From Hyphomicrobiales bacterium (lineage in GTDB: Bacteria > Pseudomonadota > Alphaproteobacteria > Rhizobiales > Xanthobacteraceae): a stretch of 64,000 nt of DNA. Positions 1-64,000 of the stretch are shown piece after piece (within the stretch, counting starts at the first letter, position 1; each line of letters begins with the position of its first letter). A model generated the notes under the pieces. The model made no database searches. It was given only the letters and a program-made list of their open reading frames with translations, and was not told the DNA's origin. The position numbers and the translations under genes are program-made. Where the stretch lies: positions 1 to 64,000 of the forward strand of contig JAFKKM010000031.1 in the NCBI GenBank assembly GCA_017305555.1, written 5' to 3'.

Positions 1-419
1 TTGCCGAAATCCATCTGGCCGGCGTACTTGGCCTTCAGCGCGCCGATCACCTTGCCCATGTCCTTCATGCCGGCCGCGCCGGTGTCCTTGATGGTGGCGG
101 CGATGGCGGCCTTCACCTCGTCGTCCGACATCTGCTTCGGCAGATAGGCGGAGATCACCGCGATCTCCTCGCGCTCCTGCGCCGCGAGTTCCGCGCGTCC
201 GCCCTTGTCGTACAGCTCGACCGATTCCTGACGCTGCTTGATCATCTTCTGCAACAGCCCGAGGATGTCCTCGTCGGACAAAGGCGGCTTGCCCTGCCCG
301 CGCGCCTCGATGTCGGCGTTCTTGATCGCCGCATTCACCATCCGCAGCGTGGAGAGTTTGCGCTCCTCCTTGGCCTTCATCGCCTCTTTTACGGCGTTGC
401 CGATATCGTCGCGCAGCAT
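1..419 (-). CDS. GatB/YqeY domain protein (3' part outside window)
   Basis: About 139 N-terminal residues are visible; the C-terminus lies beyond base 1. The protein opens MLRDDIGNAVKEAMKAK and continues with a long helical stretch rich in Lys/Glu and the segment SAYLPKQMSDDEV, typical of the small stand-alone YqeY family (about 150 residues), which shares the C-terminal tRNA-binding-like domain of GatB. The start at 419 is supported by GAGGAG eight bases upstream. It is divergent from carA, a 182-base gap apart. In related alphaproteobacteria yqeY is often next to dnaG, which cannot be seen here. Its precise function is not established; a role linked to amidated tRNA is only suggested by homology. 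Confidence 0.9.
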   Translation of the reverse strand, partial: MLRDDIGNAVKEAMKAKEERKLSTLRMVNAAIKNADIEARGQGKPPLSDEDILGLLQKMIKQRQESVELYDKGGRAELAAQEREEIAVISAYLPKQMSDDEVKAAIAATIKDTGAAGMKDMGKVIGALKAKYAGQMDFG

Positions 420-601
420 GGTCGTTCTCCTCGCGGCGCCAAGACGCGCCAAATCCGCGTTGGATTTACGGGGTTTTTCGCCCCCGGACAACCATCCCCT
501 GCGGATGGCGCGGGGCGTGGCCGCCAAACATGAGGAAAGCGCATGGACAGCGCGCGTTTGACCTTTGACGCGCCGCAACGTGCGGGCTATGTCATGGACT
601 T

Positions 602-1792
602 ATGACAACAAATGACAATTCCCCCGCCTGGCCGGACAGAAAACCGACCGCGCTGCTCGTGCTTGCCGATGGCACCGTGCTGGAGGGCTTCGGCCTCGGC
701 GCGGAGGGCTCCGCCGTCGGTGAGGTCTGCTTCAACACCGCGATGACCGGCTACGAGGAAATCCTCACCGATCCCTCCTATGCCGGACAGCTCATCACCT
801 TCACCTTCCCGCACATCGGCAACGTCGGCACCAACGACGAAGACATCGAGACGGTGAACATGGCCGCGACGCTGGGTGCACGCGGCGCGATCCTGCGCGC
901 GGCGATCACCGATCCGTCGAACTACCGCGCCTCGCGCCATCTCGACCAGTGGTTGAAGGCGCGCGGCATCATCGGCCTGTCCGGCATCGACACCCGCGCA
1001 CTCACCGCGCTGATCCGCAGTAAGGGGATGCCCAATGCGGTGATCGCGCATTCGCGCGACGGCAAGTTCGATATCGAGGCGCTGAAGAAAGAGGCGCGCG
1101 AGTGGCCCGGCCTCGAAGGCATGGACCTGGTGCCGATGGTCACCAGCGGCCAACGCTTCACCTGGGACGAGACGCCGTGGGTGTGGGACAAGGGTTTCGG
1201 GCATCAAGACAAGCCGGAATTCAACGTCGTCGCCGTCGATTACGGCATCAAGCGCAACATTCTGCGCCTGCTCGCAGGCGAAGGCTGCAAGGTGACGGTG
1301 GTGCCCGCCACCACCTCGGCGGAAGACATCTTCGCACTGAAGCCGGACGGCATCTTCTTGTCCAACGGCCCCGGCGATCCGGCGGAAACCGGCAAATACG
1401 CAGTGCCGGTGATCCAGAAAATCGTCGAGTCCGGCATTCCGACCTTCGGCATCTGCCTCGGCCACCAGATGCTTGGTCTCGCCATGGGCGGCAAGACCGT
1501 GAAGATGCATCAGGGCCATCATGGTGCCAACCATCCGGTCAAGGACATGACCACCGGCAAGGTCGAGATCACCTCGATGAATCACGGCTTCGCGGTGGAC
1601 AAGACCACGCTGCCGGACAACGTCGAGCAGACCCACGTGTCGCTGTTCGACCAGTCCAACTGCGGCATCGCGCTGAAGGACAAGCCGGTGTTCTCGGTGC
1701 AGTATCATCCGGAAGCCTCGCCCGGCCCGCGCGACTCGCACTACCTGTTCCGCCGCTTCTCCGACCTGATGCGCGAGAAGAAGCGGGCATAA
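602..1792 (+). CDS. carA: carbamoyl-phosphate synthase small (glutaminase) subunit
   Basis: This subunit hydrolyses glutamine and passes ammonia to CarB for carbamoyl phosphate synthesis, which feeds arginine and pyrimidine synthesis in the cytoplasm. The 396-residue length is normal. The N-terminal CPSase_sm domain (about residues 15-145, with [17 protein letters not shown]) is followed by a class I glutamine amidotransferase domain (about 210-390). The nucleophile is Cys285 in FGICLGHQ and the catalytic pair is His369/Glu371 in YHPEAS. It is not in an operon with carB, which lies 3.7 kb downstream on the same strand behind unrelated genes. No strong Shine-Dalgarno is visible before this ATG. 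Confidence 0.97.
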
Positions 1793-1800
1793 GAATATGC

Positions 1801-1903
1801 CGTCATCCTGAGGTGCGCGCTCCTGCGCGCCTCGAAGGATGACACGGTGGGTCTCCCTTCATCCTTCGAGGCTCGGGCTATGCCCTCGCACCTCAGGATG
1901 ACC
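1801..1903. repeat. palindromic intergenic repeat (type C)
   Basis: Two inverted copies of a CATCCTGAGGTGCG / CATCCTTCGAGGC pattern face each other: GTCATCCTGAGGTGC at the left end and GCACCTCAGGATGAC at the right, with CTCGAAGGATGA and TCATCCTTCGAG as inner arms. The whole unit can fold into one long imperfect hairpin. It looks like a REP/BIME-type unit. Lying directly after carA, it could act as an mRNA end-stabiliser, but that is inference. Confidence 0.8.
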
Positions 1904-1926
1904 GCAGCAACGTGGGGCATCGCATC

Positions 1927-2424
1927 ATGCATGACAAAGCCAACCCGCCCATCTCTTTCGGCCTGACGCCGCCGGAAGTGTTGGCGTCCATGAGCGGGCT
2001 CGATTTCCTGCAAAAGATGTTCGCTGGCGAACTGCCGCACGCCACCATGATGCAGCAGGTCGGCCTCGTCGGCGGCAGCGCCGCGCAGGGGCATGTCATT
2101 TTCCGCGCGGTGCCGGGCCCGCAGCACTACAACCCGATCGGCACCGTGCATGGCGGCTTCGCCGCCACGCTGCTCGATTCCGCGATGGGCTGCGCGGTGC
2201 AGTCGATGCTGCCGGCCGGCACTGTCTACACCTCGCTGGAATTCAAGATCTCGCTGATCCGGGCGATCACGCGCGACACCGGCGAGGTGCGCGCCGAGGG
2301 TCGCGCGCTCAATGTCGGCCGCCGCGTCGGCACCGCCGAGGGCCAGTTGCTGGACGGCAAAGGCCGTCTGCTCGCGCACGGCACGACAACGTGCCTGGTG
2401 TTCGAGGCCCGCCCGGCCGCATAG
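1927..2424 (+). CDS. PaaI-family hotdog thioesterase
   Basis: Predicted 165-residue acyl-CoA thioesterase of the hotdog fold. The motif HGGFAATLLDSAMGCAVQS (near residues 73-91) is the usual HGG...D segment of PaaI-like enzymes, and TSLEFKISLIRAI followed by RAEGRALNVGRRVGTAEGQL is the following beta region. An in-frame GTG lies at 1912, but that start would sit inside the flanking palindromic repeat. The ATG at 1927 has GTGGGG about 11 bases upstream, so I prefer it, without certainty. The acyl-CoA substrate cannot be told from sequence; neighbours give no pathway clue. Confidence 0.85.
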   Translation: MHDKANPPISFGLTPPEVLASMSGLDFLQKMFAGELPHATMMQQVGLVGGSAAQGHVIFRAVPGPQHYNPIGTVHGGFAATLLDSAMGCAVQSMLPAGTVYTSLEFKISLIRAITRDTGEVRAEGRALNVGRRVGTAEGQLLDGKGRLLAHGTTTCLVFEARPAA

Positions 2425-2544
2425 CCGGGCAACGATCCTTTAGACGTCGTTAACCAGCGCGACATGCGCGATAGAACGCGAAGGATATCGTCAGGGTCGA
2501 TGCCGTAAAGTTCGCCCGGTCGAACCACACGAGATTCTGTCGAG

Positions 2545-3504
2545 ATGAATATGCCCGCCGTGTCTCATGCCGCGGTCGAACGCGCTACCTGGCTGATTTG
2601 CGTGGTCGCCACGCTGTTCGCCGGCTTTTTACTCTGGCGTTTCCAGATCGCGGTCGAGCATCGAAGTCTGATCGCGGCGCTGGCACTGCTGTTGGCGCCA
2701 GCCGGCATCTACATCGTTTACGGATCGTGGCGGCCGGAACCCGTGCTCCGCAATATCGGAGGGGCGCTGCTTGCCGTCATCTGGTCGGGCGCGGCGGCCG
2801 GAATCATCAGCCTGATCGGTCTGCGTTATAAAGCCCCGCTGATCGACACCCAACTTGCAGAGCTCGATCGCGTCGTCGGGCTGAATGTTGCGTCATTTGT
2901 CGAATGGTCAGCGGCGCATCCGTTTTGGCCGCAACTCTTCAGCACGGCCTATGACAGCTCATTTGTCATCCTGTGTGCACTGGTCATCTTCCTTTCGGTG
3001 AGCCACCGGTTCGATAAGCTGTGGCAACTCGCTCTGGTTTTCGCGATCACCATCGTGACATCGACCGCCGTATCGGTGGTATGGCCGGCGAAGGGCGCGT
3101 TCACCTACTTCGACTATTCGACCGATATCCTCAACCGCCTTCCGACCGGTTCAGGTCTCTACCATCTGCCGAAGTTTAATTACTTCCGCGACGATCCAGC
3201 TCCCGTCCTGTCGTTCGCCAGCCTTCAAGGCGTAGTGACGTTTCCTTCGTTCCATTGTTGCCTCGCGCTGATGACGATCTTCGCGACGCGAGGCATCAGA
3301 TGGCTTTTCCCCGCCTCACTGGTGTGGAATCTGCTTGTGATCATCTCCACGATACCTATCGGTGGACACTATGTCATCGATCTGCTGGCCGGCGCACTGG
3401 TGTGGTTGGCGGCGACGATTATCGCCGTGCGGCTAACCGCAACGAAAACCGCCTCATGGCCGACTGTGGAGAACATGTCCCCAGTCCGGCGCGTGTCGGT
3501 CTGA
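2545..3504 (+). CDS. PAP2-superfamily integral membrane protein
   Basis: 319 residues with about six hydrophobic membrane segments. The C-terminal half carries the phosphatase signature: TFPSFHCCLALMT and GGHYVIDLLAGALVW, which supply the two catalytic histidines and the aspartate of the PAP2 family. The classical N-terminal K-x6-RP motif is not obvious, as in the inositolphosphotransferase-like (Aur1/Ipt1) branch. A role in phospholipid, isoprenoid-phosphate or lipid head-group turnover at the inner membrane is likely from family, but the substrate is unknown. It is preceded by a 120-base gap from the thioesterase gene and convergent with dps. Confidence 0.8.
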   Translation: MNMPAVSHAAVERATWLICVVATLFAGFLLWRFQIAVEHRSLIAALALLLAPAGIYIVYGSWRPEPVLRNIGGALLAVIWSGAAAGIISLIGLRYKAPLIDTQLAELDRVVGLNVASFVEWSAAHPFWPQLFSTAYDSSFVILCALVIFLSVSHRFDKLWQLALVFAITIVTSTAVSVVWPAKGAFTYFDYSTDILNRLPTGSGLYHLPKFNYFRDDPAPVLSFASLQGVVTFPSFHCCLALMTIFATRGIRWLFPASLVWNLLVIISTIPIGGHYVIDLLAGALVWLAATIIAVRLTATKTASWPTVENMSPVRRVSV

Positions 3505-3552
3505 TCGCCACACGATGAGACAATCGCGCGGCCCGACGCGAATGCAGAAGAA

Positions 3553-4104
3553 TTACTGTTCGTTGCCGCCTTCCTGACGGCTGGCTTCGAACAGGAACCA
3601 GGTGCGCCGCTCGGCCTGGTCGATGAAGTTTTCGAGAAGGCTCGCGGTGCCGACATCCTCGTACTTGTCGGCGACGTCGTGGGCCTTGCGCATCGCCGCC
3701 ACCACCTTCTTGTTGTCGTTCATCAGTTCGCGCAGCATCTCTCGCGGCGGGACGTAATTCTCGTCGTTGTCCTTGAGCGTTTGCAGCTTGGCGACCTGGC
3801 CGATCGAGCGCAGCGTGGTGCCGCCGATCTTGCGCACCCGCTCGGCGATCTCGTCGGTGGAGGCGAAAATCTGCTCGGACTGCTCGTCCAGCAGCAGGTG
3901 ATAGTCACGGAAGTGACGGCCCGAGACGTGCCAATGAAAATTCTTGGTTTTCAGATAGAGCGCGAAGGTATCGGCGAGGATGGTGTTCATCGCCGCCGAA
4001 ATCTTGTCGACCCCGTCCTGCGGCAGATCGGTCGGCGTATCGAGATCAGAGGCGACTTTCCCGGATGCGGTCTTGGCTTTGGTCACGGCGCGGGTCCTTC
4101 TCAT
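3553..4104 (-). CDS. dps: Dps-family DNA-protecting ferritin
   Basis: 183-residue mini-ferritin. The Dps ferroxidase ligands are present with exact family spacing: His57 (NFHWHV), His69 and Asp73 (DYHLLLDEQ), Asp84 and Glu88 (TDEIAERV). The first 20 residues are rich in Lys/Arg, as in Dps proteins that bind DNA through a basic tail. It is expected to form dodecamers that oxidise iron with peroxide and shield the nucleoid in stress or stationary phase. It is monocistronic, convergent with the PAP2 gene and divergent from the methyltransferase across a 226-base gap that should hold both promoters. Confidence 0.95.
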   Translation of the reverse strand: MRRTRAVTKAKTASGKVASDLDTPTDLPQDGVDKISAAMNTILADTFALYLKTKNFHWHVSGRHFRDYHLLLDEQSEQIFASTDEIAERVRKIGGTTLRSIGQVAKLQTLKDNDENYVPPREMLRELMNDNKKVVAAMRKAHDVADKYEDVGTASLLENFIDQAERRTWFLFEASRQEGGNEQ

Positions 4105-4330
4105 GCTGAGGGCACGACGAAAATCGCCGTCGAAGCGTTTTCCGGTCGCTACATTCGACCGCCACTCTGATAGAATCGGAATGTCGACGGCGGCACTCTC
4201 GCCCGAACGGAAATCTTAACCGTCCAAGCAAAAGTCTTATTGGCTTAAACAAACTCTTGGACCCCGTTCCAACGCCGTCGTAAGAACTTGGTTCCTCTCA
4301 CAGAATACCGATCAAAGCTGGCCCGCACGC

Positions 4331-5026
4331 ATGGATGACTGGATCGACTATTACGATTCGACTCACACGATTTACGCCAGCAAGCGGCACCGCGATGTGC
4401 ATTTCGAAACCATCGCCGCCGACATCATCGGCTATATCCCCTCGCGCGACGCTGTCGTGCTGGACTATGCCTGCGGCGAGGCGCTGTCGGCGCCCAAGGT
4501 CGCCGAGGCTTGCGCCAAGCTGATCCTGGCCGAGCCCGCCCCCGGCGTGCGCGGCCGGCTGATCGCCCGCTTCGCCCCCAACACTCGGATCCGGGTCCGC
4601 TCGCTGGATGAATTGCGCGGCATGGAGGAAGCCTCCGTCGACCTCGCGATCCTGAATTCTGCGGCCCAGTACATGACACCCGCCGAGCTCGACTGGGCGT
4701 TCGACACGCTACACTGGCTGCTCAAGCCGACCGGCCGCCTCGTGGTCGGCGATATCCTGCACCCCAAGGTCGGGATGGCCCGCGACGTCACCGCGCTGCT
4801 GAAGTTCGGCGCGAAACACGGTTTCCTCAAGGACGCGCTGGTCGGGCTGGTCCGCACCGCCCTATCGGATTACCGCCAATTGCGGACCAGGATCGGCCTG
4901 CAACGCTACACCGAAGACGAGATGATCGCGAAGTTAGAGGCGGCCGGCTTTGCCGCCGAGCGCGCGCCGAAGAACATCGGCCACAACGCGGCGCGGATGA
5001 CCTTCGTGGCGCGACGCGCGCATTGA
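4331..5026 (+). CDS. class I SAM-dependent methyltransferase
   Basis: 231 residues with a Rossmann methyltransferase core. Motif I is VVLDYACGEALSAPK (about residues 42-56); an acidic end of strand 2 (LILAEPAPG) and the post-motif segment DLAILNSAAQYMTP follow, and the LLKPTGRLVVGDIL stretch matches the usual motif III region. The glycine-rich loop has CGEA rather than GxGxG, a mild deviation seen in this superfamily. Substrate unknown. The start ATG has no clear ribosome binding site. It lies just upstream of the tRNA-like gene. Confidence 0.75.
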   Translation: MDDWIDYYDSTHTIYASKRHRDVHFETIAADIIGYIPSRDAVVLDYACGEALSAPKVAEACAKLILAEPAPGVRGRLIARFAPNTRIRVRSLDELRGMEEASVDLAILNSAAQYMTPAELDWAFDTLHWLLKPTGRLVVGDILHPKVGMARDVTALLKFGAKHGFLKDALVGLVRTALSDYRQLRTRIGLQRYTEDEMIAKLEAAGFAAERAPKNIGHNAARMTFVARRAH

Positions 5027-5129
5027 CTACGACCGGGTTATCCACCGCCCGGCCAAATGCTACCGCGACCATTAGGGTTAACCCGAGCTTAGCGTCGCGC
5101 ACGGCGGCGTGATCGGTCAGGATACGGGT

Positions 5130-5205
5130 GGCCCGGTGGCGGAAGTGTACACGCGGGGGTGATGCAACGCTCCTCATCCTGGTTCGAGTCCAGGCTGGGC
5201 CTCCA
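5130..5205 (+). tRNA. atypical tRNA-like gene (Cys-like, GCA/TGC anticodon region)
   Basis: A 76-base cloverleaf: acceptor GGCCCGG pairs with CTGGGCC (one G-T pair), the T arm is CCTGG-TTCGAGT-CCAGG, the discriminator is T and CCA is encoded. The D stem is only GCG/CGC and the D loop GAAGTGTACA lacks the usual GG pair. The anticodon arm cannot form a normal 5-bp stem with a 7-base loop; the best fold is a 6-bp stem GGGGTG/CGCTCC closing a 6-base loop ATGCAA. Reading T-GCA-A with discriminator T suggests Cys; a fixed-position count gives TGC (Ala). It may be a real but divergent tRNA, or a tRNA-derived pseudogene. Confidence 0.6.
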
Positions 5206-5397
5206 ATCGCCGGTTGACGGTGTCTTAAAGTCCTTTCCCACCAAGGCAATCTGGTCTAAACACACCTCGCGCGCAGGAACCGTCCTGGGCGCATCAGCAC
5301 CCATGGAATGCGGTTTTGCGTCCTGTCGCGCTCTGGTTTGCTGAGTGATCGCATGGTCTTGCCCGGATCGGGCCGCGCCCCGCGATCGCGGACATCG

Positions 5398-5422
5398 GGA
5401 CGCGCGCCGCGCGTCCTTTTTT
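5398..5422 (+). terminator. intrinsic terminator in the carB leader
   Basis: GGACGCGC and GCGCGTCC form a perfect 8-bp stem with a 3-base loop, followed at once by six T. It ends 28 bases before the carB start. It either ends transcription from the tRNA side (or of a small RNA in 5206-5422) or serves as an attenuator for carB. Apart from a GCCCGGATCGGGCC-type hairpin near 5361, I see no other feature in the 245-base leader. Confidence 0.75.
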
Positions 5423-5450
5423 ATGCCTGGTTTCCAGCCCGTGAGCCGCA

Positions 5451-8915
<3,465 letters not shown>

Positions 8916-9121
8916 TCTTCGGCCGCGATCCGCGACTGCGGATCGGAACAACGTAACGGAACCTGCCGCACTCGGAAGTGTTCCGTTACAAAGTGCGCCT
9001 GTTGATGGCCGCGACTTGAGTGACGAAACTTGGGTGATGCGGCTTGGCTAATCAATCCGTTTTGCAACTGATTTCCCAAACCGCCACGGCGGTCGATATG
9101 GAAATCCAAGGACGAGGGTAA

Positions 9122-9598
9122 ATGGTGGACAAGGTTCCGATGACCCCCGGTGGTCATACTGCGCTTGAGGTCGAGTTGAAGCGGCGCCAATCAGAGGATC
9201 GGCCGCGCATCATCGAACTGATCGCGGAGGCTCGCTCGCATGGCGACCTGTCGGAAAACGCCGAGTACCATGCCGCCAAGGAAGAACAGTCGCATAACGA
9301 GGGCCGCATCGCCGAGCTCGAGGACAAGCTGGCGCGCGCCGAAGTGATCGACGTCACCAAACTGTCCGGCGATACCATCAAGTTCGGCGCCACCGTGACG
9401 CTGATCGACGAAGATACCGAGAAGAAGGCGGTGTGGCAGATCGTCGGCGAAACCGAAGCCGATGCCAAGAAGGGCCGCATCTCGATCACCTCGCCCCTGG
9501 CGCGCGCGCTGATCGGCAAGACCAAAGGCTCCTCGGTCGAAGTGATGGCGCCGGGCGGCGCCAAGGCTTACGAGATTGCCAAGGTGGAGTGGCGCTGA
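9122..9598 (+). CDS. greA: transcription elongation factor GreA
   Basis: 158 residues, the usual GreA length. The N-terminal coiled coil carries the acidic tip [22 protein letters not shown] (split here as [11 protein letters not shown]), whose D and E residues stimulate RNA cleavage in backtracked RNA polymerase; the C-terminal FKBP-like domain follows ([21 protein letters not shown] and [14 protein letters not shown]). It sits 206 bases after carB with its own upstream region and ends in a strong terminator, so it is probably a single-gene unit. Confidence 0.97.
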
Positions 9599-9625
9599 GC
9601 GCCCTCCCTGAATTGCGAGGTCAAG

Positions 9626-9653
9626 AAAAAGCCGCGGATGTCGCGGCTTTTTT
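9626..9653 (+). terminator. intrinsic terminator after greA
   Basis: AGCCGCG and CGCGGCT form a 7-bp stem (extended by A-T pairs) around GATGT, followed by a run of T. The 234 bases from here to the next gene hold nothing I can name. Confidence 0.9.
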
Positions 9654-9887
9654 GCGTCTTGACGGAACATTGACCTCAAATCAATGCTGGCGAATCGGAA
9701 TATTCGGCGGGACCGGTTGTTAGCTCCCGTTGGATGAAATCGCGAACAAGGGGGACGCGACACCCGATGCGCAACGGCCTTGTGATTTGATCGCGGGTTA
9801 TGCCTGCGTACAACGACGGCGGCACTTCACTCTATTTTTCGTTTCAACGTTATGCGCGGACCAACTCCGCAAACCAGGGGGTAAAAA

Positions 9888-10289
9888 ATGGACCAGACGC
9901 TTTCCAAGTGGCAACCGACGATATTGAGCCTTCTCCGCTTCATCATCGGCCTGCTGCTGCTGCAATACGGCATCGCGAAGATTTTCAAATTTCCGGTGCT
10001 GCCGTACTTCGCCAGTATCCCGCCGCTGATCGTGGTGGCCGGTACCATCGAACTGATCGGCGGCGCGCTGCTGCTGCTGGGACTGTTCACGCGGCCGGTG
10101 GCGTTCATCCTGTCCGGACAGATGGCTTTCGCCTATTTCCTCGGCCACATGTTCAAGGCTGCGAATCCGGTCTTCCTGCCGTTGGTAAACGGCGGCACGT
10201 TGGCGATCGCGCTCTGCTTCACCTGCCTCTATCTCGCGACGGCCGGCGGCGGCCCGATCAGCCTCGATGCGATGCTGCGGAAGAAGTAA
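9888..10289 (+). CDS. DoxX-family membrane protein
   Basis: 133 residues with four hydrophobic segments; the pattern LLRFIIGLLLLQYGIAKIF, then GTIELIGGALLLLGLFTRP and GQMAFAYFLGH, is the DoxX/DUF417-like signature. Family members are small inner-membrane proteins; some are linked to thiosulfate oxidation or to redox stress complexes, but the role here is unknown. The start is supported by CAGGGGGT six bases upstream. It is convergent with the TauE/SafE gene, sharing a bidirectional hairpin. Confidence 0.85.
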   Translation: MDQTLSKWQPTILSLLRFIIGLLLLQYGIAKIFKFPVLPYFASIPPLIVVAGTIELIGGALLLLGLFTRPVAFILSGQMAFAYFLGHMFKAANPVFLPLVNGGTLAIALCFTCLYLATAGGGPISLDAMLRKK

Positions 10290-10300
10290 CGGCTAATAAG

Positions 10301-10320
10301 CCCGGGAGCACTCTCCCGGG
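10301..10320. terminator. perfect hairpin between convergent genes
   Basis: CCCGGGAG and CTCCCGGG form a perfect 8-bp stem with loop CACT, directly before the stop codon of the opposite-strand gene. There is no T run, so it would work as a weak or protein-assisted terminator. Confidence 0.5.
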
Positions 10321-11085
10321 TCAGCCCTTCAGGAAGAAGATTACGGTGAGCGCCGCGCCAACCAGTACAACGGTGGCGCGGATCACTTTGATGGGGACGT
10401 TACGCGCGACGCTGACGCCCCAATAACCGCCCAGCACCGACGCCACGATCGTCACCAGTGCTTGCGGCCAGTGTACAAGGCCGCCGGCGATCAGCAGCGC
10501 CGCCGAGACGATCTGAATCAAAAATGCAACGAGGTTCTTGACCGCATTGTCTTCGTGATAATCGCCGCTGCCGATGATCGCGAGCGCGGCCAGCATCATG
10601 ATGCCCATGCCGGCACCGAAGAAGCCGCCGTAGATCGTTGCCAGCGCCATCACCGCGAAGGCGACACCGCGGGTCGCCAAGCCGCCGTTGCCCCTCTGCG
10701 CCAGCGGCTTGGTCAATTCGCGAATGCGATCGCTGAAGGCGAACATCAGGGTCGCCGACAACAGCAGCCACGGCACTAGCGGACGAAAGCCGCTGTCACC
10801 GATCCGGATCAACAACAGCGCGCCGATGGCGCCGCCGGCCAGGCCGATCAACGTGAACGGCAACATGCGCCGGAAGTGTGTGCGGATCTCGGAGCGATAG
10901 GCCACGACGCTCGCGAGATTGGCCGGCGTCAGCGCCACCGCGCTGGTGGCGTTGGCGTCGAGCGTCGGCAGGCCACAGGCGACCAGCGCCGCGAAGGTCG
11001 CGAACGTGCCGCCACCGGCAACGGCATTGACGGTCCCGGCAGCAAACCCCGCCACCGCAAGCAGAAAGATTTGGAAGAGTGTCAC
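10321..11085 (-). CDS. TauE/SafE-family sulfite/anion exporter
   Basis: 254 residues with about eight membrane segments and the duplicated family motif: AGTVNAVAGGGTFATFAAL near the N-terminus and YGGFFGAGMGIMMLAALAI in the second half. Family members move sulfite, sulfoacetate or other small organosulfur anions. I take the GTG at 11085 as start because AAAGGGG lies six bases upstream and the first membrane helix begins at once; an upstream in-frame start would add a 44-residue low-complexity arginine-rich extension that does not look real. Substrate unknown. Confidence 0.85.
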   Translation of the reverse strand: MTLFQIFLLAVAGFAAGTVNAVAGGGTFATFAALVACGLPTLDANATSAVALTPANLASVVAYRSEIRTHFRRMLPFTLIGLAGGAIGALLLIRIGDSGFRPLVPWLLLSATLMFAFSDRIRELTKPLAQRGNGGLATRGVAFAVMALATIYGGFFGAGMGIMMLAALAIIGSGDYHEDNAVKNLVAFLIQIVSAALLIAGGLVHWPQALVTIVASVLGGYWGVSVARNVPIKVIRATVVLVGAALTVIFFLKG

Positions 11086-11247
11086 ACCAGCCCCTTTAAC
11101 CGGTCGCGGCGACGGGACCGATCGACAACTTCGAATGCGCCCCCGAAAACTTAAACTCGGAAATGCGCATAAACCCCTTCGGCGGGAAACGCCATACGCG
11201 GAACGCAGCCATGTCAAAACATTGGCCCAGCGCAGCGCGCCGCAAAC

Positions 11248-11730
11248 CTAATCCTGCGGCACTTTCAGTTCGAGCGGCACCGACGCGGCATATTTGGCGT
11301 TCTGCAACACCAGCGAGGTGCGCACATTGCGCACATGCGGCGCCGCCGTCAGCTGGGTGACGAAGGCCTGGAACGTCGCCATGTCCGGCGCGACGCATTT
11401 CAGGATGAAGTCCACTTCGCCCGACAGCATCCAGCACTCGCGCACCAGCGGCGCGCGGCGGACGAAATCCTCGAAGGCGCGCAAATCTGCGTCGGCCTGG
11501 CTCGACAGATGCACCGAGGCGAACACCGTGACGTCGTAGCCAAGCCGCCGCGGGTCCAGCAGCGCGCGATAGCCCTGGATATAGCCTTCGTCCTCCAGCG
11601 TACGGACCCGCCGCAAACAGGGCGGCGGCGAAATGCCGACGCGTTTGGCGAGTTCGACATTGGTGATACGACCGTCAGCCTGAAGCTCGCTCAGGATCTT
11701 CAGATCAATCTCGTCAAGGCTCTTGGACAC
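11248..11730 (-). CDS. lrp: Lrp/AsnC-family transcriptional regulator
   Basis: 160 residues: an N-terminal winged helix (LDEIDLKILSELQADGRITNVELAKRVGISPPPCLRRVR), then an Lrp ligand-binding RAM domain (VTVFASVHL, ECWMLSGEVDFILKC). Family members are octameric or dimeric global or local regulators that sense amino acids. The GTG at 11730 gives the usual N-terminus and has GGGGA about ten bases upstream; a TTG at 11739 is also in frame. It is divergent from trxB across about 280 bases, a neighbourhood also found in enterobacteria, so it may be the global Lrp orthologue. Confidence 0.88.
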   Translation of the reverse strand: MSKSLDEIDLKILSELQADGRITNVELAKRVGISPPPCLRRVRTLEDEGYIQGYRALLDPRRLGYDVTVFASVHLSSQADADLRAFEDFVRRAPLVRECWMLSGEVDFILKCVAPDMATFQAFVTQLTAAPHVRNVRTSLVLQNAKYAASVPLELKVPQD

Positions 11731-12010
11731 GCAGTTCAAATCCCCAATTGCCGAGTCCGCTGGTGCGATTCGGCGGCGAGCGCCACGGCAACAGCCTTAC
11801 CTCACCCGCCCCGCATCGCGCAATTTTATTTCGCGAGATATGCAAAGGCGGGAGATGGGAGGGGAAAATCGCCAGCGATGTGTTGCAATTCTTGCATAGC
11901 TGCCCAGATAGCCTAAACTCGCTGTAATCTTCCGGCTCATTCAAGCCATCTGCCGCCGTCAGCGATTTCGCTCTCTGACGGCCTTTCCTTGAGAGAAGGG
12001 GAAAACCCCC

Positions 12011-12976
12011 ATGTCGACGCCAATACACGCCAAGGTTGTAATCATCGGTTCTGGACCGGCCGGCTATACTGCCGGCATTTACGCCGCCCGCGCGATGCTG
12101 GAGCCGGTGCTGATCCAGGGCATCCAGCCCGGCGGGCAGCTCACCATCACCACCGACGTGGAGAACTATCCCGGCTTCGGCGACGTGATCCAGGGCCCCT
12201 GGCTGATGGAGCAGATGGAGCGGCAGGCCGCTCATGTCGGCACCAAGATCGTCACCGATCTGGTGACCAAGCTCGACCTCGGGCAACGGCCGTTCCGACT
12301 CACCTGCGACAGCGGCGACGTCTATCTCGCGGACACCGTCATCCTCGCCACAGGCGCGCAGGCGCGCTGGCTCGGGATGCCGTCCGAGGAAATGTTCAAG
12401 GGCTTTGGCGTGTCCGCCTGCGCCACCTGCGACGGCTTCTTCTACCGCGGCAAGAACGTCGTGGTGGTCGGCGGCGGCAACACCGCGGTCGAGGAGGCGT
12501 TGTTCCTGACCAACTTCGCCGCCAAGGTCACCGTCGTGCATCGCCGCGACCATTTCCGCGCCGAACGCATCCTGCAGGATCGCCTGTTCAATCACCCGAA
12601 GATCGAGGTGGTCTGGGACAGCGTGCTCGACGAGATCTGCGGCGACAAGGAGCCGACCAAGGTCACCAACGTCAAACTGAAGAACATCAAGACCGGCGCG
12701 GTGACCGAAATCGCCGCCGACGGCGTCTTCATCGCCATCGGCCATGCGCCGGCGACCGAACTGGTCGCGGGTCAGCTCAAACTCAAACCCTCCGGCTATG
12801 TCGAGGTCGCCCCGCATTCCACCGCAACCTCTGTGCCGGGCGTGTTTGCCGCCGGCGACGTCGCCGATGAAACCTATCGCCAGGCCGTCACGGCCGCCGG
12901 CATGGGCTGCATGGCCGCCCTCGAAGCCGAACGTTTCCTTGCCCACAGCGCCACCGAACGGGCCGCAGCGGAGTAA
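12011..12976 (+). CDS. trxB: thioredoxin reductase
   Basis: 321-residue FAD/NADPH enzyme that reduces thioredoxin in the cytoplasm. The FAD-binding GSGPAGYTAGIYAAR is at residues 14-28, the redox-active CATC at Cys137-Cys140, the NADPH motif VVGGGNTAVEEA near 152-163 and the C-terminal FAD motif GVFAAGDVADETYRQ. The ribosome binding site GAGAGAAGGGG precedes the start. A LysR gene follows after two bases, so the two are probably cotranscribed. Confidence 0.97.
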   Translation: MSTPIHAKVVIIGSGPAGYTAGIYAARAMLEPVLIQGIQPGGQLTITTDVENYPGFGDVIQGPWLMEQMERQAAHVGTKIVTDLVTKLDLGQRPFRLTCDSGDVYLADTVILATGAQARWLGMPSEEMFKGFGVSACATCDGFFYRGKNVVVVGGGNTAVEEALFLTNFAAKVTVVHRRDHFRAERILQDRLFNHPKIEVVWDSVLDEICGDKEPTKVTNVKLKNIKTGAVTEIAADGVFIAIGHAPATELVAGQLKLKPSGYVEVAPHSTATSVPGVFAAGDVADETYRQAVTAAGMGCMAALEAERFLAHSATERAAAE

Positions 12977-12978
12977 AC

Positions 12979-13902
12979 ATGCCTCGTAATCGCGACAGCT
13001 TCTCGGACATGGACTGGGATAAGCTGAAGGTCTTTCACGCCGCGGCAGAAGCCGGGAGTTTCACCCACGCCGGCGAGCAACTCGGACTATCGCAGTCCGC
13101 AGTCTCCCGTCAGGTCAGCGCGCTCGAACAGGAATTGTCGGTCTCGCTGTTTCATCGCCACGCTCGTGGCCTGATCCTCACCGAACAGGGCGACCTGCTG
13201 TTTCGCACGGCGCATGACGTGTTCATGCAGTTGCAGGCGGCGCGCGCCAAGCTCACCGACAGCCGCGAGCGCCCCAGCGGGGATCTCAAGATCACCACGA
13301 CGCCCGGCGTCGGCATTCACTGGCTGATCCCGCGGCTCGGCGAATTCACCGCGCTGTTTCCCGAAATCCGCATCTCGCTGATCGTCACCGACGAAGAACT
13401 CGACCTCTCGATGCGCGAGGCCGACGTCGCGATCCGCACCCGCAAGCCGACGCAACCCGACCTGATCCAGCGCAAGCTGTTCGCGATGGGCTTCCACGCC
13501 TATTGCTCGCCGGAATACATCAAGCACTTCGGCACGCCGCGCACGCTGGAAGATCTCGACGGCCATCGCATCATCCTGCTGAGCGACGCGCAGGTGCCGC
13601 AACACCTTCAGAACCGCAACTGGCTGGTCGAAGCCGGACGCAACGGCTCCGGCCCGCGCGAGGCATTCTTCAAGGTCAACAACATCCTCGGACTGGTGCG
13701 CGCCTGCCAGCAGGGGCTCGGCATCGCCGCACTGCCCGATTACCTGGTCGAAGATACCAACCGGCTGGTGCAACTGTTCAGTGAATCCGATTCAATCCAA
13801 CTCGATACATATTTTGTGTATCCCGAGGAACTGAAGTCGGTGGCGCGCGTGCAGGCCTTCCGGGATTTTGTCGTCAGCAAGGCGCAGCGCTGGCCGTCCT
13901 GA
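12979..13902 (+). CDS. LysR-family transcriptional regulator
   Basis: 307 residues. The N-terminal winged helix-turn-helix (about residues 11-70, with DKLKVFHAAAEAGSFTHAGEQL and SQSAVSRQVSALEQ) is followed by a LysR substrate-binding domain (GDLKITTTPGVG onwards to FVYPEELKSVARVQAFRDFV). It starts two bases after the trxB stop, which suggests an operon and perhaps a redox-related role, but no divergent target is present. Effector unknown. Confidence 0.92.
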   Translation: MPRNRDSFSDMDWDKLKVFHAAAEAGSFTHAGEQLGLSQSAVSRQVSALEQELSVSLFHRHARGLILTEQGDLLFRTAHDVFMQLQAARAKLTDSRERPSGDLKITTTPGVGIHWLIPRLGEFTALFPEIRISLIVTDEELDLSMREADVAIRTRKPTQPDLIQRKLFAMGFHAYCSPEYIKHFGTPRTLEDLDGHRIILLSDAQVPQHLQNRNWLVEAGRNGSGPREAFFKVNNILGLVRACQQGLGIAALPDYLVEDTNRLVQLFSESDSIQLDTYFVYPEELKSVARVQAFRDFVVSKAQRWPS

Positions 13903-14027
13903 AATACCAGCGCTTCTTGAATAGCAGCTCTTCTCGAATACCAGCCTTGCACACCTTCAATCGTCGCATGACTGACATGCGACTTGTCTGGTTGCCGCAA
14001 TGCGCCGACGGGGATCATACTCTTCAC

Positions 14028-14163
14028 ACACTGAGCGGTCGCACCGCGCATCTGTCCCCCTCCTCTAGCGGTGCGGGCGTTCAGTTATCCCTCTTGGAAG
14101 GTGATTGTGTCGGCCTCACGTGGCCAATACCTCAAGCCGGGCTCTTCGAGCCCGGCTTTTTTC
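14028..14163 (+). ncRNA. probable small regulatory RNA with anti-Shine-Dalgarno loop
   Basis: A 136-base candidate transcript between the LysR gene and parA. A -35-like TTGCCG (13992-13997) and -10-like CATACT (14016-14021), 18 bases apart, lie just upstream. A perfect 7-bp stem GCACCGC (14041-14047)/GCGGTGC (14068-14074) displays a loop containing CCCCCTCCTCT, complementary to ribosome binding sites. A second hairpin GGCC-TCACGT-GGCC follows, then a strong terminator. This is the build of alphaproteobacterial trans-acting sRNAs with exposed CCUCCUC loops. No open reading frame with a ribosome site is seen. Confidence 0.65.
14134..14162 (+). terminator. strong intrinsic terminator
   Basis: AAGCCGGGCTC and GAGCCCGGCTT form an 11-bp stem around TTC, followed by four more T. 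It ends the candidate small RNA. Confidence 0.9.
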
Positions 14164-14258
14164 TTGCGCCATGATCTCTTCGCGTCGCCGTTATCTCTTC
14201 GCGTTGAGCGCGTTTCAGCGCAACTCTGCACCCGACCGACGAGCATGATCCGCGCAAC

Positions 14259-14284
14259 AAAAAACGCGCGACATGCGCGCGTTT
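14259..14284 (-). terminator. intrinsic terminator after the ParA gene
   Basis: On the minus strand AAACGCGCG and CGCGCGTTT form a 9-bp stem around a 5-base loop and run into TTTTTT, 25 bases beyond the ParA stop codon. Confidence 0.85.
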
Positions 14285-14309
14285 GAAGCTCGGCGGCTGC
14301 GGCGTACGA

Positions 14310-14990
14310 TTACGCCGCTTGCTTGTGCATCGCGCCGTTGGACGATGCGCTGCCGCGAATGGCCTTGACCGAACGATCGATCGCGGACCACAGCCGGCTG
14401 ATCTCGGACGCCGCGCGGCCTTCGGAATAGTATTCCTGAGCGCCTTCGCCGTGGGCCAATGCCAACAGCAAATCGGCGCGGTTGGTGACCTGGCCGCTCC
14501 AAACAGGTGCGCGGAATTTCGCCAGTGCTTCACGCGCGATGGTGACGATCGGGCTTTCAGAACCTTCACGCAGTGCCGGCGCACCGTTCATCACCACGGC
14601 ATAAGGCTTGCGCGCCGAACGGCAGGTCAGAATGGTTTCCTGCACGGCGTTGACGTCGAATACGCCGGGCCGCGCGGGAATAATCACCATCGTCGCATTG
14701 CGTATGGCGTCGTCGACAACGGCCGACACGTTCGGCGGCGTATCGATGAAAACCCACTCGTAGCCATCACGCTTGGCGCTCGCGACGATTTCGCTCACCG
14801 AACGATTAGCGGTTTTCAGCGGCGGCTCGTTGGTGCCGCGCAGTTTGTGCCAGAGCGTCAACGATCCTTGCGGATCGGCATCGACAAGAAGACATGGGCG
14901 CGACGGTTTATGGACGTGCGCGGCAAGATGAGCCGTCAGAGTGCTTTTCCCCGAGCCCCCCTTGCGTGATGCAAAAACAATAACGTTCAT
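14310..14990 (-). CDS. orphan ParA/MinD-type ATPase
   Basis: 226 residues. The deviant Walker A motif KGGSGKST (residues 10-17) with its signature lysine, switch I region LLVDADPQGSLTLW and Walker B-like VFIDTPPN identify a ParA/MinD superfamily ATPase, close to the short VirC1/ParA form without an N-terminal DNA-binding domain. No ParB gene is next to it and no parS-like palindrome was noticed, so it is unlikely to be the chromosomal partition protein. It might position another cargo. It is monocistronic with its own terminator. Confidence 0.85.
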   Translation of the reverse strand: MNVIVFASRKGGSGKSTLTAHLAAHVHKPSRPCLLVDADPQGSLTLWHKLRGTNEPPLKTANRSVSEIVASAKRDGYEWVFIDTPPNVSAVVDDAIRNATMVIIPARPGVFDVNAVQETILTCRSARKPYAVVMNGAPALREGSESPIVTIAREALAKFRAPVWSGQVTNRADLLLALAHGEGAQEYYSEGRAASEISRLWSAIDRSVKAIRGSASSNGAMHKQAA

Positions 14991-15149
14991 ACCTTGGCCT
15001 CCAGATTGACCCCAGAAGGCGAAAGTGAATCAGGTTGCTGATTCGTTAAAGCAAAATTTGCGATATCAGAGTCTCGACATACTAGATTTAGTCGGTGAGT
15101 GGGCCTTTCGAGTCACACCATGCAATGCAACAACGTGCAAAGCGCGGCT

Positions 15150-15464
15150 TCAACCTGCCTCGCCACCCCGCGCGCGTTGACGTTCAAGCCATTTGCGCTC
15201 CATCCAACCCAACAAACGGACGATCGGTCCCTGCAGGAACGGAATATCCTGCGCGATCAGCATCAAGCCGAGTGGGAGCATCCAGAGTCCCAGCACCGGC
15301 AGAAAGCTGAAGATGCCACCGACGATCAGCAGAATCCCCAAGGGAATACGGACCAGCCGCGAGGACGGCTGACGCACCCAGGTGAAGAAACGCGCCAGCT
15401 TCGGCGGCAGCTTGCTTTCGAACCAGGCAAAGTGCCGGTCCAATTCGGCTCGATGATTCTTCAC
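15150..15464 (-). CDS. small membrane protein, unknown function
   Basis: 104 residues. A soluble, basic N-terminus (residues 1-35) is followed by a hydrophobic hairpin of two membrane segments, IPLGILLIVGGIFSFLPVLG and LWMLPLGLMLIAQDIPFLQG, and an Arg-rich tail. The GTG start overlaps the stop codon of the upstream open reading frame by GTGA, which points to translational coupling. I do not recognise the family; similar short proteins with a glycine-rich two-helix core are common in this order. Confidence 0.65.
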   Translation of the reverse strand: MKNHRAELDRHFAWFESKLPPKLARFFTWVRQPSSRLVRIPLGILLIVGGIFSFLPVLGLWMLPLGLMLIAQDIPFLQGPIVRLLGWMERKWLERQRARGGEAG

Positions 15465-15906
15465 TGATACCTCGCTTGAGTCGCTCGAAGATGGGGATCA
15501 ATCGCGCCACCGCCAAGGCGACGGGCCGCCGCTGGCCCACAACGATCCGCTGCCACCAACACATTTTCGCCGTAATTGAGCCTGCCTCGGCGAGTTATCA
15601 GCAACCCGGTCATCACCGCGCGGATGATAACCGGCGTGACCTCGATCCGATCCCTGACGATCTGCGTTTCCGTAACCCTGCCGCTGCTGTCCGTCACATA
15701 ACCGGTATTCGCGCAGAATATCGTGCCATCGGTCTGCAGACATTGTCCGGCAGCTTCATTGCCAGTTCTTCAGCGGCGACAAGCAAGCCGGCCTCATCTG
15801 CCTCAACGCGGACAATCACGGCTTCTCGCTGTCGAAGGCGACGCTCGATGTCCTCCTTCTGACGTTCAAGCGCTGCGACATCAACGCGTGCCGATAGTTC
15901 CGTCAT
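15461..15906 (-). pseudogene. hypothetical protein, apparently frameshifted
   Basis: Two overlapping reading frames look like halves of one gene. The first (15906-15694) encodes a helical, charged N-terminus (ALERQKEDIERRLRQREAV) and continues to a stop at 15694. The second (from about 15740 to 15461) would read CLQTDGTIFCANTGYVTD and on to GENVLVAADRCG, yet has no start codon until a GTG at 15697. The more protein-like reading switches frame near 15755. A sequencing error, programmed frameshift or decayed gene would each fit; alternatively two coupled small genes (ATGTGA overlap). Function unknown. Confidence 0.4.
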
Positions 15907-16010
15907 GGCTCAATTGGAGTCGCGCGCGCTCACACCCATGTGAGCGATGGAACGCCGCACGCGATTGTCCGTTGTTGAAGCATCCCCCGATACGCGAAGG
16001 AGATTGGAGC

Positions 16011-16649
16011 ATGAAGACAACGTTCCTCGCCGCCGCAGCCGCCACGGCAATGCTGGTGGCCGCGCCCGCCATGGCCGCGCCCGCCGCGAACAACAAGATT
16101 GCGCAAACCACGACGCAATCCGACACCGCAACACCGCCCACCGCAGCCAAGCCGATGAAGAAATCGACCAAGCACATTTCTGCCAAGCGGATGAAGAAAA
16201 CGACTCATCACCGCAAGCACATGAGCCGGATGGACCAGCCGCGTTACAGCAGCAACATGCGCTACAGTCGCGCCGATCAGCCGCGCTATGATCGCAGCGC
16301 CACCTATCGCGACGAATGGAATCGGCCGATGAACACCGGCTTCGCGCCGCTCGATTTCGCCGGCAACGTGGTTGACGGCGCGATCGGTACCGCGGGCGCG
16401 ATCGCAGGCACCGCTGTCGGCACCGCCGGAGCCGTTGCCGCCGCCCCGTTCGGTGCAGGCCCCTACGGCTATCGCAACACTTACGCGTATGAGCCGGAAT
16501 ACGCCTACAACGACGTCTCCAACGCGCCGTATTCATATAACGGCACCGTGATGCAGGATTCGCAGAGCTACGCAGCGCGTAACGGCTTCGTCTGCCACCC
16601 CGGCACCATGTACAAGAACTCGTTCGGCCAGCGACAGCTTTGCCAGTAG
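16011..16649 (+). CDS. secreted hypothetical protein, basic and glycine/tyrosine rich
   Basis: 212 residues. A clear signal peptide ends at AMA-AP (about residue 22). The mature part starts with a Lys/His-rich basic stretch (residues 45-75), then Tyr/Arg repeats (QPRYSSNMRYSRADQPRY), a hydrophobic Gly/Ala segment GAIGTAGAIAGTAVGTAGAV that resembles a glycine-zipper membrane helix, and a Tyr-rich tail with two cysteines (FVCHPGTMY, QLCQ). The ATG at 16011 has GAAGGAG eleven bases upstream; longer frames to the left are artefacts. No known enzyme motif; probably envelope-associated. Confidence 0.75.
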   Translation: MKTTFLAAAAATAMLVAAPAMAAPAANNKIAQTTTQSDTATPPTAAKPMKKSTKHISAKRMKKTTHHRKHMSRMDQPRYSSNMRYSRADQPRYDRSATYRDEWNRPMNTGFAPLDFAGNVVDGAIGTAGAIAGTAVGTAGAVAAAPFGAGPYGYRNTYAYEPEYAYNDVSNAPYSYNGTVMQDSQSYAARNGFVCHPGTMYKNSFGQRQLCQ

Positions 16650-16725
16650 CACGCATGGCGTAACTTCATGTCGTGCATGAGCGGCGCGCGCCAGTTGACG
16701 ATGTCAGGCGCGCGCCGTGTCGCAA

Positions 16726-17436
16726 TCAGCTCAGCCAGCTCACCTTGCCGGTCGCAAGATCGTGCATCGCGCCGACGATTTTCAAATCGCCTGCCGCAAC
16801 CAGTTGCTTCATGACCGGGCTTTTTGCCGTTAGCTCGGCCACCGCCATCCGGACGTTGGTTTCGGCCACCGCCTGGACGAAGACTGCATTCTTCGAAGTG
16901 CGGTCGCCGCTCGCCTTGGTGGCCTTCACCGCGGGCCGGATGTTGGCCAGCGTCGCCGTCAGATTACCAAGCTTGGCGTTGTCGATCGCGCCCTTCACCG
17001 CCCCGCATTCGTTGTGGCCGAGCACAACGATGGCGCGCGTGCCGGTGATCTTGGTCGCGAATTCGAGACTGCCGATGATATCGGTGTTGACGAAATTGCC
17101 CGCGACACGCGCGCAGAAGATGTCGCCGATCCGCTGGTCGAACACCAGTTCGGGCGGCACGCGGGAATCGATACAGCCGACAACCGTTGCGAACGGCGCC
17201 TGGCCCTTCGCCGTTTCCTTCGCTTGCTTGATCAGATCGCAATTAACGGTGTGGCCGCCAACGAAGCGCTCGTTGCCGGCTTTCAGCCGCGCCAGCGCGT
17301 CAGCAGGCGAGGTCGCGCGCTGACTATCCTTGGTCATCACCGCACAGGCAGCAGGCTCCGCCTCGGCGCGCGTCGCCACAAAACCCGACCACAAAGCGGC
17401 TGACGCGCAGCCACAGAAGGCACGACGGCTCAACAT
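16726..17436 (-). CDS. beta-class carbonic anhydrase with Tat-type signal peptide
   Basis: 236 residues, interconverts CO2 and bicarbonate. Zinc ligands of the beta class are complete: Cys88 (VVGCIDSRVPPE, with the Asp90/Arg92 dyad), His141 and Cys144 (VLGHNECGAV). The N-terminus LSRRAFCG followed by a hydrophobic stretch and AEA cleavage site resembles a twin-arginine signal, so the enzyme probably folds with zinc in the cytoplasm and works in the periplasm. Start chosen at 17436 because AAGGAG lies seven bases upstream; the 14-residue upstream extension is unlikely. Lies 126 bases downstream of glpK. Confidence 0.92.
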   Translation of the reverse strand: MLSRRAFCGCASAALWSGFVATRAEAEPAACAVMTKDSQRATSPADALARLKAGNERFVGGHTVNCDLIKQAKETAKGQAPFATVVGCIDSRVPPELVFDQRIGDIFCARVAGNFVNTDIIGSLEFATKITGTRAIVVLGHNECGAVKGAIDNAKLGNLTATLANIRPAVKATKASGDRTSKNAVFVQAVAETNVRMAVAELTAKSPVMKQLVAAGDLKIVGAMHDLATGKVSWLS

Positions 17437-17562
17437 CTCATTGCTCCTTGAATCGCGTTTCCTCAGACGGCAAGCCATGCCGTCGCCGCGCGCCCCCGCG
17501 CGTGCCGGTATTATCAGGTGGAATTAGTTAAAGATCGTATCTGAAGGTCGTGAGACCTCGAA

Positions 17563-19071
17563 CTAATCGTCGCCGTCGTCGCTCGCGAGTACGCCGCGCA
17601 TCGCCGCCGCCCAGCCCTTCAGCTTCCGCGCACGGGTGGCGGCGCTCATGTTCGGCCTGAAGCGGCGTTCCAGCCGCCAGGTGTCCGCGAACCGCGCCGG
17701 CTCGGGATAGACGCCGGCGCCGAGCCCGGCGAGATAGGCCGCCCCCAATGCCGTCGTCTCCTGAATGACCGGGCGATCGACCGGCGCGTCGAGCAGATCA
17801 GCCAGCCGCTGCATGGTCCAGTCCGACACCGCCATGCCGCCATCGACACGCAGCACCGTGTTGGTACCGGCCGCGTCGGGCCAGTCGGCGCGCATCGCCG
17901 CCCACAGGTCGTGGGTCTGATAACAGACGCTTTCCAGCGCGGCGTGTGCCAGTTCGGCGGGGCCGGTGTTACGCGTCAGGCCGAACAGCCCGCCGCGCAC
18001 GCGCGGATTCCAGTATGGCGCCCCTAACCCGACGAAGGCCGGCACCAGATAGACCGCCTGCGCCGGATCGGAGTGATCCGCCAGCGGACCGCTCTCGGCG
18101 GCGTTAGCGATGATCTTCAAGCCGTCGCGCAGCCACTGCACCGCGGAGCCGGCGACGAAGATCGAACCTTCCAGCGCATAGGTGCGCCGGCCGTTCAACT
18201 GATAGGCGACGGTGGTGAGCAGCTTGTTGTTCGACGTCACCGCCGTGGTGCCGGTATTAAGCAGCGCGAAGCAGCCGGTGCCGTAAGTCGATTTCATCAT
18301 GCCTGGCGCGAAGCAGGCCTGGCCGATGGTCGCCGCCTGCTGATCGCCGGCGATACCGCGAATGGCGATGCTGCCGCCGAACAATTCCGCCGCACTGTCG
18401 CCGAAATGCGCCGAAGAGTCGCGCACCTCCGGCAGCATCGAACGCGGCACCCGCAGGATTTGCAGCAGCGCATCATCCCATTCGCCGGTGTGGATATTGA
18501 ACAGCAACGTGCGCGAGGCATTGGTGGCGTCGGTGGCGTGGACCTTGCCGTCAGTGAGCCGCCACAACAGATACGAGTCTACTGTGCCGAACAGCAGTTC
18601 GCCGCGCTCGGCCCGCGCCCGCGCGCCGGGCACATGATCCAGAATCCACGCCACCTTGGTGCCGGAGAAATACGGATCGATAATCAGCCCGGTGCGCGAG
18701 GTGATTTCCGGCTCATGACCATCGGCCTTGAGTTGCGCACAGACCTCCGCCGTGCGGCGATCCTGCCAGACGATGGCGCGATGCACCGCGCGGCCGGTGG
18801 CGCGATCCCACACCACCGTAGTCTCGCGCTGGTTGGTGATGCCGATGGCCGCGATATCGGCCGCCGCGACATTGGCCTTCCGCATCGCCTCGCGGCAGGT
18901 CGCGAGCGTCGATTGCCAGATGTCGTCGGGCTCATGTTCGACCCAGCCCGACGCCGGAAAATGCTGCGGGAATTCCTGCTGGGCAATCGCCGCGATCGAG
19001 GTGTCGGCGCGAAACACGATGGCGCGCGACGACGTGGTGCCCTGATCAATCGCGAGGATATGAGACGACAT
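17563..19071 (-). CDS. glpK: glycerol kinase
   Basis: 502-residue FGGY-family sugar kinase that phosphorylates glycerol to glycerol 3-phosphate. N-terminal phosphate-binding [12 protein letters not shown] (residues 9-20), glycerol-site residues in [17 protein letters not shown], and the FGGY signatures ([27 protein letters not shown]) are present. Length and motifs are normal. The start at 19071 begins at [11 protein letters not shown]; an in-frame start further upstream would add eleven unusual residues. No glpF or glpD is adjacent. Confidence 0.96.
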
Positions 19072-19240
19072 ACGGCATTTCCCGGTTACACTGTTCGAAG
19101 CCAAAGCAACCGGATTGCACGGCCAAGGTCAATATGCGGCAGCCCCGCCCCACATCGGACCATTCCGTGATCGACGGAACGATTTGGACGGCCTTGGTTT
19201 ATTCCTCTTCGGGGCCGCACAACAACCAGGAGATTCTTCG

Positions 19241-19642
19241 ATGGCACTGACAAAGATCGTCCTGGCAGGAGCCATGCTCACCGCACTCGGTTCGGTCGCC
19301 CTGGGGCAAGGGACGCCGCCGCTCAAAGAGGCATCGCCCCCGCCGCCCGGGACGCAGACCGGCGTGGTCAGAATCGTCAATCGGTTGAACGGAACGGTGG
19401 TGATCGAGCCGACCAAGGACAGCGCCAAAAACGCCAATCCGAACGCTGCTGCCGCAAAAGCCGCCGCTGAGAAAGCCGCTGAAAAGGCTGCCGCCGAAAA
19501 GGCCGCTGCGGAAGAAGCCTCCGCGGAACGCATGAAGATCAAGCGCGAACTGATCGACGGCGTCCATGCCGGCGACAAAATCAAGTTCACCGTCAGCGAG
19601 TCCAACGGCGCCAAGACGATTACCAAGATCGAGCCGGATTAG
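19241..19642 (+). CDS. secreted CusF-like small protein with Ala/Lys/Glu helical insert
   Basis: 133 residues. A signal peptide ends near residue 22 (ALGQG). The mature protein begins like a CusF/DUF OB-fold metallochaperone (TGVVRIVNRLNGTVVIEP) and ends like one (DGVHAGDKIKFTVSESNG...ITKIEPD), but the middle, where CusF has its Cu-binding Trp and Met residues, is replaced by an alanine/lysine/glutamate-rich helix (about 62-95) with KAAAEKAAE-type repeats. Copper binding is therefore not supported. The start has CCAGGAGA ten bases upstream. Divergent from glpK. Confidence 0.75.
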   Translation: MALTKIVLAGAMLTALGSVALGQGTPPLKEASPPPPGTQTGVVRIVNRLNGTVVIEPTKDSAKNANPNAAAAKAAAEKAAEKAAAEKAAAEEASAERMKIKRELIDGVHAGDKIKFTVSESNGAKTITKIEPD

Positions 19643-19661
19643 GTGGCACAACCCTTACCGC

Positions 19662-19739
19662 CATTGCGAGCGAAGCGAAGCAATCCCGTCTTTCTCTGAG
19701 GGCTGGATTGCTTCGTCGCTTCGTTTCTCGCAATGACGA
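19662..19739. repeat. palindromic intergenic repeat (type A)
   Basis: CATTGCGAGCGAAGCGAAGCAATCC at the left faces GGATTGCTTCG...CTCGCAATGACG at the right. The same unit recurs at 21928-22016 and 23283-23363, with shorter relatives near 39041-39073 and 43381-43418. It lies just past pimE, in a convergent gap. Confidence 0.88.
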
Positions 19740-19755
19740 AATATGAACTTGACGC

Positions 19756-20529
19756 CTACACCGATGCCGTCGTTACGCCGCCGTCGATGACGATGGTTTG
19801 CCCGGTCATGAAGGTGGATGCATCGGAGCCGAGATAGGCCACGGCGCCGGCAATCTCATGCGGCTCGCCGATGCGACGCAGCGGTGTGGTCGCGGTGCGG
19901 CGCTTCAGCAGCGCCTCGTCTTCCCACAGCGCACGGGCGAAATCGGTTTTCACCAGTCCGGGCGCGATACAATTGACGCGGACGCCTTTCGGTCCCCACT
20001 CGCCGGCGAGGCTGCGGCACAACGCGAAGTCCGCCGCTTTCGAAACGCCGTAAGCACCGATCACGGTGGAGCCGCGCAAGCCGCCGATCGACGAGATGAT
20101 CACCACGGAGCCGTTGCCACGCTCCGCCATCTGCGGGATCGCCCGCGCACAGAGCCAGACGTTGCTCTTGACGTTGGAGCCCATGATTTTGTCGAAGGCC
20201 TCATCGGTAATGTCGAGCAGCGGACCGTAATAGGGATTCACCGCCGCGTTGCAGACCAGGATATCGACCTTGCCGTAGTGTTTGGTGGCGCCGTCGATCA
20301 ACCCCTCGACTTCGTTCCGCCGCGAGATGTTGCAGGGAATGACCAGCGCATCGCCGCCGGCATCGCGGATGCCCTTGGCGACTTCCTCGCACGCATCGGC
20401 CTTGCGGCTCGACACCACCACCTTCGCACCCATCTTCGCCAGCAGTTCGGCCGACGCGCGGCCGATGCCACGACTGGAGCCGGTAACGACGGCAACCTTG
20501 CCGGTGAGATCGAAAGGTGTGTTCTGCAT
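19756..20529 (-). CDS. pimE: short-chain dehydrogenase/reductase, last gene of the pim cluster
   Basis: 257 residues. Cofactor motif TGSSRGIGRA (residues 17-26), NNAG-equivalent VCNAAVNP, and the catalytic set Ser146/147, Tyr160, Lys164 (YGVSKAA) define a classical SDR, probably NAD(P)-dependent on a hydroxyacyl-CoA or related substrate. The gene symbol rests on position: it is the sixth gene after pimF, A, B, C and D, as in the R. palustris pimFABCDE operon for pimeloyl-CoA and dicarboxylate beta-oxidation. A 227-base gap with repeats separates it from pimD. The start at 20529 drops an unlikely 12-residue extension. Confidence 0.8.
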   Translation of the reverse strand: MQNTPFDLTGKVAVVTGSSRGIGRASAELLAKMGAKVVVSSRKADACEEVAKGIRDAGGDALVIPCNISRRNEVEGLIDGATKHYGKVDILVCNAAVNPYYGPLLDITDEAFDKIMGSNVKSNVWLCARAIPQMAERGNGSVVIISSIGGLRGSTVIGAYGVSKAADFALCRSLAGEWGPKGVRVNCIAPGLVKTDFARALWEDEALLKRRTATTPLRRIGEPHEIAGAVAYLGSDASTFMTGQTIVIDGGVTTASV

Positions 20530-20575
20530 GGCGGCGTTTCCTGTTTTTTTGTTGCTGACCTTCAACTTACACCAG

Positions 20576-20708
20576 CGTCATACGCGGGCTTGACCCGCGT
20601 ATCCATCATTTCAAAATGATAGATTGCCGGGTCAAACCCGGCAATGACGCCTTATCATTACTGCTCCGCCCAAAACGTGGATGGCCGGGACAGAGCCCGG
20701 CCATGACG
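20576..20708. repeat. palindromic repeat pair (type B) between pimD and pimE
   Basis: Several hairpin arms of the form GTCATACGCGGGCTTGACCCGCGTATCC and TTGCCGGGTCAAACCCGGCAATGAC, then GGATGGCCGGGACAGAGCCCGGCCATGACG. These belong to the same family as 37356-37443 and 38954-39028. Confidence 0.85.
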
Positions 20709-20756
20709 CAGTGCGCGAGAGCAATGGCTGTGACCAACACAGCCCTCACGGCGCTA

Positions 20757-21899
20757 TCAGATGATCCCGCCCGCTTCGCTGGCGCGGCGCAGGTGGTAGT
20801 CGGTATCGCCGAAGGTGCTTTCGATGATCGACAATCGCTTGAAGTAGTGGCCGATCGAGGCTTCCATCGTCATGCCGATGCCGCCATGCAACTGGATCGA
20901 CTGCTGGCCGACGAACTTCGACGACTTGCCGACCTGCACCTTGGCGGCGGCCACCGAGGCGGCGCGCTCCTTGGCGTCGTTGAAATCGCTCGCCATGGTC
21001 GCCAGCATCGCCATGCTGCGGGCCTGCTCGGTGAACACGAACATATCCGCCGCACGATGCTGCAACGCCTGGAAGCTGCCGATCGGCACGCCGAACTGCT
21101 TGCGCGTCTTGATATACTCGACGGTGATCTTGAGCGACTCGTCCATCGCTCCCACCGCCTCGGCGCACAACGCGGTGCGCGCTTCGTCGACCACACGCTC
21201 GATCAGCGGCAGGCCATTGGCCGGATCGCCGAGCGCCGCATCAGCACCGACCTCGACGCCGGTGAAGGTGATGTCGGCGGCGCGCATACCGTCCTGTGTC
21301 GGATAGCCCTTCACCGTGACGCCCTTGGCTGTCCGCGGCACCAGAAACACACCGATGCCGTCGCGCTCAGTCTGTCCGCCCTTGGTGCGCGCGGTGACGA
21401 CCAGCGTGTCGGCCGCCTCGCCGTTCAGCACGACGAACTTCTCGCCGTCGATGACCCAGCCATCGCCCTTCTTCTTGGCGGTGGTGGAGACGTCGCTGAG
21501 GTCGTAGCGCGAGTTCTTCTCGAGCTGCGCGAACGCGAATGTCTTGCTGCCATCGATGATGCCGGGAATATGCGCCGCCTTCTGCGCGGCCGAACCGCCG
21601 TGGCGGAGGAAGCCACCGGCGATCACCACCGTCGGCAGATACGGCTCGAGCACCAGCGCGCGACCGAACGCCTGCATGACGATCATGGTCTCGACCGCGC
21701 CGGCGCCGAAGCCGCCATCGGCTTCCGCGAACGGCAGGCCGAGCAGCCCCTGCTCCGCCAGCTTGCCCCAGACCGCCTTGCTCCAGCCGATCTTTTCCGC
21801 GCCGTACTTCTTGCGCTGTTCGAAATCGTAGGAGTCGTTCAAGAGCCCGTCGACACTATCCTTGAGAAGCCGCTGCTCCTCGGACAAATCAAAATCCAT
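20757..21899 (-). CDS. pimD: acyl-CoA dehydrogenase, pimeloyl-CoA dehydrogenase small-subunit type
   Basis: 380-residue acyl-CoA dehydrogenase: N-terminal helical domain (DFDLSEEQRLLKDSVDGLL), middle beta domain (FAFAQLEKNSRYDLSDV; DGEKFVVLNGEAADTLVVTART), and C-terminal helical domain with ARTALCAEAVGAMDESLKITVEYIKTRKQFG and QLHGGIGMTMEASIGHYFKRL, a standard FAD-binding signature. Adjacent to a second, different acyl-CoA dehydrogenase (pimC), which fits a heteromeric enzyme introducing the double bond into pimeloyl-CoA or other dicarboxyl-CoAs. The gap to pimC (158 bases) holds a palindromic repeat. Confidence 0.88.
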   Translation of the reverse strand: MDFDLSEEQRLLKDSVDGLLNDSYDFEQRKKYGAEKIGWSKAVWGKLAEQGLLGLPFAEADGGFGAGAVETMIVMQAFGRALVLEPYLPTVVIAGGFLRHGGSAAQKAAHIPGIIDGSKTFAFAQLEKNSRYDLSDVSTTAKKKGDGWVIDGEKFVVLNGEAADTLVVTARTKGGQTERDGIGVFLVPRTAKGVTVKGYPTQDGMRAADITFTGVEVGADAALGDPANGLPLIERVVDEARTALCAEAVGAMDESLKITVEYIKTRKQFGVPIGSFQALQHRAADMFVFTEQARSMAMLATMASDFNDAKERAASVAAAKVQVGKSSKFVGQQSIQLHGGIGMTMEASIGHYFKRLSIIESTFGDTDYHLRRASEAGGII

Positions 21900-21927
21900 G
21901 TTTCGTTCCTCAAACTGTCAATCTCAG

Positions 21928-22016
21928 CGTCATTGCGAGGAGCGCGAGCGACGAAGCAATCCAGCCTGCCGCCGCGCCGTCTAATCTGGATTGCTTCGCT
22001 TCGCTCGCAATGACGC
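21928..22016. repeat. palindromic intergenic repeat (type A) between pimC and pimD
   Basis: CGTCATTGCGAGGAGCGCGAGCGACGAAGCAATCC faces GGATTGCTTCGCTTCGCTCGCAATGACG, able to form a long hairpin in the operon mRNA. Confidence 0.88.
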
Positions 22017-22057
22017 AGCGAAGAGATGCGCGGCCGGAGCGACCCGGCCGCCGAGAA

Positions 22058-23248
22058 TTACAGCCCCAGCACAGCCTTGCTGATGATGTTGCGCTGGATC
22101 TCGTTGGAGCCACCGTAGATCGACACCTTGCGGTAGTTGAAATAGGTCGGCGCGATCTGCGCGATCCAGTCCATGGTCTCGTTGGTGTTGTCGTCGCCAT
22201 GGATGTCGTAGGGACTGGCGAACGGACCGGCCACTTCGAGCATCAGTTCGGTCAGCGTCTGCTGAATCTCCGAGCCCTTGATCTTGAGCACGGACGACGC
22301 CGGATCCGGCTTGCCCTTGCCGTTCTTGCCTTCGTTGGCAACGACGCGCATCTGTGTCAGTTCGAGCGCCTTCAACTCCACCTCGACCGCCGCGAGCTTC
22401 TCGCGGAATTTCGGATCGTCGAGGATCGGACGGCCGCCGGCCTGGGTGCTGCCCGCCAGTTCACGCAGGCGACGCAGGCGCTCCTTCGACATGCCGACGC
22501 GGGCGATGTTGGTGCGCTCGTTGCCGAGCAGGAACTTGGCGTAATCCCAGCCCTTGTTCTCTTCGCCGACGAGGTTCTCCGCCGGCACCTCGACGTCGTC
22601 GAAGAACACTTCGTTGACTTCGCGGCCGCCATCGATGGTGACGATCGGGCGCACGGTGATGCCCTTCGACTTCATGTCGATAAGCAGGAACGAAATGCCC
22701 TGTTGCTTCTTCGCCGCCGGGTCGGTGCGCACGAGGCAGAATATCCAGTCGGCGTGCTGCGCCAGCGTGGTCCAGGTCTTCTGGCCGTTGACGATGTACT
22801 TGTCGCCCTTGCGCTCGGCCTTGGTCTTCAGCGAGGCGAGGTCCGATCCCGAACCCGGCTCGGAGAAGCCCTGGCACCACCAGTCAGTGAGATTGGCGAT
22901 GCGCGGCAGGTAATGCTTCTTCTGCGCTTCGTTGGCGAAGGTGTAGATCACCGGGCCAACCATGTTGACGCCGAACGGCAGCGGCGGCGGCGCGGGCGTC
23001 GCCTGCATCTCTTCGTTGAAGATGTACTGCTGCACGGCGGTCCATTCGGTGCCGCCAAATTCCTTGGGCCAATGCGGAACGGCCCAGCCCTTCTTGTGCA
23101 GGATGCGCGTCCACTCCACCATGTCTTCCTTGGTGGTGTGGCGGTTCTCCGACAGCTTCTTCTTGATACCGGCCGGAACGTTATCGCGGAAAAACGCGCG
23201 GACTTCCTCGCGGAACGCCTGTTCTTCCGGAGTGAGGCTGAGATCCAT
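22058..23248 (-). CDS. pimC: acyl-CoA dehydrogenase, pimeloyl-CoA dehydrogenase large-subunit type
   Basis: 396 residues. Opens DLSLTPEEQAFREEVRAFF; middle-domain flavin segment WWCQGFSEPGSGSDLASLKTKAERKGD and NGQKTWTTLAQHADWIFCLVRT; C-terminal SIYGGSNEIQRNIISKAVLGL typical of FadE-type dehydrogenases. With pimD it is expected to oxidise dicarboxyl-CoA thioesters at the 2,3 position. Between pimB and pimD on the same strand; gaps on both sides carry type A palindromic repeats. Best supported as pimC by order and sequence type. Confidence 0.9.
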   Translation of the reverse strand: MDLSLTPEEQAFREEVRAFFRDNVPAGIKKKLSENRHTTKEDMVEWTRILHKKGWAVPHWPKEFGGTEWTAVQQYIFNEEMQATPAPPPLPFGVNMVGPVIYTFANEAQKKHYLPRIANLTDWWCQGFSEPGSGSDLASLKTKAERKGDKYIVNGQKTWTTLAQHADWIFCLVRTDPAAKKQQGISFLLIDMKSKGITVRPIVTIDGGREVNEVFFDDVEVPAENLVGEENKGWDYAKFLLGNERTNIARVGMSKERLRRLRELAGSTQAGGRPILDDPKFREKLAAVEVELKALELTQMRVVANEGKNGKGKPDPASSVLKIKGSEIQQTLTELMLEVAGPFASPYDIHGDDNTNETMDWIAQIAPTYFNYRKVSIYGGSNEIQRNIISKAVLGL

Positions 23249-23282
23249 AATGAGCTCCTCAAATGCGATCAGGTTTCACAGC

Positions 23283-23363
23283 GTCATTGCGGGGGACGAA
23301 GCGACAAAGCAATCCAGTCCTTTATTTTCAGTTCTGGGTTGCTTCGCTTCGCTCGCAATGACG
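23283..23363. repeat. palindromic intergenic repeat (type A) between pimB and pimC
   Basis: GTCATTGCGGGGGACGAAGCGACAAAGCAATCCAG faces CTGGGTTGCTTCGCTTCGCTCGCAATGACG. Confidence 0.88.
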
Positions 23364-23374
23364 AAGAAAGTGAC

Positions 23375-24562
23375 TTACTGCACGATCTCGAACAGACCGG
23401 CCGAGCCCATGCCGCCGCCGACGCACATGGTGACGACCGCATACTTCGCCTTGCGACGACGGCCTTCGATCAGCGCGTGACCGGCAAGGCGCGCACCCGA
23501 CATACCATACGGATGGCCCACCGAAATCGCGCCGCCGTTGACATTGAGCTTCTCCGGATCGATGCCGAGCTTGTCGCGGCAATACAGCACCTGCACCGCG
23601 AAGGCCTCGTTCAATTCCCACAGGTCGATGTCATCGACGGTGAGGCCATGGCGCTTCAGCAGACGCGGCACCGCGAACACAGGGCCGATGCCCATCTCGT
23701 CCGGCTCGCAGCCGGCGGAGACGAAGCCGCGGAAGATGCCGAGCGGCTTGAGGCCCTTTTGCGCGGCGAGCTTGTCGCTCATGATCACGGTGGCGCTGGC
23801 ACCGTCCGAGAGCTGGCTGGCGTTGCCGGCGGTGATAGTGAAGCCATCGCCACGCACGGCCTTCAGGCTCGCAAGGCCCTCGGCAGTGGTTTCCGGGCGC
23901 GGGCCTTCGTCCTGCGACAGTGTCACGTCCTTGAACGAGACTTCCTTGGTGTCCTTGTTGACGACCGCCATCTTGGTGGAGATCGGCGCCAGTTCGTCGT
24001 TGAACTTGCCGCCCTGCTGCGCGGCCGCGGTACGGCGCTGGCTCTCCAGCGAGTACTCGTCCTGGCGCTCGCGCGAAATGCCGTAGCGCTTGGCCACCGT
24101 CTCGGCGGTGTCGAGCATCGGCATGTAGATATCCTTGTGCATCTTCACCAGTTCAGGATCGATCACATGGAATTTGTTGGCGTGATCGTTCTGCACCAGG
24201 CTGATCGATTCACCGCCGCCGCCGACGGCAATCTCGACGCCGTCGAACAGCACCGAACGCGCGGCAAGCGCGATCGCCTGCAAGCCCGAAGCGCACTGAC
24301 GGTCGATGGTGGTACCGCCGACCGTGACCGGCAGGCCGGCGCGCAGCGCGGCCTTGCGGGCAATGTTGCCGCCGGTGGCGCCCTGCTGCATGGCAGCGCC
24401 CATCACCACGTCTTCGATTTCCTTCGGATCGAGCTTGGCGCGCTTCACCGCGTGCTCAATGGCGTGGCCGAGCAGGGTCGCGCCTTCGGTGTTGTTGAGA
24501 GCGCCGCGATAGGCCTTGCCGATCGGCGTGCGGGCAGTGGAAACGATAACGGCATCGGTCAT
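23375..24562 (-). CDS. pimB: acetyl-CoA acetyltransferase (thiolase)
   Basis: 395 residues with all thiolase signatures: acyl-enzyme Cys90 ([13 protein letters not shown]), His350 ([17 protein letters not shown]) and Cys380 ([12 protein letters not shown]). It would cleave the 3-ketoacyl-CoA produced by PimF with CoA, releasing acetyl-CoA and a shortened dicarboxyl-CoA. Its ATG overlaps the pimA stop by ATGA, so the two are translationally coupled, and AGGAGG lies upstream in the end of pimA. Order and type match the R. palustris pim operon. Confidence 0.9.
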
Positions 24563-26247
24563 GAACGACCTCCTGTTGCGAGTTTTGGTGAGTGTTGAAC
24601 CGTGGGTGAAGGTTGCTGACTGCGCAATTCGTGGCGGGACAATTTGCCCACCGCGGTGCGCGGCAGTTCGTCGACGAACTCCAGCGCCGCCGGCAATTCA
24701 TGCTTGCCGACCTTGCCGGTGAGAAAGGCGCGGAGTTCATCAAGGGTGAATGCGGCGACGTTCGGCTTCAATTTCACGAACGCCTTGGCGGCCTCGCCGC
24801 GATAGTCGTCCGGAACGCCGATCACCAGCACCTCGTGGACATCGGGGTGCGTATAGATCGCCTGCTCGATCATCTGCGGATAGACGTTGAAGCCGCCGGA
24901 GATGATCATGTCCTTCTTGCGGTCGACCAGATAGAAGTAGCCGTCGCTATCCATATAACCGATATCACCGGTGAGGAAGCGGTCGCCGACGAAGGCCTCG
25001 GCGGTTTCCTCCGGCCTGTTCCAATAGCCGCGCGTGACATTCGGCCCCTTGATGCGGATTTCGCCGGTCTCGTTCGGCGGCAGCACGCGCGACGGATCGT
25101 CCAGCGCCACCACATCGAGTTCGATGCCAGGCAGCATCAGGCCGATGGAGCCGGGCTTGTCCGGTCCGGTCGGCGGATGGCCCGTGCCGGGCGAACAGGT
25201 TTCGGTCATGCCCCAGCCGCTCTTGAGCGTCAGGCCGGTCTTGCGCTCGAACACTTTCGCAACTTCGACCGGCAGCGGCGCGCCGCCGGAGCCGGCCGCA
25301 GCGAGCGACGACAGGTCGCGGCTTTCCAGCGACGGATCGTTGGCGAGCGCGATCCACATCGTCGGCACGCCGGGAAAGATGGTAGCGCGCTTGGTCTCGA
25401 TATCGCGCAGCACCGCGCCGACATCGAAGCGCTGATGCAGCGAGATCAGGTTGCCGTAACGGATGCAACCGAGCAGGATTACCGTCAGCGCGTAGATATG
25501 GAACAGCGGCAGCACGCAAATCACGCGCTCGACCGTGTTGCGCTCGGCGCGCGCTTTCGCGCCCCAGACGTCGTAGATCGACACCGCCGAGGTGAGATTG
25601 CGGTGGCTCAGCATCGCGCCTTTCGGCAGGCCGGTGGTGCCGCCGGTGTATTGCAGCAGCGCGACGTCCTCGACGTCGATCTGCGGCCATTGCGCAGGCT
25701 TCGTGGCGCCGGCAACGAACCGCTTGAAGGTGATGGCGCGGGGATCGTCCGGCAGCGCCGTCTGCGGCGTGCCGATTGCGCCCCAGTCGTCGTCCTCGCA
25801 AACAATGAGCTTGTCGAGAAGGCCCTTGGCGAGAAACCGCAGCGCCATCGGCAGCAGCGCCGATAGGTTGCTGGTGACCAGCACGCGCGCGCCGCTGTCG
25901 GTGAGCTTGTGCGACAACGCGATCTCGCCATCGAGCGGCGACAGATGCACCAACCGCGCGCCGGCTTTCAGCGCACCGAAGAAATTGATCGGATGATCCG
26001 GCGAATTGCCGAGAAACAGCGCAACCGAATGGCCCTTGCCGATGCCGTCGCGCAAAAATGCCGCCGCCACCTGATCGACTCGCGCCTGCAAGTCGACAAA
26101 GCTGATCGGACGGTCGCGAAATTCGAGCGCCGGCCGCGTGCCGTAATTCGCAACCGCAGTGGCGAGCAAGTCCGGCAAGGTGCCCCGCGCGATCGGAGCA
26201 TCCCATCGCACGCCTTCCGGATAAAACTGCTCGCCGGGGTGAGTCAT
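24559..26247 (-). CDS. pimA: acyl-CoA ligase (AMP-forming), dicarboxylate/fatty acid type
   Basis: 562-residue ANL-family ligase that activates a carboxylic acid to its CoA thioester through an acyl-adenylate. The ATP loop [18 protein letters not shown], the GWGMTET motif, the hinge region [23 protein letters not shown] and the C-terminal catalytic Lys in [14 protein letters not shown] are all present. I start at 26247 ([12 protein letters not shown]); the frame runs on upstream only through a low-complexity repeat. By place it is the PimA ligase for odd-chain dicarboxylates and fatty acids. A 175-base gap with a repeat separates it from pimF. Confidence 0.9.
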
Positions 26248-26289
26248 GAAAATGATGTCCACTACTTGAAAGCGGAGACAGCGCGTCCG

Positions 26290-26396
26290 TTCCCTCCCCC
26301 CTTGTGGGGGAGGGTCAGGGAGAGGGGTAAGCCACAAGCGCTGCGCTCGTGAAACCCCCACCCCCAACCCCTCCCCACAAGGGGGAGGGGAGCGCA
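26290..26396. repeat. C/G-tract palindromic repeat (type D) between pimF and pimA
   Basis: CCCTCCCCCTTGTGGGGGAGGG is an internal palindrome; the unit CCCTCCCCACAAGGGGGAGGGG is repeated about 65 bases away, with GTGAAACCCCCACCCCCAACCCC between. A common repeat family in Rhizobiales intergenic regions. Confidence 0.8.
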
Positions 26397-26422
26397 CAAC
26401 ACTGTGCTCCCAATCATTCCGT

Positions 26423-28519
26423 TCACGCCGCCTTGTTGGCCGCAGCGAGCGAGGCGAAGGTCTTGCCTTCCGCCGCCAGCTTCTTCAGCAGCGGCGCGGG
26501 CTCCAGCGACGGATCGTTGGTTTCCTTGGCATAGTACGACAACCGGTCGGCGATGTGCTTGAGGCCGACATGATCGGCATAGAACATCGGGCCGCCGCGA
26601 TAGATCGGCCAGCCGTAGCCGTAGAGCCAGATCACGTCGATGTCGCTTGGACGCGAGGCGATCTTCTCCTCGAGAATGCGCGCACCCTCGTTGATCATCG
26701 GATAGATCATCCGCTCGAGGATTTCCTCTTCGCTGATGTTGCGCCCCTTGACGCCGAGCTTGGCGCGAACCTCCTCGAGCATCTTCTCGACTTCCGGATC
26801 GGGAAGCGGCGCGCGCGAACCCTGCTCGTACTTGTAGTAGCCCTTGCCGGTCTTCTGACCGTGACGGCCGGCTTCGTACAGCGCATCGCCGATCGGCGAC
26901 TTGATGCCGCGATCCTGGCGCGAGCGCCAGCCGATATCGAGACCCGCAAGGTCGCCCATCGAGAACGGCCCCATCGGCAGACCAAACTTGGTCACCACGC
27001 CGTCGATCTGCTGCGGAAGCGCACCGTCGTACAGCAGCTTTTCACCCTGCTTGCCGCGCTGCGCCAACATGCGATTGCCGACGAAGCCGTCGCACACGCC
27101 AACCACCGCCGGCACCTTGGCGATGCGCTTGGCAATCGCCACCGCCGTCACCAGCACGTCCGGCGCGGTCTTCTCGGCGCGCACGATCTCGCACAGCTTC
27201 ATGACGTTGGCGGGCGCGAAGAAGTGCATCCCGAGCACGTCCTGCGGGCGCTTGGTCACCGCGGCGATCTCGTTGATGTTGAGATACGACGTGTTCGAGG
27301 CCAGCACCGCGCCCGGCTTGGCGTATTTGTCGAGCGCCGTGAAGACCTCTTTCTTGATCGCCATGGTTTCGAACACCGCCTCGATGATGAGGTCGGCATC
27401 CTTGACGTTCTCAAGCCCGACGACACCGTTGATGAGGCCCATCCGCTTGGCGGGAGCGTCCGCCGGGATGCCGCCGCGCGCAGCGGTGTTCTCGTAGTTC
27501 TTCTGCATCACGCCCATGCCGCGCTTGAGCTGCTCGTCGCCAGTCTCGATCAGCGTGACCGGGATGCCCGCATTGGCGAACGACATCGCGATGCCGCCGC
27601 CCATGGTGCCAGCGCCAATGATGGCGACGCGCTCCACCTTGCGCGGCTTGGTGCCTTCCGGCACGCCGGCGACCTTGGCCGCCTCGCGCTCTGCGAAAAA
27701 CGCATAGCGTTGCGCTTTCGACTGGTCGCCGGTCATCAGCTTCATGAAGCCTTCGCGCTCTTTCTTCAGGCCCTCATCGAACGGGAGGTCGATGGCGGCA
27801 CCGACAGCGTCGGCGGCGGCGAACGGCGCTTCGAGCCCGCGCGCCTTCTTGGTCAGCGCAGCAACCGCATTGGTGAAGATCGAACGATCCGCCTTGGCGG
27901 CTTTGAGCTTGCCGTCCTCGTCGCGCAGGCGACGCAGCGGCCGCTTCTCGGCTACCACCTTCTTGGCGAACGCCACGGCGCCCGGCACCAAATCGTCGAC
28001 GATCTCGTCGATCAGGCCGGCCTTCAATGCCTCAGCCGCACCGATCGGACTGCCGCCGACGATCATCTTCACCGCGAGTTCCGGGCCGACCGCGCGCGGC
28101 AGGCGCTGGGTGCCGCCCGCGCCCGGCAACAGGCCGAGCTTAACTTCCGGCAGGCCGAGCTTGGCCTCTTTAACCGCCACACGGAAATGCGCGCCGAGCG
28201 CGGTCTCGAGACCGCCGCCGAGCGCCGTGCCGTGAATGGCGGCGACCACGGGCTTCGGCGCGTTCTCCATCGCGGCGATGACTTCGTTGAGGCCCGGAGG
28301 CTGCGGCGGCTTGCCGAATTCAGTGATATCGGCACCGGCAATGAAGGTGCGTCCCGCGCAAGTAAGAACGATGGCCTGCACCTGCGGATCGCCCGCCGCA
28401 GTTTTGATCTGTTCAAAAATGCCGCGACGTACCGCCGCACTCAACGCATTGACCGGAGGGCTGTCGACCGTAACGATGGCAACAGCATCACGACGCTCCA
28501 ACCGTACTACTTCGCTCAC
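26423..28519 (-). CDS. pimF: bifunctional enoyl-CoA hydratase / 3-hydroxyacyl-CoA dehydrogenase
   Basis: About 698 residues. N-terminal crotonase domain (about 1-190) with HGTALGGGLETALGAHFRVA and KLGLLPGAGGTQRLPRAVG; then the NAD-binding 3-hydroxyacyl-CoA dehydrogenase domain (about 295-475) opening AIIGAGTMGGGIAMSFANAG, and two C-terminal helical 3HCDH domains (VVGVCDGFVGNRML). It performs hydration and oxidation in beta-oxidation of dicarboxyl-CoAs. Start: GAAGGAG lies six bases before a GTG at 28519; ATG at 28525 and TTG at 28534 are also in frame, but the GTG gives the best spacing and family N-terminus. First gene of the pim cluster. Confidence 0.92.
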   Translation of the reverse strand: MSEVVRLERRDAVAIVTVDSPPVNALSAAVRRGIFEQIKTAAGDPQVQAIVLTCAGRTFIAGADITEFGKPPQPPGLNEVIAAMENAPKPVVAAIHGTALGGGLETALGAHFRVAVKEAKLGLPEVKLGLLPGAGGTQRLPRAVGPELAVKMIVGGSPIGAAEALKAGLIDEIVDDLVPGAVAFAKKVVAEKRPLRRLRDEDGKLKAAKADRSIFTNAVAALTKKARGLEAPFAAADAVGAAIDLPFDEGLKKEREGFMKLMTGDQSKAQRYAFFAEREAAKVAGVPEGTKPRKVERVAIIGAGTMGGGIAMSFANAGIPVTLIETGDEQLKRGMGVMQKNYENTAARGGIPADAPAKRMGLINGVVGLENVKDADLIIEAVFETMAIKKEVFTALDKYAKPGAVLASNTSYLNINEIAAVTKRPQDVLGMHFFAPANVMKLCEIVRAEKTAPDVLVTAVAIAKRIAKVPAVVGVCDGFVGNRMLAQRGKQGEKLLYDGALPQQIDGVVTKFGLPMGPFSMGDLAGLDIGWRSRQDRGIKSPIGDALYEAGRHGQKTGKGYYKYEQGSRAPLPDPEVEKMLEEVRAKLGVKGRNISEEEILERMIYPMINEGARILEEKIASRPSDIDVIWLYGYGWPIYRGGPMFYADHVGLKHIADRLSYYAKETNDPSLEPAPLLKKLAAEGKTFASLAAANKAA

Positions 28520-28534
28520 ATCCATCTCCTTCAA

Positions 28535-28944
28535 CCGCGTATTGATCCGGACAATCCGATCAGCGTTTTCTTCGATTTCGCACTGCGAAATCTAATTCCA
28601 CATCTTGACAAGGAGGGTTATTTTGAAGAGCGTCCGTTGTCAACGAGGTGAGAATTGACACAACTCACCTTCAAACATTCGGGGGACACGCTGCAGCGAT
28701 CGACGATCGGCAGTCAATGATCGAAAGATCAAAGATTGCATGATCGACATGTTACAGATGATCGAACATATGGCGACAGACCGTATCACGATCCACTGTA
28801 ACGCGATCGGGTTCAAATTCACGAATTCAGACTCACAAATCGTCACGCCTCGCGCGTGAAGATTCACGGTTTCGGATTCATGATTTGAAACGTTCGGGCT
28901 CGCGCCCGGCGGCGTCGATGCACAGAGGGTTCGCGTAGCAGGCC
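28535..28944. promoter_or_regulatory. divergent control region between pimF and the IclR gene
   Basis: A 410-base gene-free, AT-richer stretch. ATGATCGA occurs three times in direct orientation at 28717, 28740 and 28758. The arms GGTGAG (28647-28652) and CTCACC (28664-28669) interlock with TGTCAA (28638-28643) and TTGACA (28655-28660). On the minus strand the complement of TGTCAA gives a perfect TTGACA -35 facing pimF, but no good -10 is seen. Nearer the IclR gene are two TTCACG...ATTC-like direct repeats (about 28817-28886). These are plausible regulator and promoter sites; none is proven. Confidence 0.5.
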
Positions 28945-29814
28945 ATGAAGCGTCCAGCCAAGAAAGTGGCGACAGATCGCAATTTTGTCGTTGCTCTTGC
29001 CCGCGGCCTCGAAGTGTTGCGCGCATTTCATCCCAAGGACGGGCTGCTCGGCAATCAGGAGATTGCCGCCCGCACCAACCTGCCGAAGCCAACCGTTTCC
29101 CGGCTGACCTATACATTGACCAAGCTCGGCTATCTTACACAGGTGCCGCGGTTCGAGAAGTATCAACTCACGCCCGCAGCCATGTCGCTCGGTTATGCCG
29201 CACTGGCCAATCTCGGCGTTCAGCATTTGTCCGAGTCGTTTCGCGAAGATGTGATGCGCGCCACCGGCGGCGCGGTCGCGGTCGGCGCGCGCGACCGGCT
29301 CAACATGATCTATTTCGGCCAGAGCCGCAGCGGCCTTGCGCTCGGCGTGCAGCTCGATGTCGGCTCGAAGGTTCCGATCGCGACGACAGCGATGGGCCGC
29401 GCCTACCTCTGGGCCCTGCCCGACGACGAACGCACGCAGTTGCTGCGCGAGTTACGCGAACATTACGGCAGCCGCTGGTCGCGCATTCGCGAAGGCATTG
29501 AACGCGCGGGCGAACTCGTCGCCAAACGCGGCTTCGCGATCTCCGTCGGCGAATGGCAGGACGACATTCACGCCGCCGGCGTCGCGATCACGCTCAACGA
29601 CGGAACGGGTCCGTATGCATTCAACTGCGGCGCACCCGCATTCCGCTTCACGGAAGATCGTTTACTGAACGACATTGGACCACGTCTGGTGACGATGGTA
29701 AGGAACATCGAAGCGGCGTTGGGCGGCAGCTCGACATCGCATACAAAAAAAGCCGACACCAAAAAATCAAAAGGAGGAGGGAAAGTTGCGCGCATGGTTG
29801 CGGGGATTCGATAA
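28945..29814 (+). CDS. IclR-family transcriptional regulator
   Basis: 289 residues. N-terminal winged helix (VVALARGLEVLRAFHPKDGLLGNQEIAARTNLPKPTVSRL, about 12-75) and C-terminal IclR effector domain (GSKVPIATTAMGRAYLW to FNCGAPAF). The last 30 residues are a Lys/Ser/Thr-rich tail unlike the rest. It is divergent from pimF and upstream of the Liv transporter genes on its own strand, so it could control both degradation and uptake of the same acids. This is inference from position only. Confidence 0.88.
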   Translation: MKRPAKKVATDRNFVVALARGLEVLRAFHPKDGLLGNQEIAARTNLPKPTVSRLTYTLTKLGYLTQVPRFEKYQLTPAAMSLGYAALANLGVQHLSESFREDVMRATGGAVAVGARDRLNMIYFGQSRSGLALGVQLDVGSKVPIATTAMGRAYLWALPDDERTQLLRELREHYGSRWSRIREGIERAGELVAKRGFAISVGEWQDDIHAAGVAITLNDGTGPYAFNCGAPAFRFTEDRLLNDIGPRLVTMVRNIEAALGGSSTSHTKKADTKKSKGGGKVARMVAGIR

Positions 29815-29877
29815 TCTTCACGGTCATGGCCTCCGGCGTTCATCGTCGGTTGCAATGACAGGGTTGGGCTGCCGCCG

Positions 29878-30687
29878 ATGACACAGGCACAGCTCGCGCA
29901 GGGACAGGCCGCATCGGCCAATCCCCTGCTCGCGGTTCGCGACGTCAGCGTCGTGTTCGGCGGCATCGTCGCCCTCAATGGCGTGTCATTCGACATGAAG
30001 AAGGGACAAATCCTCGGCTTGATCGGGCCGAACGGCGCCGGCAAGACGACGCTGTTCAATTGCCTGAGCCGGCTCTATCAGCCGAGCAAGGGCGATATCC
30101 TGATGGAGGGCGTCAGCATCCTGTCGCGCCCGCCGCACAAGATCGCCGAGATCGGCATCGGCCGCACGTTCCAGAACGTCGCGCTGTTTCCCAACATGAG
30201 CGTGCTCGACAACGTGCGCGTCGGTATGCACGCGCATACCAGCAGCGACATCATCAGCGACTCGCTGAAGTTGCCGTGGGTGCGCCGTGGCGAGGCTGCG
30301 ATCAATCGCAACGTCGATCAGATCCTCTCCTATCTCGATCTCACCAGCGTCGGCCATACGATCGTGTCGGGCCTGCCGTTCGGCACGCAGAAGCGCGTCG
30401 AACTGGCGCGTGCGCTCGCGGCCGAGCCGAAAATCCTGCTGCTCGACGAGCCGGCGGGCGGCTTGAACCATGAGGAAGTCTACATCCTCGGCGACCTGAT
30501 CCGCCGCATTCGCGACGAGCGCGGCATCACCGTGCTGTTGGTCGAGCATCACATGGGGCTGGTGATGTCGATCGCCGATCATGTGGTCGCGCTCAACTTC
30601 GGCCGCAAACTCGCAGAGGGTACGCCGTCTCAGGTCCAGTCGGACCCGGAGGTCATCAAGGCTTATCTGGGGAGCAAGGACCAATGA
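29878..30687 (+). CDS. livG: branched-chain-type ABC transporter ATPase, LivG-like
   Basis: 269 residues. Walker A GPNGAGKTT (near residue 50), Q-loop GRTFQNVALFPNMSVLDNV, signature-like LPFGTQKRVELARALA in place of LSGGQ, Walker B ILLLDEPAGGLNHEE and switch His in LLVEHHMG. The extended middle is typical of LivG. First of a tightly packed operon: its stop overlaps the next start by ATGA. By sequence it belongs to the hydrophobic amino acid uptake (HAAT) class, but such systems also move aromatic and dicarboxylic acids. Confidence 0.92.
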   Translation: MTQAQLAQGQAASANPLLAVRDVSVVFGGIVALNGVSFDMKKGQILGLIGPNGAGKTTLFNCLSRLYQPSKGDILMEGVSILSRPPHKIAEIGIGRTFQNVALFPNMSVLDNVRVGMHAHTSSDIISDSLKLPWVRRGEAAINRNVDQILSYLDLTSVGHTIVSGLPFGTQKRVELARALAAEPKILLLDEPAGGLNHEEVYILGDLIRRIRDERGITVLLVEHHMGLVMSIADHVVALNFGRKLAEGTPSQVQSDPEVIKAYLGSKDQ

Positions 30688-31397
30688 GCGTATTGCTGAG
30701 TGTTCACGACCTGCGCGCCTATTACGGCCAGGTGCAGGCGCTTCACGGCCTGTCGTTCGATCTCAACGAAGGCAGCATGACCACGCTGCTCGGCGCCAAC
30801 GGCGCTGGCAAGACCACCACCTTGCGCGCGATCTGCAACATGGTGCGCTCGACCGGCCCGATCCAGTTCGAGGGCAAGCCGCTCAACGGCAAGTCGACCG
30901 AGAACATCGTGCGTCTCGGCATCGCCCATGTCCCGCAAGGCCGTGGCACCTTCACCACGCTGACGGTGGAGGAAAACCTTCAGCTCGGCGCCATCAGCCG
31001 CAAGGACACGAAGGCGATCACCGACGACATCGAGCGGATGTACGCGCACTTCCCGGTGCTCAAGCAACGGCACACGCAGCAGGCCGGCACCCTGTCGGGC
31101 GGTGAGCAGCAGATGCTCGCGGTGGCGCGCGCCCTGATGCTGCGGCCGCGGCTGATGCTGCTCGACGAGCCCTCGTTCGGCCTCGCGCCGCTGATCGTAC
31201 GCGACCTGTTCAACATCCTCGGCAAGATCAATCGCGAGGACAAGGTCTCGATCCTGGTGGTGGAGCAGAACGCGCAGCTCGCCCTCGAGATCGCGGACAA
31301 GGCTTACGTCATTGAAACCGGTCGGATCGTCATGTCGGGCAACGCGAAGGAAATCGCGAACGACGAGTCGGTACGCAAATCCTATCTCGGTTACTGA
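30684..31397 (+). CDS. livF: branched-chain-type ABC transporter ATPase, LivF-like
   Basis: 237 residues. Walker A GANGAGKTTT, Q-loop VPQGRGTFTTLTVEENL, signature LSGGEQQMLAVARALM, Walker B LMLLDEPSFGLAP and VVEQNAQLALEIAD after it, all as in LivF. Pairs with the LivG-like protein to power the permease encoded next. ATGA overlap with the preceding gene, eleven bases to the next. Confidence 0.92.
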   Translation: MSVLLSVHDLRAYYGQVQALHGLSFDLNEGSMTTLLGANGAGKTTTLRAICNMVRSTGPIQFEGKPLNGKSTENIVRLGIAHVPQGRGTFTTLTVEENLQLGAISRKDTKAITDDIERMYAHFPVLKQRHTQQAGTLSGGEQQMLAVARALMLRPRLMLLDEPSFGLAPLIVRDLFNILGKINREDKVSILVVEQNAQLALEIADKAYVIETGRIVMSGNAKEIANDESVRKSYLGY

Positions 31398-31408
31398 GGA
31401 GACCGGCC

Positions 31409-32287
31409 ATGGAGCTTTTTATCAATCAAGTCCTGGCTGGCATCGCCACGGGCGCGATCTACGCCTGTATGGCGCTGGCTATCGTCATGATCTTTCAGGC
31501 GATCGACCATCTGAACTTCGCCCAGGGCGAAATGGCGATGTTCGCCACGTTCATCGCCTGGCAACTGATGCAGTGGGGCGTACCCTACTGGTGGGCCTTT
31601 CTGCTGACGTTGATCATCTCGTTCGCGGGCGGCGTCATCATCGAACGCCTGCTGTTCAAGCCGTTGGCCAAGGCACCGGTGCTCACCAACGTCGCCGGCT
31701 TCATCGCGCTGTTCGCCATCGTCAACAGCGTCGCCGGCCTGATCTGGGACTTCACCATCAAGCAGTTCCCGACGCCGTTCGGCTCCTCGCCGTTCCTCGG
31801 CAGCCAGCTCATCTCGACCCACCAGGTCGGCATGATCGGCGTGACGCTGGGGCTGCTGATCGCGCTGTTCGTGTTCTTCCGCTTCACGCGGATCGGACTT
31901 GCGATGCGGGCGGCGGCGGCGATGCCTGAATCGGCGCGTCTGGTCGGCATCAACACCGGCTGGATGGTTGCGCTCGGCTGGGGCATGGCGTCCGCCATCG
32001 GCGCCATCGCCGGCATCCTGATCGCACCGGTGGTGTTCCTCGAACCGAACATGATGGGCGGCGTGCTGATCTACGGATTTGCCGCGGCTGTGCTCGGCGG
32101 CCTCACCAGCCCACTCGGCGCCGTGCTCGGCGGCTTCCTGGTCGGCGTCTTCGAGAACCTCGTCGGCACCTATGTCCCGGGCGTCGGCAACGAATTGAAG
32201 CTGCCGATCGCGCTGGCGCTGATCGTCATCGTTCTGGTTGTCAAACCGACCGGCCTGATGGGCCACACCGTCGTAAAGCGAGTTTGA
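31409..32287 (+). CDS. livH: branched-chain-type ABC permease, LivH-like
   Basis: 292 residues with about eight membrane helices. Conserved GIATGAIYACMALAIVMIF and DHLNFAQGEMAMFATF near the N-terminus and GLAMRAAAAMPESARLVGIN, the EAA-like coupling loop, in the second half. Inner-membrane half of the translocation path. The start has GAGGAGA a few bases upstream. Third gene of the operon. Confidence 0.92.
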   Translation: MELFINQVLAGIATGAIYACMALAIVMIFQAIDHLNFAQGEMAMFATFIAWQLMQWGVPYWWAFLLTLIISFAGGVIIERLLFKPLAKAPVLTNVAGFIALFAIVNSVAGLIWDFTIKQFPTPFGSSPFLGSQLISTHQVGMIGVTLGLLIALFVFFRFTRIGLAMRAAAAMPESARLVGINTGWMVALGWGMASAIGAIAGILIAPVVFLEPNMMGGVLIYGFAAAVLGGLTSPLGAVLGGFLVGVFENLVGTYVPGVGNELKLPIALALIVIVLVVKPTGLMGHTVVKRV

Positions 32288-32289
32288 TC

Positions 32290-33312
32290 ATGAGCACCAT
32301 TCAAGAATCCGCTGCCGAAACTCAAGCCGCGACTGTCGACGCACCGCCCAAGAAGGCCATGGGACTGGGCCGCACGGCATCATGGGTGATGTTGATCATC
32401 CTGCTCATCCTGCCGCTGTTTGTCAGGAACTTCGTGATCTTCCAGGTGACGATGCTCCTGATCTACGGCATCGCCGTGCTCGCGCTCAACATCCTCACCG
32501 GCGGCAGCGGCCAGTTCTCGCTCGGCCAGAGCGCGTTCTATGCCATCGGTGCCTATACCGCCGCGATCCTGATCGAACACGGCAACGTCAACTACGTCCT
32601 GACGCTGCCCGCCGCCGGCATCATCTGTTTCATTGTCGGCTTCCTGTTCGGACTCCCGGCGCTGCGGCTGTCCGGCATCTACCTGGCGCTGGCGACCTTC
32701 GCTCTCGCCGTAGCGATGCCGCAACTGTTGAAGCTCGGCGTGATCGAGCATTGGACCGGCGGCGTCCAGGGCCTGGTGGTGACCAAGCCCGATGCGCCGT
32801 TCGGCCTGCCGATGTCGCAGGACATGTGGCTGTACTACTTCACGCTGGTGGTCTCGATCGCGATCTATATCGCCTCGGTCAACCTGCTGAAGTCGCGTTC
32901 CGGACGCGCGATGATGGCGATCCGCGACAATGAGATCGCCGCCTCCGCCATGGGCGTCGATCTCTCGATCTACAAGACGCTGGCGTTCGGCGTCTCGGCC
33001 GGCATCACCGGCGTCGCCGGTGCGCTCGGCGCCATCGCGGTGCAGTTCGTCGCACCGGACAGCTACACCTTCCAGCTCGCCATCGCGCTGTTCCTCGGCA
33101 TGGTGGTCGGCGGTGTCGGCTGGCTGCCGGGCTCGCTCGTGGGGGCAGCCTTCATCGTGTTCGTTCCCAACATCGCCGAAGAAATTTCGAAGGGGCTCTC
33201 CGGCGCCTTCTTCGGCGTGCTGCTGTTCGCTGTCATCTACCTGGTGCCGCACGGCGCCCGGCAGGCCGCGATCTTTGCCGAAAACCTGTTCAACAAACTC
33301 AGAAGGAGCTAA
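32290..33312 (+). CDS. livM: branched-chain-type ABC permease, LivM-like
   Basis: 340 residues with about ten membrane helices. LNILTGGSGQFSLGQSAFYAIGAYTAA is the LivM signature; the coupling loop is SRSGRAMMAIRDNEIAASAMGVD. A TTG at 32284 overlapping the livH stop is in frame, but the ATG at 32290 gives a better N-terminus. The first binding-protein gene starts seven bases after its stop, so the set is one operon. Confidence 0.92.
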   Translation: MSTIQESAAETQAATVDAPPKKAMGLGRTASWVMLIILLILPLFVRNFVIFQVTMLLIYGIAVLALNILTGGSGQFSLGQSAFYAIGAYTAAILIEHGNVNYVLTLPAAGIICFIVGFLFGLPALRLSGIYLALATFALAVAMPQLLKLGVIEHWTGGVQGLVVTKPDAPFGLPMSQDMWLYYFTLVVSIAIYIASVNLLKSRSGRAMMAIRDNEIAASAMGVDLSIYKTLAFGVSAGITGVAGALGAIAVQFVAPDSYTFQLAIALFLGMVVGGVGWLPGSLVGAAFIVFVPNIAEEISKGLSGAFFGVLLFAVIYLVPHGARQAAIFAENLFNKLRRS

Positions 33313-33319
33313 GCGGGTA

Positions 33320-34552
33320 ATGAACTTCCAACAAAAATTAAGAATCGCCACGTTCTCAACGGCGATCATGGCCTTTGCTGCAACCGGGGGCAGCGCTCTC
33401 GCCCAGAAGAAATACGACACGGGTGCGAGCGACGCGGAGATCAAGATCGGCAACATCATGCCGTATAGTGGTCCCGCGTCCGCCTACGGCATCATCGGCA
33501 AGACCGAAGCGGCCTATTTCCAGATGATCAACGACAAGGGCGGCATCAACGGGCGCAAGGTGAACTTCATCACCTACGACGACGCCTACAGCCCGCCCAA
33601 GGCGGTCGAGCACACCCGCAAGCTGGTCGAGAGCGACGAGGTCCTGCTGGTGTTCAACCCGCTGGGCACGCCGTCCAACACCGCGATCCAGAAGTATCTG
33701 AACGCCAAGAAGGTGCCGCAACTGTTCGTCGCTACCGGCGCGGCGAAGTGGAACGATCCGACGCACTTCCCCTGGACCATGGGCTGGCAGCCCAACTACC
33801 AGGACGAAGCGCGGATCTATGCCAAGTACCTGCTGAAGGAGAAGCCCGACGCCAAGGTCGCGGTGCTGTACCAGAACGACGACTTCGGCAAGGACTACGT
33901 CAAGGGCTTCAAGGAAGGCCTCGGCGACAAGGCGAAGTCGATGATCGTCATCGAGGAGAGCTATGAGGTCTCCGAGCCGACGATCGACTCGCACATCGTC
34001 AAGATCAAAGCCTCGGGCGCCGATACGCTGATGGACTTCACCACGCCGAAGTTCGCCGCGCAGACCATCAAGAAGAACGGCGAACTGAACTGGAAGCCGC
34101 TGCACATCGTCACCAACGTCAGCATCTCGGTCGGCGCGGTGATGAAGCCCGCTGGCTTCGAACATGGCCAAGGCGTGCTGTCGGCGGCTTACCTCAAGGA
34201 CGGTGCTGACCCTCAGTGGAACGACGACGAAGGCATGAAGAAGTGGATCGCCTTCGTCGACAAGTACATGCCGGGCGCCAACAAAGCCGATAGCGGCCTC
34301 GTCTACGGCTACGGTGCGGCCCAGACCCTGCACAAGGTGCTGGAGATGGCCGGCGACAACCTCACGCGTGCGAACGTGATGAAGCAGGCCGCAAGCCTGA
34401 AGGACTTCCAGACCGACGTGGCTCTGCCGGGTGTCAAGATCAACACCAGCGCCACCGACTTCGCCCCGATCCAGCAAGTGCGAATGATGCGCTTCAAGGG
34501 CGAGAAGTGGGAGTTGTTCGGCGACATCATCAGCAGCGACGGCAGCCACTGA
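33320..34552 (+). CDS. periplasmic binding protein of Liv-type transporter, paralogue 1
   Basis: 410 residues. Signal peptide to ALA-QKK (about residue 27), then a type 1 periplasmic binding fold (Peripla_BP_6): IKIGNIMPYSGPASAYGIIGKTEAAYF, INGRKVNFITYDDAYSPPKAVEHTRKL, and PQLFVATGAAKWNDP, resembling LivJ/AmiC-like receptors. It is the binding protein of the operon upstream (seven-base gap). Two further paralogues follow with almost the same mature N-terminus. A terminator at 34585 closes the transcript. Ligand unknown; closeness to pim genes suggests a dicarboxylic or related acid. Confidence 0.9.
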   Translation: MNFQQKLRIATFSTAIMAFAATGGSALAQKKYDTGASDAEIKIGNIMPYSGPASAYGIIGKTEAAYFQMINDKGGINGRKVNFITYDDAYSPPKAVEHTRKLVESDEVLLVFNPLGTPSNTAIQKYLNAKKVPQLFVATGAAKWNDPTHFPWTMGWQPNYQDEARIYAKYLLKEKPDAKVAVLYQNDDFGKDYVKGFKEGLGDKAKSMIVIEESYEVSEPTIDSHIVKIKASGADTLMDFTTPKFAAQTIKKNGELNWKPLHIVTNVSISVGAVMKPAGFEHGQGVLSAAYLKDGADPQWNDDEGMKKWIAFVDKYMPGANKADSGLVYGYGAAQTLHKVLEMAGDNLTRANVMKQAASLKDFQTDVALPGVKINTSATDFAPIQQVRMMRFKGEKWELFGDIISSDGSH

Positions 34553-34584
34553 TCGGGCGCAACCGTACTGTTCAAGCATGACCC

Positions 34585-34621
34585 GCGGCCTCGCCCCTCC
34601 CCGGGGCGGGGCCGCCTTTCT
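34585..34621 (+). terminator. terminator after binding-protein paralogue 1
   Basis: GCGGCCTCGCCCC and GGGGCGGGGCCGC pair over 13 bp (one T-G) around TCCCC, followed by CTTTCTTTG. Confidence 0.8.
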
Positions 34622-34648
34622 TTGAAAAATTCAAACCACGAGGACACC

Positions 34649-35878
34649 ATGTCGAGACGACTATCGTTTGCCACCTCCACATTCGCCGCCGCGACGCTTG
34701 CGCTTGCCATGTCCGGCGGACATGCATTGGCGCAGAAGAAATACGATACCGGCGCCACCGACACCGAAATCAAGATCGGCAACATCGTGCCCTATAGCGG
34801 CCCCGCCTCCGCCTATGGCGTGGTCGGCAAGGCCATGGGTGCCGTGTTCCACCGCGTCAACGACGCGGGCGGCATCAACGGCCGCAAGATCAACTTCATT
34901 TCCTACGACGACGCCTACAGCCCGCCTAAGGCGGTCGAACAGGTGCGCAAGCTGGTCGAGAGCGACGAGGTGCTGCTGGCCTTCGGCGTGCTGGGCACCC
35001 CCTCCAACTCGGCGATCCAGAAATACCTCAACGCCAAGAAGGTGCCGCAGCTTTTCCTCGCCACCGGCGCGACCAAGTGGAACGATCCGAAGCACTTCCC
35101 CTGGACCATGGGCTGGCTGCCGAGCTACCAGGCCGAAGGCAATATCTACGCCAAGTATCTGTTGAAGGATCATCCCGGCAAGAAGATCGCGATCCTCTAC
35201 CAGAACGACGACTTTGGCAAAGACTACCTGAAGGGCATCAAGGACGGCCTCGGCGACAAGGCCTCGAATATCGTCATCGAGGAAAGCTATGAGCTGTCCG
35301 AACCGACCATCGACACCCACATCGTCAAGATGAAGGCGAAGAATCCCGACGTGATGGTCTACTTCACCACGCCGAAGTTCGGCGCGCAGGCGCTGAAGAA
35401 GGTCGGCGAACTGGCCTGGAAGCCGGTGCAGATCATCGCCAACGTCAGCGCCTCGACCGCAACGGTGATGAAGCCCGCCGGCTTCGAGAACGCGCAGGGC
35501 GTGATTTCCGCCGCCTACGCCAAGGATGCCAGCGACCCACAGTGGAAGGACGACGCCGGCATGAAGGACTTCGACAGCCTGCTGGCGAAGTACCTGCCCG
35601 ACACCAACCGCGTCGATAGTTCGGCGATGACCGGCTACAACATGGCGCTGACCATGGTGGCCCTGCTCAAGAATTGCGGCGACGACCTGACCCGCGCCAA
35701 CATCATGAAGCAGGCGGCGAATTTCAAAGATCTCGAAATCGCCGGCCTGCTGCCGGGCATCAAGATCAACACCAGCCCGACGGACTTCGCACCCATCAGC
35801 CAGTTGCAGTTGATGCGGTTCGACAACGGCCGCTGGCAACTGTTCGGCGACGTCATCAGCAGCGACGCCGGCAAATGA
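34649..35878 (+). CDS. periplasmic binding protein, paralogue 2
   Basis: 409 residues with a signal peptide ending ALA-QKK (near residue 28). Same fold and long shared stretches with its neighbours (KYDTGATDTEIKIGNIVPYS, DDAYSPPKAVEQVRKLVESD). Differences cluster where a ligand would sit: AMGAVFHRVNDAGG in place of TEAAYFQMINDKGG, and LAFGVLGTPSNSA in place of LVFNPLGTPSNTA, suggesting a changed ligand range. ATG at 34649 has GAGGA seven bases upstream. It lies between two terminators, so it may have its own promoter, though read-through is possible. Confidence 0.9.
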   Translation: MSRRLSFATSTFAAATLALAMSGGHALAQKKYDTGATDTEIKIGNIVPYSGPASAYGVVGKAMGAVFHRVNDAGGINGRKINFISYDDAYSPPKAVEQVRKLVESDEVLLAFGVLGTPSNSAIQKYLNAKKVPQLFLATGATKWNDPKHFPWTMGWLPSYQAEGNIYAKYLLKDHPGKKIAILYQNDDFGKDYLKGIKDGLGDKASNIVIEESYELSEPTIDTHIVKMKAKNPDVMVYFTTPKFGAQALKKVGELAWKPVQIIANVSASTATVMKPAGFENAQGVISAAYAKDASDPQWKDDAGMKDFDSLLAKYLPDTNRVDSSAMTGYNMALTMVALLKNCGDDLTRANIMKQAANFKDLEIAGLLPGIKINTSPTDFAPISQLQLMRFDNGRWQLFGDVISSDAGK

Positions 35879-35907
35879 TCTGACCGTCTTCCTATCGCGC
35901 CTGCCGC

Positions 35908-35941
35908 GGCCTCGCTCCTTCGGAGCGGGGCCGTTTCTTTT
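35908..35941 (+). terminator. terminator after binding-protein paralogue 2
   Basis: GGCCTCGCTCC and GGAGCGGGGCC form an 11-bp stem (one T-G) around TTC, followed by GTTTCTTTT. Confidence 0.85.
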
Positions 35942-36094
35942 GCGATGCCGCAAACGGCTTCGTGACTGCACATCGCGGCGCACACACGGGATTTCCTGTT
36001 GCCGAACTCCGCGTGGGAGCGTTGAATATCGGCGAGGCCAACGCGCCTCCAATAATAAAACACGACACATCAACACCACAGAGGGAGGCTCGAC

Positions 36095-37324
36095 ATGCCC
36101 GTTCTTAAACGGCCGGCGGCGGCGTTTTCGGCTGCCTTGATTGTTCTTGCGACCGCCAGCAGCGCCGCGTTCGCACAGAAGAAATACGACACCGGCGCAA
36201 GCGATACCGAAATCAAGATCGGCAACATCATGCCCTACAGCGGACCGGCTTCCGCCTACGGCGTAATCGGCAAGACCGAAGCCGCTTACTTCAAGATGAT
36301 CAACGAGCAGGGCGGCATCAACGGCCGCAAGATCAACTTCATCTCCTACGACGACGCCTATAGCCCGCCGAAGACCGTCGAGCAGGCGCGCAAGCTGGTG
36401 GAAAGCGACGAGGTGCTTTTCATCTTCAATTCACTGGGGACGCCGCCGAACTCGGCGATCCACAAATACATGAACGCCAAGAAGGTGCCGCAACTGTTCG
36501 TCGCGACCGGCGCGACCAAGTGGAACGATCCGAAGGACTTTCCGTGGACCATGGGCTGGCAGCCAAGCTACCAGAGCGAAACCCGGATCTACGCCAAGTA
36601 CATCCTGCAACACATGCCGAAAGCCAAGATCGCCGTGCTGTATCAGAACGACGACTACGGCAAGGACTACCTGAAGGGACTGCTCGACGGCCTCGGCGCC
36701 AAGGCGAAGACCATGATCATCGCCCAGGACAGCTATGAGCTTTCCGAGCCGACGATCGATTCCCATATCGTCAAGCTGAAGGCGTCCGGCGCCGATGTGT
36801 TCATGAACATCACCACGCCGAAATTCGCCGCGCAGGCAATCAAGAAGATGGCGGAGATAGGCTGGAAGCCGACGCACTTCCTCAACAACGTCAGCGCCTC
36901 GATCGGCAGCGTCATCAAGCCGGCCGGCTACGAGAACTCGCAGGACATCATCTCCGCCACCTACCTGATGGATGCCGCCGATCCGCAATGGAAGGACAAC
37001 GCGGGCATGAAGTCGTTCGACGATTTCCTCGCCAAGCAGTTCCCGGAAGGCAACCGGCTCGATGGCGGCGTCATGGTCGGCTACAACGTCGCCCAGACCA
37101 TGGTGCAGGTGCTCAAGCAGTGCGGCGACAACCTGACCCGCGCCAACGTGATGAAGCAGGCGGCGAGCCTGAAGGGTTACAGTTCGACCAATCTCCTGCC
37201 GGGCATCAAGATCAACACCAGCGCCACCGATTTCGCGCCGATCGAGCAGTTGCAGCTCATGCGATTCAAGGGCCAGCAATGGGTGCTGTTCGGCGATATT
37301 ATCAGCGGCGAGGTCGGCGGATAG
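36095..37324 (+). CDS. periplasmic binding protein, paralogue 3
   Basis: 409 residues, signal peptide ending AFA-QKK (about residue 28). Closest in pattern to paralogue 1 (IMPYSGPASAYGVIGKTEAA, KMINEQGGINGRKINFI), but with LFIFNSLGTPPNSAIHKYMN and a C-terminal SLKGYSSTNLLPG variant. A strong ribosome site GAGGGAGG lies nine bases before the ATG. The 216-base upstream gap after a terminator should hold a private promoter. A weak terminator follows 200 bases downstream. Confidence 0.9.
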   Translation: MPVLKRPAAAFSAALIVLATASSAAFAQKKYDTGASDTEIKIGNIMPYSGPASAYGVIGKTEAAYFKMINEQGGINGRKINFISYDDAYSPPKTVEQARKLVESDEVLFIFNSLGTPPNSAIHKYMNAKKVPQLFVATGATKWNDPKDFPWTMGWQPSYQSETRIYAKYILQHMPKAKIAVLYQNDDYGKDYLKGLLDGLGAKAKTMIIAQDSYELSEPTIDSHIVKLKASGADVFMNITTPKFAAQAIKKMAEIGWKPTHFLNNVSASIGSVIKPAGYENSQDIISATYLMDAADPQWKDNAGMKSFDDFLAKQFPEGNRLDGGVMVGYNVAQTMVQVLKQCGDNLTRANVMKQAASLKGYSSTNLLPGIKINTSATDFAPIEQLQLMRFKGQQWVLFGDIISGEVGG

Positions 37325-37355
37325 AACGGTTTCGTTTAGATGGAATCAGCAACGC

Positions 37356-37443
37356 GTCATGGCCGGGCTTGTCCCGGCCATCCACGTCTTTGCCTTGCGA
37401 GGACTTCAAGACGTGGATGCCCGGCACAAGGCCGGGCATGACG
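37356..37443. repeat. palindromic intergenic repeat (type B)
   Basis: GTCATGGCCGGGCTTGTCCCGGCCATCCACGTC faces GACGTGGATGCCCGGCACAAGGCCGGGCATGAC, able to form one long cruciform or mRNA hairpin. Confidence 0.88.
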
Positions 37444-37524
37444 GACTTGGATGCTTCCGTCAAAATGAAACGCTCTAATGAAATGCGGATAGGTGAACCA
37501 CTTTAACCTCCCCGCCAAAATCGG

Positions 37525-37553
37525 AACCCCTCGCACCGCGAGGGTTTTCTTTT
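37525..37553 (+). terminator. intrinsic terminator before the glycerate kinase gene
   Basis: AACCCCTCGC and GCGAGGGTT pair with one bulged C around ACC and are followed by TTCTTTT. It lies 200 bases after the third binding-protein gene and 60 bases before the next gene. Confidence 0.75.
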
Positions 37554-37613
37554 AGCGCGATCGGATGGATAACCGGTGACCCGTCCTGACCTGTTCAGCG
37601 AGCCCGCAGTGCC

Positions 37614-38894
37614 ATGACCGATCGACGCGCCCTCCTCCGTTCCATCTTCGATGCCGCCGTCGCCGCCGCGCATCCGGATTCGATCCTGGCCCGGCATCTG
37701 CCACCGCCTCCGAAGGGCCGCGTGATCGTGCTCGCCGCTGGCAAGGGCGCCGCCGCGATGGCCGCCGCCGCCGAGCGGCATTACCTCGACGACAAGGGCC
37801 TCGCGCCCGAGCGCCTGACCGGCATCGCCACCACGCGGCACGGTCATGCCGTGCCGACCCGCCGCGTCAAGGTGATCGAGGCCGGCCATCCGGTGCCGGA
37901 CGAAGCCGGCCTCAAGGCCGCGGACGAGACGCTGGCGCTGGCCGCCACCGCCACCGCCGACGATCTGTTGCTGGTGCTGATTTCCGGCGGCGGCTCCGCC
38001 AACTGGATTGCGCCGACGGATGGCGTGTCGTTCGCGCAGAAGCAGCAGATCAACCGTGCGCTGCTGCGCTCCGGTGCGCCGATCGGCGAGATCAACACCG
38101 TCCGCAAGCATCTGTCGCGGATCAAGGGAGGCCGCCTCGCCGCCGCCGGACACAACGCGCAGATCGTGACGCTGGCGATTTCCGATGTGCCGCGCGACGA
38201 TCCTGCCGCCATCGCATCCGGCCCCACGGTGCCGGACCCGACCACGCTCGCCGACGCCCGCGCCATCGTCGCCCGCTACGATCTTGCGCTCGACGACGCA
38301 GTGCGCCGCGCGCTCGACGATCCGCACAACGAGAGCCGCAAGCCCGGCGACGCCGCATTCGCCCGCGCGCGGTTCGAACTGATCGGCCGACCGAGAGATT
38401 CGCTGGACGCGGCGGTGAAGGTTGCGCGCGATGCCGGCTATGAGGTGATCGATCTCGGTGCCGATCTCGAGGGCGAAGCCCGTGACGTCGCGGCTTTGCA
38501 CGCGGCGATGGCGAGGAAAGCCCGCTCCGAAGGCAAGCGCATCGCTATCGTCTCCGGCGGCGAACTCACCGTTACCGTGCGCGGCAAGGGACGCGGCGGC
38601 CCCAATCAGGAATACGCATTGTCGCTGGCGCAGCACCTTGCCGATATGCAAGGCGTGTCAGCAATCGCCGCGGACACCGACGGCGCCGACGGCGGTGCCG
38701 GCAACGCCACCGATCCGGCCGGCACGACGATCGACGCGCGCACCTTCGCGGCGATGAAAGCGCGCGGGCTCGACCCCGCCGCCTATCTCGCCAACAACGA
38801 CGCCACGACGTTCTTCGAGGCGACCGGCGATCTCCTGATCACCGGCCCGACGCTCACCAACGTCAACGACGTACGGATCATTTTGGTCGATTGA
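37614..38894 (+). CDS. glycerate 2-kinase (MOFRL/TtuD type)
   Basis: 426 residues. N-terminal DUF4147 domain with the glycine-rich VLAAGKGAAAMAAAAE (residues 39-54), LVLISGGGSANWIAPTDGVSF and NTVRKHLSRIKGGRLA, then a C-terminal MOFRL domain (VSGGELTVTVRGKGRGGPNQEYALS, with NDATTFFEATGDLLITGPT). Converts glycerate and ATP to 2-phosphoglycerate, linking glyoxylate, tartrate or serine-cycle carbon to central metabolism. No tartronate semialdehyde genes are adjacent, so the source of its substrate is not shown. Single gene between a terminator and repeats. Confidence 0.93.
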   Translation: MTDRRALLRSIFDAAVAAAHPDSILARHLPPPPKGRVIVLAAGKGAAAMAAAAERHYLDDKGLAPERLTGIATTRHGHAVPTRRVKVIEAGHPVPDEAGLKAADETLALAATATADDLLLVLISGGGSANWIAPTDGVSFAQKQQINRALLRSGAPIGEINTVRKHLSRIKGGRLAAAGHNAQIVTLAISDVPRDDPAAIASGPTVPDPTTLADARAIVARYDLALDDAVRRALDDPHNESRKPGDAAFARARFELIGRPRDSLDAAVKVARDAGYEVIDLGADLEGEARDVAALHAAMARKARSEGKRIAIVSGGELTVTVRGKGRGGPNQEYALSLAQHLADMQGVSAIAADTDGADGGAGNATDPAGTTIDARTFAAMKARGLDPAAYLANNDATTFFEATGDLLITGPTLTNVNDVRIILVD

Positions 38895-38953
38895 TCGAAA
38901 GATGCGATGATCTAAGGTGAGATAAGTTGATGCCGAGTCGCGGGTTAATCAGG

Positions 38954-39028
38954 GTCATTGCCGGGCTTGACCCGGCAATCCATCCTTTCAAAAAAGATGG
39001 ATGCGCGGATCAAGTCCGCGCATGACGA
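38954..39028. repeat. palindromic intergenic repeat (type B)
   Basis: GTCATTGCCGGGCTTGACCCGGCAATCCATC faces GATGGATGCGCGGATCAAGTCCGCGCATGAC. A partial type A unit (CATTGCTTCGCC...TTCGCAATGACG) follows at about 39041-39073. Confidence 0.85.
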
Positions 39029-39107
39029 CAGTGGCACTGCATTGCTTCGCCGCTAACGCTCTTCGCAATGACGGGCGAATGAGTCAGAAACCGAAACGCA
39101 TCTCGCT

Positions 39108-39623
39108 TCAGAAGTCCCGCGCCAGCGTCGCCAGCATCTCCAGTAGCGCGGTGCGGTTGGCGGGGCCTAGCACCTCGTTGAGACGCGCTTCGTGCTTGGT
39201 TGCCACCAGCTTCTTGGCGCGCGCCAGAATGGTGCGGCCGTTGTCGGTCAGCATCAGGATGTGCGAGCGGCGGTCGTTCGCCGAGCGGACCCGGACGCAT
39301 AATTCGCGGCTCTCGAGGCTGTCGAGCATCGCGACAAAATTTGGCCGCAAGATTCCCAGCGTGTTGGCGATCTCGGTTTGGTTGCGGCCGGGATTGCGGT
39401 CAATCAACAGCAGTACCGAGAACTGCGCCGGCGTCAGGTTCAGCGAGGCCACGCAGCGGATAAAGTCATCGAATATCCGAAGTTGCGCCCGCTTGAGCGA
39501 ATAGCCGAGCAGTTCGGACAGTTCGCCCATCTTGATCTGGCTGGCTTCCTCGTGGTCCTCGACCACTTCGCGGGCCTTGCCCGGCTTCGAAGCATTCAGT
39601 TCAGCCGTTCTCGACGCGGTCAT
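39108..39623 (-). CDS. MarR-family transcriptional regulator
   Basis: 171 residues. Winged helix core LTPAQFSVLLLIDRNPGRNQTEIANTLGILRPNFVAMLDSLESRELCVRV with the beta-wing SANDRRSHILMLTDNG, typical of MarR repressors of aromatic or organic acid catabolism. I start at 39623 (MTASRTAEL), dropping an upstream arginine-rich extension; GGAG lies about ten bases upstream. It is divergent from a Liv transporter operon with a palindrome in between, so it most likely represses that operon and itself until a ligand, perhaps an acyl-CoA, binds. Confidence 0.9.
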   Translation of the reverse strand: MTASRTAELNASKPGKAREVVEDHEEASQIKMGELSELLGYSLKRAQLRIFDDFIRCVASLNLTPAQFSVLLLIDRNPGRNQTEIANTLGILRPNFVAMLDSLESRELCVRVRSANDRRSHILMLTDNGRTILARAKKLVATKHEARLNEVLGPANRTALLEMLATLARDF

Positions 39624-39699
39624 CGCTTGCTCGCTCCGGCGGCGCCTTGAACAACCCTTTGGACAACCCGGCGGGATTCGGCGCACTTGAGATTATATT

Positions 39700-39714
39700 C
39701 GATAATCGTTATTG
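39700..39714. promoter_or_regulatory. candidate MarR operator
   Basis: CGATAA-TCG-TTATTG is a 15-base palindrome with one mismatch in an AT-rich island (ATTATATTCGATAATCGTTATTGATCATATC) between the MarR gene and the transporter start. Size and AT-rich form fit MarR-family operators. Confidence 0.55.
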
Positions 39715-39809
39715 ATCATATCAAATAGTCACGGCAGATTTCAACTGCCGCGACCGCTTGCCGGTGGACCGAATCCACGGCAAGGCGGTGCTGGAGGGGG
39801 AGCCCGGCC

Positions 39810-40850
39810 TTGAATACGACGATCCTGCTGTTCCTGCTTCAGGACGGCATTACCAATGGCGCTGTCTATGCCCTGCTCGGGCTGGCAATGGTGCTGGTCT
39901 TCGCGGTCACCCGCGTCATCCTGATTCCGCAAGGCGAATTTGTGGCGTATGGCGCCCTGACCTACGCCACGCTGGCCACCGGCCAGACCCCAGGCACGGC
40001 GATGCTCGCGGTGGTGATGGGGCTGGTCGCCTTCGTTTTCGACCTGTTCGCGGCGCGCAAGGCGTTTCGCGTCAAGACGATCCTGCGCGCGGTTGCGGTC
40101 GACATCGTCTTCCCTGTCGTGGTGCTCGCCCTGACCTGGGGACTGGCCGGGCGCTACAACGCCATCCCGGTCAACATCGCGCTGTCGCTCCTGATCGTCG
40201 CCGCCATCGGGCTGTTTCTCTACCGCATCGCATTCCAGCCGATCGCCCACACCTCGGTGCTGGTATTGCTGATCGCCTCCGTCGGCGCGCATCTCGCGCT
40301 GGAAGGTTTCGGCCTGATCTTCTTCGGCGCCGAGGGCCTGCGCGGCCCGGCCATCTCCAACGCGATGATCACCATCGGCCAGTTGCAGATCACCGGCCAG
40401 AGCCTCGCGGTCTACGGCATCACCATCGCGCTGATCGTGGCGCTGTGGCTGTTCTTCGACTTCACGCTGTATGGCAAGGCGCTGCGCGCCACCGCGGTGA
40501 ACCGGTTAGGGGCGCGGCTGGTCGGCATCCGCACCTCGCTGTCGGGCCAGATGGCGTTTCTGCTCGCTTCGGTGATCGGCGCGATCTCCGGTATCCTGAT
40601 CGTGCCGATCACAACGCTCTATTACGACACCGGCTTTATCGTCGGCCTGAAAGGTTTTGTCGCCGCGATCATCGGCGGGCTCATCAGCTATCCGATCACC
40701 GCCGCCGCCGCCATCGTGGTCGGTCTCGTCGAGGCGTTCTCGTCGTTCTATGCCAGCAACTACAAGGAAGTCATCGTCTTCACGCTGATCATTCCGGTCC
40801 TCGTCCTGCGCTCGCTCGCCGCGCCCGACGTCGAGGAAGAGAAGGAGTGA
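39810..40850 (+). CDS. branched-chain-type ABC permease, LivH-like (second system)
   Basis: 346 residues with about nine membrane helices: [25 protein letters not shown] and [21 protein letters not shown] are the LivH signature; the coupling loop is [20 protein letters not shown]. It is about 50 residues longer than the LivH at 31409, with an extra segment [22 protein letters not shown] start at 39810 with GGAGGGGGA eight bases upstream. First gene of an operon that lacks a binding-protein gene. Confidence 0.9.
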
Positions 40851-40855
40851 CGACC

Positions 40856-42622
40856 ATGACACAACGTTGGCCGATCATTCTTTTCGCATTGGTGATGGCG
40901 GCGCTGCCGCTGGTCCCCGAGCTTCCGCCGTTCTGGATCGTGTTGCTGAACAACATCGGCCTCGCCGCGCTGGTGGCGATGGGCTTGGTGCTGCTTACCG
41001 GCGTCGGCGGCCTCACCTCGTTCGGGCAAGCGGCCTTCTGCGGCTTCGGCGCCTACACCACCGCCGTACTCTCCACCGCCTACGGCGTGTCACCGTGGCT
41101 GACGCTGCCGCTGGCGCTGATCGTCAGCGGCCTCGCCGCCGTGGTGCTCGGCCTGATCACGGTACGCCTCTCCGGCCACTACCTGCCGCTCGGCACCCTG
41201 GCCTGGAGCCTCGGCCTCTACTACCTGTTCGGCAAACTGGAATTCGTCGGCCGCAACGACGGCATTTCGGCGATCCCACCGCTCGAAATCGGCTCGTGGC
41301 GGATGCTCGATGCCGGCTCGATCTATTACGTGATCTGGATCGCCGTGATCCTCTCCGCCGTTCTCACCACCAACCTGCTGGATTCCCGCACCGGGCGCGG
41401 CATCCGCGCGCTGCGGCGCGGCCACATCGCGGCCGAAGCCTTCGGCGTCAACACCGCGCGCGCGAAGCTATTGGTGTTCATCTATGCCGCCGTGCTCGCC
41501 GGATTGTCCGGCTGGCTCTACGCGCACTTCCTGCGCGCGGTGACGCCGACGCCGTTCGGCGTCCACGCCTCGATCGAATATCTGTTCATCGCCGTGGTCG
41601 GCGGCGCCGGCTACATCTGGGGCGGTGTGCTCGGCGCGGTCATCGTCATCGTGCTGAAGGAAATCCTGCAAAGCTACCTGCCGCTGATCTTCGGCGGACA
41701 AGGCCAGCTCGAACTGATCGTGTTCGGGCTGGTACTGGTGGCGCTGGTGCATCTCGCGCCCGGCGGCGTTTGGCCATGGCTCGCCGGTCTGTTGCCGTTC
41801 AAGCGCCGCCCGCCTCGCATCGATACCTCGCTGCAACTCGCCGCGCGGCCCGCGACCGAACTGCCACCGGTGCTGCTGCAACTCGAGGGCGCGCGCAAGC
41901 AGTTCGGCGGCGTGCTTGCGGTCAACGACGTGAGCTTTTCCGTGAAGCCGAAAGAGATCGTCGCGTTGATCGGGCCGAACGGTGCCGGCAAGAGCACCAC
42001 CTTCAACCTCATTACCCGCGTGCTCGATTCCAGCGCCGGACGCATCACGGTCTGCGGCACCGACGTCGCCGGCACCACGCCGCAGCAGATCGCACGGCTC
42101 GGCGTCGCCCGCACGTTCCAGCACGTCAAGCTGGTCCCGGACATGACGGTGCTGGAAAACGTCGCGCTCGGCGCGCATCTGCGTGGTCGCTCCGGCACCT
42201 TCGCCAGCATGTTGCGACTCGACCGCGCCGATGAAGCCAAATTGCTGGCGGAAGCCGCGCGGCAGATCGAACGTGTCGGGCTCAAGGATCAGATCGATCA
42301 ACTGGCGGGCAGCCTCTCGCTCGGCCAACAGCGGATCGTCGAGATCGCCCGCGCATTGTGCGTCGATCCGGTGCTGCTGCTGCTCGATGAGCCGGCGGCG
42401 GGCCTGCGCCACATGGAGAAGCAACAACTTGCCGCACTGCTGCGGCAACTGCGCGACGGCGGCATGTCGATCCTTCTGGTGGAGCACGATATGGGATTTG
42501 TCATGGACCTCGCCGACCGCATCGTTGTGCTCGACTTCGGCACCAAGATCGCGGAAGGCACACCGGATGCGATCAAGACCAACCCCGATGTGATCCGCGC
42601 CTATCTCGGAGCCGCCGCATGA
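40856..42622 (+). CDS. fused LivM permease - LivG ATPase
   Basis: 588 residues. Residues 1 to about 310 form a LivM-type permease (GLVLLTGVGGLTSFGQAAFCGFGAYTTA; coupling loop SRTGRGIRALRRGHIAAEAFG). After a linker (FKRRPPRIDTSLQLAARPA) the C-terminal half is a full LivG ATPase: Walker A GPNGAGKSTT, Q-loop ARTFQHVKLVPDMTVLENV, signature LSLGQQRIVEIARAL, Walker B LLLLDEPAAGLRH, switch VEHDMGF. The fusion is in one unbroken frame. The start at 40856 follows GAAGGAG; the frame to its left is a shadow of the permease gene. Confidence 0.92.
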   Translation: MTQRWPIILFALVMAALPLVPELPPFWIVLLNNIGLAALVAMGLVLLTGVGGLTSFGQAAFCGFGAYTTAVLSTAYGVSPWLTLPLALIVSGLAAVVLGLITVRLSGHYLPLGTLAWSLGLYYLFGKLEFVGRNDGISAIPPLEIGSWRMLDAGSIYYVIWIAVILSAVLTTNLLDSRTGRGIRALRRGHIAAEAFGVNTARAKLLVFIYAAVLAGLSGWLYAHFLRAVTPTPFGVHASIEYLFIAVVGGAGYIWGGVLGAVIVIVLKEILQSYLPLIFGGQGQLELIVFGLVLVALVHLAPGGVWPWLAGLLPFKRRPPRIDTSLQLAARPATELPPVLLQLEGARKQFGGVLAVNDVSFSVKPKEIVALIGPNGAGKSTTFNLITRVLDSSAGRITVCGTDVAGTTPQQIARLGVARTFQHVKLVPDMTVLENVALGAHLRGRSGTFASMLRLDRADEAKLLAEAARQIERVGLKDQIDQLAGSLSLGQQRIVEIARALCVDPVLLLLDEPAAGLRHMEKQQLAALLRQLRDGGMSILLVEHDMGFVMDLADRIVVLDFGTKIAEGTPDAIKTNPDVIRAYLGAAA

Positions 42623-43350
42623 CCGCTTCTCTGCTCTCGGTCTCCGATGCATCGATCTCCTACGGCAAGGTCGAGGCTGTGCGCTCGGTGTCGCTCGACG
42701 TCGGCCGCAACGAGATCGTCACCATCGTCGGTGCCAACGGCGCGGGCAAGACCACGCTACTCAACGCCATCATGGGCATCCTGCCGCAGAGCGGCCGCAT
42801 CCGCTTCGACGGTATAGACATCGCCGGAATCGAAATCGAGGATCGCGTCGCGGCCGGGCTGTCGCTGGTGCCGGAGCATCGCGAGCTGTTCGGCACCATG
42901 AGCGTCGAGGACAACCTGCAACTCGGTGCATTCCGCAATGCCAAGGCTGCGGCGCAATCCTTCGAACGGGTCTATGCGCTGTTTCCGCGCCTCAAGGAAC
43001 GACGGCAGCAACTCGCTGGCACGCTGTCCGGCGGCGAACAGCAGATGCTGGCGATGGGCCGCGCACTGATGGGCGAACCGCGCCTCTTGATGCTTGATGA
43101 GCCGAGCCTCGGCCTCGCGCCACTGATCGTCGCCGACATCTTCAAGACGGTGGGCGAATTGCGTGCGGCCGGCGTCTCGGTGCTGCTGGTCGAGCAGAAC
43201 GCGAAAGCGGCTTTGCAGATCGCCGACCGCGCCTATGTGATGGAACTGAGCAGTTTCATTCTCGATGGTGCAGCCGACGCCGTCGCCGCCGATCCGCGCG
43301 TCATCGCCAGCTATCTCGGCTTCCAGAACGACGCGGCAACGGCGCGCTAG
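42619..43350 (+). CDS. branched-chain-type ABC transporter ATPase, LivF-like (second system)
   Basis: 243 residues. Walker A GANGAGKTTLLNAIMG, Q-loop VPEHRELFGTMSVEDNLQLG, signature LSGGEQQMLAMGRALM, Walker B LLMLDEPSLGLAP. ATGA overlap with the fusion gene shows tight coupling. The transporter has everything but a periplasmic receptor, which must come from elsewhere in the genome. Confidence 0.92.
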   Translation: MTASLLSVSDASISYGKVEAVRSVSLDVGRNEIVTIVGANGAGKTTLLNAIMGILPQSGRIRFDGIDIAGIEIEDRVAAGLSLVPEHRELFGTMSVEDNLQLGAFRNAKAAAQSFERVYALFPRLKERRQQLAGTLSGGEQQMLAMGRALMGEPRLLMLDEPSLGLAPLIVADIFKTVGELRAAGVSVLLVEQNAKAALQIADRAYVMELSSFILDGAADAVAADPRVIASYLGFQNDAATAR

Positions 43351-43380
43351 ATCGCGCGCAATCCGCTGAGCCTGAACCAC

Positions 43381-43418
43381 CATTGCGAGCGGAACGGAGC
43401 AATCTCCTTGCAATGACG
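43381..43418. repeat. short type A palindromic repeat
   Basis: CATTGCGAGCGGAACGGAGCAATCTCCTTGCAATGACG, a shortened form of the unit seen in the pim gaps. Confidence 0.65.
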
Positions 43419-43502
43419 CGTCGGGGCCTCAAGAATCCTGTTTCCCGTCGCAGGGACACGCGCTAAGACCCGCGCATCTCCTCTTCTCGTATCGGGCCGG
43501 CC

Positions 43503-44291
43503 ATGACCACCAGCATCACCAAAGTCGCGCTGATCACCGGCGCCGCGCGCGGCATCGGGCTCGCGACCGCGAAACGATTTCTCGCCGAGGGCTGGGCCGT
43601 TGCGCTTCTCGACATCGAGGGCACCCAGTTGCGCGAAGCGGCGGCTTCGCTGGCCGACCCGGTCAACGTGCTGACATTGCATTGCGACGTGTCCGACGCG
43701 GCGGCGGTGAACGCGGCAATGGCGCGCGTCAATGAACGTTTCGGCCGGCTCGATGCGCTGGTCAACAACGCCGGCGTCGCGGTGTTCAAGCCGATCCTGG
43801 AGACCGCCGACGACGAATGGGACCGCGTGCTCGCGGTCAACCTCACCGGACCGTTCCTCTGCATCAAGGCGGTGGCGCCCTTCATGCGCGAGCATGGCGG
43901 CGGCGCCATCGTCAATATCACCTCGATCTCGGGATTGCGCGCCTCGACGTTGCGCGTCGCCTACGGCACCAGCAAGGCCGGGCTCGCGCATCTCACCAAG
44001 CAGGCGGCGGTCGAACTGGCCTCGCTCGGCATCCGCGTCAACGCGGTGGCGCCGGGACCGGTCGATACCGCGATGGCCAAGGCCGTGCACTCGCCGGCGA
44101 TCCGCGCCGACTATCACGACGCCATTCCGCTCAATCGCTACGGGCTGGAGGAAGAGCTCGCCGAAGCAATCTTCTTCCTGTGCAGTGAGCGTTCAAGCTA
44201 CATCACCGGGCAGTTGCTCGCCGTCGACGGCGGCTTCGACGCCGCCGGTATCGGCCTGCCGACACTGCGCCGGGAAGGCAAGAACGGGTAA
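43503..44291 (+). CDS. short-chain dehydrogenase/reductase
   Basis: 262 residues. Cofactor loop TGAARGIGLA (residues 12-21), acidic end of strand 2 (LLDIEG) that favours NAD, NNAG motif VNNAGVAVFKP, and catalytic Ser141/143, Tyr154, Lys158 (YGTSKAG). C-terminal ITGQLLAVDGGFDAAG is typical of the FabG-like classical family. It follows the second Liv operon by 152 bases on the same strand; it might act on the imported compound or be independent. Confidence 0.9.
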   Translation: MTTSITKVALITGAARGIGLATAKRFLAEGWAVALLDIEGTQLREAAASLADPVNVLTLHCDVSDAAAVNAAMARVNERFGRLDALVNNAGVAVFKPILETADDEWDRVLAVNLTGPFLCIKAVAPFMREHGGGAIVNITSISGLRASTLRVAYGTSKAGLAHLTKQAAVELASLGIRVNAVAPGPVDTAMAKAVHSPAIRADYHDAIPLNRYGLEEELAEAIFFLCSERSSYITGQLLAVDGGFDAAGIGLPTLRREGKNG

Positions 44292-44410
44292 CGGCTTCAC
44301 GTATCCCAGTCGTGTCGTCCCTGCGCAGGCGGGGACGACGTTGGTGCTGCAAATCTCCGCATGGCAAGATTGCAGCCGCAGCGCGTGCAATTTCCGCGCG
44401 GCGTGCCTAG

Positions 44411-45445
44411 ATGACGGAAACACATTCCTCTGCGGCTCCGCAGCAAACTCTCATGGACATTGCGATGGCCCCCTATTCAATTCTCGATCTGGTTCGCGTC
44501 ACTGAAGTGACCGATGCGCGCGGCGCGCTCGACAATGCGCGCGATCTTGCCGCCCACGCCGAGCAATGGGGCTACACCCGTTTCTGGGTGGCCGAACATC
44601 ACAACATGGCCGGCATCGCCTCGGCTGCGACGTCGGTAGCCATCGGCCACATCGCGGCTGGGACAAAACACATCCGCGTCGGCGCCGGCGGCGTGATGCT
44701 GCCGAACCACGCGCCGATCGTCATCGCGGAGCACTACGGCACCCTGGAGCGGCTGTTCCCCGGCCGCATCGATCTCGGGCTCGGCCGCGCGCCCGGTACC
44801 GATCAACTGACCATGCAGGCGCTGCGCCGCAGTCTCACCAATGCCGACAACTTTCCGCACGACGTGCTGGAATTGCAGGCCTACTTCGCCGAGGTCGCGC
44901 CGGGTCAGCGCATTCAGGCGGTGCCGGCGGCGGGCACCCATGTGCCGTTGTGGATTCTCGGCTCCTCGACCTATGGCGCGCAGGTCGCCGCCGAGTTCGG
45001 TTTGCCTTACGCGTTCGCCTCGCACTTCGCGCCGGCTCAACTGATGCCGGCACTGGATATCTATCGCGCGCGTTTCAAGCCCTCCGCGCAACTCGCGAAG
45101 CCCCACGCCATGGTCGGCATCAACATCGTCGCGGCTGACACCGATGCCGAAGCGAAGCGGCTCGCCACCACGCAACAAATGTCGTTCACCAACATTTTCC
45201 GTGGCACACGGGGCCTTTCGAAGCCGCCGATCGACGACATCGAAACATATTGGACGCCGATGGAAAAGGCACAGGTCGCGCAGATGCTCGGATGCACCAT
45301 CGTCGGCGACCTCGATACGGTGCGTGCCGGTGTTGCCAGCCTTGTCGAGCAGACTGCGGCGGACGAGTTGATGATCGTCTCCGACATCTTCGACCATGCC
45401 GCGCGGCTGCATTCGTATGAACTGATCGCGCAGGCGATGCGTTAA
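44411..45445 (+). CDS. LLM-class flavin-dependent oxidoreductase (luciferase-like)
   Basis: 344 residues of the bacterial luciferase-like TIM barrel: [31 protein letters not shown] is the hallmark AEHH segment, followed by [41 protein letters not shown]. Members use FMNH2 or F420; the AEHH subgroup uses flavin and is often called a MsnO8-like oxidoreductase. Substrate unknown. It ends three bases from the convergent exporter gene's stop (they overlap by four bases), so the two lie back to back. Confidence 0.88.
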
Positions 45446-47178
45446 CCGCCAATCACGATGCTCCGCTGCATCCGCTGTGCGACGCTCGCGCGATGGGTGA
45501 TGGCGACGATAGTGGTCGACGCGCAATGCTGCAACAGCGCGTCGAGTACGCGTGTCTCGGTCGCCGAATCCAATGACGACGTGCTCTCATCGAGGACCAG
45601 GATATCCGGCGCAAGTAATAGCGCGCGGGCGATGCCGAGCCGCTGGCGCTGTCCGGCGGAGAGATCGATGCCGCCCTGCCCCAGCAGCGTGTCGTAGCCT
45701 TGCGGTAACCGCATGATATCGGCGTCGATGGCAGCGATGGCGGCCGCATTGCGGATGTCGGGCGTCCCCATCGTTGGCAAACCGATGGTGAGATTTTCCG
45801 CTACGCTGCCGGTGAAGACGTCGATCTCGTGCGGCACCACCACGATACGCCGCCGTAATTCGCCGAGCGGAATCGACTCAAACGGCTTGCCGTCGAGCAG
45901 AATGGCACCGCTTTCCGGCCGCCGCGCGCCGAACAACAGGCTCGCCAAGGTGCTCTTGCCAATGCCGCTGGGACCGACCACCGCCACCTTGTCGCCGGGC
46001 GCGAGCGAGAACCACAGGTCGCGCAGCACCGGCGTCTCCGCGCCGGCATAGCGAAACGACAGGCCGGTGACATCGAGCCGCGCCCCGTGCGATTGCTGCT
46101 GGACCGATGCGCCGCCGACATCCTCGTGCGGGCCGGCAGCGATATCGGACAGCCGTGCCACCGACACCGTCATCGCCTGAAAATCGTCGAAGGTTTTCAC
46201 CAAGTTCAGCACTGGCACCGCCAATGAGCCGCCGACCGACAGGAACAACACGAAATCGCCGATGCTGATGCCGCCGTCGATGACGCGCAGGCCGCCGACC
46301 AGCGCGATCGCCGCCGTGATCAATCCGCCGGCGAACCGGCCGACCGCATCAAGCCCCGCCGACATCCGGATCACCGCGAAATGCGCGTCGAGATCGGCAG
46401 TCAGGCATTGCTCGAAGCGACGTTCCGCGAAGCCATGCGCCGAGTTGAAGCGCAAGGTCGCGACGTAGGCAATGGCCTCGACCAAATGCGCCCAGTAGCG
46501 GCTGCGCGCCTCGAACCACGCCCCCTCGCGCGCACGCAAGGCGCGAGCGAACAGCACATGCAACACTGCCAGCGCCACGACAATCGCGATGACGATGAGC
46601 CCGACTCGCGCGTCGACCACCAGCATCGCCACCGCCAGCACCGCGATGGTGCCGAGGCTCAGCACGCCTTCGATCAGGTTGTCGCTGGCGCCCTGCGCGA
46701 GCCGTTCGGCTTCCTCGAAAGTGCGCCCGAGCAGCCCCTGATCGCGGCTTTCCTTCCGATCCACCGGCAGCCGCAGCACGGCGGCGAAGGCCGGCTCCAG
46801 CAAAGCGCGGCGCAGTTCGAGCCCGGCGGCCGCCGACAAGAGCCGCCGCATAAACGCGCAGGCGGCATCCATCAGCGCGATGCAGCCGAGCGCGGCACCA
46901 ACCGCGATCACCGCCATCGCGGCGTGCGAAGGAAACACGTTGTCGATCAGATGCGCGAGCAACGCCGGCGGCGCCAGCGCCAGCGCGCTCAACACCAGCG
47001 ACACGACCAGTGCCGGCACCATGCGGTGGCGCTGATGCCAGCCGAGCCGCAGCAGCACCCGTAACAGGCGCGGCAATCCGCCCGTGCTGCCGGCCTCCAA
47101 TAATCGCGCCAGCCACGCGATATCCGGCACGACGACAGCTTCCGCGCTGGCATTTTCCTGAATGCGCTTCGCGCTCAT
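45442..47178 (-). CDS. ABC exporter (membrane plus ATPase) of the graspetide cluster
   Basis: 578 residues, a half-transporter of the exporter type. About 55 soluble residues come first, then a six-helix membrane domain (about 70-345), then an ATPase domain: Walker [13 protein letters not shown]-loop [18 protein letters not shown], signature [15 protein letters not shown] (Ala for Gly), Walker [10 protein letters not shown], switch THRAS. There is no C39 peptidase at the N-terminus, so it would export a peptide without cutting the leader. Its ATG overlaps the stop of the ATP-grasp gene (ATGA), a strong sign of joint function. Likely exports the modified peptide. Confidence 0.88.
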
Positions 47179-48158
47179 GGATTTTCGAGCAGGTCGGCCA
47201 TGGCGTCGGCCATCGGCGCACCGGTCGACAGTTCGACCCAATACCACTGGCCGTTCGGATTGAGTTCGAGGAACACATACTCGCCCTGCGGCGTCACGAT
47301 GAGGTCGAACGCACCGAAGCGCAGGCCGCAGGCCTTGAGGTAAGCACGCAGCGCGCGATCCACCTCATCCGGAAGATCGACGATGGTGTGCGGCAGCTTG
47401 TCGGTATCGACCGCGCGCCAATCCTGCTCCGCGCCCTTGACGCCCTGGCTGTCGATGCGGCAGCAGAACAGTTCCTTGCCGATGATGGTGACGCGCAACT
47501 CGTGATCCTTGGTGATCGCCTCTTGCAGATAGGTCGGGCAAAGTGAAATGGATTCTTTGAGCAAGGCGAATTCAGACGGCGGGATCGGCCGCGTATAGGC
47601 AACGTAGTGCTCGCCCTCGACGTAATGGCTGCCCATCAGCATCGGCTTGCAGATCACCCCGTCCGGACAGGTGGCGAAGAAGGCCTCGGCCTCGTTCGGA
47701 TCGTTGGTGATGATCGAGCGCGGCACCCGCAGCCCGAGACTGCGCGCCAGCCGCAACTGCGGAAACTTGCGCTGATGGCGGCGGTTCTCGTCGGGATTGT
47801 TGATCCACGGCACCCGCGCGTCCATCGGCATGAAGCCCATCAGCTCGCGCATCTCGCCCTGCACGTATTCGATGACGCCGTCGTCATCGACGCCCGGGGG
47901 CGGCAGCGGCGTCTCCGGCTTGCGCATCCAGACGCTGCGCACCCCATGCGGAAACACGCAAGTACGGTTCCACTTGTCGGTGATGGTGATGGTGCCACTC
48001 AATTCGTCGCTCATCGCGAGGCGATACTCCTCGTGGAAATGATCGGTATTGAGCCGGAAGCACGGCACACCGCGCTGCTCCAGCCGCTCGAGCACGGCAT
48101 CGACGTGCGGATCGAGCTTGGTGGAAATCATCAGAACGCTTTTCGGCGCGGCGGTCAT
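47175..48158 (-). CDS. ATP-grasp ribosomal peptide maturase (graspetide ligase, MvdD-like)
   Basis: 327 residues. N-terminal pre-grasp domain (VLMISTKLDPHVDAVLERLE, RLNTDHFHEEYRLAM), then the ATP-grasp fold: substrate-binding NNPDENRRHQRKFPQLRLARSLG (the family's NP..n...K.Q.QL.AA..GL pattern), GVICKPMLMG lysine strand, LQEAITKDHELRVTIIG, and metal-binding FGAFDLIVTPQGEYVFLELNPNGQWYW. These are the marks of MvdC/MvdD ligases that make omega-ester or omega-amide links between Ser/Thr/Lys and Asp/Glu of a precursor peptide. A precursor gene lies 91 bases upstream; the exporter overlaps downstream. Confidence 0.9.
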   Translation of the reverse strand: MTAAPKSVLMISTKLDPHVDAVLERLEQRGVPCFRLNTDHFHEEYRLAMSDELSGTITITDKWNRTCVFPHGVRSVWMRKPETPLPPPGVDDDGVIEYVQGEMRELMGFMPMDARVPWINNPDENRRHQRKFPQLRLARSLGLRVPRSIITNDPNEAEAFFATCPDGVICKPMLMGSHYVEGEHYVAYTRPIPPSEFALLKESISLCPTYLQEAITKDHELRVTIIGKELFCCRIDSQGVKGAEQDWRAVDTDKLPHTIVDLPDEVDRALRAYLKACGLRFGAFDLIVTPQGEYVFLELNPNGQWYWVELSTGAPMADAMADLLENP

Positions 48159-48191
48159 GGCAAACTCGATGTGTTGGCGACGCGATCAACG

Positions 48192-48217
48192 AAAAGGGCC
48201 GACCCGAAGGCCGACCC
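48192..48217 (-). terminator. hairpin terminator between precursor and ligase genes
   Basis: On the minus strand GGGTCGGCC and GGTCGGCCC pair over 9 bp (two G-T) around a TTCG tetraloop, followed by TTTT. Placed after the precursor stop and before the ligase gene, it would let the precursor be made in excess. Confidence 0.75.
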
Positions 48218-48249
48218 TGACGAAGGCAGTAATACTTGGTGATGGCAAA

Positions 48250-48480
48250 TCAGTTGCCCAGCACGTCCGACGACAGATCGGAATCCGAGGTGCGGCCCGA
48301 GGTCGATGACACGTTGCGCGAGGTCGACGACTTGTGGAACAGCAGCGTGCCGCGCCAGGTCTGGGTGATCGGATCGTAGTAACCGAGCGCATCGTCTTCG
48401 TACTGCTCCAGTGTGTAGGGCTTGGAATTTGCAAGAACGAAGGGCAGCGGCTTCGCGTTCTGCTTGTCGTTGAGATGCAT
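48250..48480 (-). CDS. graspetide (ATP-grasp-modified) precursor peptide
   Basis: 76 residues. The leader (1-50) includes PLPFVLANSKPYTLEQYED and YYDPITQTW (residues 34-42), similar to the YDPxTQ element found in actinobacterial ATP-grasp target peptides. The C-terminal 26 residues are dominated by Ser and Thr with acidic Asp66, Asp68 and Asp72 and no Cys, ending DVLGN: a fitting substrate for side-chain ester formation. Start supported by AAGGAA seven bases upstream. First gene of the precursor-ligase-exporter set. No leader-cleaving protease is visible nearby. Identified by context and composition, not by a database match. Confidence 0.8.
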   Translation of the reverse strand: MHLNDKQNAKPLPFVLANSKPYTLEQYEDDALGYYDPITQTWRGTLLFHKSSTSRNVSSTSGRTSDSDLSSDVLGN

Positions 48481-48572
48481 CGTTGCTTTCCTTATCGAGG
48501 TCCTTGGGTCAAGCGAGTTCGGACGGAGGATCTTGAGTGCTGAATCTTGAGACCGACGCGGGGGCCCGGCAA

Positions 48573-48590
48573 CCCCCCGTTCACGGGGGG
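48573..48590. terminator. perfect G/C hairpin upstream of the precursor gene
   Basis: CCCCCC-GTTCAC-GGGGGG, a perfect 6-bp GC stem with no T run. It lies between the membrane-gene operon and the precursor gene, so it could end the former or form part of the precursor's 5' region. Apart from it I see only weak promoter-like hexamers in 48481-48627. Confidence 0.45.
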
Positions 48591-48627
48591 CACCATCTTA
48601 AGGGATGGGCGACCGGCGCTGACAGCC

Positions 48628-48954
48628 TCACAACCCAACGATCCGCAACAGACAGATCAGCGCCAGCGCGACGAGGCAGATCAGGCAGGCGCCGTACCAG
48701 AGCATCGAGCCCCAGTACCAAAGCGGATTGGCCTCGCGCGAGGTGATGCCGAACTTCTCCGGAATGATGCCGCTGTGCCAAGCATCGCGCAGCAGGTGAA
48801 ATATCAGCACGCCGACGACCGACGCGCCGGCGAGCCCAACTGCCGGCGCGGTGATCGGGTAGTCGGCTGCCGTCGCCATCGTCAGATGCAGCAGACAGCC
48901 GAGCGCTGCGCAGAGCACGGCGGTGCGGGCGATCTGGCGGAGAACATCGCTCAT
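48628..48954 (-). CDS. small integral membrane protein, unknown function
   Basis: 108 residues with three hydrophobic helices: TAVLCAALGCLLHLTM, AVGLAGASVVGVLIFHLL and LWYGACLICLVALALICLL. A short polar loop HSGIIPEKFGITSREANPLWYW links the last two. Start at 48954 overlaps the stop of the upstream gene (ATGA), so it is translationally coupled to the spermidine-synthase-like gene. I do not recognise the family. It is the last gene before the graspetide precursor on this strand. Confidence 0.75.
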   Translation of the reverse strand: MSDVLRQIARTAVLCAALGCLLHLTMATAADYPITAPAVGLAGASVVGVLIFHLLRDAWHSGIIPEKFGITSREANPLWYWGSMLWYGACLICLVALALICLLRIVGL

Positions 48955-50510
48955 CGCCGCGCCGCTTTCACGTCGCACACCGCGCGGCCGGCCAAGAGCC
49001 GGTCCACCGGCGTCCAGTCGTCGGTGAGGATCGCGCCGCAGGCTTGTGGCCAGCGCGCACGGGCAGCAGCGAGATCGAAGCGCCGCCATGTCACGGGCTG
49101 CATGCGTACGGCGTCACCCGCCTCCATCACCGTGGCATCGACGGTAAGTTGCGGCAGACGCAAAGCGTGCTCGGGCGATAGCCATGCCGCGACGACGATA
49201 TTGGTGGTGCTGCCGGTGGGCGTTTCCGCCACCCAGATATCGACCGCTGGAAACACGCTCATCAATGTGGCCGCGATACTCAGCGCCAATAGCGGCGGAT
49301 CGGCGCGGTCGATGACATTCGATAGATAGACGCCGGACGGCGTCAACCGCGTCGCCACGTCGCGATCGAATTCAGTAGTGACGAGATGCGGCGGCACGCT
49401 GCGCGAGCGATAGGCATCCATCAGCACCACATCGTAGACCTGCGCCCGTGGCAACGCGCGCAGCACGGCGCGGCCGTCGCCGATCAGGGTGTCGAGGCGG
49501 CCGTTGCGGCCCGCCCACATGATGTCGCGCGCTATGGCGGCAACCTCGGCATCGAGTTCGATCACGGTGGCGGCCACCGGTTTATCCGCACTCGCCCATG
49601 CGCGCGGCAGGGTCGCGCCGCCCCCGCCGATCACGAGCGCACGCGGTGCCGCAGCTTTCTCGAACGCAGCCTGCGCGAGACGGTCAGCCAGCGCCGCGTA
49701 GCCGAGATGCAGACGCTGCGGGCGATCGCGGTCGGAGGCTGAGTGGACACCCTCGTCGAGGATCATGAAGCGCAGCAGGCCGCCGCCGGCGAGCGGCTTG
49801 TCGAGCAGGCGGATGCAGGTGTAACGCGATTCGACGAGACACTGTTTGCCGCCGAGCCACGGCAGCACGCCGATCGTCGCCAGCACGAGACCGTAGACCG
49901 GCGCGACGATGGCGGGCTTTCGCGCCGGCAGCGCAAGCGCGCCCAACAACAGCCAGACGCCACCGGCAAGCGTGGCCAGGCCCGCCGCGCCGAACCTTTC
50001 CAGCACGACGAAGCCGGCCAGCACGGTGCCGGCGACACTGCCGATGGCGGAGGCCGCGTAGATCGCGCCGACCATGCGCGGCAACGAGAGTTGCGTCATT
50101 CGCGCGGCGAGACGCAACGCCAGCGGCGAGACGAAGCCGGCGGCGAAACTCGGCGGCGCGGCCAGTGCGGCAATCGCCGCCACCGCATCGAGGCCAAAGC
50201 CGTTCTCACTTGAAAATGCCGTCGCCACCGGTCCGATCAGCACCGGCATCAGCATCGCCGCGACGCCGGCCGCGAGCCACATCGCCGAGAGCCAGCCGCG
50301 CAACGCGCGCGACGTCGCCGCCTCGCCGCTCGCGAGCCCGCCGAGCACATGCCCGGCGGTGAGCCCGAGCAACACGCTGGCAATCGCGGCCGACCACGGC
50401 AGCAGCGATTGTCCGAGATACGGCGCGCCGAGCCGGACGATGGCGAGTTCGATCGCCAGCGACGACGCCGCCGACAGCAACACCGCGAGCGGCAGCAGAA
50501 GTCGGATCAT
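48951..50510 (-). CDS. membrane-anchored spermidine-synthase-like protein
   Basis: 519 residues. About six membrane helices (residues 1-215) precede a soluble Rossmann domain of the spermidine synthase / methyltransferase type: RALVIGGGGATLPRAW and TVIELDAEVAAIARD bind a nucleoside cofactor, and YDVVLMDAYRSRSVPPHLVTTEFDRDV is the active-site region. Such membrane-fused forms are a known family of unclear reaction; whether it moves an aminopropyl or methyl group cannot be told. Both ends overlap neighbours by ATGA. The frame stays open to 51128, but the ATG at 50510 fits the first helix and the coupling. Confidence 0.82.
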   Translation of the reverse strand: MIRLLLPLAVLLSAASSLAIELAIVRLGAPYLGQSLLPWSAAIASVLLGLTAGHVLGGLASGEAATSRALRGWLSAMWLAAGVAAMLMPVLIGPVATAFSSENGFGLDAVAAIAALAAPPSFAAGFVSPLALRLAARMTQLSLPRMVGAIYAASAIGSVAGTVLAGFVVLERFGAAGLATLAGGVWLLLGALALPARKPAIVAPVYGLVLATIGVLPWLGGKQCLVESRYTCIRLLDKPLAGGGLLRFMILDEGVHSASDRDRPQRLHLGYAALADRLAQAAFEKAAAPRALVIGGGGATLPRAWASADKPVAATVIELDAEVAAIARDIMWAGRNGRLDTLIGDGRAVLRALPRAQVYDVVLMDAYRSRSVPPHLVTTEFDRDVATRLTPSGVYLSNVIDRADPPLLALSIAATLMSVFPAVDIWVAETPTGSTTNIVVAAWLSPEHALRLPQLTVDATVMEAGDAVRMQPVTWRRFDLAAARARWPQACGAILTDDWTPVDRLLAGRAVCDVKAARR

Positions 50511-51118
50511 GCCAGCGCCGCTTGGGGCCGCGCCAGTGCGACGATGGCGATCGTCGCCCCCAGCGCCACCGCGACGAGAGCGATACCGAGTAATGTCGCG
50601 CGCGTGCCGAGCACGTCGAGCCACCACCACAACACGCAGAGCACGCCGCAGACGCTGCCGGTGGCGCCCACGCCGTAGACCAGCCCGGCCACGGCGTGAC
50701 TTCGCGACAACGCCAGCGCGGTGGTCATCAACAATGGCGTCGCGATGCCGAGAGCGAGGCCCGCCGGCAGGCACGGCGCCGCGACAAACGTGACGATGCG
50801 CCACGGCGCGGCCGGCGCGGGGCTGAGGATCGCAGCGTCCCACCACCGCATCGCCAGCGGCGTGACGGCGATGGCAAGCGCGGCCATCAGCATCGCGCCG
50901 GCTGCGACACAAAGTCTCTGCCGCAGGTCGGAGGCGGCGGCGACGCGGCCGCCGATATGGTTGCCCAACGCCAGCGCCAGCAGGAACGCGGCGATGATCG
51001 CGGTCCATGTATCCGTGGACATGCCAGCGTGCGGCGCCACCAGCCGCGCCATCGTGATCTCGAAGCCGAGGGCGCAGAACGCCGTCAACCCTTCCGCCAG
51101 AATCAGGACAGCGAGCAT
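50507..51118 (-). CDS. polytopic membrane protein resembling the membrane half of the SpeE-like protein
   Basis: 203 residues with about six membrane helices (LILAEGLTAFCALGFEITMARL, TWTAIIAAFLLALALGNHIGGRV, VAAPCLPAGLALGIATPLLM). The FEITMARLVAPHAG and GNHIGGRVAA patterns match the membrane domain of fused spermidine synthase-like proteins and parallel IELAIVRLGAPYLG and GHVLGGLASG of the next gene, so the pair may be a duplication in which this copy lacks the enzyme domain. ATG at 51118 chosen; an upstream extension is arginine-rich and improbable. First gene of the three-gene unit, divergent from the kinase gene. Confidence 0.75.
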   Translation of the reverse strand: MLAVLILAEGLTAFCALGFEITMARLVAPHAGMSTDTWTAIIAAFLLALALGNHIGGRVAAASDLRQRLCVAAGAMLMAALAIAVTPLAMRWWDAAILSPAPAAPWRIVTFVAAPCLPAGLALGIATPLLMTTALALSRSHAVAGLVYGVGATGSVCGVLCVLWWWLDVLGTRATLLGIALVAVALGATIAIVALARPQAALA

Positions 51119-51214
51119 TGGAATCCATTCGACAAACCGGGATGGTTCGCCAATATGCCGGCTCGGACAGGGCCAGCGTACCCCTCGTCCCGGGGGGAGG
51201 ACGAACGCACGGCC

Positions 51215-53485
51215 ATGTCGCACTGGCTACCGAACCGCATCATGCAGACCGCGGCGCTCATTTGCGTCGGCGCCTGCCTGCTCGTGTTCTGGCTGGTACT
51301 GAACCAGCCATGGCTCGGCATGACGCTGGCGCCGCAGGCCGAGCCAGGTGCGGTACGCATCGTCGCCGTCGACCCCGATGGGCCGGCGCGCATGGTGCCG
51401 GTGCCGTCGCGGCTGGTCGCGATCGGCTCCGATAACGGCAGCCGGATCGAACTGGTTACCGGCGACCTCGTCGAGGAGCCCGACACGCTTCAGACCTACG
51501 CGATGGCCGCGCAGTTCATGCAGCGGCAGACTTTGCTCGCCAGCATGCTGCGCGACAAGCGCGTGACGCTCCATGTCGAATCCGAGCGCGGCCCCCTTGA
51601 GGTGATCGTGACGCCGACGCGGCGGCCCATCACCGACCTGCCGTCGTCGTTTTGGGTGCAGTTCATCACCGGCATGGGGTCGCTGCTGCTCGGGGCCTGG
51701 GTGCTGGCGCTGCGACCGCAAGATTTGCCGACGCGGCTGTTCGCCGTCGCCGGCGCGATGATCATGATCTCGGCCTATGGCGCAGCGGTGTATTCATCGC
51801 GCGAACTCGCCATCGACGGCGGACTCGTTCGCGTGCTGAGCGCGCTCAATCACATCGGCGCGCTCGGCTTCGGTGCGGCGATGATCGCACTGTTCCTGCT
51901 CTATCCGCGCCCGCTGGTGAATCCGCGCCTGCTGCTGGCGCTGCCCGCGATCACCATCGCATGGCTTGCGATAGATATCCTGCGCTTGCCCGAGGAGCAG
52001 GCAACGGGCGCGCAACTGCCGATCCTCACTTACATGCTCGTGCTGGTCGGCGCGATCGGCGTGCAATGGTTCGCCACGCGCCGCGATCCGCGCGGCCGCG
52101 CGGCGTTGCGCTGGCTCGGCCTTTCGGTGATCGTCGGCGCAGGCGCGTTCGTGGTGCTGATCATCGCGCCGATTTTGGTCAACGCCGCACCGGTGATGCA
52201 GCAGGGCCATGCCTTCGGATTCTTCCTGCTGATCTATGCGGGATTGGCGCTCGGCGTCAGCCGTTACCGGCTGTTCGATCTCGACGAGTGGGCGTTCCGG
52301 GTGATGTTCTATACCGGCGGCGTCGCGCTGCTGCTGGCGGTGGACGCGCTGTTGCTTTACGTCATGCATCTGCAACACGATGTCTCGTTCAGCATCGCAC
52401 TGCTGGCGCTCGCGTTCATCTACCTGCCGGCGCGCGACTCGTTGCGCGCGCGCTTGCAGCCGCGCAGCCGCGTCGAGAGCCACGAACTGTTCCGCGAGGT
52501 GGTGGACGTCACCTTCGCCGCGTCGGCGCAGGAGCGCTCCGGGCGCTGGCACGGCCTGCTGCGGCGGCTGTTCGATCCGCTGGTGATGACGCCGCTCGAA
52601 CCTGCGGTCGACGATGTCGAAATCGGGCAGGAAGGCCTCGAGGTGCGGCTGCCCGCCATCGCTGACACGCCGTCCCTGCAACTGCGCTATCCGTGGCGCG
52701 GCGAAAAGCTGTTCGGCAGTTCGGATCGCGATCTGGCGCGCGAACTGGTACGGCTGATGCGTTATGTCGAGGTCAGCCGCGACGCTTTCGAGCGCGGCGG
52801 CGTCGAGGAGCGGCGGCGCATCGCGCGCGACCTTCACGACGACGTCGGCGCGCGGCTGCTGTCGGGGCTCTACAAGACGGAGGTGACCGAGACTCATCGC
52901 GTGCTGCGCGACGCGCTGGCCGATATCCGCACCATCGTCAGCGGCCTTTCCGCCGATCAACTGCCGCTCGGCCAGGTGATCGCGGCGCTGCGCCACGAGG
53001 GGGGCGAACGCCTCGCCGCCGCCGGAATCGATCTGCATTGGCCGCTCGCCGCCGTGGACGACAGCGCAAAACTGCTCGACTATCGCATCTATCGCAGCAT
53101 CGCGTCTGCACATCGCGAAATCGTCAGCAACGTCATCCGCCATGCGCAGGCAACGCGCGTCAATGTCACGGTGGCGCAAGAGGATCGAATGTTGTCGATC
53201 CGCATCACCGACGACGGCGTCGGCCTCGATCCGGCGAACGCGAACGGCAACGCTCAAGGCAACGGGTTGCGCGGCATTATCCGCCGCCTCGACGATCTCG
53301 GCGGATCATTCGCGGCGTTGCCGGTGGCGCGCGGCAGTGCGTTCGAAATTCGCATTCCGCTAATCGCGGATGCGGTCGCCACCGACGATGCAAATGAACC
53401 CCATATTCAGGGGGTGTCGTCCCACCCGGCTCGCGCCTACAGTGAGCCTGCCGATGCCGCGCAACGGATGTACGACAGGTCATGA
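51215..53485 (+). CDS. ComP-like polytopic sensor histidine kinase
   Basis: 756 residues. One N-terminal helix, then an extracytoplasmic region (about 33-135; GMTLAPQAEPGAVRIVAVDPDGPA looks PDZ-like), then about eight membrane helices (about 143-395), a linker, and a NarL-class kinase core: H-box ERRRIARDLHDDVGARLL with His541, and HATPase with Asn639 (REIVSNVIRHA), DDGVGLDP and GNGLRGI. The order PDZ, membrane block, HisKA_3, HATPase resembles ComP, the receptor of a modified peptide pheromone in Bacillus. The response regulator gene follows after nine bases. Start uncertain: GGGGGGAGG lies 16 bases upstream. Confidence 0.85.
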   Translation: MSHWLPNRIMQTAALICVGACLLVFWLVLNQPWLGMTLAPQAEPGAVRIVAVDPDGPARMVPVPSRLVAIGSDNGSRIELVTGDLVEEPDTLQTYAMAAQFMQRQTLLASMLRDKRVTLHVESERGPLEVIVTPTRRPITDLPSSFWVQFITGMGSLLLGAWVLALRPQDLPTRLFAVAGAMIMISAYGAAVYSSRELAIDGGLVRVLSALNHIGALGFGAAMIALFLLYPRPLVNPRLLLALPAITIAWLAIDILRLPEEQATGAQLPILTYMLVLVGAIGVQWFATRRDPRGRAALRWLGLSVIVGAGAFVVLIIAPILVNAAPVMQQGHAFGFFLLIYAGLALGVSRYRLFDLDEWAFRVMFYTGGVALLLAVDALLLYVMHLQHDVSFSIALLALAFIYLPARDSLRARLQPRSRVESHELFREVVDVTFAASAQERSGRWHGLLRRLFDPLVMTPLEPAVDDVEIGQEGLEVRLPAIADTPSLQLRYPWRGEKLFGSSDRDLARELVRLMRYVEVSRDAFERGGVEERRRIARDLHDDVGARLLSGLYKTEVTETHRVLRDALADIRTIVSGLSADQLPLGQVIAALRHEGGERLAAAGIDLHWPLAAVDDSAKLLDYRIYRSIASAHREIVSNVIRHAQATRVNVTVAQEDRMLSIRITDDGVGLDPANANGNAQGNGLRGIIRRLDDLGGSFAALPVARGSAFEIRIPLIADAVATDDANEPHIQGVSSHPARAYSEPADAAQRMYDRS

Positions 53486-53494
53486 GTTGAGCCG

Positions 53495-54199
53495 ATGGCA
53501 TCCACCCCTACGCCCCTGCCCCGCAAGCGGCGCGGCCTGATTGTCGAGGATCAGACCGACACCCGCGCATGGCTGGTGCGGACGCTCGGCGTTGCCTTCG
53601 ACGGCATCGCCATCGGCGAAGCGGCGACGTTTCAGGCGGCACGCGACTGGATCGCCGCACAGCCCCGCACCTTCGCGGACCCCGACGCCAATGCGCCGCG
53701 CGATATCGCGCTGATCGACATCGGCCTGCCGGACGGCAACGGCATCGATCTGATCCGCATGCTGGCCGACGGTCATCCGCAGATTCTGCCGATCGTGACG
53801 ACCATCTACGACGACGACGCGCATCTGTTCGACGCCATCGCCGCCGGAGCGAAAGGTTATCTGCTCAAGGACCAGCACGCCGACACACTGGTCGGCTACC
53901 TGCATCGCATCGATGCGGGCGAGCCACCGCTATCGCCCTCGATCGCGCAACGGATGCTGACGCATTTCGCCAAGCGGAGCGTCGTGGATGCGAACGTCGA
54001 TGCCGAAGCCGCATTGACGCCGCGCGAACTCGACATATTGCGGCTGCTCGGCCGCGGGCTGCGGGTGGCGGAAGCCGCGCGGGTACTCGGCCTGACGCCG
54101 CACACAGTCGCGGGCTATGTCAAGACGGTGTATCGCAAGCTCAATATTTCCTCGCGCGCCGAGGCTGCGATCGAAGCGATGCGGCGCGGATTGGTGTGA
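53495..54199 (+). CDS. LuxR/NarL-type response regulator
   Basis: 234 residues. Receiver domain (about 14-140) with acidic pocket VEDQTD, phosphorylation site Asp75 (IALIDIGLPDGNGIDL), Thr and Lys in VTTIYDDD and GYLLKDQ; C-terminal LuxR helix-turn-helix (about 168-232: LTPRELDILRLLGRGLRVAEAARVL, TPHTVAGYVKTVYRKLNISSRAEA). Cognate partner of the kinase just upstream. By position its targets could be the divergent membrane genes and the precursor peptide, which remains to be shown. Confidence 0.92.
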   Translation: MASTPTPLPRKRRGLIVEDQTDTRAWLVRTLGVAFDGIAIGEAATFQAARDWIAAQPRTFADPDANAPRDIALIDIGLPDGNGIDLIRMLADGHPQILPIVTTIYDDDAHLFDAIAAGAKGYLLKDQHADTLVGYLHRIDAGEPPLSPSIAQRMLTHFAKRSVVDANVDAEAALTPRELDILRLLGRGLRVAEAARVLGLTPHTVAGYVKTVYRKLNISSRAEAAIEAMRRGLV

Positions 54200-54257
54200 G
54201 GACTTCGCCAGCATAGACGCAGGCGGGTCATCCAGAGCATCCAACACGAATATCGTC

Positions 54258-54283
54258 GTCCCCACGCAGGCGGGGACGACGTC
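54258..54283. repeat. short palindromic repeat (type E)
   Basis: CGTCGTCCCCACGCAGGCGGGGACGACG can form a hairpin; a close copy, GTCGTCCCTGCGCAGGCGGGGACGACG, lies at about 44315-44341. Both sit in gene-free gaps. Here it separates convergent genes. Confidence 0.7.
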
Positions 54284-54318
54284 GAGTTTGTCGCGATGTC
54301 ACGCGCATAACGTGCCGC

Positions 54319-55038
54319 TCAATGTATCCCCACGCCCAGCAGCCGTTCGATCAGCGCGCGGTCAGCGCGGAGCGTGTCCGGCGCACCGGACCAGACTTCG
54401 CGGCCGCGTTCGAGGATCAGCACGCGGTCGGCGAAATCCAGCGCGCGTTCGATCTGCTGTTCGACAAGTACCACGGTGACATCGCCCGATCCGGCGAGCC
54501 GCGTGATCATGCTCATCAACTCGTCGCAGATGACAGGCGCCAGCCCTTCCAGCGGTTCGTCGAGCAGCAGCAGCGACGGTTGGCCCAGCATGGTGCGCGC
54601 CATCGACAGCATCTGCTGTTCGCCGCCGGATAATTGCCCACCGAGATGGCGACGCCGTTCGCCAAGGCGCGGAAACATCTCGTAAGCCTCGGCCAGCGCG
54701 GCACGCCCGCGTCCCTTCAATCCAGTGGCGAGATTTTCCTCCACCGTGAGCGAAGCGAACACATCGCGGCTCTGCGGCACATAGCCGACGCCGGCCAGCG
54801 CCCGCGCCGAGGTGCGGCGGCGCGTCAGTTCGACGTCGCCGATGCGCACGCTGCCGGCATGGCGCGTCGAGAGTCCCATGAGCGTCGCGAGCAGCGTGGT
54901 CTTGCCGACGCCGTTGCGGCCGAGAATGGCGAGCCGCCCGCCGGCCGGCACATCGAAGGTAATGTTCTGCACGATCTGGGTCGGTCCGTATCCGGCGCTG
55001 AGGCCGGCGACCTCAAGCCGGGCGGCGGGCATCGGCAT
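54319..55038 (-). CDS. branched-chain-type ABC transporter ATPase, LivF-like (third system)
   Basis: 239 residues. Walker A GRNGVGKTTLLATLMG, Q-loop VPQSRDVFASLTVEENLATG, signature LSGGEQQMLSMARTML, Walker B LLLLDEPLEGLAP, VEQQIERALDFADRV. Overlaps the 3' end of the LivG gene by 26 bases in another frame. Last gene of the third transporter operon. Confidence 0.9.
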   Translation of the reverse strand: MPMPAARLEVAGLSAGYGPTQIVQNITFDVPAGGRLAILGRNGVGKTTLLATLMGLSTRHAGSVRIGDVELTRRRTSARALAGVGYVPQSRDVFASLTVEENLATGLKGRGRAALAEAYEMFPRLGERRRHLGGQLSGGEQQMLSMARTMLGQPSLLLLDEPLEGLAPVICDELMSMITRLAGSGDVTVVLVEQQIERALDFADRVLILERGREVWSGAPDTLRADRALIERLLGVGIH

Positions 55039-55777
55039 AACTCCCGAGATAGGCGCGGCGCACTTCCGGATCGGCGGTGACGGCCTGCGGCGTGCCTTCG
55101 AAAATCAGACGGCCATTGGCGAGCACCAGCACGCGCTTGGCGAAGCGAAACACCAGATCCATGTCGTGCTCGATCATCAGCACCGCGATGTCGGCCGGCA
55201 ACCGCTCGATGGCTTCGAGAATCTTCGGTGCTTCATCATGCGGCACACCGGCGGCGGGCTCGTCGAGCAGCAGCACCTTCGGATTGAGCGCGAGGCCGAT
55301 GGCGAGTTCAAGCAGGCGTTGCTGCCCATAAGCCAGTTGCGACACGGTGATGCGCGCCAGATGCGCGATGCCGAGCGTGCCGAGCAACTGCTCCCATTCG
55401 GTGCGTACCTCCGGCGCATTGGTTGCCGCCGAGAAGAAGCGGCGCGTGAGGCCCCTGCGCTGCATGATCGCCAGCGCGACGTTGTCGGCGGCGGTGAGCG
55501 TGGCGAACAGCCGTGTCACCTGGAAGGTGCGCACCAGCCCGCGCTGCACCCGCGCGGGAATATTGAGGCGCGTGATGTCGTCGCCTTCGAGATGCAAGGT
55601 GCCGGAAGTCGGCGCAAACCCACCCGAGATGACATTGACCAGCGTGGTCTTGCCGGCGCCATTGGGGCCGATCAGCGCGACGCGATCGCCCGGCGCGAGG
55701 CGGAACGAAATGTTCTCGTTGACGCGCAAACCGCCGAAGGCGCGCGAGACTTTATCGAGGGCGAGAAGATCGGTCAC
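55013..55777 (-). CDS. branched-chain-type ABC transporter ATPase, LivG-like (third system)
   Basis: 254 residues. Walker A GPNGAGKTTLVNVISGG, Q-loop VRTFQVTRLFATLTAADNV, signature-like LAYGQQRLLELAIGLAL, Walker B LLLDEPAAGVPHDE, switch IEHDMDLVFRF. GTG start at 55777 overlaps the LivM stop (GTGA); the frame upstream of it lies within livM and is a shadow. Confidence 0.9.
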   Translation of the reverse strand: MTDLLALDKVSRAFGGLRVNENISFRLAPGDRVALIGPNGAGKTTLVNVISGGFAPTSGTLHLEGDDITRLNIPARVQRGLVRTFQVTRLFATLTAADNVALAIMQRRGLTRRFFSAATNAPEVRTEWEQLLGTLGIAHLARITVSQLAYGQQRLLELAIGLALNPKVLLLDEPAAGVPHDEAPKILEAIERLPADIAVLMIEHDMDLVFRFAKRVLVLANGRLIFEGTPQAVTADPEVRRAYLGSYADARRPA

Positions 55778-56775
55778 GGCCGCCCTCCCCGCCTGAAAAC
55801 TTTCGACCACAGCACCACGACGCCCTGCGACAGGCCACGCGGCGCGAACAGCACGATGGCGATCAACAGCAGGCCCACCAGCGTCATCCAGTGGAACGGA
55901 TTGGTGGCGGAGACGATGTGCTCGAAGATCTGGAACACCACGGAACCGAACAACGCGCCCCACAGATTGCCAGCGCCGCCGAGCACTAGCATCACCAGCA
56001 CTTCGGCGGAACGTTCGAACGAGACGCTGTCGAGGCCGACCACACCCGCCGTCATCGCGTTCAGCGCGCCGCCGACGCCGGCCACCGCGCCCGACACCGC
56101 ATACATGATGACAAGGCGCGGATAGACCACCGCGCCGATCATCTGCGCGCGCAGATCGTCGTCGCGGATGCCCCGGCACAGCAGCCCGAACGGCGAGCGC
56201 ACGAAGCGCAGCAACAGCACGAAGACAACCGCGAGTACGATCAGCGAAAACGCGAACGCGGTGCGGCTGAACATGTCGAAACGGAACAACCCCAGCACCG
56301 GATCGGGCGTAATGCCGGAGAGGCCGTCGCTGCCGCCGGTGACCGACGACAGTTTGTTGGCAAGCGCCGCGACCAGTTGCCCGATCGCGATGGACAGCAC
56401 CAGTTGCGGCAATCCGCGAAACCGCGTGATCAGCGCACCGGAAATCGCACCCGTGATGGCGCCGGCGACAATGCCGACGCCGAGCAGCAGGATCGGCTCG
56501 CGAATGCCGCCAATGCAGGCATTGCCGACCGCATAGGCGCTGACGCCGAACAGCGCGGCGTGACCGAGCGTGGCAATGCCGCAATAGCCGGTGACGAGAT
56601 CGAGCGACAGCACCAGCAGCGTGATGCCGATCAGCCGCGTCAGGAACGCGAGGTCGTCGGGAAACAGCAGGAAGCCGAGCACACCGAGGGCTGCGATGGA
56701 GAGAACACCCATCAGTTCGGCGGCGAACGGAAAGGCGCGGTCGGAGGTCTTCGCCAATGTGGACAGGCTGCTCAT
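55774..56775 (-). CDS. branched-chain-type ABC permease, LivM-like (third system)
   Basis: 333 residues with about nine membrane helices. LVTGYCGIATLGHAALFGVSAYAVGNACIGG is the LivM signature and RSPFGLLCRGIRDDDLRAQMIGA the coupling loop. One base separates it from the LivH stop codon; it overlaps LivG by GTGA. Confidence 0.9.
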   Translation of the reverse strand: MSSLSTLAKTSDRAFPFAAELMGVLSIAALGVLGFLLFPDDLAFLTRLIGITLLVLSLDLVTGYCGIATLGHAALFGVSAYAVGNACIGGIREPILLLGVGIVAGAITGAISGALITRFRGLPQLVLSIAIGQLVAALANKLSSVTGGSDGLSGITPDPVLGLFRFDMFSRTAFAFSLIVLAVVFVLLLRFVRSPFGLLCRGIRDDDLRAQMIGAVVYPRLVIMYAVSGAVAGVGGALNAMTAGVVGLDSVSFERSAEVLVMLVLGGAGNLWGALFGSVVFQIFEHIVSATNPFHWMTLVGLLLIAIVLFAPRGLSQGVVVLWSKVFRRGGRP

Positions 56776-56776
56776 G

Positions 56777-57643
56777 TCAGTGCGCCCGCCCGAACAGTCC
56801 GCGAGGGAACAGGAAGGCGATGACGATCACCGCGAGGTAGAAGAAGAACTCGCCGTATTCCGGCGCGAGATACTTTCCCGTGGTGTCGGCAAGGCCGAGC
56901 AACAACGAAGCCGCCAAGGCGCCTGCGATCGATCCCGCGCCGCCGACCGAAACCACGACGAGGAACGTCACCATGTAGCGCAGCGCATAGAACGGCTCGA
57001 TCGGCAACAATTCCGCGCCGACCACACCGCCGAACGCGCCGAGGCCCACCGCGAGCGCAAACGTCGCCGCATATATCCATTCGGTGCGGATGCCGAGCGA
57101 ATCCGCCATGTCGCTATTGTCGACCGAGGCACGCAGCCGGATGCCGAATTCGGTCTTGTCGATCAAGAGCCACAGCGCCAGCGCGGTGATCACGCCGCAG
57201 ACAATGACGAAGACGCGATGGGTCGGGATCATGCGGAAGCCGATGTCGAGCGGCCCGCTCAGCGCGTTTGGCAGCGGGATCGCCTTCAGGGTCGGTCCGA
57301 AGATGAAATTGGCAAGGCCGATGATGACGAAGGTGATGCCGATGGTCAGCAGCAGTTGCGTCAGCGCGTCGGACTTCCGGTAGATGCGGCGATAGAGCAG
57401 GATTTCTAGCGGGATCGAAATGATGATGGTGCCGATCACCGCGACCACGATGGCCAGCGCATAGCCGGCGCCGAGGTCGCGCATCGCGTAGGACGCGAGA
57501 TAGCCGCCGATCATGGCGAAGGCGCCGTGCGCCAGGTTCACCACCCGCATCAGGCCCATCATGATCGACAGGCCGATGGAGATGATGAACAGCACCATGC
57601 CGTAGGAAATGCCGTCGAGGCCGATGCTCAAAATCGTCTGCAT
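56777..57643 (-). CDS. branched-chain-type ABC permease, LivH-like (third system)
   Basis: 288 residues with about eight membrane helices. GLDGISYGMVLFIISIGLSIMMGLMRVVNLAHGAFAMIGGYLA is the LivH pattern; TEFGIRLRASVDNSDMADSLGI is the coupling loop. Five bases after the amidohydrolase stop, so probably in one long operon with it. Confidence 0.9.
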   Translation of the reverse strand: MQTILSIGLDGISYGMVLFIISIGLSIMMGLMRVVNLAHGAFAMIGGYLASYAMRDLGAGYALAIVVAVIGTIIISIPLEILLYRRIYRKSDALTQLLLTIGITFVIIGLANFIFGPTLKAIPLPNALSGPLDIGFRMIPTHRVFVIVCGVITALALWLLIDKTEFGIRLRASVDNSDMADSLGIRTEWIYAATFALAVGLGAFGGVVGAELLPIEPFYALRYMVTFLVVVSVGGAGSIAGALAASLLLGLADTTGKYLAPEYGEFFFYLAVIVIAFLFPRGLFGRAH

Positions 57644-57648
57644 GGTCC

Positions 57649-59286
57649 CTAGCGTCCCGCCGGCGACGCAGCGTTGCGGCCGGCCCGTGAGAAAGCCGCG
57701 TCGTGATGGATCACGCCGCGAACCATGGTCATTAGCACGTTGACGCCGCGCAGGTCAGGCGCTGAATCCGCCAACGGATCGCGATCCGGCACGATCAGGT
57801 CGGCGGCCATGCCCGGCGCCAGCACGCCACGCCAGCTTTCCTGCTTCATCGCATAGGCGCCGCCATGGATATAGGCCGCGACGGCCTCGCGCGGGGTCAG
57901 CGCCTCGTTCGGGCCGATCGGCTCACCATCCGGCAAACCGCGATCCACCGCGTCGGCCATGCCGGCCCATGGCGAAGTGAGGCCGGTGGGCGCATCGGAA
58001 CTGGCGACGTAATGAACGCCGGCGGCCAACGCGGAGCGGCCGGGATATTTGTCATGCCTGCGCGGCCCGAACGCCTGCTCGATGGAGCGGCGCATCCGGG
58101 TGAGAAAACTCGGCTGCATCACGATCAGCGCGCCGAGCCGCTGCATTCGCGCAAAACCATCGCACGGCGGGCAGAAGAAGTGCTCGATGCGATGGCGCGG
58201 ATCGGGCCATGCTACACGCCCCTGTCCGGTCTCGTAGGCATCGATTACGCATGCCACCGCCCGGTCGCCGGTGGCATGCACCGCGACCTGCCAGCCGGCC
58301 TCGTGCGCGGCCACGATCACGCGTTTCAGGTCGGCCTCCGGCCGCATGAAGAAGCCGCGCGTCGGCGTGTCGCAATAGTCTTCACTGACAGCAGAAGTGC
58401 GTCCGCCGACGATGCCGTCGGCGAAAAACTTCAGCGTCATCGCCTGCCAGTCGGCATCGCGAGTCGGCATGAGCCCGCGCGCGACCGCTTCCTCCGGATC
58501 GAGTTGGTGCATGAAGCCGAGCCGCATCGGCAGATGCGCGCGCTCGCCGCGCGCCACCTGCCACACCGCGAACTCCTCGTCGAAGCCGCTGGTGAATCCC
58601 ACCGCCGCTTCCACCGCCGCCGTCATTCCCATGCGCAGGCAATCGTCGATGGTGGCGTGCAACGACTGCGCCAACGTCGCGCGGCTGATCGGCGGCACGC
58701 GGCGGAAAATCAATTCGGCGGCGGCTTCGGTGGCGCTGCCGTCAAGACGGCCATCGGCGCCGCGGCCGAACACGCCGCCCTGTACCTCAGAGATACCCTC
58801 GTCGATATCGAGCGCACGCAACGCCGCGCCGTTGACGATGGCGATGTGGCCGCAGAAGCGGCGGATCAGCACCGGATGATCCGGGATCGCGGCATTGAGT
58901 TCATCGCGGGTCGGATAGCGGTGTTCGGCCAGATGATTTTCGTCGAACTCCGCCGCGTGAACCCATTCGCCCTTCGGCGTCGTTGCCGCGCGCGCCTTGA
59001 TCCGGGCGATCACATCATCGACTGACGCCGCATGAGCGCGGCCGAGCGGGACCAGCAGCCGCCCATAGGCAATCGCGAACAGATGGATATGCGCGTCGGT
59101 GAGACCGGGCAGCACGGTGGCGCCTTGCAAATCGATGGTGTCGGCGGCGGCGGGCGCATCGCGCGTCGCACCGACCCACGCCACCTTGCCGTCGCGCACG
59201 ACAATGGCTTCCGCCGGGAAGCGATCCTCGGCGAAGCGATAGATCCGTCCGTTGATGAGCCGCAGCGAACTCGCGCGATCGGTCAC
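57649..59286 (-). CDS. YtcJ-like metal-dependent amidohydrolase
   Basis: 545 residues, Amidohydro_3/YtcJ branch. N-terminal beta domain (LINGRIYRFAEDRFPAEAIVVRDGKVAWVG), metal ligands in LPGLTDAHIHLF, the barrel segment LKFFADGIVGGRTSAV, VAVHATGDRAV and RHRIEHF with metal-binding His, then SSDAPTGLTSPWAGMADAV and a C-terminal GVLAPGMAADLIVPDRDP. It hydrolyses an amide or formyl-type bond in a still unknown compound. The GTG at 59286 has AGGA seven bases upstream. Between the binding-protein gene and livH of the third transporter. Confidence 0.88.
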   Translation of the reverse strand: MTDRASSLRLINGRIYRFAEDRFPAEAIVVRDGKVAWVGATRDAPAAADTIDLQGATVLPGLTDAHIHLFAIAYGRLLVPLGRAHAASVDDVIARIKARAATTPKGEWVHAAEFDENHLAEHRYPTRDELNAAIPDHPVLIRRFCGHIAIVNGAALRALDIDEGISEVQGGVFGRGADGRLDGSATEAAAELIFRRVPPISRATLAQSLHATIDDCLRMGMTAAVEAAVGFTSGFDEEFAVWQVARGERAHLPMRLGFMHQLDPEEAVARGLMPTRDADWQAMTLKFFADGIVGGRTSAVSEDYCDTPTRGFFMRPEADLKRVIVAAHEAGWQVAVHATGDRAVACVIDAYETGQGRVAWPDPRHRIEHFFCPPCDGFARMQRLGALIVMQPSFLTRMRRSIEQAFGPRRHDKYPGRSALAAGVHYVASSDAPTGLTSPWAGMADAVDRGLPDGEPIGPNEALTPREAVAAYIHGGAYAMKQESWRGVLAPGMAADLIVPDRDPLADSAPDLRGVNVLMTMVRGVIHHDAAFSRAGRNAASPAGR

Positions 59287-59440
59287 AAGGCAATCCTGAC
59301 GTGATGGCGTAGGTCGCGGGAAACGTGAAGACTCCCGCTCAGCCCGGTGGCTCACTTATTCCGAACACCCACATATCAAGCCGGGATGTCGAGAGACAAG
59401 CGAACCGCCGCGAGAGCGAGAGCCGTTAGTTGCGTCAGCG

Positions 59441-60616
59441 TTACTTGCTGCTCAGGGCCCAGTCGGGCTGCGCCTCGAAGGTCTTGATCTCCTTGTTGAT
59501 CAGCTTGCCATCAACCTTCTCGACCGTGCGCAGATAGACGTTCTGGCGGATGTGCCGGGTGTCCGGATCGATCGACACTGGGCCGCGCGGGCTGATCCAC
59601 TTCATACCCTTTACCGCATCGACCGCTTTCGCCGGATCGCGCTTGCCGTCCGTCGCCTCGATCATCTTGTAGATGACGCGCGCGCCGTCATAGGCTGCAA
59701 CCGAGGTCATGGTGATCTCGTCGAGCTTGCCGCCATCCTTCACGATCTGCGCGATGAACGCCTTGTTCTCCGGCGAGTCGTGCGACACCGCGTAGTGATA
59801 GGTCGAGAGGATGCCGATGCCGGCGTCGCCGATGGTCGGCAGGTCCGGCTCGGTGACCACGTCGCCGGTGGACATCAGCTTGACGCCGCCGGCTTTGAGG
59901 CCGTTGTCGATATACGCCTTGACGAAGCCCAGCGTCGGCGGGCCGGCGGGCAGGAACGTGAAGATGGTGTCGGCGCCGGAATCCTTGATCCGCTGCATGA
60001 TCGGGCCGAAGTCCGTGGTGTTGAGCGGCATCCGGATGGCTTCGACCACCTTGCCGCCCTCGGCCTCGAAGGTCTTCTTGAACGCCGCTTCGGCGTCGAT
60101 ACCGGGGCCGTAATCGCTCACCGCGATGGCAACCTTCTTGGAGCCGTTGGTCTTGGCGACCTTGGCGGCCGGCACCGTGTTCTGCCACATCGTGAACGAG
60201 GTGCGGACGATATACGGGCTCTTTTGCACGATGGCGGAGGTGGCGGCGTTCATCACCACCAGCGGCGTCTTGGATTCGTCCAGCAGCGGCGCGATCGCCA
60301 TCGCATCTGGCGTGAAATAGACGCCGGCGAGATATTGCACCTTGTCCTTGACCAGCAATTCCTGCGCCAGCGCCTTGGACTTCGCCGGGTTCGGCGATTC
60401 CTCGTCGCGATAGATAAATTCGACGGTGTGGCTGCCGACCTTGTTGCCATGCTCGGCAACCCAGGCGTCGATGCCCATCTTGAAGTTCTTGCCGAACAGC
60501 GCGTAAGGGCCGGACATCGTGCCGATCACGCCGACCTTGATGACGTCCGCCGATGCGCCGCCGGTCATCAGGCCGATGGCGACAGCCGCCGACAGCAATG
60601 TTGCTGATTTTTTCAT
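59441..60616 (-). CDS. periplasmic binding protein of the third Liv-type transporter
   Basis: 391 residues. Signal peptide ASA-DVIK (cleavage near residue 23), then IKVGVIGTMSGPYALFGKNFKMGIDAWV, VEFIYRDEESPNPAKSKALAQELLV and YDGARVIYKMIEATDG, a type 1 periplasmic binding protein of the Peripla_BP_6 class. Not close to the three tandem paralogues at 33-37 kb. A strong ribosome site GGAGAGGGAG precedes the start. Ligand unknown; neighbours suggest an amide or amine. Confidence 0.9.
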   Translation of the reverse strand: MKKSATLLSAAVAIGLMTGGASADVIKVGVIGTMSGPYALFGKNFKMGIDAWVAEHGNKVGSHTVEFIYRDEESPNPAKSKALAQELLVKDKVQYLAGVYFTPDAMAIAPLLDESKTPLVVMNAATSAIVQKSPYIVRTSFTMWQNTVPAAKVAKTNGSKKVAIAVSDYGPGIDAEAAFKKTFEAEGGKVVEAIRMPLNTTDFGPIMQRIKDSGADTIFTFLPAGPPTLGFVKAYIDNGLKAGGVKLMSTGDVVTEPDLPTIGDAGIGILSTYHYAVSHDSPENKAFIAQIVKDGGKLDEITMTSVAAYDGARVIYKMIEATDGKRDPAKAVDAVKGMKWISPRGPVSIDPDTRHIRQNVYLRTVEKVDGKLINKEIKTFEAQPDWALSSK

Positions 60617-60690
60617 CGCACTCCCTCTCCTTGTTTTTGTGTCGTTGTCGTTATGGCACGCCGCGGGTCGTTTGTGTGGTTCCGCGTGCA

Positions 60691-62133
60691 TCAAAACATC
60701 TCGAAGTACTCGCGCTGCTCCCACTCCGTCACTTCGGCCTGGAAACGGTCGATCTCGGCATTCTTGATAAAAACGTAGTAGTCCACAAGCTCGGCACCCA
60801 TCGCCTCGCGGAAGAACGGATCGTCCTTGAGCGCGAACACCGCTTCGCGCAACGACTTCGGCAGCAGACTGGCCTTAGTCTCGTAGGGCGTATCGGCATC
60901 GGGCCCGGGATCGAGCTTGCGATCGACGCCGTCGAGGCCGGAGAGTATCTGCGACGCCATGTAAAGATACGGATTCGCCGCCGGCTCGCCGACGCGGTTT
61001 TCCAGCCGCGTCGCCGGATCGTTCGGCCCGCCCAGCACCCGCAGCATCACGCCGCGATTGTCGCGGCCCCAGATCGCGCGATCCGGCGCCAGCGAATAGG
61101 AGCGATAGCGCTTGTAGCCGTTAATGGTCGGTGTGGTGAACACGGTGGCGGCGCGGGCGTGATCGAGCAGGCCGGCGAGATAATGCTTGCCGAGCGGCGA
61201 CAGCGGTTCGCCCTCTACCTTCGACATGAAGGCATTCTCGCCGGTCTTGGTCGAGACCAGCGACTGATGCAGATGCCAGCCCGACGACATCACATTGGGG
61301 ATTCGCGGCCGGCACATGAATGTCGCGTGGCAGCCGTGGCGGCGCGCGATCTGCTTCACCGCGCTGCGGAACAGCACCATGGTATCCGCCGGCGCGAGGC
61401 CGACGGTCGGCTGAAACACGAATTCGCATTGGCTCGGGCCGTACTCAACCTCCATCGAGCGCAACGGCAGGCCGAGCGCCATGACGTCCCGCCGCAGCAC
61501 TTCCAGCACCGGCTCCATCATGTCGTAGCGTTGTTCGGTAAGATACTGATAGCCGTGCGACAGCAGCGTCACATCCGGCGGCTCGCCCGGCTGCCCGGCG
61601 TGGTGCGGCTGCATTTTCGGGTCGGCGAGGCGGAAGATGTGAAACTCGACTTCAAGCCCGGCCATGAAGTGATAGCCGCGCGCGGCAAGCTTCTCCAGCA
61701 CCGAACGATAGAAGCCGCGCGTCGCGAACGGCACCGGGCGGCCATCGTTGAAATAGAGGTCGCACATCACCCAGCCGGTCGCGGGCGCCCACGGCAGCAC
61801 GCGGAAGGTGGTGGGATCGGGCACCATCAGCACATCGGCCGCGCCCTGCATCTCGGTCATGCCGAAGCCGCCACCGGCGGTGAACACCGGAAACACCGTC
61901 TTGTGCGAGGTGTCCTTCGCCAGCATCGTGGTGGTGATCGAACAGCCGCTTTCCAACGACCGCACCGCCTCGCCGGCAATCAACGTCTTGCCGCGCAGAA
62001 TGCCGTGCTGATCCGGAAACGACAGCCGGACGGTTTCGAGCTGCTGCTCTTCAACCATCCGCGCCAAGCGGGTCGCGGCCTCATGCTGCTCATCGGACCA
62101 GAGGCCGTGCTTCCTGACGAAACTCAACGTCAA
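60691..62133 (-). CDS. glutamine synthetase family ligase (gamma-glutamyl-amine synthetase type)
   Basis: 480 residues. The glutamine synthetase catalytic fold is clear: acidic metal sites GLEVEFHIF and SMEVEYGPSQCEF, HLHQSL (substrate loop, here SSGWHLHQSLV), ATP/phosphate arginines in NGYKRYRSYSLAPDRAIWGRDNRGVMLRVLGG, and the ENRVGEPAANPYLYMASQI end motif. It is not the housekeeping GlnA: the adenylylation loop is missing and the substrate regions differ. Relatives join glutamate to putrescine, isopropylamine or aniline. Adjacent to a Rieske oxygenase, so an amine-activation step before oxidation is plausible. Confidence 0.88.
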   Translation of the reverse strand: MTLSFVRKHGLWSDEQHEAATRLARMVEEQQLETVRLSFPDQHGILRGKTLIAGEAVRSLESGCSITTTMLAKDTSHKTVFPVFTAGGGFGMTEMQGAADVLMVPDPTTFRVLPWAPATGWVMCDLYFNDGRPVPFATRGFYRSVLEKLAARGYHFMAGLEVEFHIFRLADPKMQPHHAGQPGEPPDVTLLSHGYQYLTEQRYDMMEPVLEVLRRDVMALGLPLRSMEVEYGPSQCEFVFQPTVGLAPADTMVLFRSAVKQIARRHGCHATFMCRPRIPNVMSSGWHLHQSLVSTKTGENAFMSKVEGEPLSPLGKHYLAGLLDHARAATVFTTPTINGYKRYRSYSLAPDRAIWGRDNRGVMLRVLGGPNDPATRLENRVGEPAANPYLYMASQILSGLDGVDRKLDPGPDADTPYETKASLLPKSLREAVFALKDDPFFREAMGAELVDYYVFIKNAEIDRFQAEVTEWEQREYFEMF

Positions 62134-62164
62134 TATCCTTTGCTGAAATCGCGCAGCGTGAGAA

Positions 62165-63523
62165 TTATTCAGCAGCCGCGAGATGCGGCGCCTTTTTGGC
62201 GATATCCGACGGCACCGCCGCCGCCCACGGCGCGCCGCGCCGCCGCTTCACGTCGACTTCCATCCAGTACATCTCCCAGCCGCGGGTCGGACCGATGCCG
62301 TCCATCGTAGCCGGCCCCTGAATGCTGCGCGCGTTGGCGGCATCGAGGAACATGAACGGCTTGCCGCCGGATGTCACCTTCTCGATTTCCTGCCGCAGCA
62401 GGCGGCGATACTGGATGATGGCCTTGTCGGACTGGCCGAGATGCTCCTTGGTACGATCCTGGATCGCGCCCATCGACTCCACCGCCCACTGGTCGTGCAC
62501 GTTAATGTCAGTGCCCATACCGGTATAGGTCTCGGTCGCCTGCTCGTGTGGATCGAAGCCGTAATCGTTGGACTTGTTCTTGCGCGAGACGTAGTCCGGC
62601 AGTTCATAGAGTTCGAGGCGCTGGTCGCGCATCTTCTTCTTGTCCACTGGCGCACCGTAGCTGGTGAAGATCGCGTACCAGTAGCAATGCGTATCATCCA
62701 CCGGCACATGCCATTGCGTAATCGTCATCTCGGTGCTCATAGGGATGACGAAGGCATGCGGGAACAGTTGATTGGTGACGCGCACATGGGTGCGCTCGCT
62801 GTCGATCTCGCGCAGCGCGATCAGCCGCAGGCCGTATTCGGTCTGCTCGACATTGATGATCGGGTGATCGTATTCGCGTAGCACCTTGGTCATCGGCATT
62901 TCGCTGTCGGCGGACGCGCCGCGGAACTGCTTGCCGTAAGCGGCGGCCGGGTCTTCGTCCTCGAAGAAGCGATGCAGGAAGGAGGCGTGCGCCGGATCGA
63001 TACCAACTTCCAGCGCCTGCAACCAGTTGCAGTCCATCATGCCCTTGAAGGCGAAGGTGTAGGCATCCGGCGCGGCAAAGCAGTCGATTTCCGGGAACGC
63101 CGGCGGCTCGCCCTCGCCCATATAGGCCCACAGGATGCCCCCCTTCTCGACCACAGGATAAGCGCGCTGCTTGATGTTCTTGCACAGCACCGAGCCGGCC
63201 GGCTCCGCCGGCGTCTCGAGGCACTGGCCGTCGACATCGAACAGCCAGCCGTGGAACGCGCAACGCACGCCGCCGTTTTCCAGCCGGCCGAAAGCCAAGT
63301 CGGCACCGCGATGTGGACAATGCCGGTCCATCAGGCCGTAGCGGCCGCTTTCATCACGAAACAGCACGAGGTTTTCACCGAGCAGCCGCACCGGCTTGAT
63401 CGGCCGTTCGCCTTCCAGTTCGTCGACCAGCGCGGCGGGCTGCCAATACATCCGCATCAGCTTGCCGCAGGCGGTGCCCGGACCGGTCAGGGTGATGAGA
63501 TCGTTCTGCTGCTGGCTCATCAT
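62165..63523 (-). CDS. Rieske non-heme iron oxygenase, large subunit
   Basis: 452 residues. Rieske 2Fe-2S motif Cys69-x-His71 ... Cys88-x2-His91 (CPHRGAD; CAFHGW). Catalytic iron site His179 and His184 in DPAHASFLH, with a later Asp as third ligand. The long C-terminal domain and no separate beta subunit point to the phthalate-4,5-dioxygenase or demethylase type (alpha-only trimers), which need a separate reductase; none is visible here. ATG at 63523 has AAGGAG nine bases upstream. First gene of the operon; an IclR regulator is divergent. Confidence 0.9.
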   Translation of the reverse strand: MMSQQQNDLITLTGPGTACGKLMRMYWQPAALVDELEGERPIKPVRLLGENLVLFRDESGRYGLMDRHCPHRGADLAFGRLENGGVRCAFHGWLFDVDGQCLETPAEPAGSVLCKNIKQRAYPVVEKGGILWAYMGEGEPPAFPEIDCFAAPDAYTFAFKGMMDCNWLQALEVGIDPAHASFLHRFFEDEDPAAAYGKQFRGASADSEMPMTKVLREYDHPIINVEQTEYGLRLIALREIDSERTHVRVTNQLFPHAFVIPMSTEMTITQWHVPVDDTHCYWYAIFTSYGAPVDKKKMRDQRLELYELPDYVSRKNKSNDYGFDPHEQATETYTGMGTDINVHDQWAVESMGAIQDRTKEHLGQSDKAIIQYRRLLRQEIEKVTSGGKPFMFLDAANARSIQGPATMDGIGPTRGWEMYWMEVDVKRRRGAPWAAAVPSDIAKKAPHLAAAE

Positions 63524-63581
63524 GATGACGTTCTCCTTGGTGCCGCGGGCACCCCGCCGGCCTCAGGTTTCCTCACAGCCA

Positions 63582-63600
63582 TTGTTCGATAGACGAACAA
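63582..63600. promoter_or_regulatory. perfect palindrome, candidate IclR operator
   Basis: TTGTTCG-ATAGA-CGAACAA: 7-bp perfect arms with a 5-base spacer, 59 bases before the Rieske gene start, in the 283-base divergent gap with the IclR gene. It would overlap a promoter for the Rieske gene. The rest of the gap shows nothing definite. Confidence 0.65.
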
Positions 63601-63806
63601 ACGTCCGATTTGGTTTAGAGTGCCTCCAGATTGGAGCAGACGCAAGCTCGATTTCCAATTCGGCCTTCGTTGCAACGGCGGAGATTATGGCGCGGATTGC
63701 CGCCGGCCCGTCTCGGGGAGACGATGCGACGGCAACCCCACGCTGGTGCATAATCGCGCGATTCGCGGCCCCTCGTCGCGACCGACAACGGATGGCAATT
63801 GCCTGT

Positions 63807-64000
63807 ATGCCCAAGCTCAAACGCACCGCGGACGAACAACAGGCTAAACACGACGGGCCGGAAATCATCGAAAGCCTCGATCGCGGCCTGCGCGTGATCC
63901 AGTCGTTCGGCGCCGACCACCGGCCGATGACGCTAAGCGACATCGCCAAGGCCTGCGACCTGCCGCGCGCGACGGTGCGGCGCATCCTGCACACGCTGAT
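63807..64000 (+). CDS. IclR-family regulator (3' part outside window)
   Basis: The first 64 residues are visible: PEIIESLDRGLRVIQSFGADHRPM, then TLSDIAKACDLPRATVRRIL, the IclR winged helix. The protein runs past the window end. An ATG at 63792 is also in frame and would add five residues. Divergent from the Rieske/ligase/transporter operon, so it is the probable regulator of that cluster. Confidence 0.85.
   Translation, partial: MPKLKRTADEQQAKHDGPEIIESLDRGLRVIQSFGADHRPMTLSDIAKACDLPRATVRRILHTL

What the first reader, a model, noticed from the sequence alone, without database searches (positions are those of the whole stretch)
45442..54199. Graspetide biosynthesis genes beside a ComP-like kinase/regulator pair: a possible peptide-signalling system in an alphaproteobacterium
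Seen: precursor peptide (48250-48480), MvdD-like ATP-grasp ligase (47175-48158), exporter (45442-47178), and, divergently, a large membrane kinase with PDZ-like segment and NarL-type core (51215-53485) plus a LuxR regulator (53495-54199). Known: in Bacillus ComQXPA a modified peptide is sensed by ComP, a kinase with similar domain order. Inferred: the modified peptide, or a product of the intervening membrane enzymes, is the signal for this kinase. Ribosomal peptides with ATP-grasp side-chain esters are not, to my knowledge, described as signals in this order.
Basis: partly seen in the sequence, partly recalled or inferred. Interest (0 to 1): 0.88.

Follow-up and report, generated by a model that had tools for sequence, protein, structure and literature searches.

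The report
Graspetide cluster wired to two-component switch
A small gene cluster that makes a ring-stapled peptide sits beside a sensor/regulator pair, and a DNA switch motif shared between the peptide's promoter and the sensor family's own loci indicates that this sensor turns peptide production on; nothing shows that the peptide itself is the signal being sensed.

Summary
The window has a TgmB-type ATP-grasp ligase, a 76-aa precursor under purifying selection, an ABC exporter, a fused MFS/spermidine-synthase pair, a small membrane protein, and a PDZ-like/10-helix/DesK-core kinase with a NarL-type regulator. The kinase/regulator pair adjoins 9 of 11 related ligases (>=49% identity), in four arrangements and from more than one kinase lineage. 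New here: a candidate operator, CCCC-N0-4-RAAYR-GGGG (best form CCCCTGAACAGGGG). Palindromes of this type lie upstream of the precursor and SPD1, and inside the kinase gene's 3' end ahead of the regulator gene. Exact sites also flank the same kinase/regulator family in lineages without the peptide (14 near, 1 distant; 3 of 4 later-fetched plasmid loci), often before genes for exported products. So the pair very likely controls the graspetide genes. That the peptide is the signal (ComQXPA-like) is not supported and not excluded: the kinase family occurs mostly without the peptide, one relative keeps kinase, regulator and operators after deleting the peptide genes, another keeps the peptide genes without the kinase. 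Verdict: a new variant of a TgmA/TgmB-type graspetide cluster under an autoregulated, ComP-shaped two-component system.

The parts
48250..48480 (-). graspetide precursor peptide, 76 aa; leader with LPFVLAN and YYDPxTQTW motifs, Ser/Thr/Asp-rich core SSTSRNVSSTSGRTSDSDLSSDVLGN
   Evidence: conserved in 10 other loci next to the ligase; strong purifying selection
47175..48158 (-). ATP-grasp ligase, TgmB-like (TIGR04187/TIGR04185 superfamily)
45442..47178 (-). ABC exporter (membrane + ATPase), no C39 peptidase domain found
48628..48954 (-). small membrane protein TM3 (108 aa), no family
48951..50510 (-). SPD2, fused MFS/spermidine-synthase family (NF037959) with SAM-type Rossmann motifs
50507..51118 (-). 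SPD1, membrane-only half of the same family
   Evidence: NF037959 E 6e-25, profile positions 5-184
51215..53485 (+). sensor histidine kinase: TM1, PDZ-like loop, about 10 TM helices in all, DesK/HisKA_3-type core
53495..54199 (+). NarL/LuxR-type response regulator
48572..48590 (-). candidate operator CCCCCCGTGAACGGGGGGT, centre about 101 bp before the precursor ATG
51180..51197 (-). candidate operator CCCCCCGGGACGAGGGGT, about 70 bp before SPD1 and close before the divergent kinase
   Evidence: kept upstream of SPD1 in Bosea, where the kinase is elsewhere
53398..53414 (+). candidate operator ACCCCATATTCAGGGGG inside the kinase 3' end, about 90 bp before the regulator start
   Evidence: kept in L019, L037, L039, L040, L041

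Best explanation
A TgmA/TgmB-type graspetide cluster placed under an autoregulated two-component system. The kinase (PDZ-like periplasmic loop plus about ten membrane helices) senses an extracytoplasmic cue and phosphorylates the NarL-type regulator. The regulator then binds palindromes of the form CCCC-N-GAACR-GGGG and raises transcription of (a) precursor-ligase-exporter, (b) SPD1-SPD2-TM3 and (c) its own gene. The ligase links Ser/Thr side chains of the core to Asp side chains, giving up to three rings in this core; the ABC transporter exports the product; the SPD proteins probably act on the product or at the membrane. Shown by sequence: gene content, selection on the precursor, conserved linkage, and the operator-like motif at the cluster promoters and at kinase/regulator loci without graspetides. 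Inferred: that the regulator binds the motif, that it activates, the number and type of rings, and the SPD role. Unknown: the cue. I think a general envelope or environmental cue more likely than the peptide, because the same sensor family elsewhere stands beside quite different exported products.
For: Kinase/regulator beside 9 of 11 ligases >=49% identical: divergent from SPD1 (Afipia-type loci), divergent from the precursor itself (L047), downstream co-directional (Bosea), downstream convergent (Nitrobacter). Holding the graspetide-linked kinases together as one clade is rejected (p-AU 4e-5), the Nitrobacter kinase grouping with non-graspetide kinases, so more than one kinase lineage is tied to this ligase clade. 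Palindrome upstream of 8/11 precursors and 8/8 SPD1 genes against 42/692 other genes (Fisher 5e-8 and 4e-10). The exact pattern occurs at 6 places in the 5.17-Mb genome, one being the precursor promoter. It flanks non-graspetide kinase/regulator loci 14 times in 157 kb against once in 266 kb of distal sequence. Four plasmid loci fetched after the pattern was fixed: exact sites in three, e.g. before Slam-type surface-protein genes in Shinella and Sagittula. The two precursor loci without a kinase/regulator in hand (L023, L046) lack it. Kinase and regulator catalytic residues invariant.
Against: No binding or expression data. Only 12 of 23 non-graspetide kinase loci have an exact site nearby, and L047 has only a variant palindrome (CTCCCGGAACCGGGAG, read by eye). 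The window SPD1 site (GGACGA core) does not match the exact pattern. In L111, L113 and L114 the site lies between two convergent gene ends, where a promoter role is not obvious. Motif choice used some of the same loci, so only the four plasmid loci are a clean hold-out. Related sequences are not independent, so the p-values overstate certainty.
Confidence: 0.77

Rival explanations
1. Peptide quorum sensing like ComQXPA: the exported graspetide binds the kinase's PDZ-like or membrane region and induces its own operon.
For: ComP-like order with a PDZ-like loop (PMC9620489 proposes, without proof, that ComP's PDZ binds ComX); predicted positive autoregulation; core more conserved than the leader; kinase fixed beside this ligase clade.
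Against: Kinase family mostly lives without any graspetide, next to other exported products. L037 keeps kinase, regulator and operators without the peptide. No direct evidence of sensing. These losses could also be read as receiver-only or producer-only variants, so they do not exclude it.
Confidence: 0.2
2. The palindrome is a site for some other regulator, or an mRNA/DNA hairpin, that happens to travel with these loci.
For: GC-rich hairpin; in L111/L113/L114 it lies between convergent gene ends, where a terminator could sit.
Against: It lies upstream of starts without an apparent T-run in the window, recurs at divergent promoters beside the kinase in several families, and its absence goes with absence of the kinase in L023 and L046.
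Confidence: 0.1
3. The kinase/regulator is a self-protection system that senses damage or accumulation of the product, as LiaRS/BceRS-type systems do for envelope-active peptides.
For: Kinase's best NCBIfam match is LiaS (far below cut-off); an EipB-like envelope protein gene with a nearby site is part of related loci.
Against: The sites precede the production genes themselves; no immunity-type ABC transporter was seen; the EipB-like gene is absent from the window cluster.
Confidence: 0.1
4. Kinase and regulator are unrelated neighbours.
For: The kinase family is mostly found without the ligase in order and class samples.
Against: Linkage in four arrangements and more than one kinase lineage; family present in only about 2-4% of genomes sampled; shared operator-like motif.
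Confidence: 0.03

Closest known systems
TgmA/TgmB graspetide systems of Streptomyces and Kitasatospora (TIGR04187 ligase)
   Same: Ligase about 32-35% identical over its length; precursor with a DP-x-TQ leader motif and a Ser/Thr/Asp (DSD) rich core, e.g. Kitasatospora TgmA.
   Different: No methyltransferase of the PIMT type in the cluster; own ABC exporter; fused MFS/spermidine-synthase pair; a dedicated two-component system with candidate operators; leader also carries LPFVLAN.
ComQXPA of Bacillus
   Same: Kinase order: TM1, PDZ-like loop, about ten helices, HisKA_3-type core, NarL-type regulator partner (PMC9620489).
   Different: No isoprenyl transferase; modification by ATP-grasp ligase; kinase family mostly occurs without any peptide gene; sensing of the peptide not shown.
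Autoinducing RiPP regulation such as NisRK/SpaRK of lantibiotics (own knowledge)
   Same: Two-component system wired to precursor and maturation operons.
   Different: Kinase and regulator classes differ; autoinduction untested here.
Graspetide loci surveyed in PMC8939145
   Same: ATP-grasp ligase, short precursor, ABC transporter; some loci have regulators (histidine-kinase-like ATPase mainly in actinobacteria, OmpR-type regulator in branch 5).
   Different: Its main text has no mention of alphaproteobacteria, two-component pairs or spermidine-synthase-like proteins; the kinase/NarL pair and operator were not found described.

Membership tests
graspetide (ATP-grasp RiPP) cluster | ATP-grasp ligase of the MvdC/MvdD/TgmB superfamily | tested here: met
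   PF21068 above cut-off; TIGR04187 E 3e-79
graspetide (ATP-grasp RiPP) cluster | adjacent short precursor with conserved leader and Ser/Thr + Asp/Glu core | tested here: met
graspetide (ATP-grasp RiPP) cluster | side-chain ester/amide rings (loss of n x 18 Da) | not testable with these tools
   needs co-expression and mass spectrometry
TgmA/TgmB subfamily | score above the curated TIGR04187 cut-off and a companion PIMT-type methyltransferase | tested here: not met
   266 bits against 350; no methyltransferase of that type among the cluster genes identified
ComQXPA quorum sensing | ComP-like kinase (PDZ loop between TM1 and TM2, 8-10 TM, HisKA_3/HATPase) with NarL-type regulator | tested here: met
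   architecture only, no sequence comparison with ComP was made
ComQXPA quorum sensing | ComQ isoprenyl transferase and ComX precursor | tested here: not met
   no such gene in the cluster
ComQXPA quorum sensing | peptide activates the kinase | not testable with these tools
   needs reporter experiments
two-component control of the cluster | conserved candidate regulator sites at the biosynthetic promoters | tested here: met
   by sequence only:
two-component control of the cluster | regulator binds these sites and changes transcription | not testable with these tools
   needs gel-shift and expression data
fused MFS/spermidine synthase (NF037959) | score above the curated cut-off | tested here: met
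   SPD2 324 bits, SPD1 88 bits, cut-off 40

The most novel reading that the evidence does not exclude
The cyclised, exported graspetide is itself an autoinducer read by a ComP-shaped kinase through its PDZ-like domain: the first side-chain-ester RiPP used as a cell-to-cell signal, with natural receiver-only (L037) and producer-only (L023) variants.
Probability: 0.18. Interest if true: 0.85.

Novelty: new variant of a known kind. Interest (0 to 1): 0.52.

Why it matters
Natural functions and triggers of graspetides are largely unknown. A predicted operator shared by the precursor promoter and its two-component system gives a direct handle: it says which regulator should switch the cluster on, which other genes belong to the response, and which mutants to make. 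The same motif describes a small alphaproteobacterial regulon controlling exported products that I did not find described in the papers searched. It also turns the peptide-signal idea into a clean reporter experiment.

Tried and rejected
Kinase/regulator as chance neighbour: rejected by linkage and motif. Kinase family dedicated to graspetides: rejected, 21 of the 23 distinct genomes with it in the order and class samples lack the ligase. Single origin of the graspetide-linked kinases: rejected (p-AU 4e-5); the position of L047 is unsure (long branch). Kinase of L038/G088 as a pseudogene: the reported TGA is only the end of a shorter, variable C-terminal tail. A RiPP-like precursor beside non-graspetide kinases: none recognised, but short genes may be missed. 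First greedy ORF calling failed in this G+C-rich DNA and was replaced by a codon-usage caller. The pattern was written too narrowly for the SPD1 site and is not used as evidence of uniqueness. With one mismatch allowed the motif is common in G+C-rich DNA (192 against 78 per Mb), so claims rest on exact matches. Full-length kinase model is moderate (pLDDT 69); only the N-terminal part and the core were used. Literature searches for graspetide signalling or kinases gave nothing direct.
Full report
What is there. On the minus strand the window carries SPD1 (51118-50507), SPD2 (50510-48951), a 108-aa membrane protein (48954-48628), a 76-aa precursor (48480-48250), an ATP-grasp ligase (48158-47175) and an ABC exporter (47178-45442); on the plus strand a kinase (51215-53485) and a NarL-type regulator (53495-54199). 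Family searches give PF21068 and the TIGR04187/TIGR04185/TIGR04184 series for the ligase, NF037959 (fused MFS/spermidine synthase) for SPD1 and SPD2, HisKA_3 and HATPase_c for the kinase, and receiver plus GerE domains for the regulator; precursor and small membrane protein have no family. Outside the cluster both flanks look like branched-chain amino acid transporter genes (my reading of the sequences).

The precursor is a gene, not chance. It recurs next to the ligase in ten other loci; in the window's own type the core is SSTSRNV(S/T/N)STSGR(T/I)SD(S/T)DL(S/A)SDVLGN, while the Nitrobacter and the L046/L047 types have different cores but the same AFVMLNA...GYYDPxSQ(T/S)W leader. dN/dS for the whole peptide is 0.08-0.26, and the core has 0-4 nonsynonymous against 5-8 synonymous changes in pairwise comparisons. 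The closest annotated systems are tgmA/tgmB of Streptomycetaceae; a Kitasatospora TgmA shows DPETQ in the leader and an STSTSGPDSYDSD-like core.

Linkage. Ligases at least 49% identical were found in 11 distinct genomes. The kinase/regulator pair adjoins nine: divergent from SPD1 in the Afipia-type loci (window, L019, L039, L040, L041), divergent from the precursor in L047, downstream in the same direction in two Bosea genomes (L042, L043), downstream and convergent in Nitrobacter (L045). The exceptions are L046 (8.7-kb contig, cannot tell) and L023 (Nitrobacter-genus genome G061), where no such kinase exists anywhere at E <= 1e-10. The reverse does not hold: in samples of 397 order and 385 class genomes the kinase family is in 16 and 8, with this ligase only in the window's genome and in G390 (= L047). 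The kinase tree rejects a single graspetide clade (p-AU 4e-5); the Nitrobacter kinase groups with non-graspetide kinases at high support. So a wider sensor family became tied to this ligase clade more than once, or was tied early and often left without it.

Operator. Aligning promoter regions showed a palindrome about 70-140 bp before both the precursor and SPD1. Scoring CCCCC/GGGGG arms with a 5-9 bp gap, it lies upstream of 8/11 precursors and 8/8 SPD1 genes against 42/692 other genes. In Bosea the SPD1 site is kept although the kinase is elsewhere. A third site lies inside the 3' end of the kinase gene ahead of the regulator in six related loci, and would explain a conserved PHxxG stretch in the kinase tail. 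The exact pattern CCCC-N0-4-RAAYR-GGGG has six places in the 5.17-Mb genome, one of them the precursor promoter. In loci of this kinase family without graspetides it occurs 14 times within 2 kb of the pair (157 kb) and once in the other 266 kb. Because some of these loci had been seen, the cleaner test is the four plasmid loci fetched later: Shinella (two exact sites, one 62 bp before a TbpB-like/Slam operon), Sagittula (before a Slam operon, divergent from the kinase) and Pseudosulfitobacter (between a DUF4214 gene and the kinase) have it, Tistrella does not. Eleven of 23 non-graspetide loci have no exact site nearby, and the sites in L111/L113/L114 lie between convergent gene ends.

Natural experiments. 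L037 (same genus) has a deletion from within the precursor to beyond the exporter: operators, a precursor 3' remnant (GRTSDFGLSSDAPGN), small membrane protein, EipB-like gene, kinase and regulator remain, and the kinase still shows dN/dS near 0.27. In L023 the precursor-ligase-exporter block is 92% identical to L045 but its edges fall within the palindrome and just inside the regulator's 3' end, so the block was cut off from its regulator. These are equally readable as loss of control or as receiver-only and producer-only variants.

Sensor. The kinase model (pLDDT 69) has TM1, a beta-rich loop, then about nine more helices, a linker domain and a DesK-like core. The loop modelled alone (pLDDT 84) matches PDZ domains almost exclusively, at weak E-values (best 1.5e-3). 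ComP of Bacillus has the same order, with PDZ-ComX binding proposed but not proven (PMC9620489).

Interpretation. Control of the graspetide genes by the neighbouring pair is the well-supported part. Peptide sensing is open: the same sensor family stands beside Slam/TbpB-like lipoproteins, autotransporters, RTX-type and other secreted proteins, which fits a general extracytoplasmic cue driving exported products better than one dedicated peptide ligand. SPD1/SPD2 go only with the window-type core; their chemistry is not known, though SPD2 keeps SAM-type GGGG, ELD and GDGR motifs.

Noticed in passing
L037:11646-13420: Same-genus relative with a deletion that removes most of the precursor, the ligase and the exporter but leaves operators, small membrane protein, EipB-like gene, kinase and regulator: a possible receiver-only genotype.
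   Followed up: yes
L023:9255-12417: Nitrobacter genome with a relocated precursor-ligase-exporter block whose edges cut the operator and the regulator's 3' end; no kinase of this family in the genome.
   Followed up: yes
L161:8579-9861, L162:5776-5838: The same operator-like motif precedes Slam-type surface-lipoprotein operons beside the same kinase family on plasmids of Shinella and Sagittula.
   Followed up: partly
L019:5630-6606, L039:6629-7567, L040:6138-7046, L041:9149-9557: EipB-like (PF08904) periplasmic protein and a conserved 107-122 aa protein of no family lie inside related clusters, most with a nearby operator-like palindrome; both are missing from the window cluster.
   Followed up: partly
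L111:8102, L113:8019, L114:7857: Exact operator-like site just after the regulator's stop codon between two convergent genes in three related genomes; role unexplained.
   Followed up: no
L079:7877-12280: In a non-graspetide genome two exact sites flank two unknown genes, one secreted, next to the kinase; contig C39 of the same genome has two more sites close together, perhaps another target operon.
   Followed up: no
window 26296-26385: Two CCCC/GGGG palindromes upstream of a gene at 26262-24559 (-) without the GAAC core; probably unrelated.
   Followed up: no

Follow-up and report, generated by a model that had tools for sequence, protein, structure and literature searches.

Organization of the locus

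The window, by which we mean the whole analyzed stretch of 64,000 nucleotides, carries a small gene followed by an ATP-grasp ligase gene and an ABC exporter gene on the minus strand, together with a divergent two-component pair and several palindromic sites:

45442–47178, minus strand: ABC exporter, a permease–ATPase fusion with no C39 peptidase (ABC_membrane and ABC_tran domains)
47175–48158, minus strand: ATP-grasp ligase, a predicted macrocyclase (profile scores, AlphaFold2 model, conserved active-site residues)
48250–48480, minus strand: gene of a very probable graspetide precursor, 76 aa (six close homologs beside orthologous ligases, purifying selection)
48253–48330, minus strand: predicted core, residues 51–76, SSTSRNVSSTSGRTSDSDLSSDVLGN, with D66, D68 and D72 as candidate donors (conservation in seven loci)
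48355–48384, minus strand: leader element 2, GYYDPITQTW, residues 33–42 (conservation in 10 alphaproteobacterial precursors)
48418–48447, minus strand: leader element 1, LPFVLANSKP, residues 12–21, the likely ligase-recognition motif (conservation in close and distant homologs)
48573–48588, no strand: operator-like palindrome CCCCNNGTTCNNGGGG 5' of the precursor gene (0–1 mismatch in 7/7 loci)
48628–48954, minus strand: 108-aa membrane protein, a cluster neighbor (homologs in L002, L003, L006 and L007)
48951–50510, minus strand: fused MFS/spermidine-synthase-like protein, a cluster neighbor (NF037959, 324 bits)
50507–51118, minus strand: half-length MFS_SpdSyn membrane protein, a cluster neighbor (NF037959, 88 bits; adjoins the fused gene elsewhere too)
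51181–51196, no strand: one-mismatch operator-like site within the divergent promoter of the kinase and mfs1 (conserved in L083, L084, L085, L104 and L105)
51215–53485, plus strand: ComP-like sensor histidine kinase (HisKA_3, HATPase_c; one TM helix, an outer domain, nine TM helices)
53399–53414, no strand: one-mismatch operator-like site in front of the response regulator gene (80 nt), close to the 3' end of the kinase gene (same position in five other loci)
53495–54199, plus strand: NarL/LuxR-type response regulator (Response_reg and GerE; co-located homologs)

The stop codon of the ligase gene and the start codon of the ABC gene overlap (ATGA), and the ABC gene is kept 3' of the ligase in Afipia, Bosea, Nitrobacter and a further genus (G438). 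The order precursor–ligase–ABC holds in seven Afipia/Bosea-type loci and, with divergent precursors, also in Nitrobacter and G438. A domain search of the exporter found no peptidase family. The fused MFS/spermidine-synthase-like gene lies 5' in all Afipia/Bosea loci, with the half-length gene conserved beside it and often with the 108-aa membrane protein; searches of Nitrobacter and G438 did not turn these genes up, and they are therefore regarded as optional neighbors, for which a tailoring, transport or unrelated role is possible. In the Afipia-type genome G159, these two genes and the kinase pair are kept and the graspetide genes are absent. In another Afipia-type genome (G072, L104:12708-12870), the operator and the last 13 precursor codons (TSDFGLSSDAPGN-stop) are left and both ligase and exporter are gone. 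Judged from its sequence this remnant is a deletion scar, and the joint loss of ligase and ABC gene is what would be expected if the genes work together.

The probable precursor gene and its predicted product

The ORF starts with ATG, preceded by an AAGGA ribosome-binding site, and its GC3 of 0.82 is like that of the ligase gene. Codon comparison of the close loci gave a dN/dS of about 0.09 for residues 11–43 and again for residues 44–76, and 0.66 for residues 1–10. As six homologs hold the same position relative to the ligase, with low dN/dS and a GC3 of 0.82, this is a real coding gene and no chance ORF.

The tail composition described in the first-pass annotation was reproduced from the ORF: the last 26 residues (51–76) hold 13 Ser/Thr, three Asp (D66, D68 and D72, spaced 2 and 4 apart) and no Cys, and end in LGN. 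Among the 240 ATG ORFs of 40–150 aa in the window, the precursor is the only one whose last 26 residues contain at least 12 Ser/Thr, at least three Asp and no Cys, and YDPx(S/T)Q occurs in none of the others. The unmodified peptide with Met1 has a computed monoisotopic mass of 8476.13 Da, and trypsin, cleaving at R55 and R63, is predicted to release SSTSR, NVSSTSGR and TSDSDLSSDVLGN across the core.

Two elements stand out in the leader. LPFVLANSKP is invariant or nearly so across the close homologs, L, F, V, N and P are retained in the distant ones, and the cyanobacterial counterparts read LPFAM and PLMMH. It fits the general leader rule Phhx(1,2)h of a published survey (PMC8939145). The earlier view that the surroundings of this element do not look like microviridin's PFFARFL needs correcting: LPFVLAN differs from it in letters, but LPFVLANSKP is a counterpart of the microviridin-type recognition helix. 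In the second element, G33, Y35, D36, Q40 and W42 are invariant in the 10 alphaproteobacterial precursors, and the element recurs as Y(D/N)PxxQ in cyanobacteria and as DPxTQ in actinobacterial tgmA. The likening of YYDPITQTW (residues 34–42) to the actinobacterial element was borne out: tgmA peptides read LDPATQT and IDPETQI, and a cyanobacterial YDP precursor matches TIGR04186 weakly, exactly at this element.

In the proposed alignment of homologous precursors, D66, D68, D72 and nine Ser/Thr (S51, S52, T53, S54, S59, T60, S61, S65 and S71) are invariant in the seven loci. Variation is seen at positions 58 (S/T/N), 64 (T/I), 67 (S/T) and 70 (S/A), so that positions 58, 64 and 70 are unlikely to be obligatory for rings. 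Between Afipia and Bosea, 30–31 of the 33 residues from 44 to 76 are identical, against about 54% identity for exporter and kinase.

The gene-level features by which graspetides are recognized are present here: the precursor adjoins an MvdC/MvdD/TgmB-type ATP-grasp ligase, has a hydrophobic leader recognition motif and carries core Ser/Thr before Asp. The feature of the product itself, side-chain ester or amide macrocycles, is predicted. On sequence grounds the ORF is very probably a graspetide precursor, and we read the whole gene set as a graspetide (omega-ester peptide) biosynthetic cassette, including the chemistry, export and regulation proposed below, with a probability of about 0.88. 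The strongest rival, to which we give only a small chance, is that the ligase closes the precursor through a lactam or another single linkage, for instance Lys50–Asp, and not through several Ser/Thr–Asp esters. One microviridin ligase does make a lactam, and K50 does not vary among the seven close loci; yet it lies outside the Ser/Thr–Asp stretch, a Lys at this place is absent in other subfamilies, the only acidic residues of the tail are the three Asp, and no second ligase gene is adjacent, whereas microviridin clusters have both ester and amide ligases.

The ATP-grasp ligase

The ligase scored 266 bits against TIGR04187 (cut-off 350; an actinobacterial control reached 437 bits), 214 against MvdC (425) and 184 against MvdD (475), and thus lies under every curated NCBIfam cut-off. 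Its best sequence match was MdnB. The AlphaFold2 model had a mean pLDDT of 91.9; its best PDB match was MdnC with bound MdnA (5ig9, E 5e-30), and the top structural matches were MdnC, AMdnB, CdnC, PruB and PsnB. On this model, the protein can confidently be assigned an MdnC/PruB-type macrocyclase fold. K171, R222, D246, R248, D285, E298 and N300 are conserved in 98–100% of the sampled ligases, and since these catalytic residues are kept, the ligase should be active.

It is improbable, even more so than the lactam, that the ligase instead couples the precursor to a separate molecule or protein in the manner of RimK, with the peptide as a LysW-like carrier. LysX, ArgX and RimK are indeed the next structural neighbors of the model (E about 1e-13 to 1e-15), but the RiPP macrocyclases match about 15 orders of magnitude better, the TIGR04187 and MvdC scores are far above that of RimK, and the precursor ends in LGN without the C-terminal Glu that LysW has.

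Homologs and the wider family

Tblastn-confirmed relatives of the ligase were collected with one genome per species. Six close loci were found: one each in Afipia and Xanthobacteraceae, two in Bosea, and two in bins with a coarser name (Hyphomicrobiales/Proteobacteria). In every one, a 76-aa homolog lies about 90–150 nt 5' of the ligase match. No precursor was found in a genome without the ligase, and 3 of 8 genomes of the genus have both. The first-pass annotation had tied its proposal to homologs lying beside ATP-grasp genes elsewhere, and every homolog found adjoins an ATP-grasp ligase. More distant precursors accompany orthologous ligases in Nitrobacter (loci L008 and L078) and in another genus (G438, loci L057/L077). 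Their leaders match as L.FV..N...P....GYYDP.(S/T)Q(S/T)W, their cores are quite different, and their ligases are 50–52% identical to that of the window. The Nitrobacter core has no middle Asp and retains the outer pair six apart; neither the DxDxxxD donor motif nor this outer pair was found in the G438 core.

The ligase search also recovered cyanobacterial loci with leaders reading LPFAM...YNPxxQ or PLMMH...YDPxTQT. The DxDxxxD tail occurs in Afipia/Bosea, in both cyanobacterial groups, in one Chitinophagales precursor and in one Tat-type alphaproteobacterial precursor. In a tree of 52 ligases, built without the characterized microviridin ligases, the alphaproteobacterial clade and the cyanobacterial YNP/YDP groups were joined with 100/98 support, apart from actinobacterial TgmB. 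Only P21, Y35, Q40 and D72 are invariant in the joint precursor alignment, with D66 nearly so. Profile–profile comparison matched the YDPxTQT element alone in the cyanobacterial YDP group (E 0.0019), which leaves common ancestry of the cores unproven, and gave nothing significant for the YNP group. Because a leader of LPFV..N..P followed by YDPxTQ, and likewise DxDxxxD, recur in cyanobacteria and the ligases form one clade, the alphaproteobacterial family is not isolated, being linked to the cyanobacterial precursors.

The precursor matched no Pfam or NCBIfam model, nor TIGR04186 or PF14408 up to E 1, whereas actinobacterial peptides used as controls matched TIGR04186 at 1.6e-24 and 1.7e-16. 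Precursor profile searches of 385 class-level and 397 order-level genomes returned only weak matches beyond the window and G438; three of these (L086, L087 and L092) proved on inspection to be chance matches in unrelated frames. The suggestion of a new graspetide group has to be narrowed for the leader layout and the DxDxxxD tail, which are common to cyanobacterial and Bacteroidota-assigned precursors. By its sequences, the family represents a previously unmodeled alphaproteobacterial branch of a known natural-product class, the graspetides. It is not named in the literature searched, though a large graspetide survey may hold an entry in a supplementary list (PMC8939145).

It is very unlikely that the ORF is a conserved non-substrate, such as a leader-binding or regulatory partner of a substrate encoded elsewhere: partner-dependent graspetide systems are known (PMC13097080), but the window has no other Ser/Thr–Asp-rich small ORF, and position and leader agree with known-type precursors of other phyla.

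A contig titled Flavobacterium sp. UBA8409 (L011) carries a precursor and ligase nearly identical to cyanobacterial L010, and is for this reason probably misbinned. Five Hyphomicrobiales genomes (L069–L073) have a twin-arginine precursor (TRRRFLRQ or DRRRFLKQ) directly 5' of a TIGR04187-like ligase (in L072, ligase at 9471-10412 and precursor end at 9350), with a C-terminal core like MTGSWTYS(D/N)TTRC...SDQDSHPDG, which suggests a ring peptide exported folded via the Tat system. In L074–L076, the precursors upstream of ligases contain TKTxxxxESDD-like units, which L075 and L076 carry as repeats; these are probable multi-core graspetides in Alphaproteobacteria.

The operator-like site and the two-component pair

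Upstream-region alignment revealed that each of the seven loci has the near-palindrome CCCCNNGTTCNNGGGG, 90–133 nt 5' of the precursor ATG; in 1000 Markov resamples, chance placed such a site in at most one of the seven. A reading as terminator of the upstream genes was rejected, because the palindrome stays by the precursor when about 1 kb of other DNA lies between it and the upstream genes (L002, L003 and L007). The 5.17 Mb genome holds two exact sites, that of the precursor and one inside a phage primase-like gene; as CCCCNNGTTCNNGGGG was derived from these loci, this count is supportive and not independent. The other genomic matches on C60, the exact one included, were dropped as lying in or beside unrelated genes. 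Most one-mismatch matches belong to a dispersed palindrome, CCCCGCCTTCGCGGGG, a REP-like repeat found on many contigs of genome G000, often as inverted pairs about 100 nt apart. In other families of Hyphomicrobiales, too, exact or near-exact copies of CCCCNNGTTCNNGGGG lie close to homologous kinases (L113:3754, 61 nt 5' of the kinase; L114:3779 and 4885; L119:3989). They give independent support for the site and suggest that the regulon of this kinase/regulator family is wider. In Nitrobacter L008, the copy 5' of the precursor is degenerate, and Nitrobacter G061 has neither the site nor the kinase.

According to sequence and AlphaFold2 model, the kinase consists of TM1, an outer domain at about 36–132 (about 100–105 aa), nine further TM helices and HisKA_3. 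ComP-type kinases have ten TM helices, the first two of which are separated by an extracytoplasmic PDZ domain (PMC9620489). Neither Pfam nor a PDB sequence search identified a PDZ domain in the outer region, and no stretch of its match to 2ymu passes on its own. Afipia, Bosea, Nitrobacter and G438, four lineages in all, have the kinase next to the cassette, though the arrangement differs. A dedicated kinase–graspetide pairing was not upheld, 15 of the 17 order-level kinase-bearing genomes being without a precursor match.

As copies of the operator-like site also lie at the kinase/regulator pair, transcription of the cassette is likely to be controlled by the ComP-like kinase and the NarL-type regulator. 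That the graspetide is itself a secreted signal sensed by this kinase, closing an autoinducing precursor–kinase–regulator circuit, is possible but rather doubtful, because some genomes have the kinase family and not the precursor. Autoinduction would fit the frozen core, the operator that precursor and kinase genes have in common, and the Nitrobacter genome G061, from which kinase and operator are missing together; presence of the kinase family without graspetide genes shows autoinduction not to be required.

Proposed model of maturation

Considering the above results, we propose a plausible model by analogy with known graspetides. LPFVLANSKP would bind the ligase, probably assisted by YDPxTQ; the ligase with ATP would phosphorylate the core Asp side chains (D66, D68 and D72), and Ser/Thr hydroxyls N-terminal of the Asp would attack to give side-chain esters, with a loss of 18 Da per ring, probably forming two or three nested (hairpin) rings. 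In ThfB and related systems, phosphorylated Asp is attacked by Thr/Ser on its N-terminal side to give nested rings, and Ser replaces Thr well (PMC12291112). The best cross-family register would be T53–D72 with S59–D66, and D68 with a third partner in Afipia/Bosea: T53/S59 and D66/D72 are each six apart, and Nitrobacter and the YNP group of cyanobacteria show this register too. It is put forward as a hypothesis with many Ser/Thr alternatives. A perfectly symmetric register (54–72, 58–68, 60–66) is not preferred, because position 58 is Asn in L004. The stretch from the Ser/Thr cluster to the first Asp, variable across families, fits a hairpin loop. The ABC protein would export the ring product, a putative protease would remove the leader, the exporter itself having no C39 peptidase, and the kinase and regulator, which may act at CCCCNNGTTCNNGGGG, would probably switch transcription.

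Comparison with known systems

To our knowledge, the benefit to the producer is not known for most graspetides, and the two-component link, if true, offers a route to asking what use these peptides are to their producers, with CCCCNNGTTCNNGGGG as a testable regulatory site. The pair resembles ComP/ComA of Bacillus in the succession of TM1, an outer domain of about 100 residues, nine TMs and HisKA_3 and in its NarL/LuxR-type regulator, but the ComX pheromone gene is absent at the window locus and the kinase family occurs also without graspetide genes. An autoinducing circuit, if true, would be a Gram-negative counterpart of ComX–ComP using an ester-ring peptide.

Microviridins and marinostatin (MdnA, MdnB/MdnC) share the ligase fold, the catalytic residues and the leader P-F-hydrophobic element; unlike microviridins, the window has one ligase and not two, lacks the TxKxPSD(D/E)(D/E) core and PFFARFL, and scores below the MvdC and MvdD cut-offs. 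The actinobacterial tgmA/tgmB systems (fuscimiditide/amycolimiditide, prunipeptin) likewise have the precursor directly before a TIGR04187-type ligase, an N-terminal recognition motif followed by the DPxTQ element, and a core of S/T then D, and the ligase model closely matches the structure of PruB (9bou), the prunipeptin ligase. In contrast to tgmA/TgmB, neither TIGR04186 nor PF14408 matches, and the ligase stays at 266 against 350 bits, outside the actinobacterial branch. The leader reads LPFV where group 13 graspimiditides (fuscimiditide/amycolimiditide) have RPFG, which places the precursor outside that group, and a PIMT-like methyltransferase (tgmC) was not found among the neighboring genes scanned, so an aspartimide is not expected.

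Compared with the cyanobacterial YDP/YNP precursors (L009–L012, L015–L025, L036 and L039), loop lengths differ, there are extra acidic residues, ligase identity is 33–37% and precursor profile similarity is marginal; these systems nevertheless share the P-F/L-h-M ... Y(D/N)PxxQ leader, a S/T cluster followed by the DxDxxxD tail, and ligases of the same clade. The cassette adds an alphaproteobacterial graspetide branch missed by current models and tied to cyanobacteria through leader layout and DxDxxxD.
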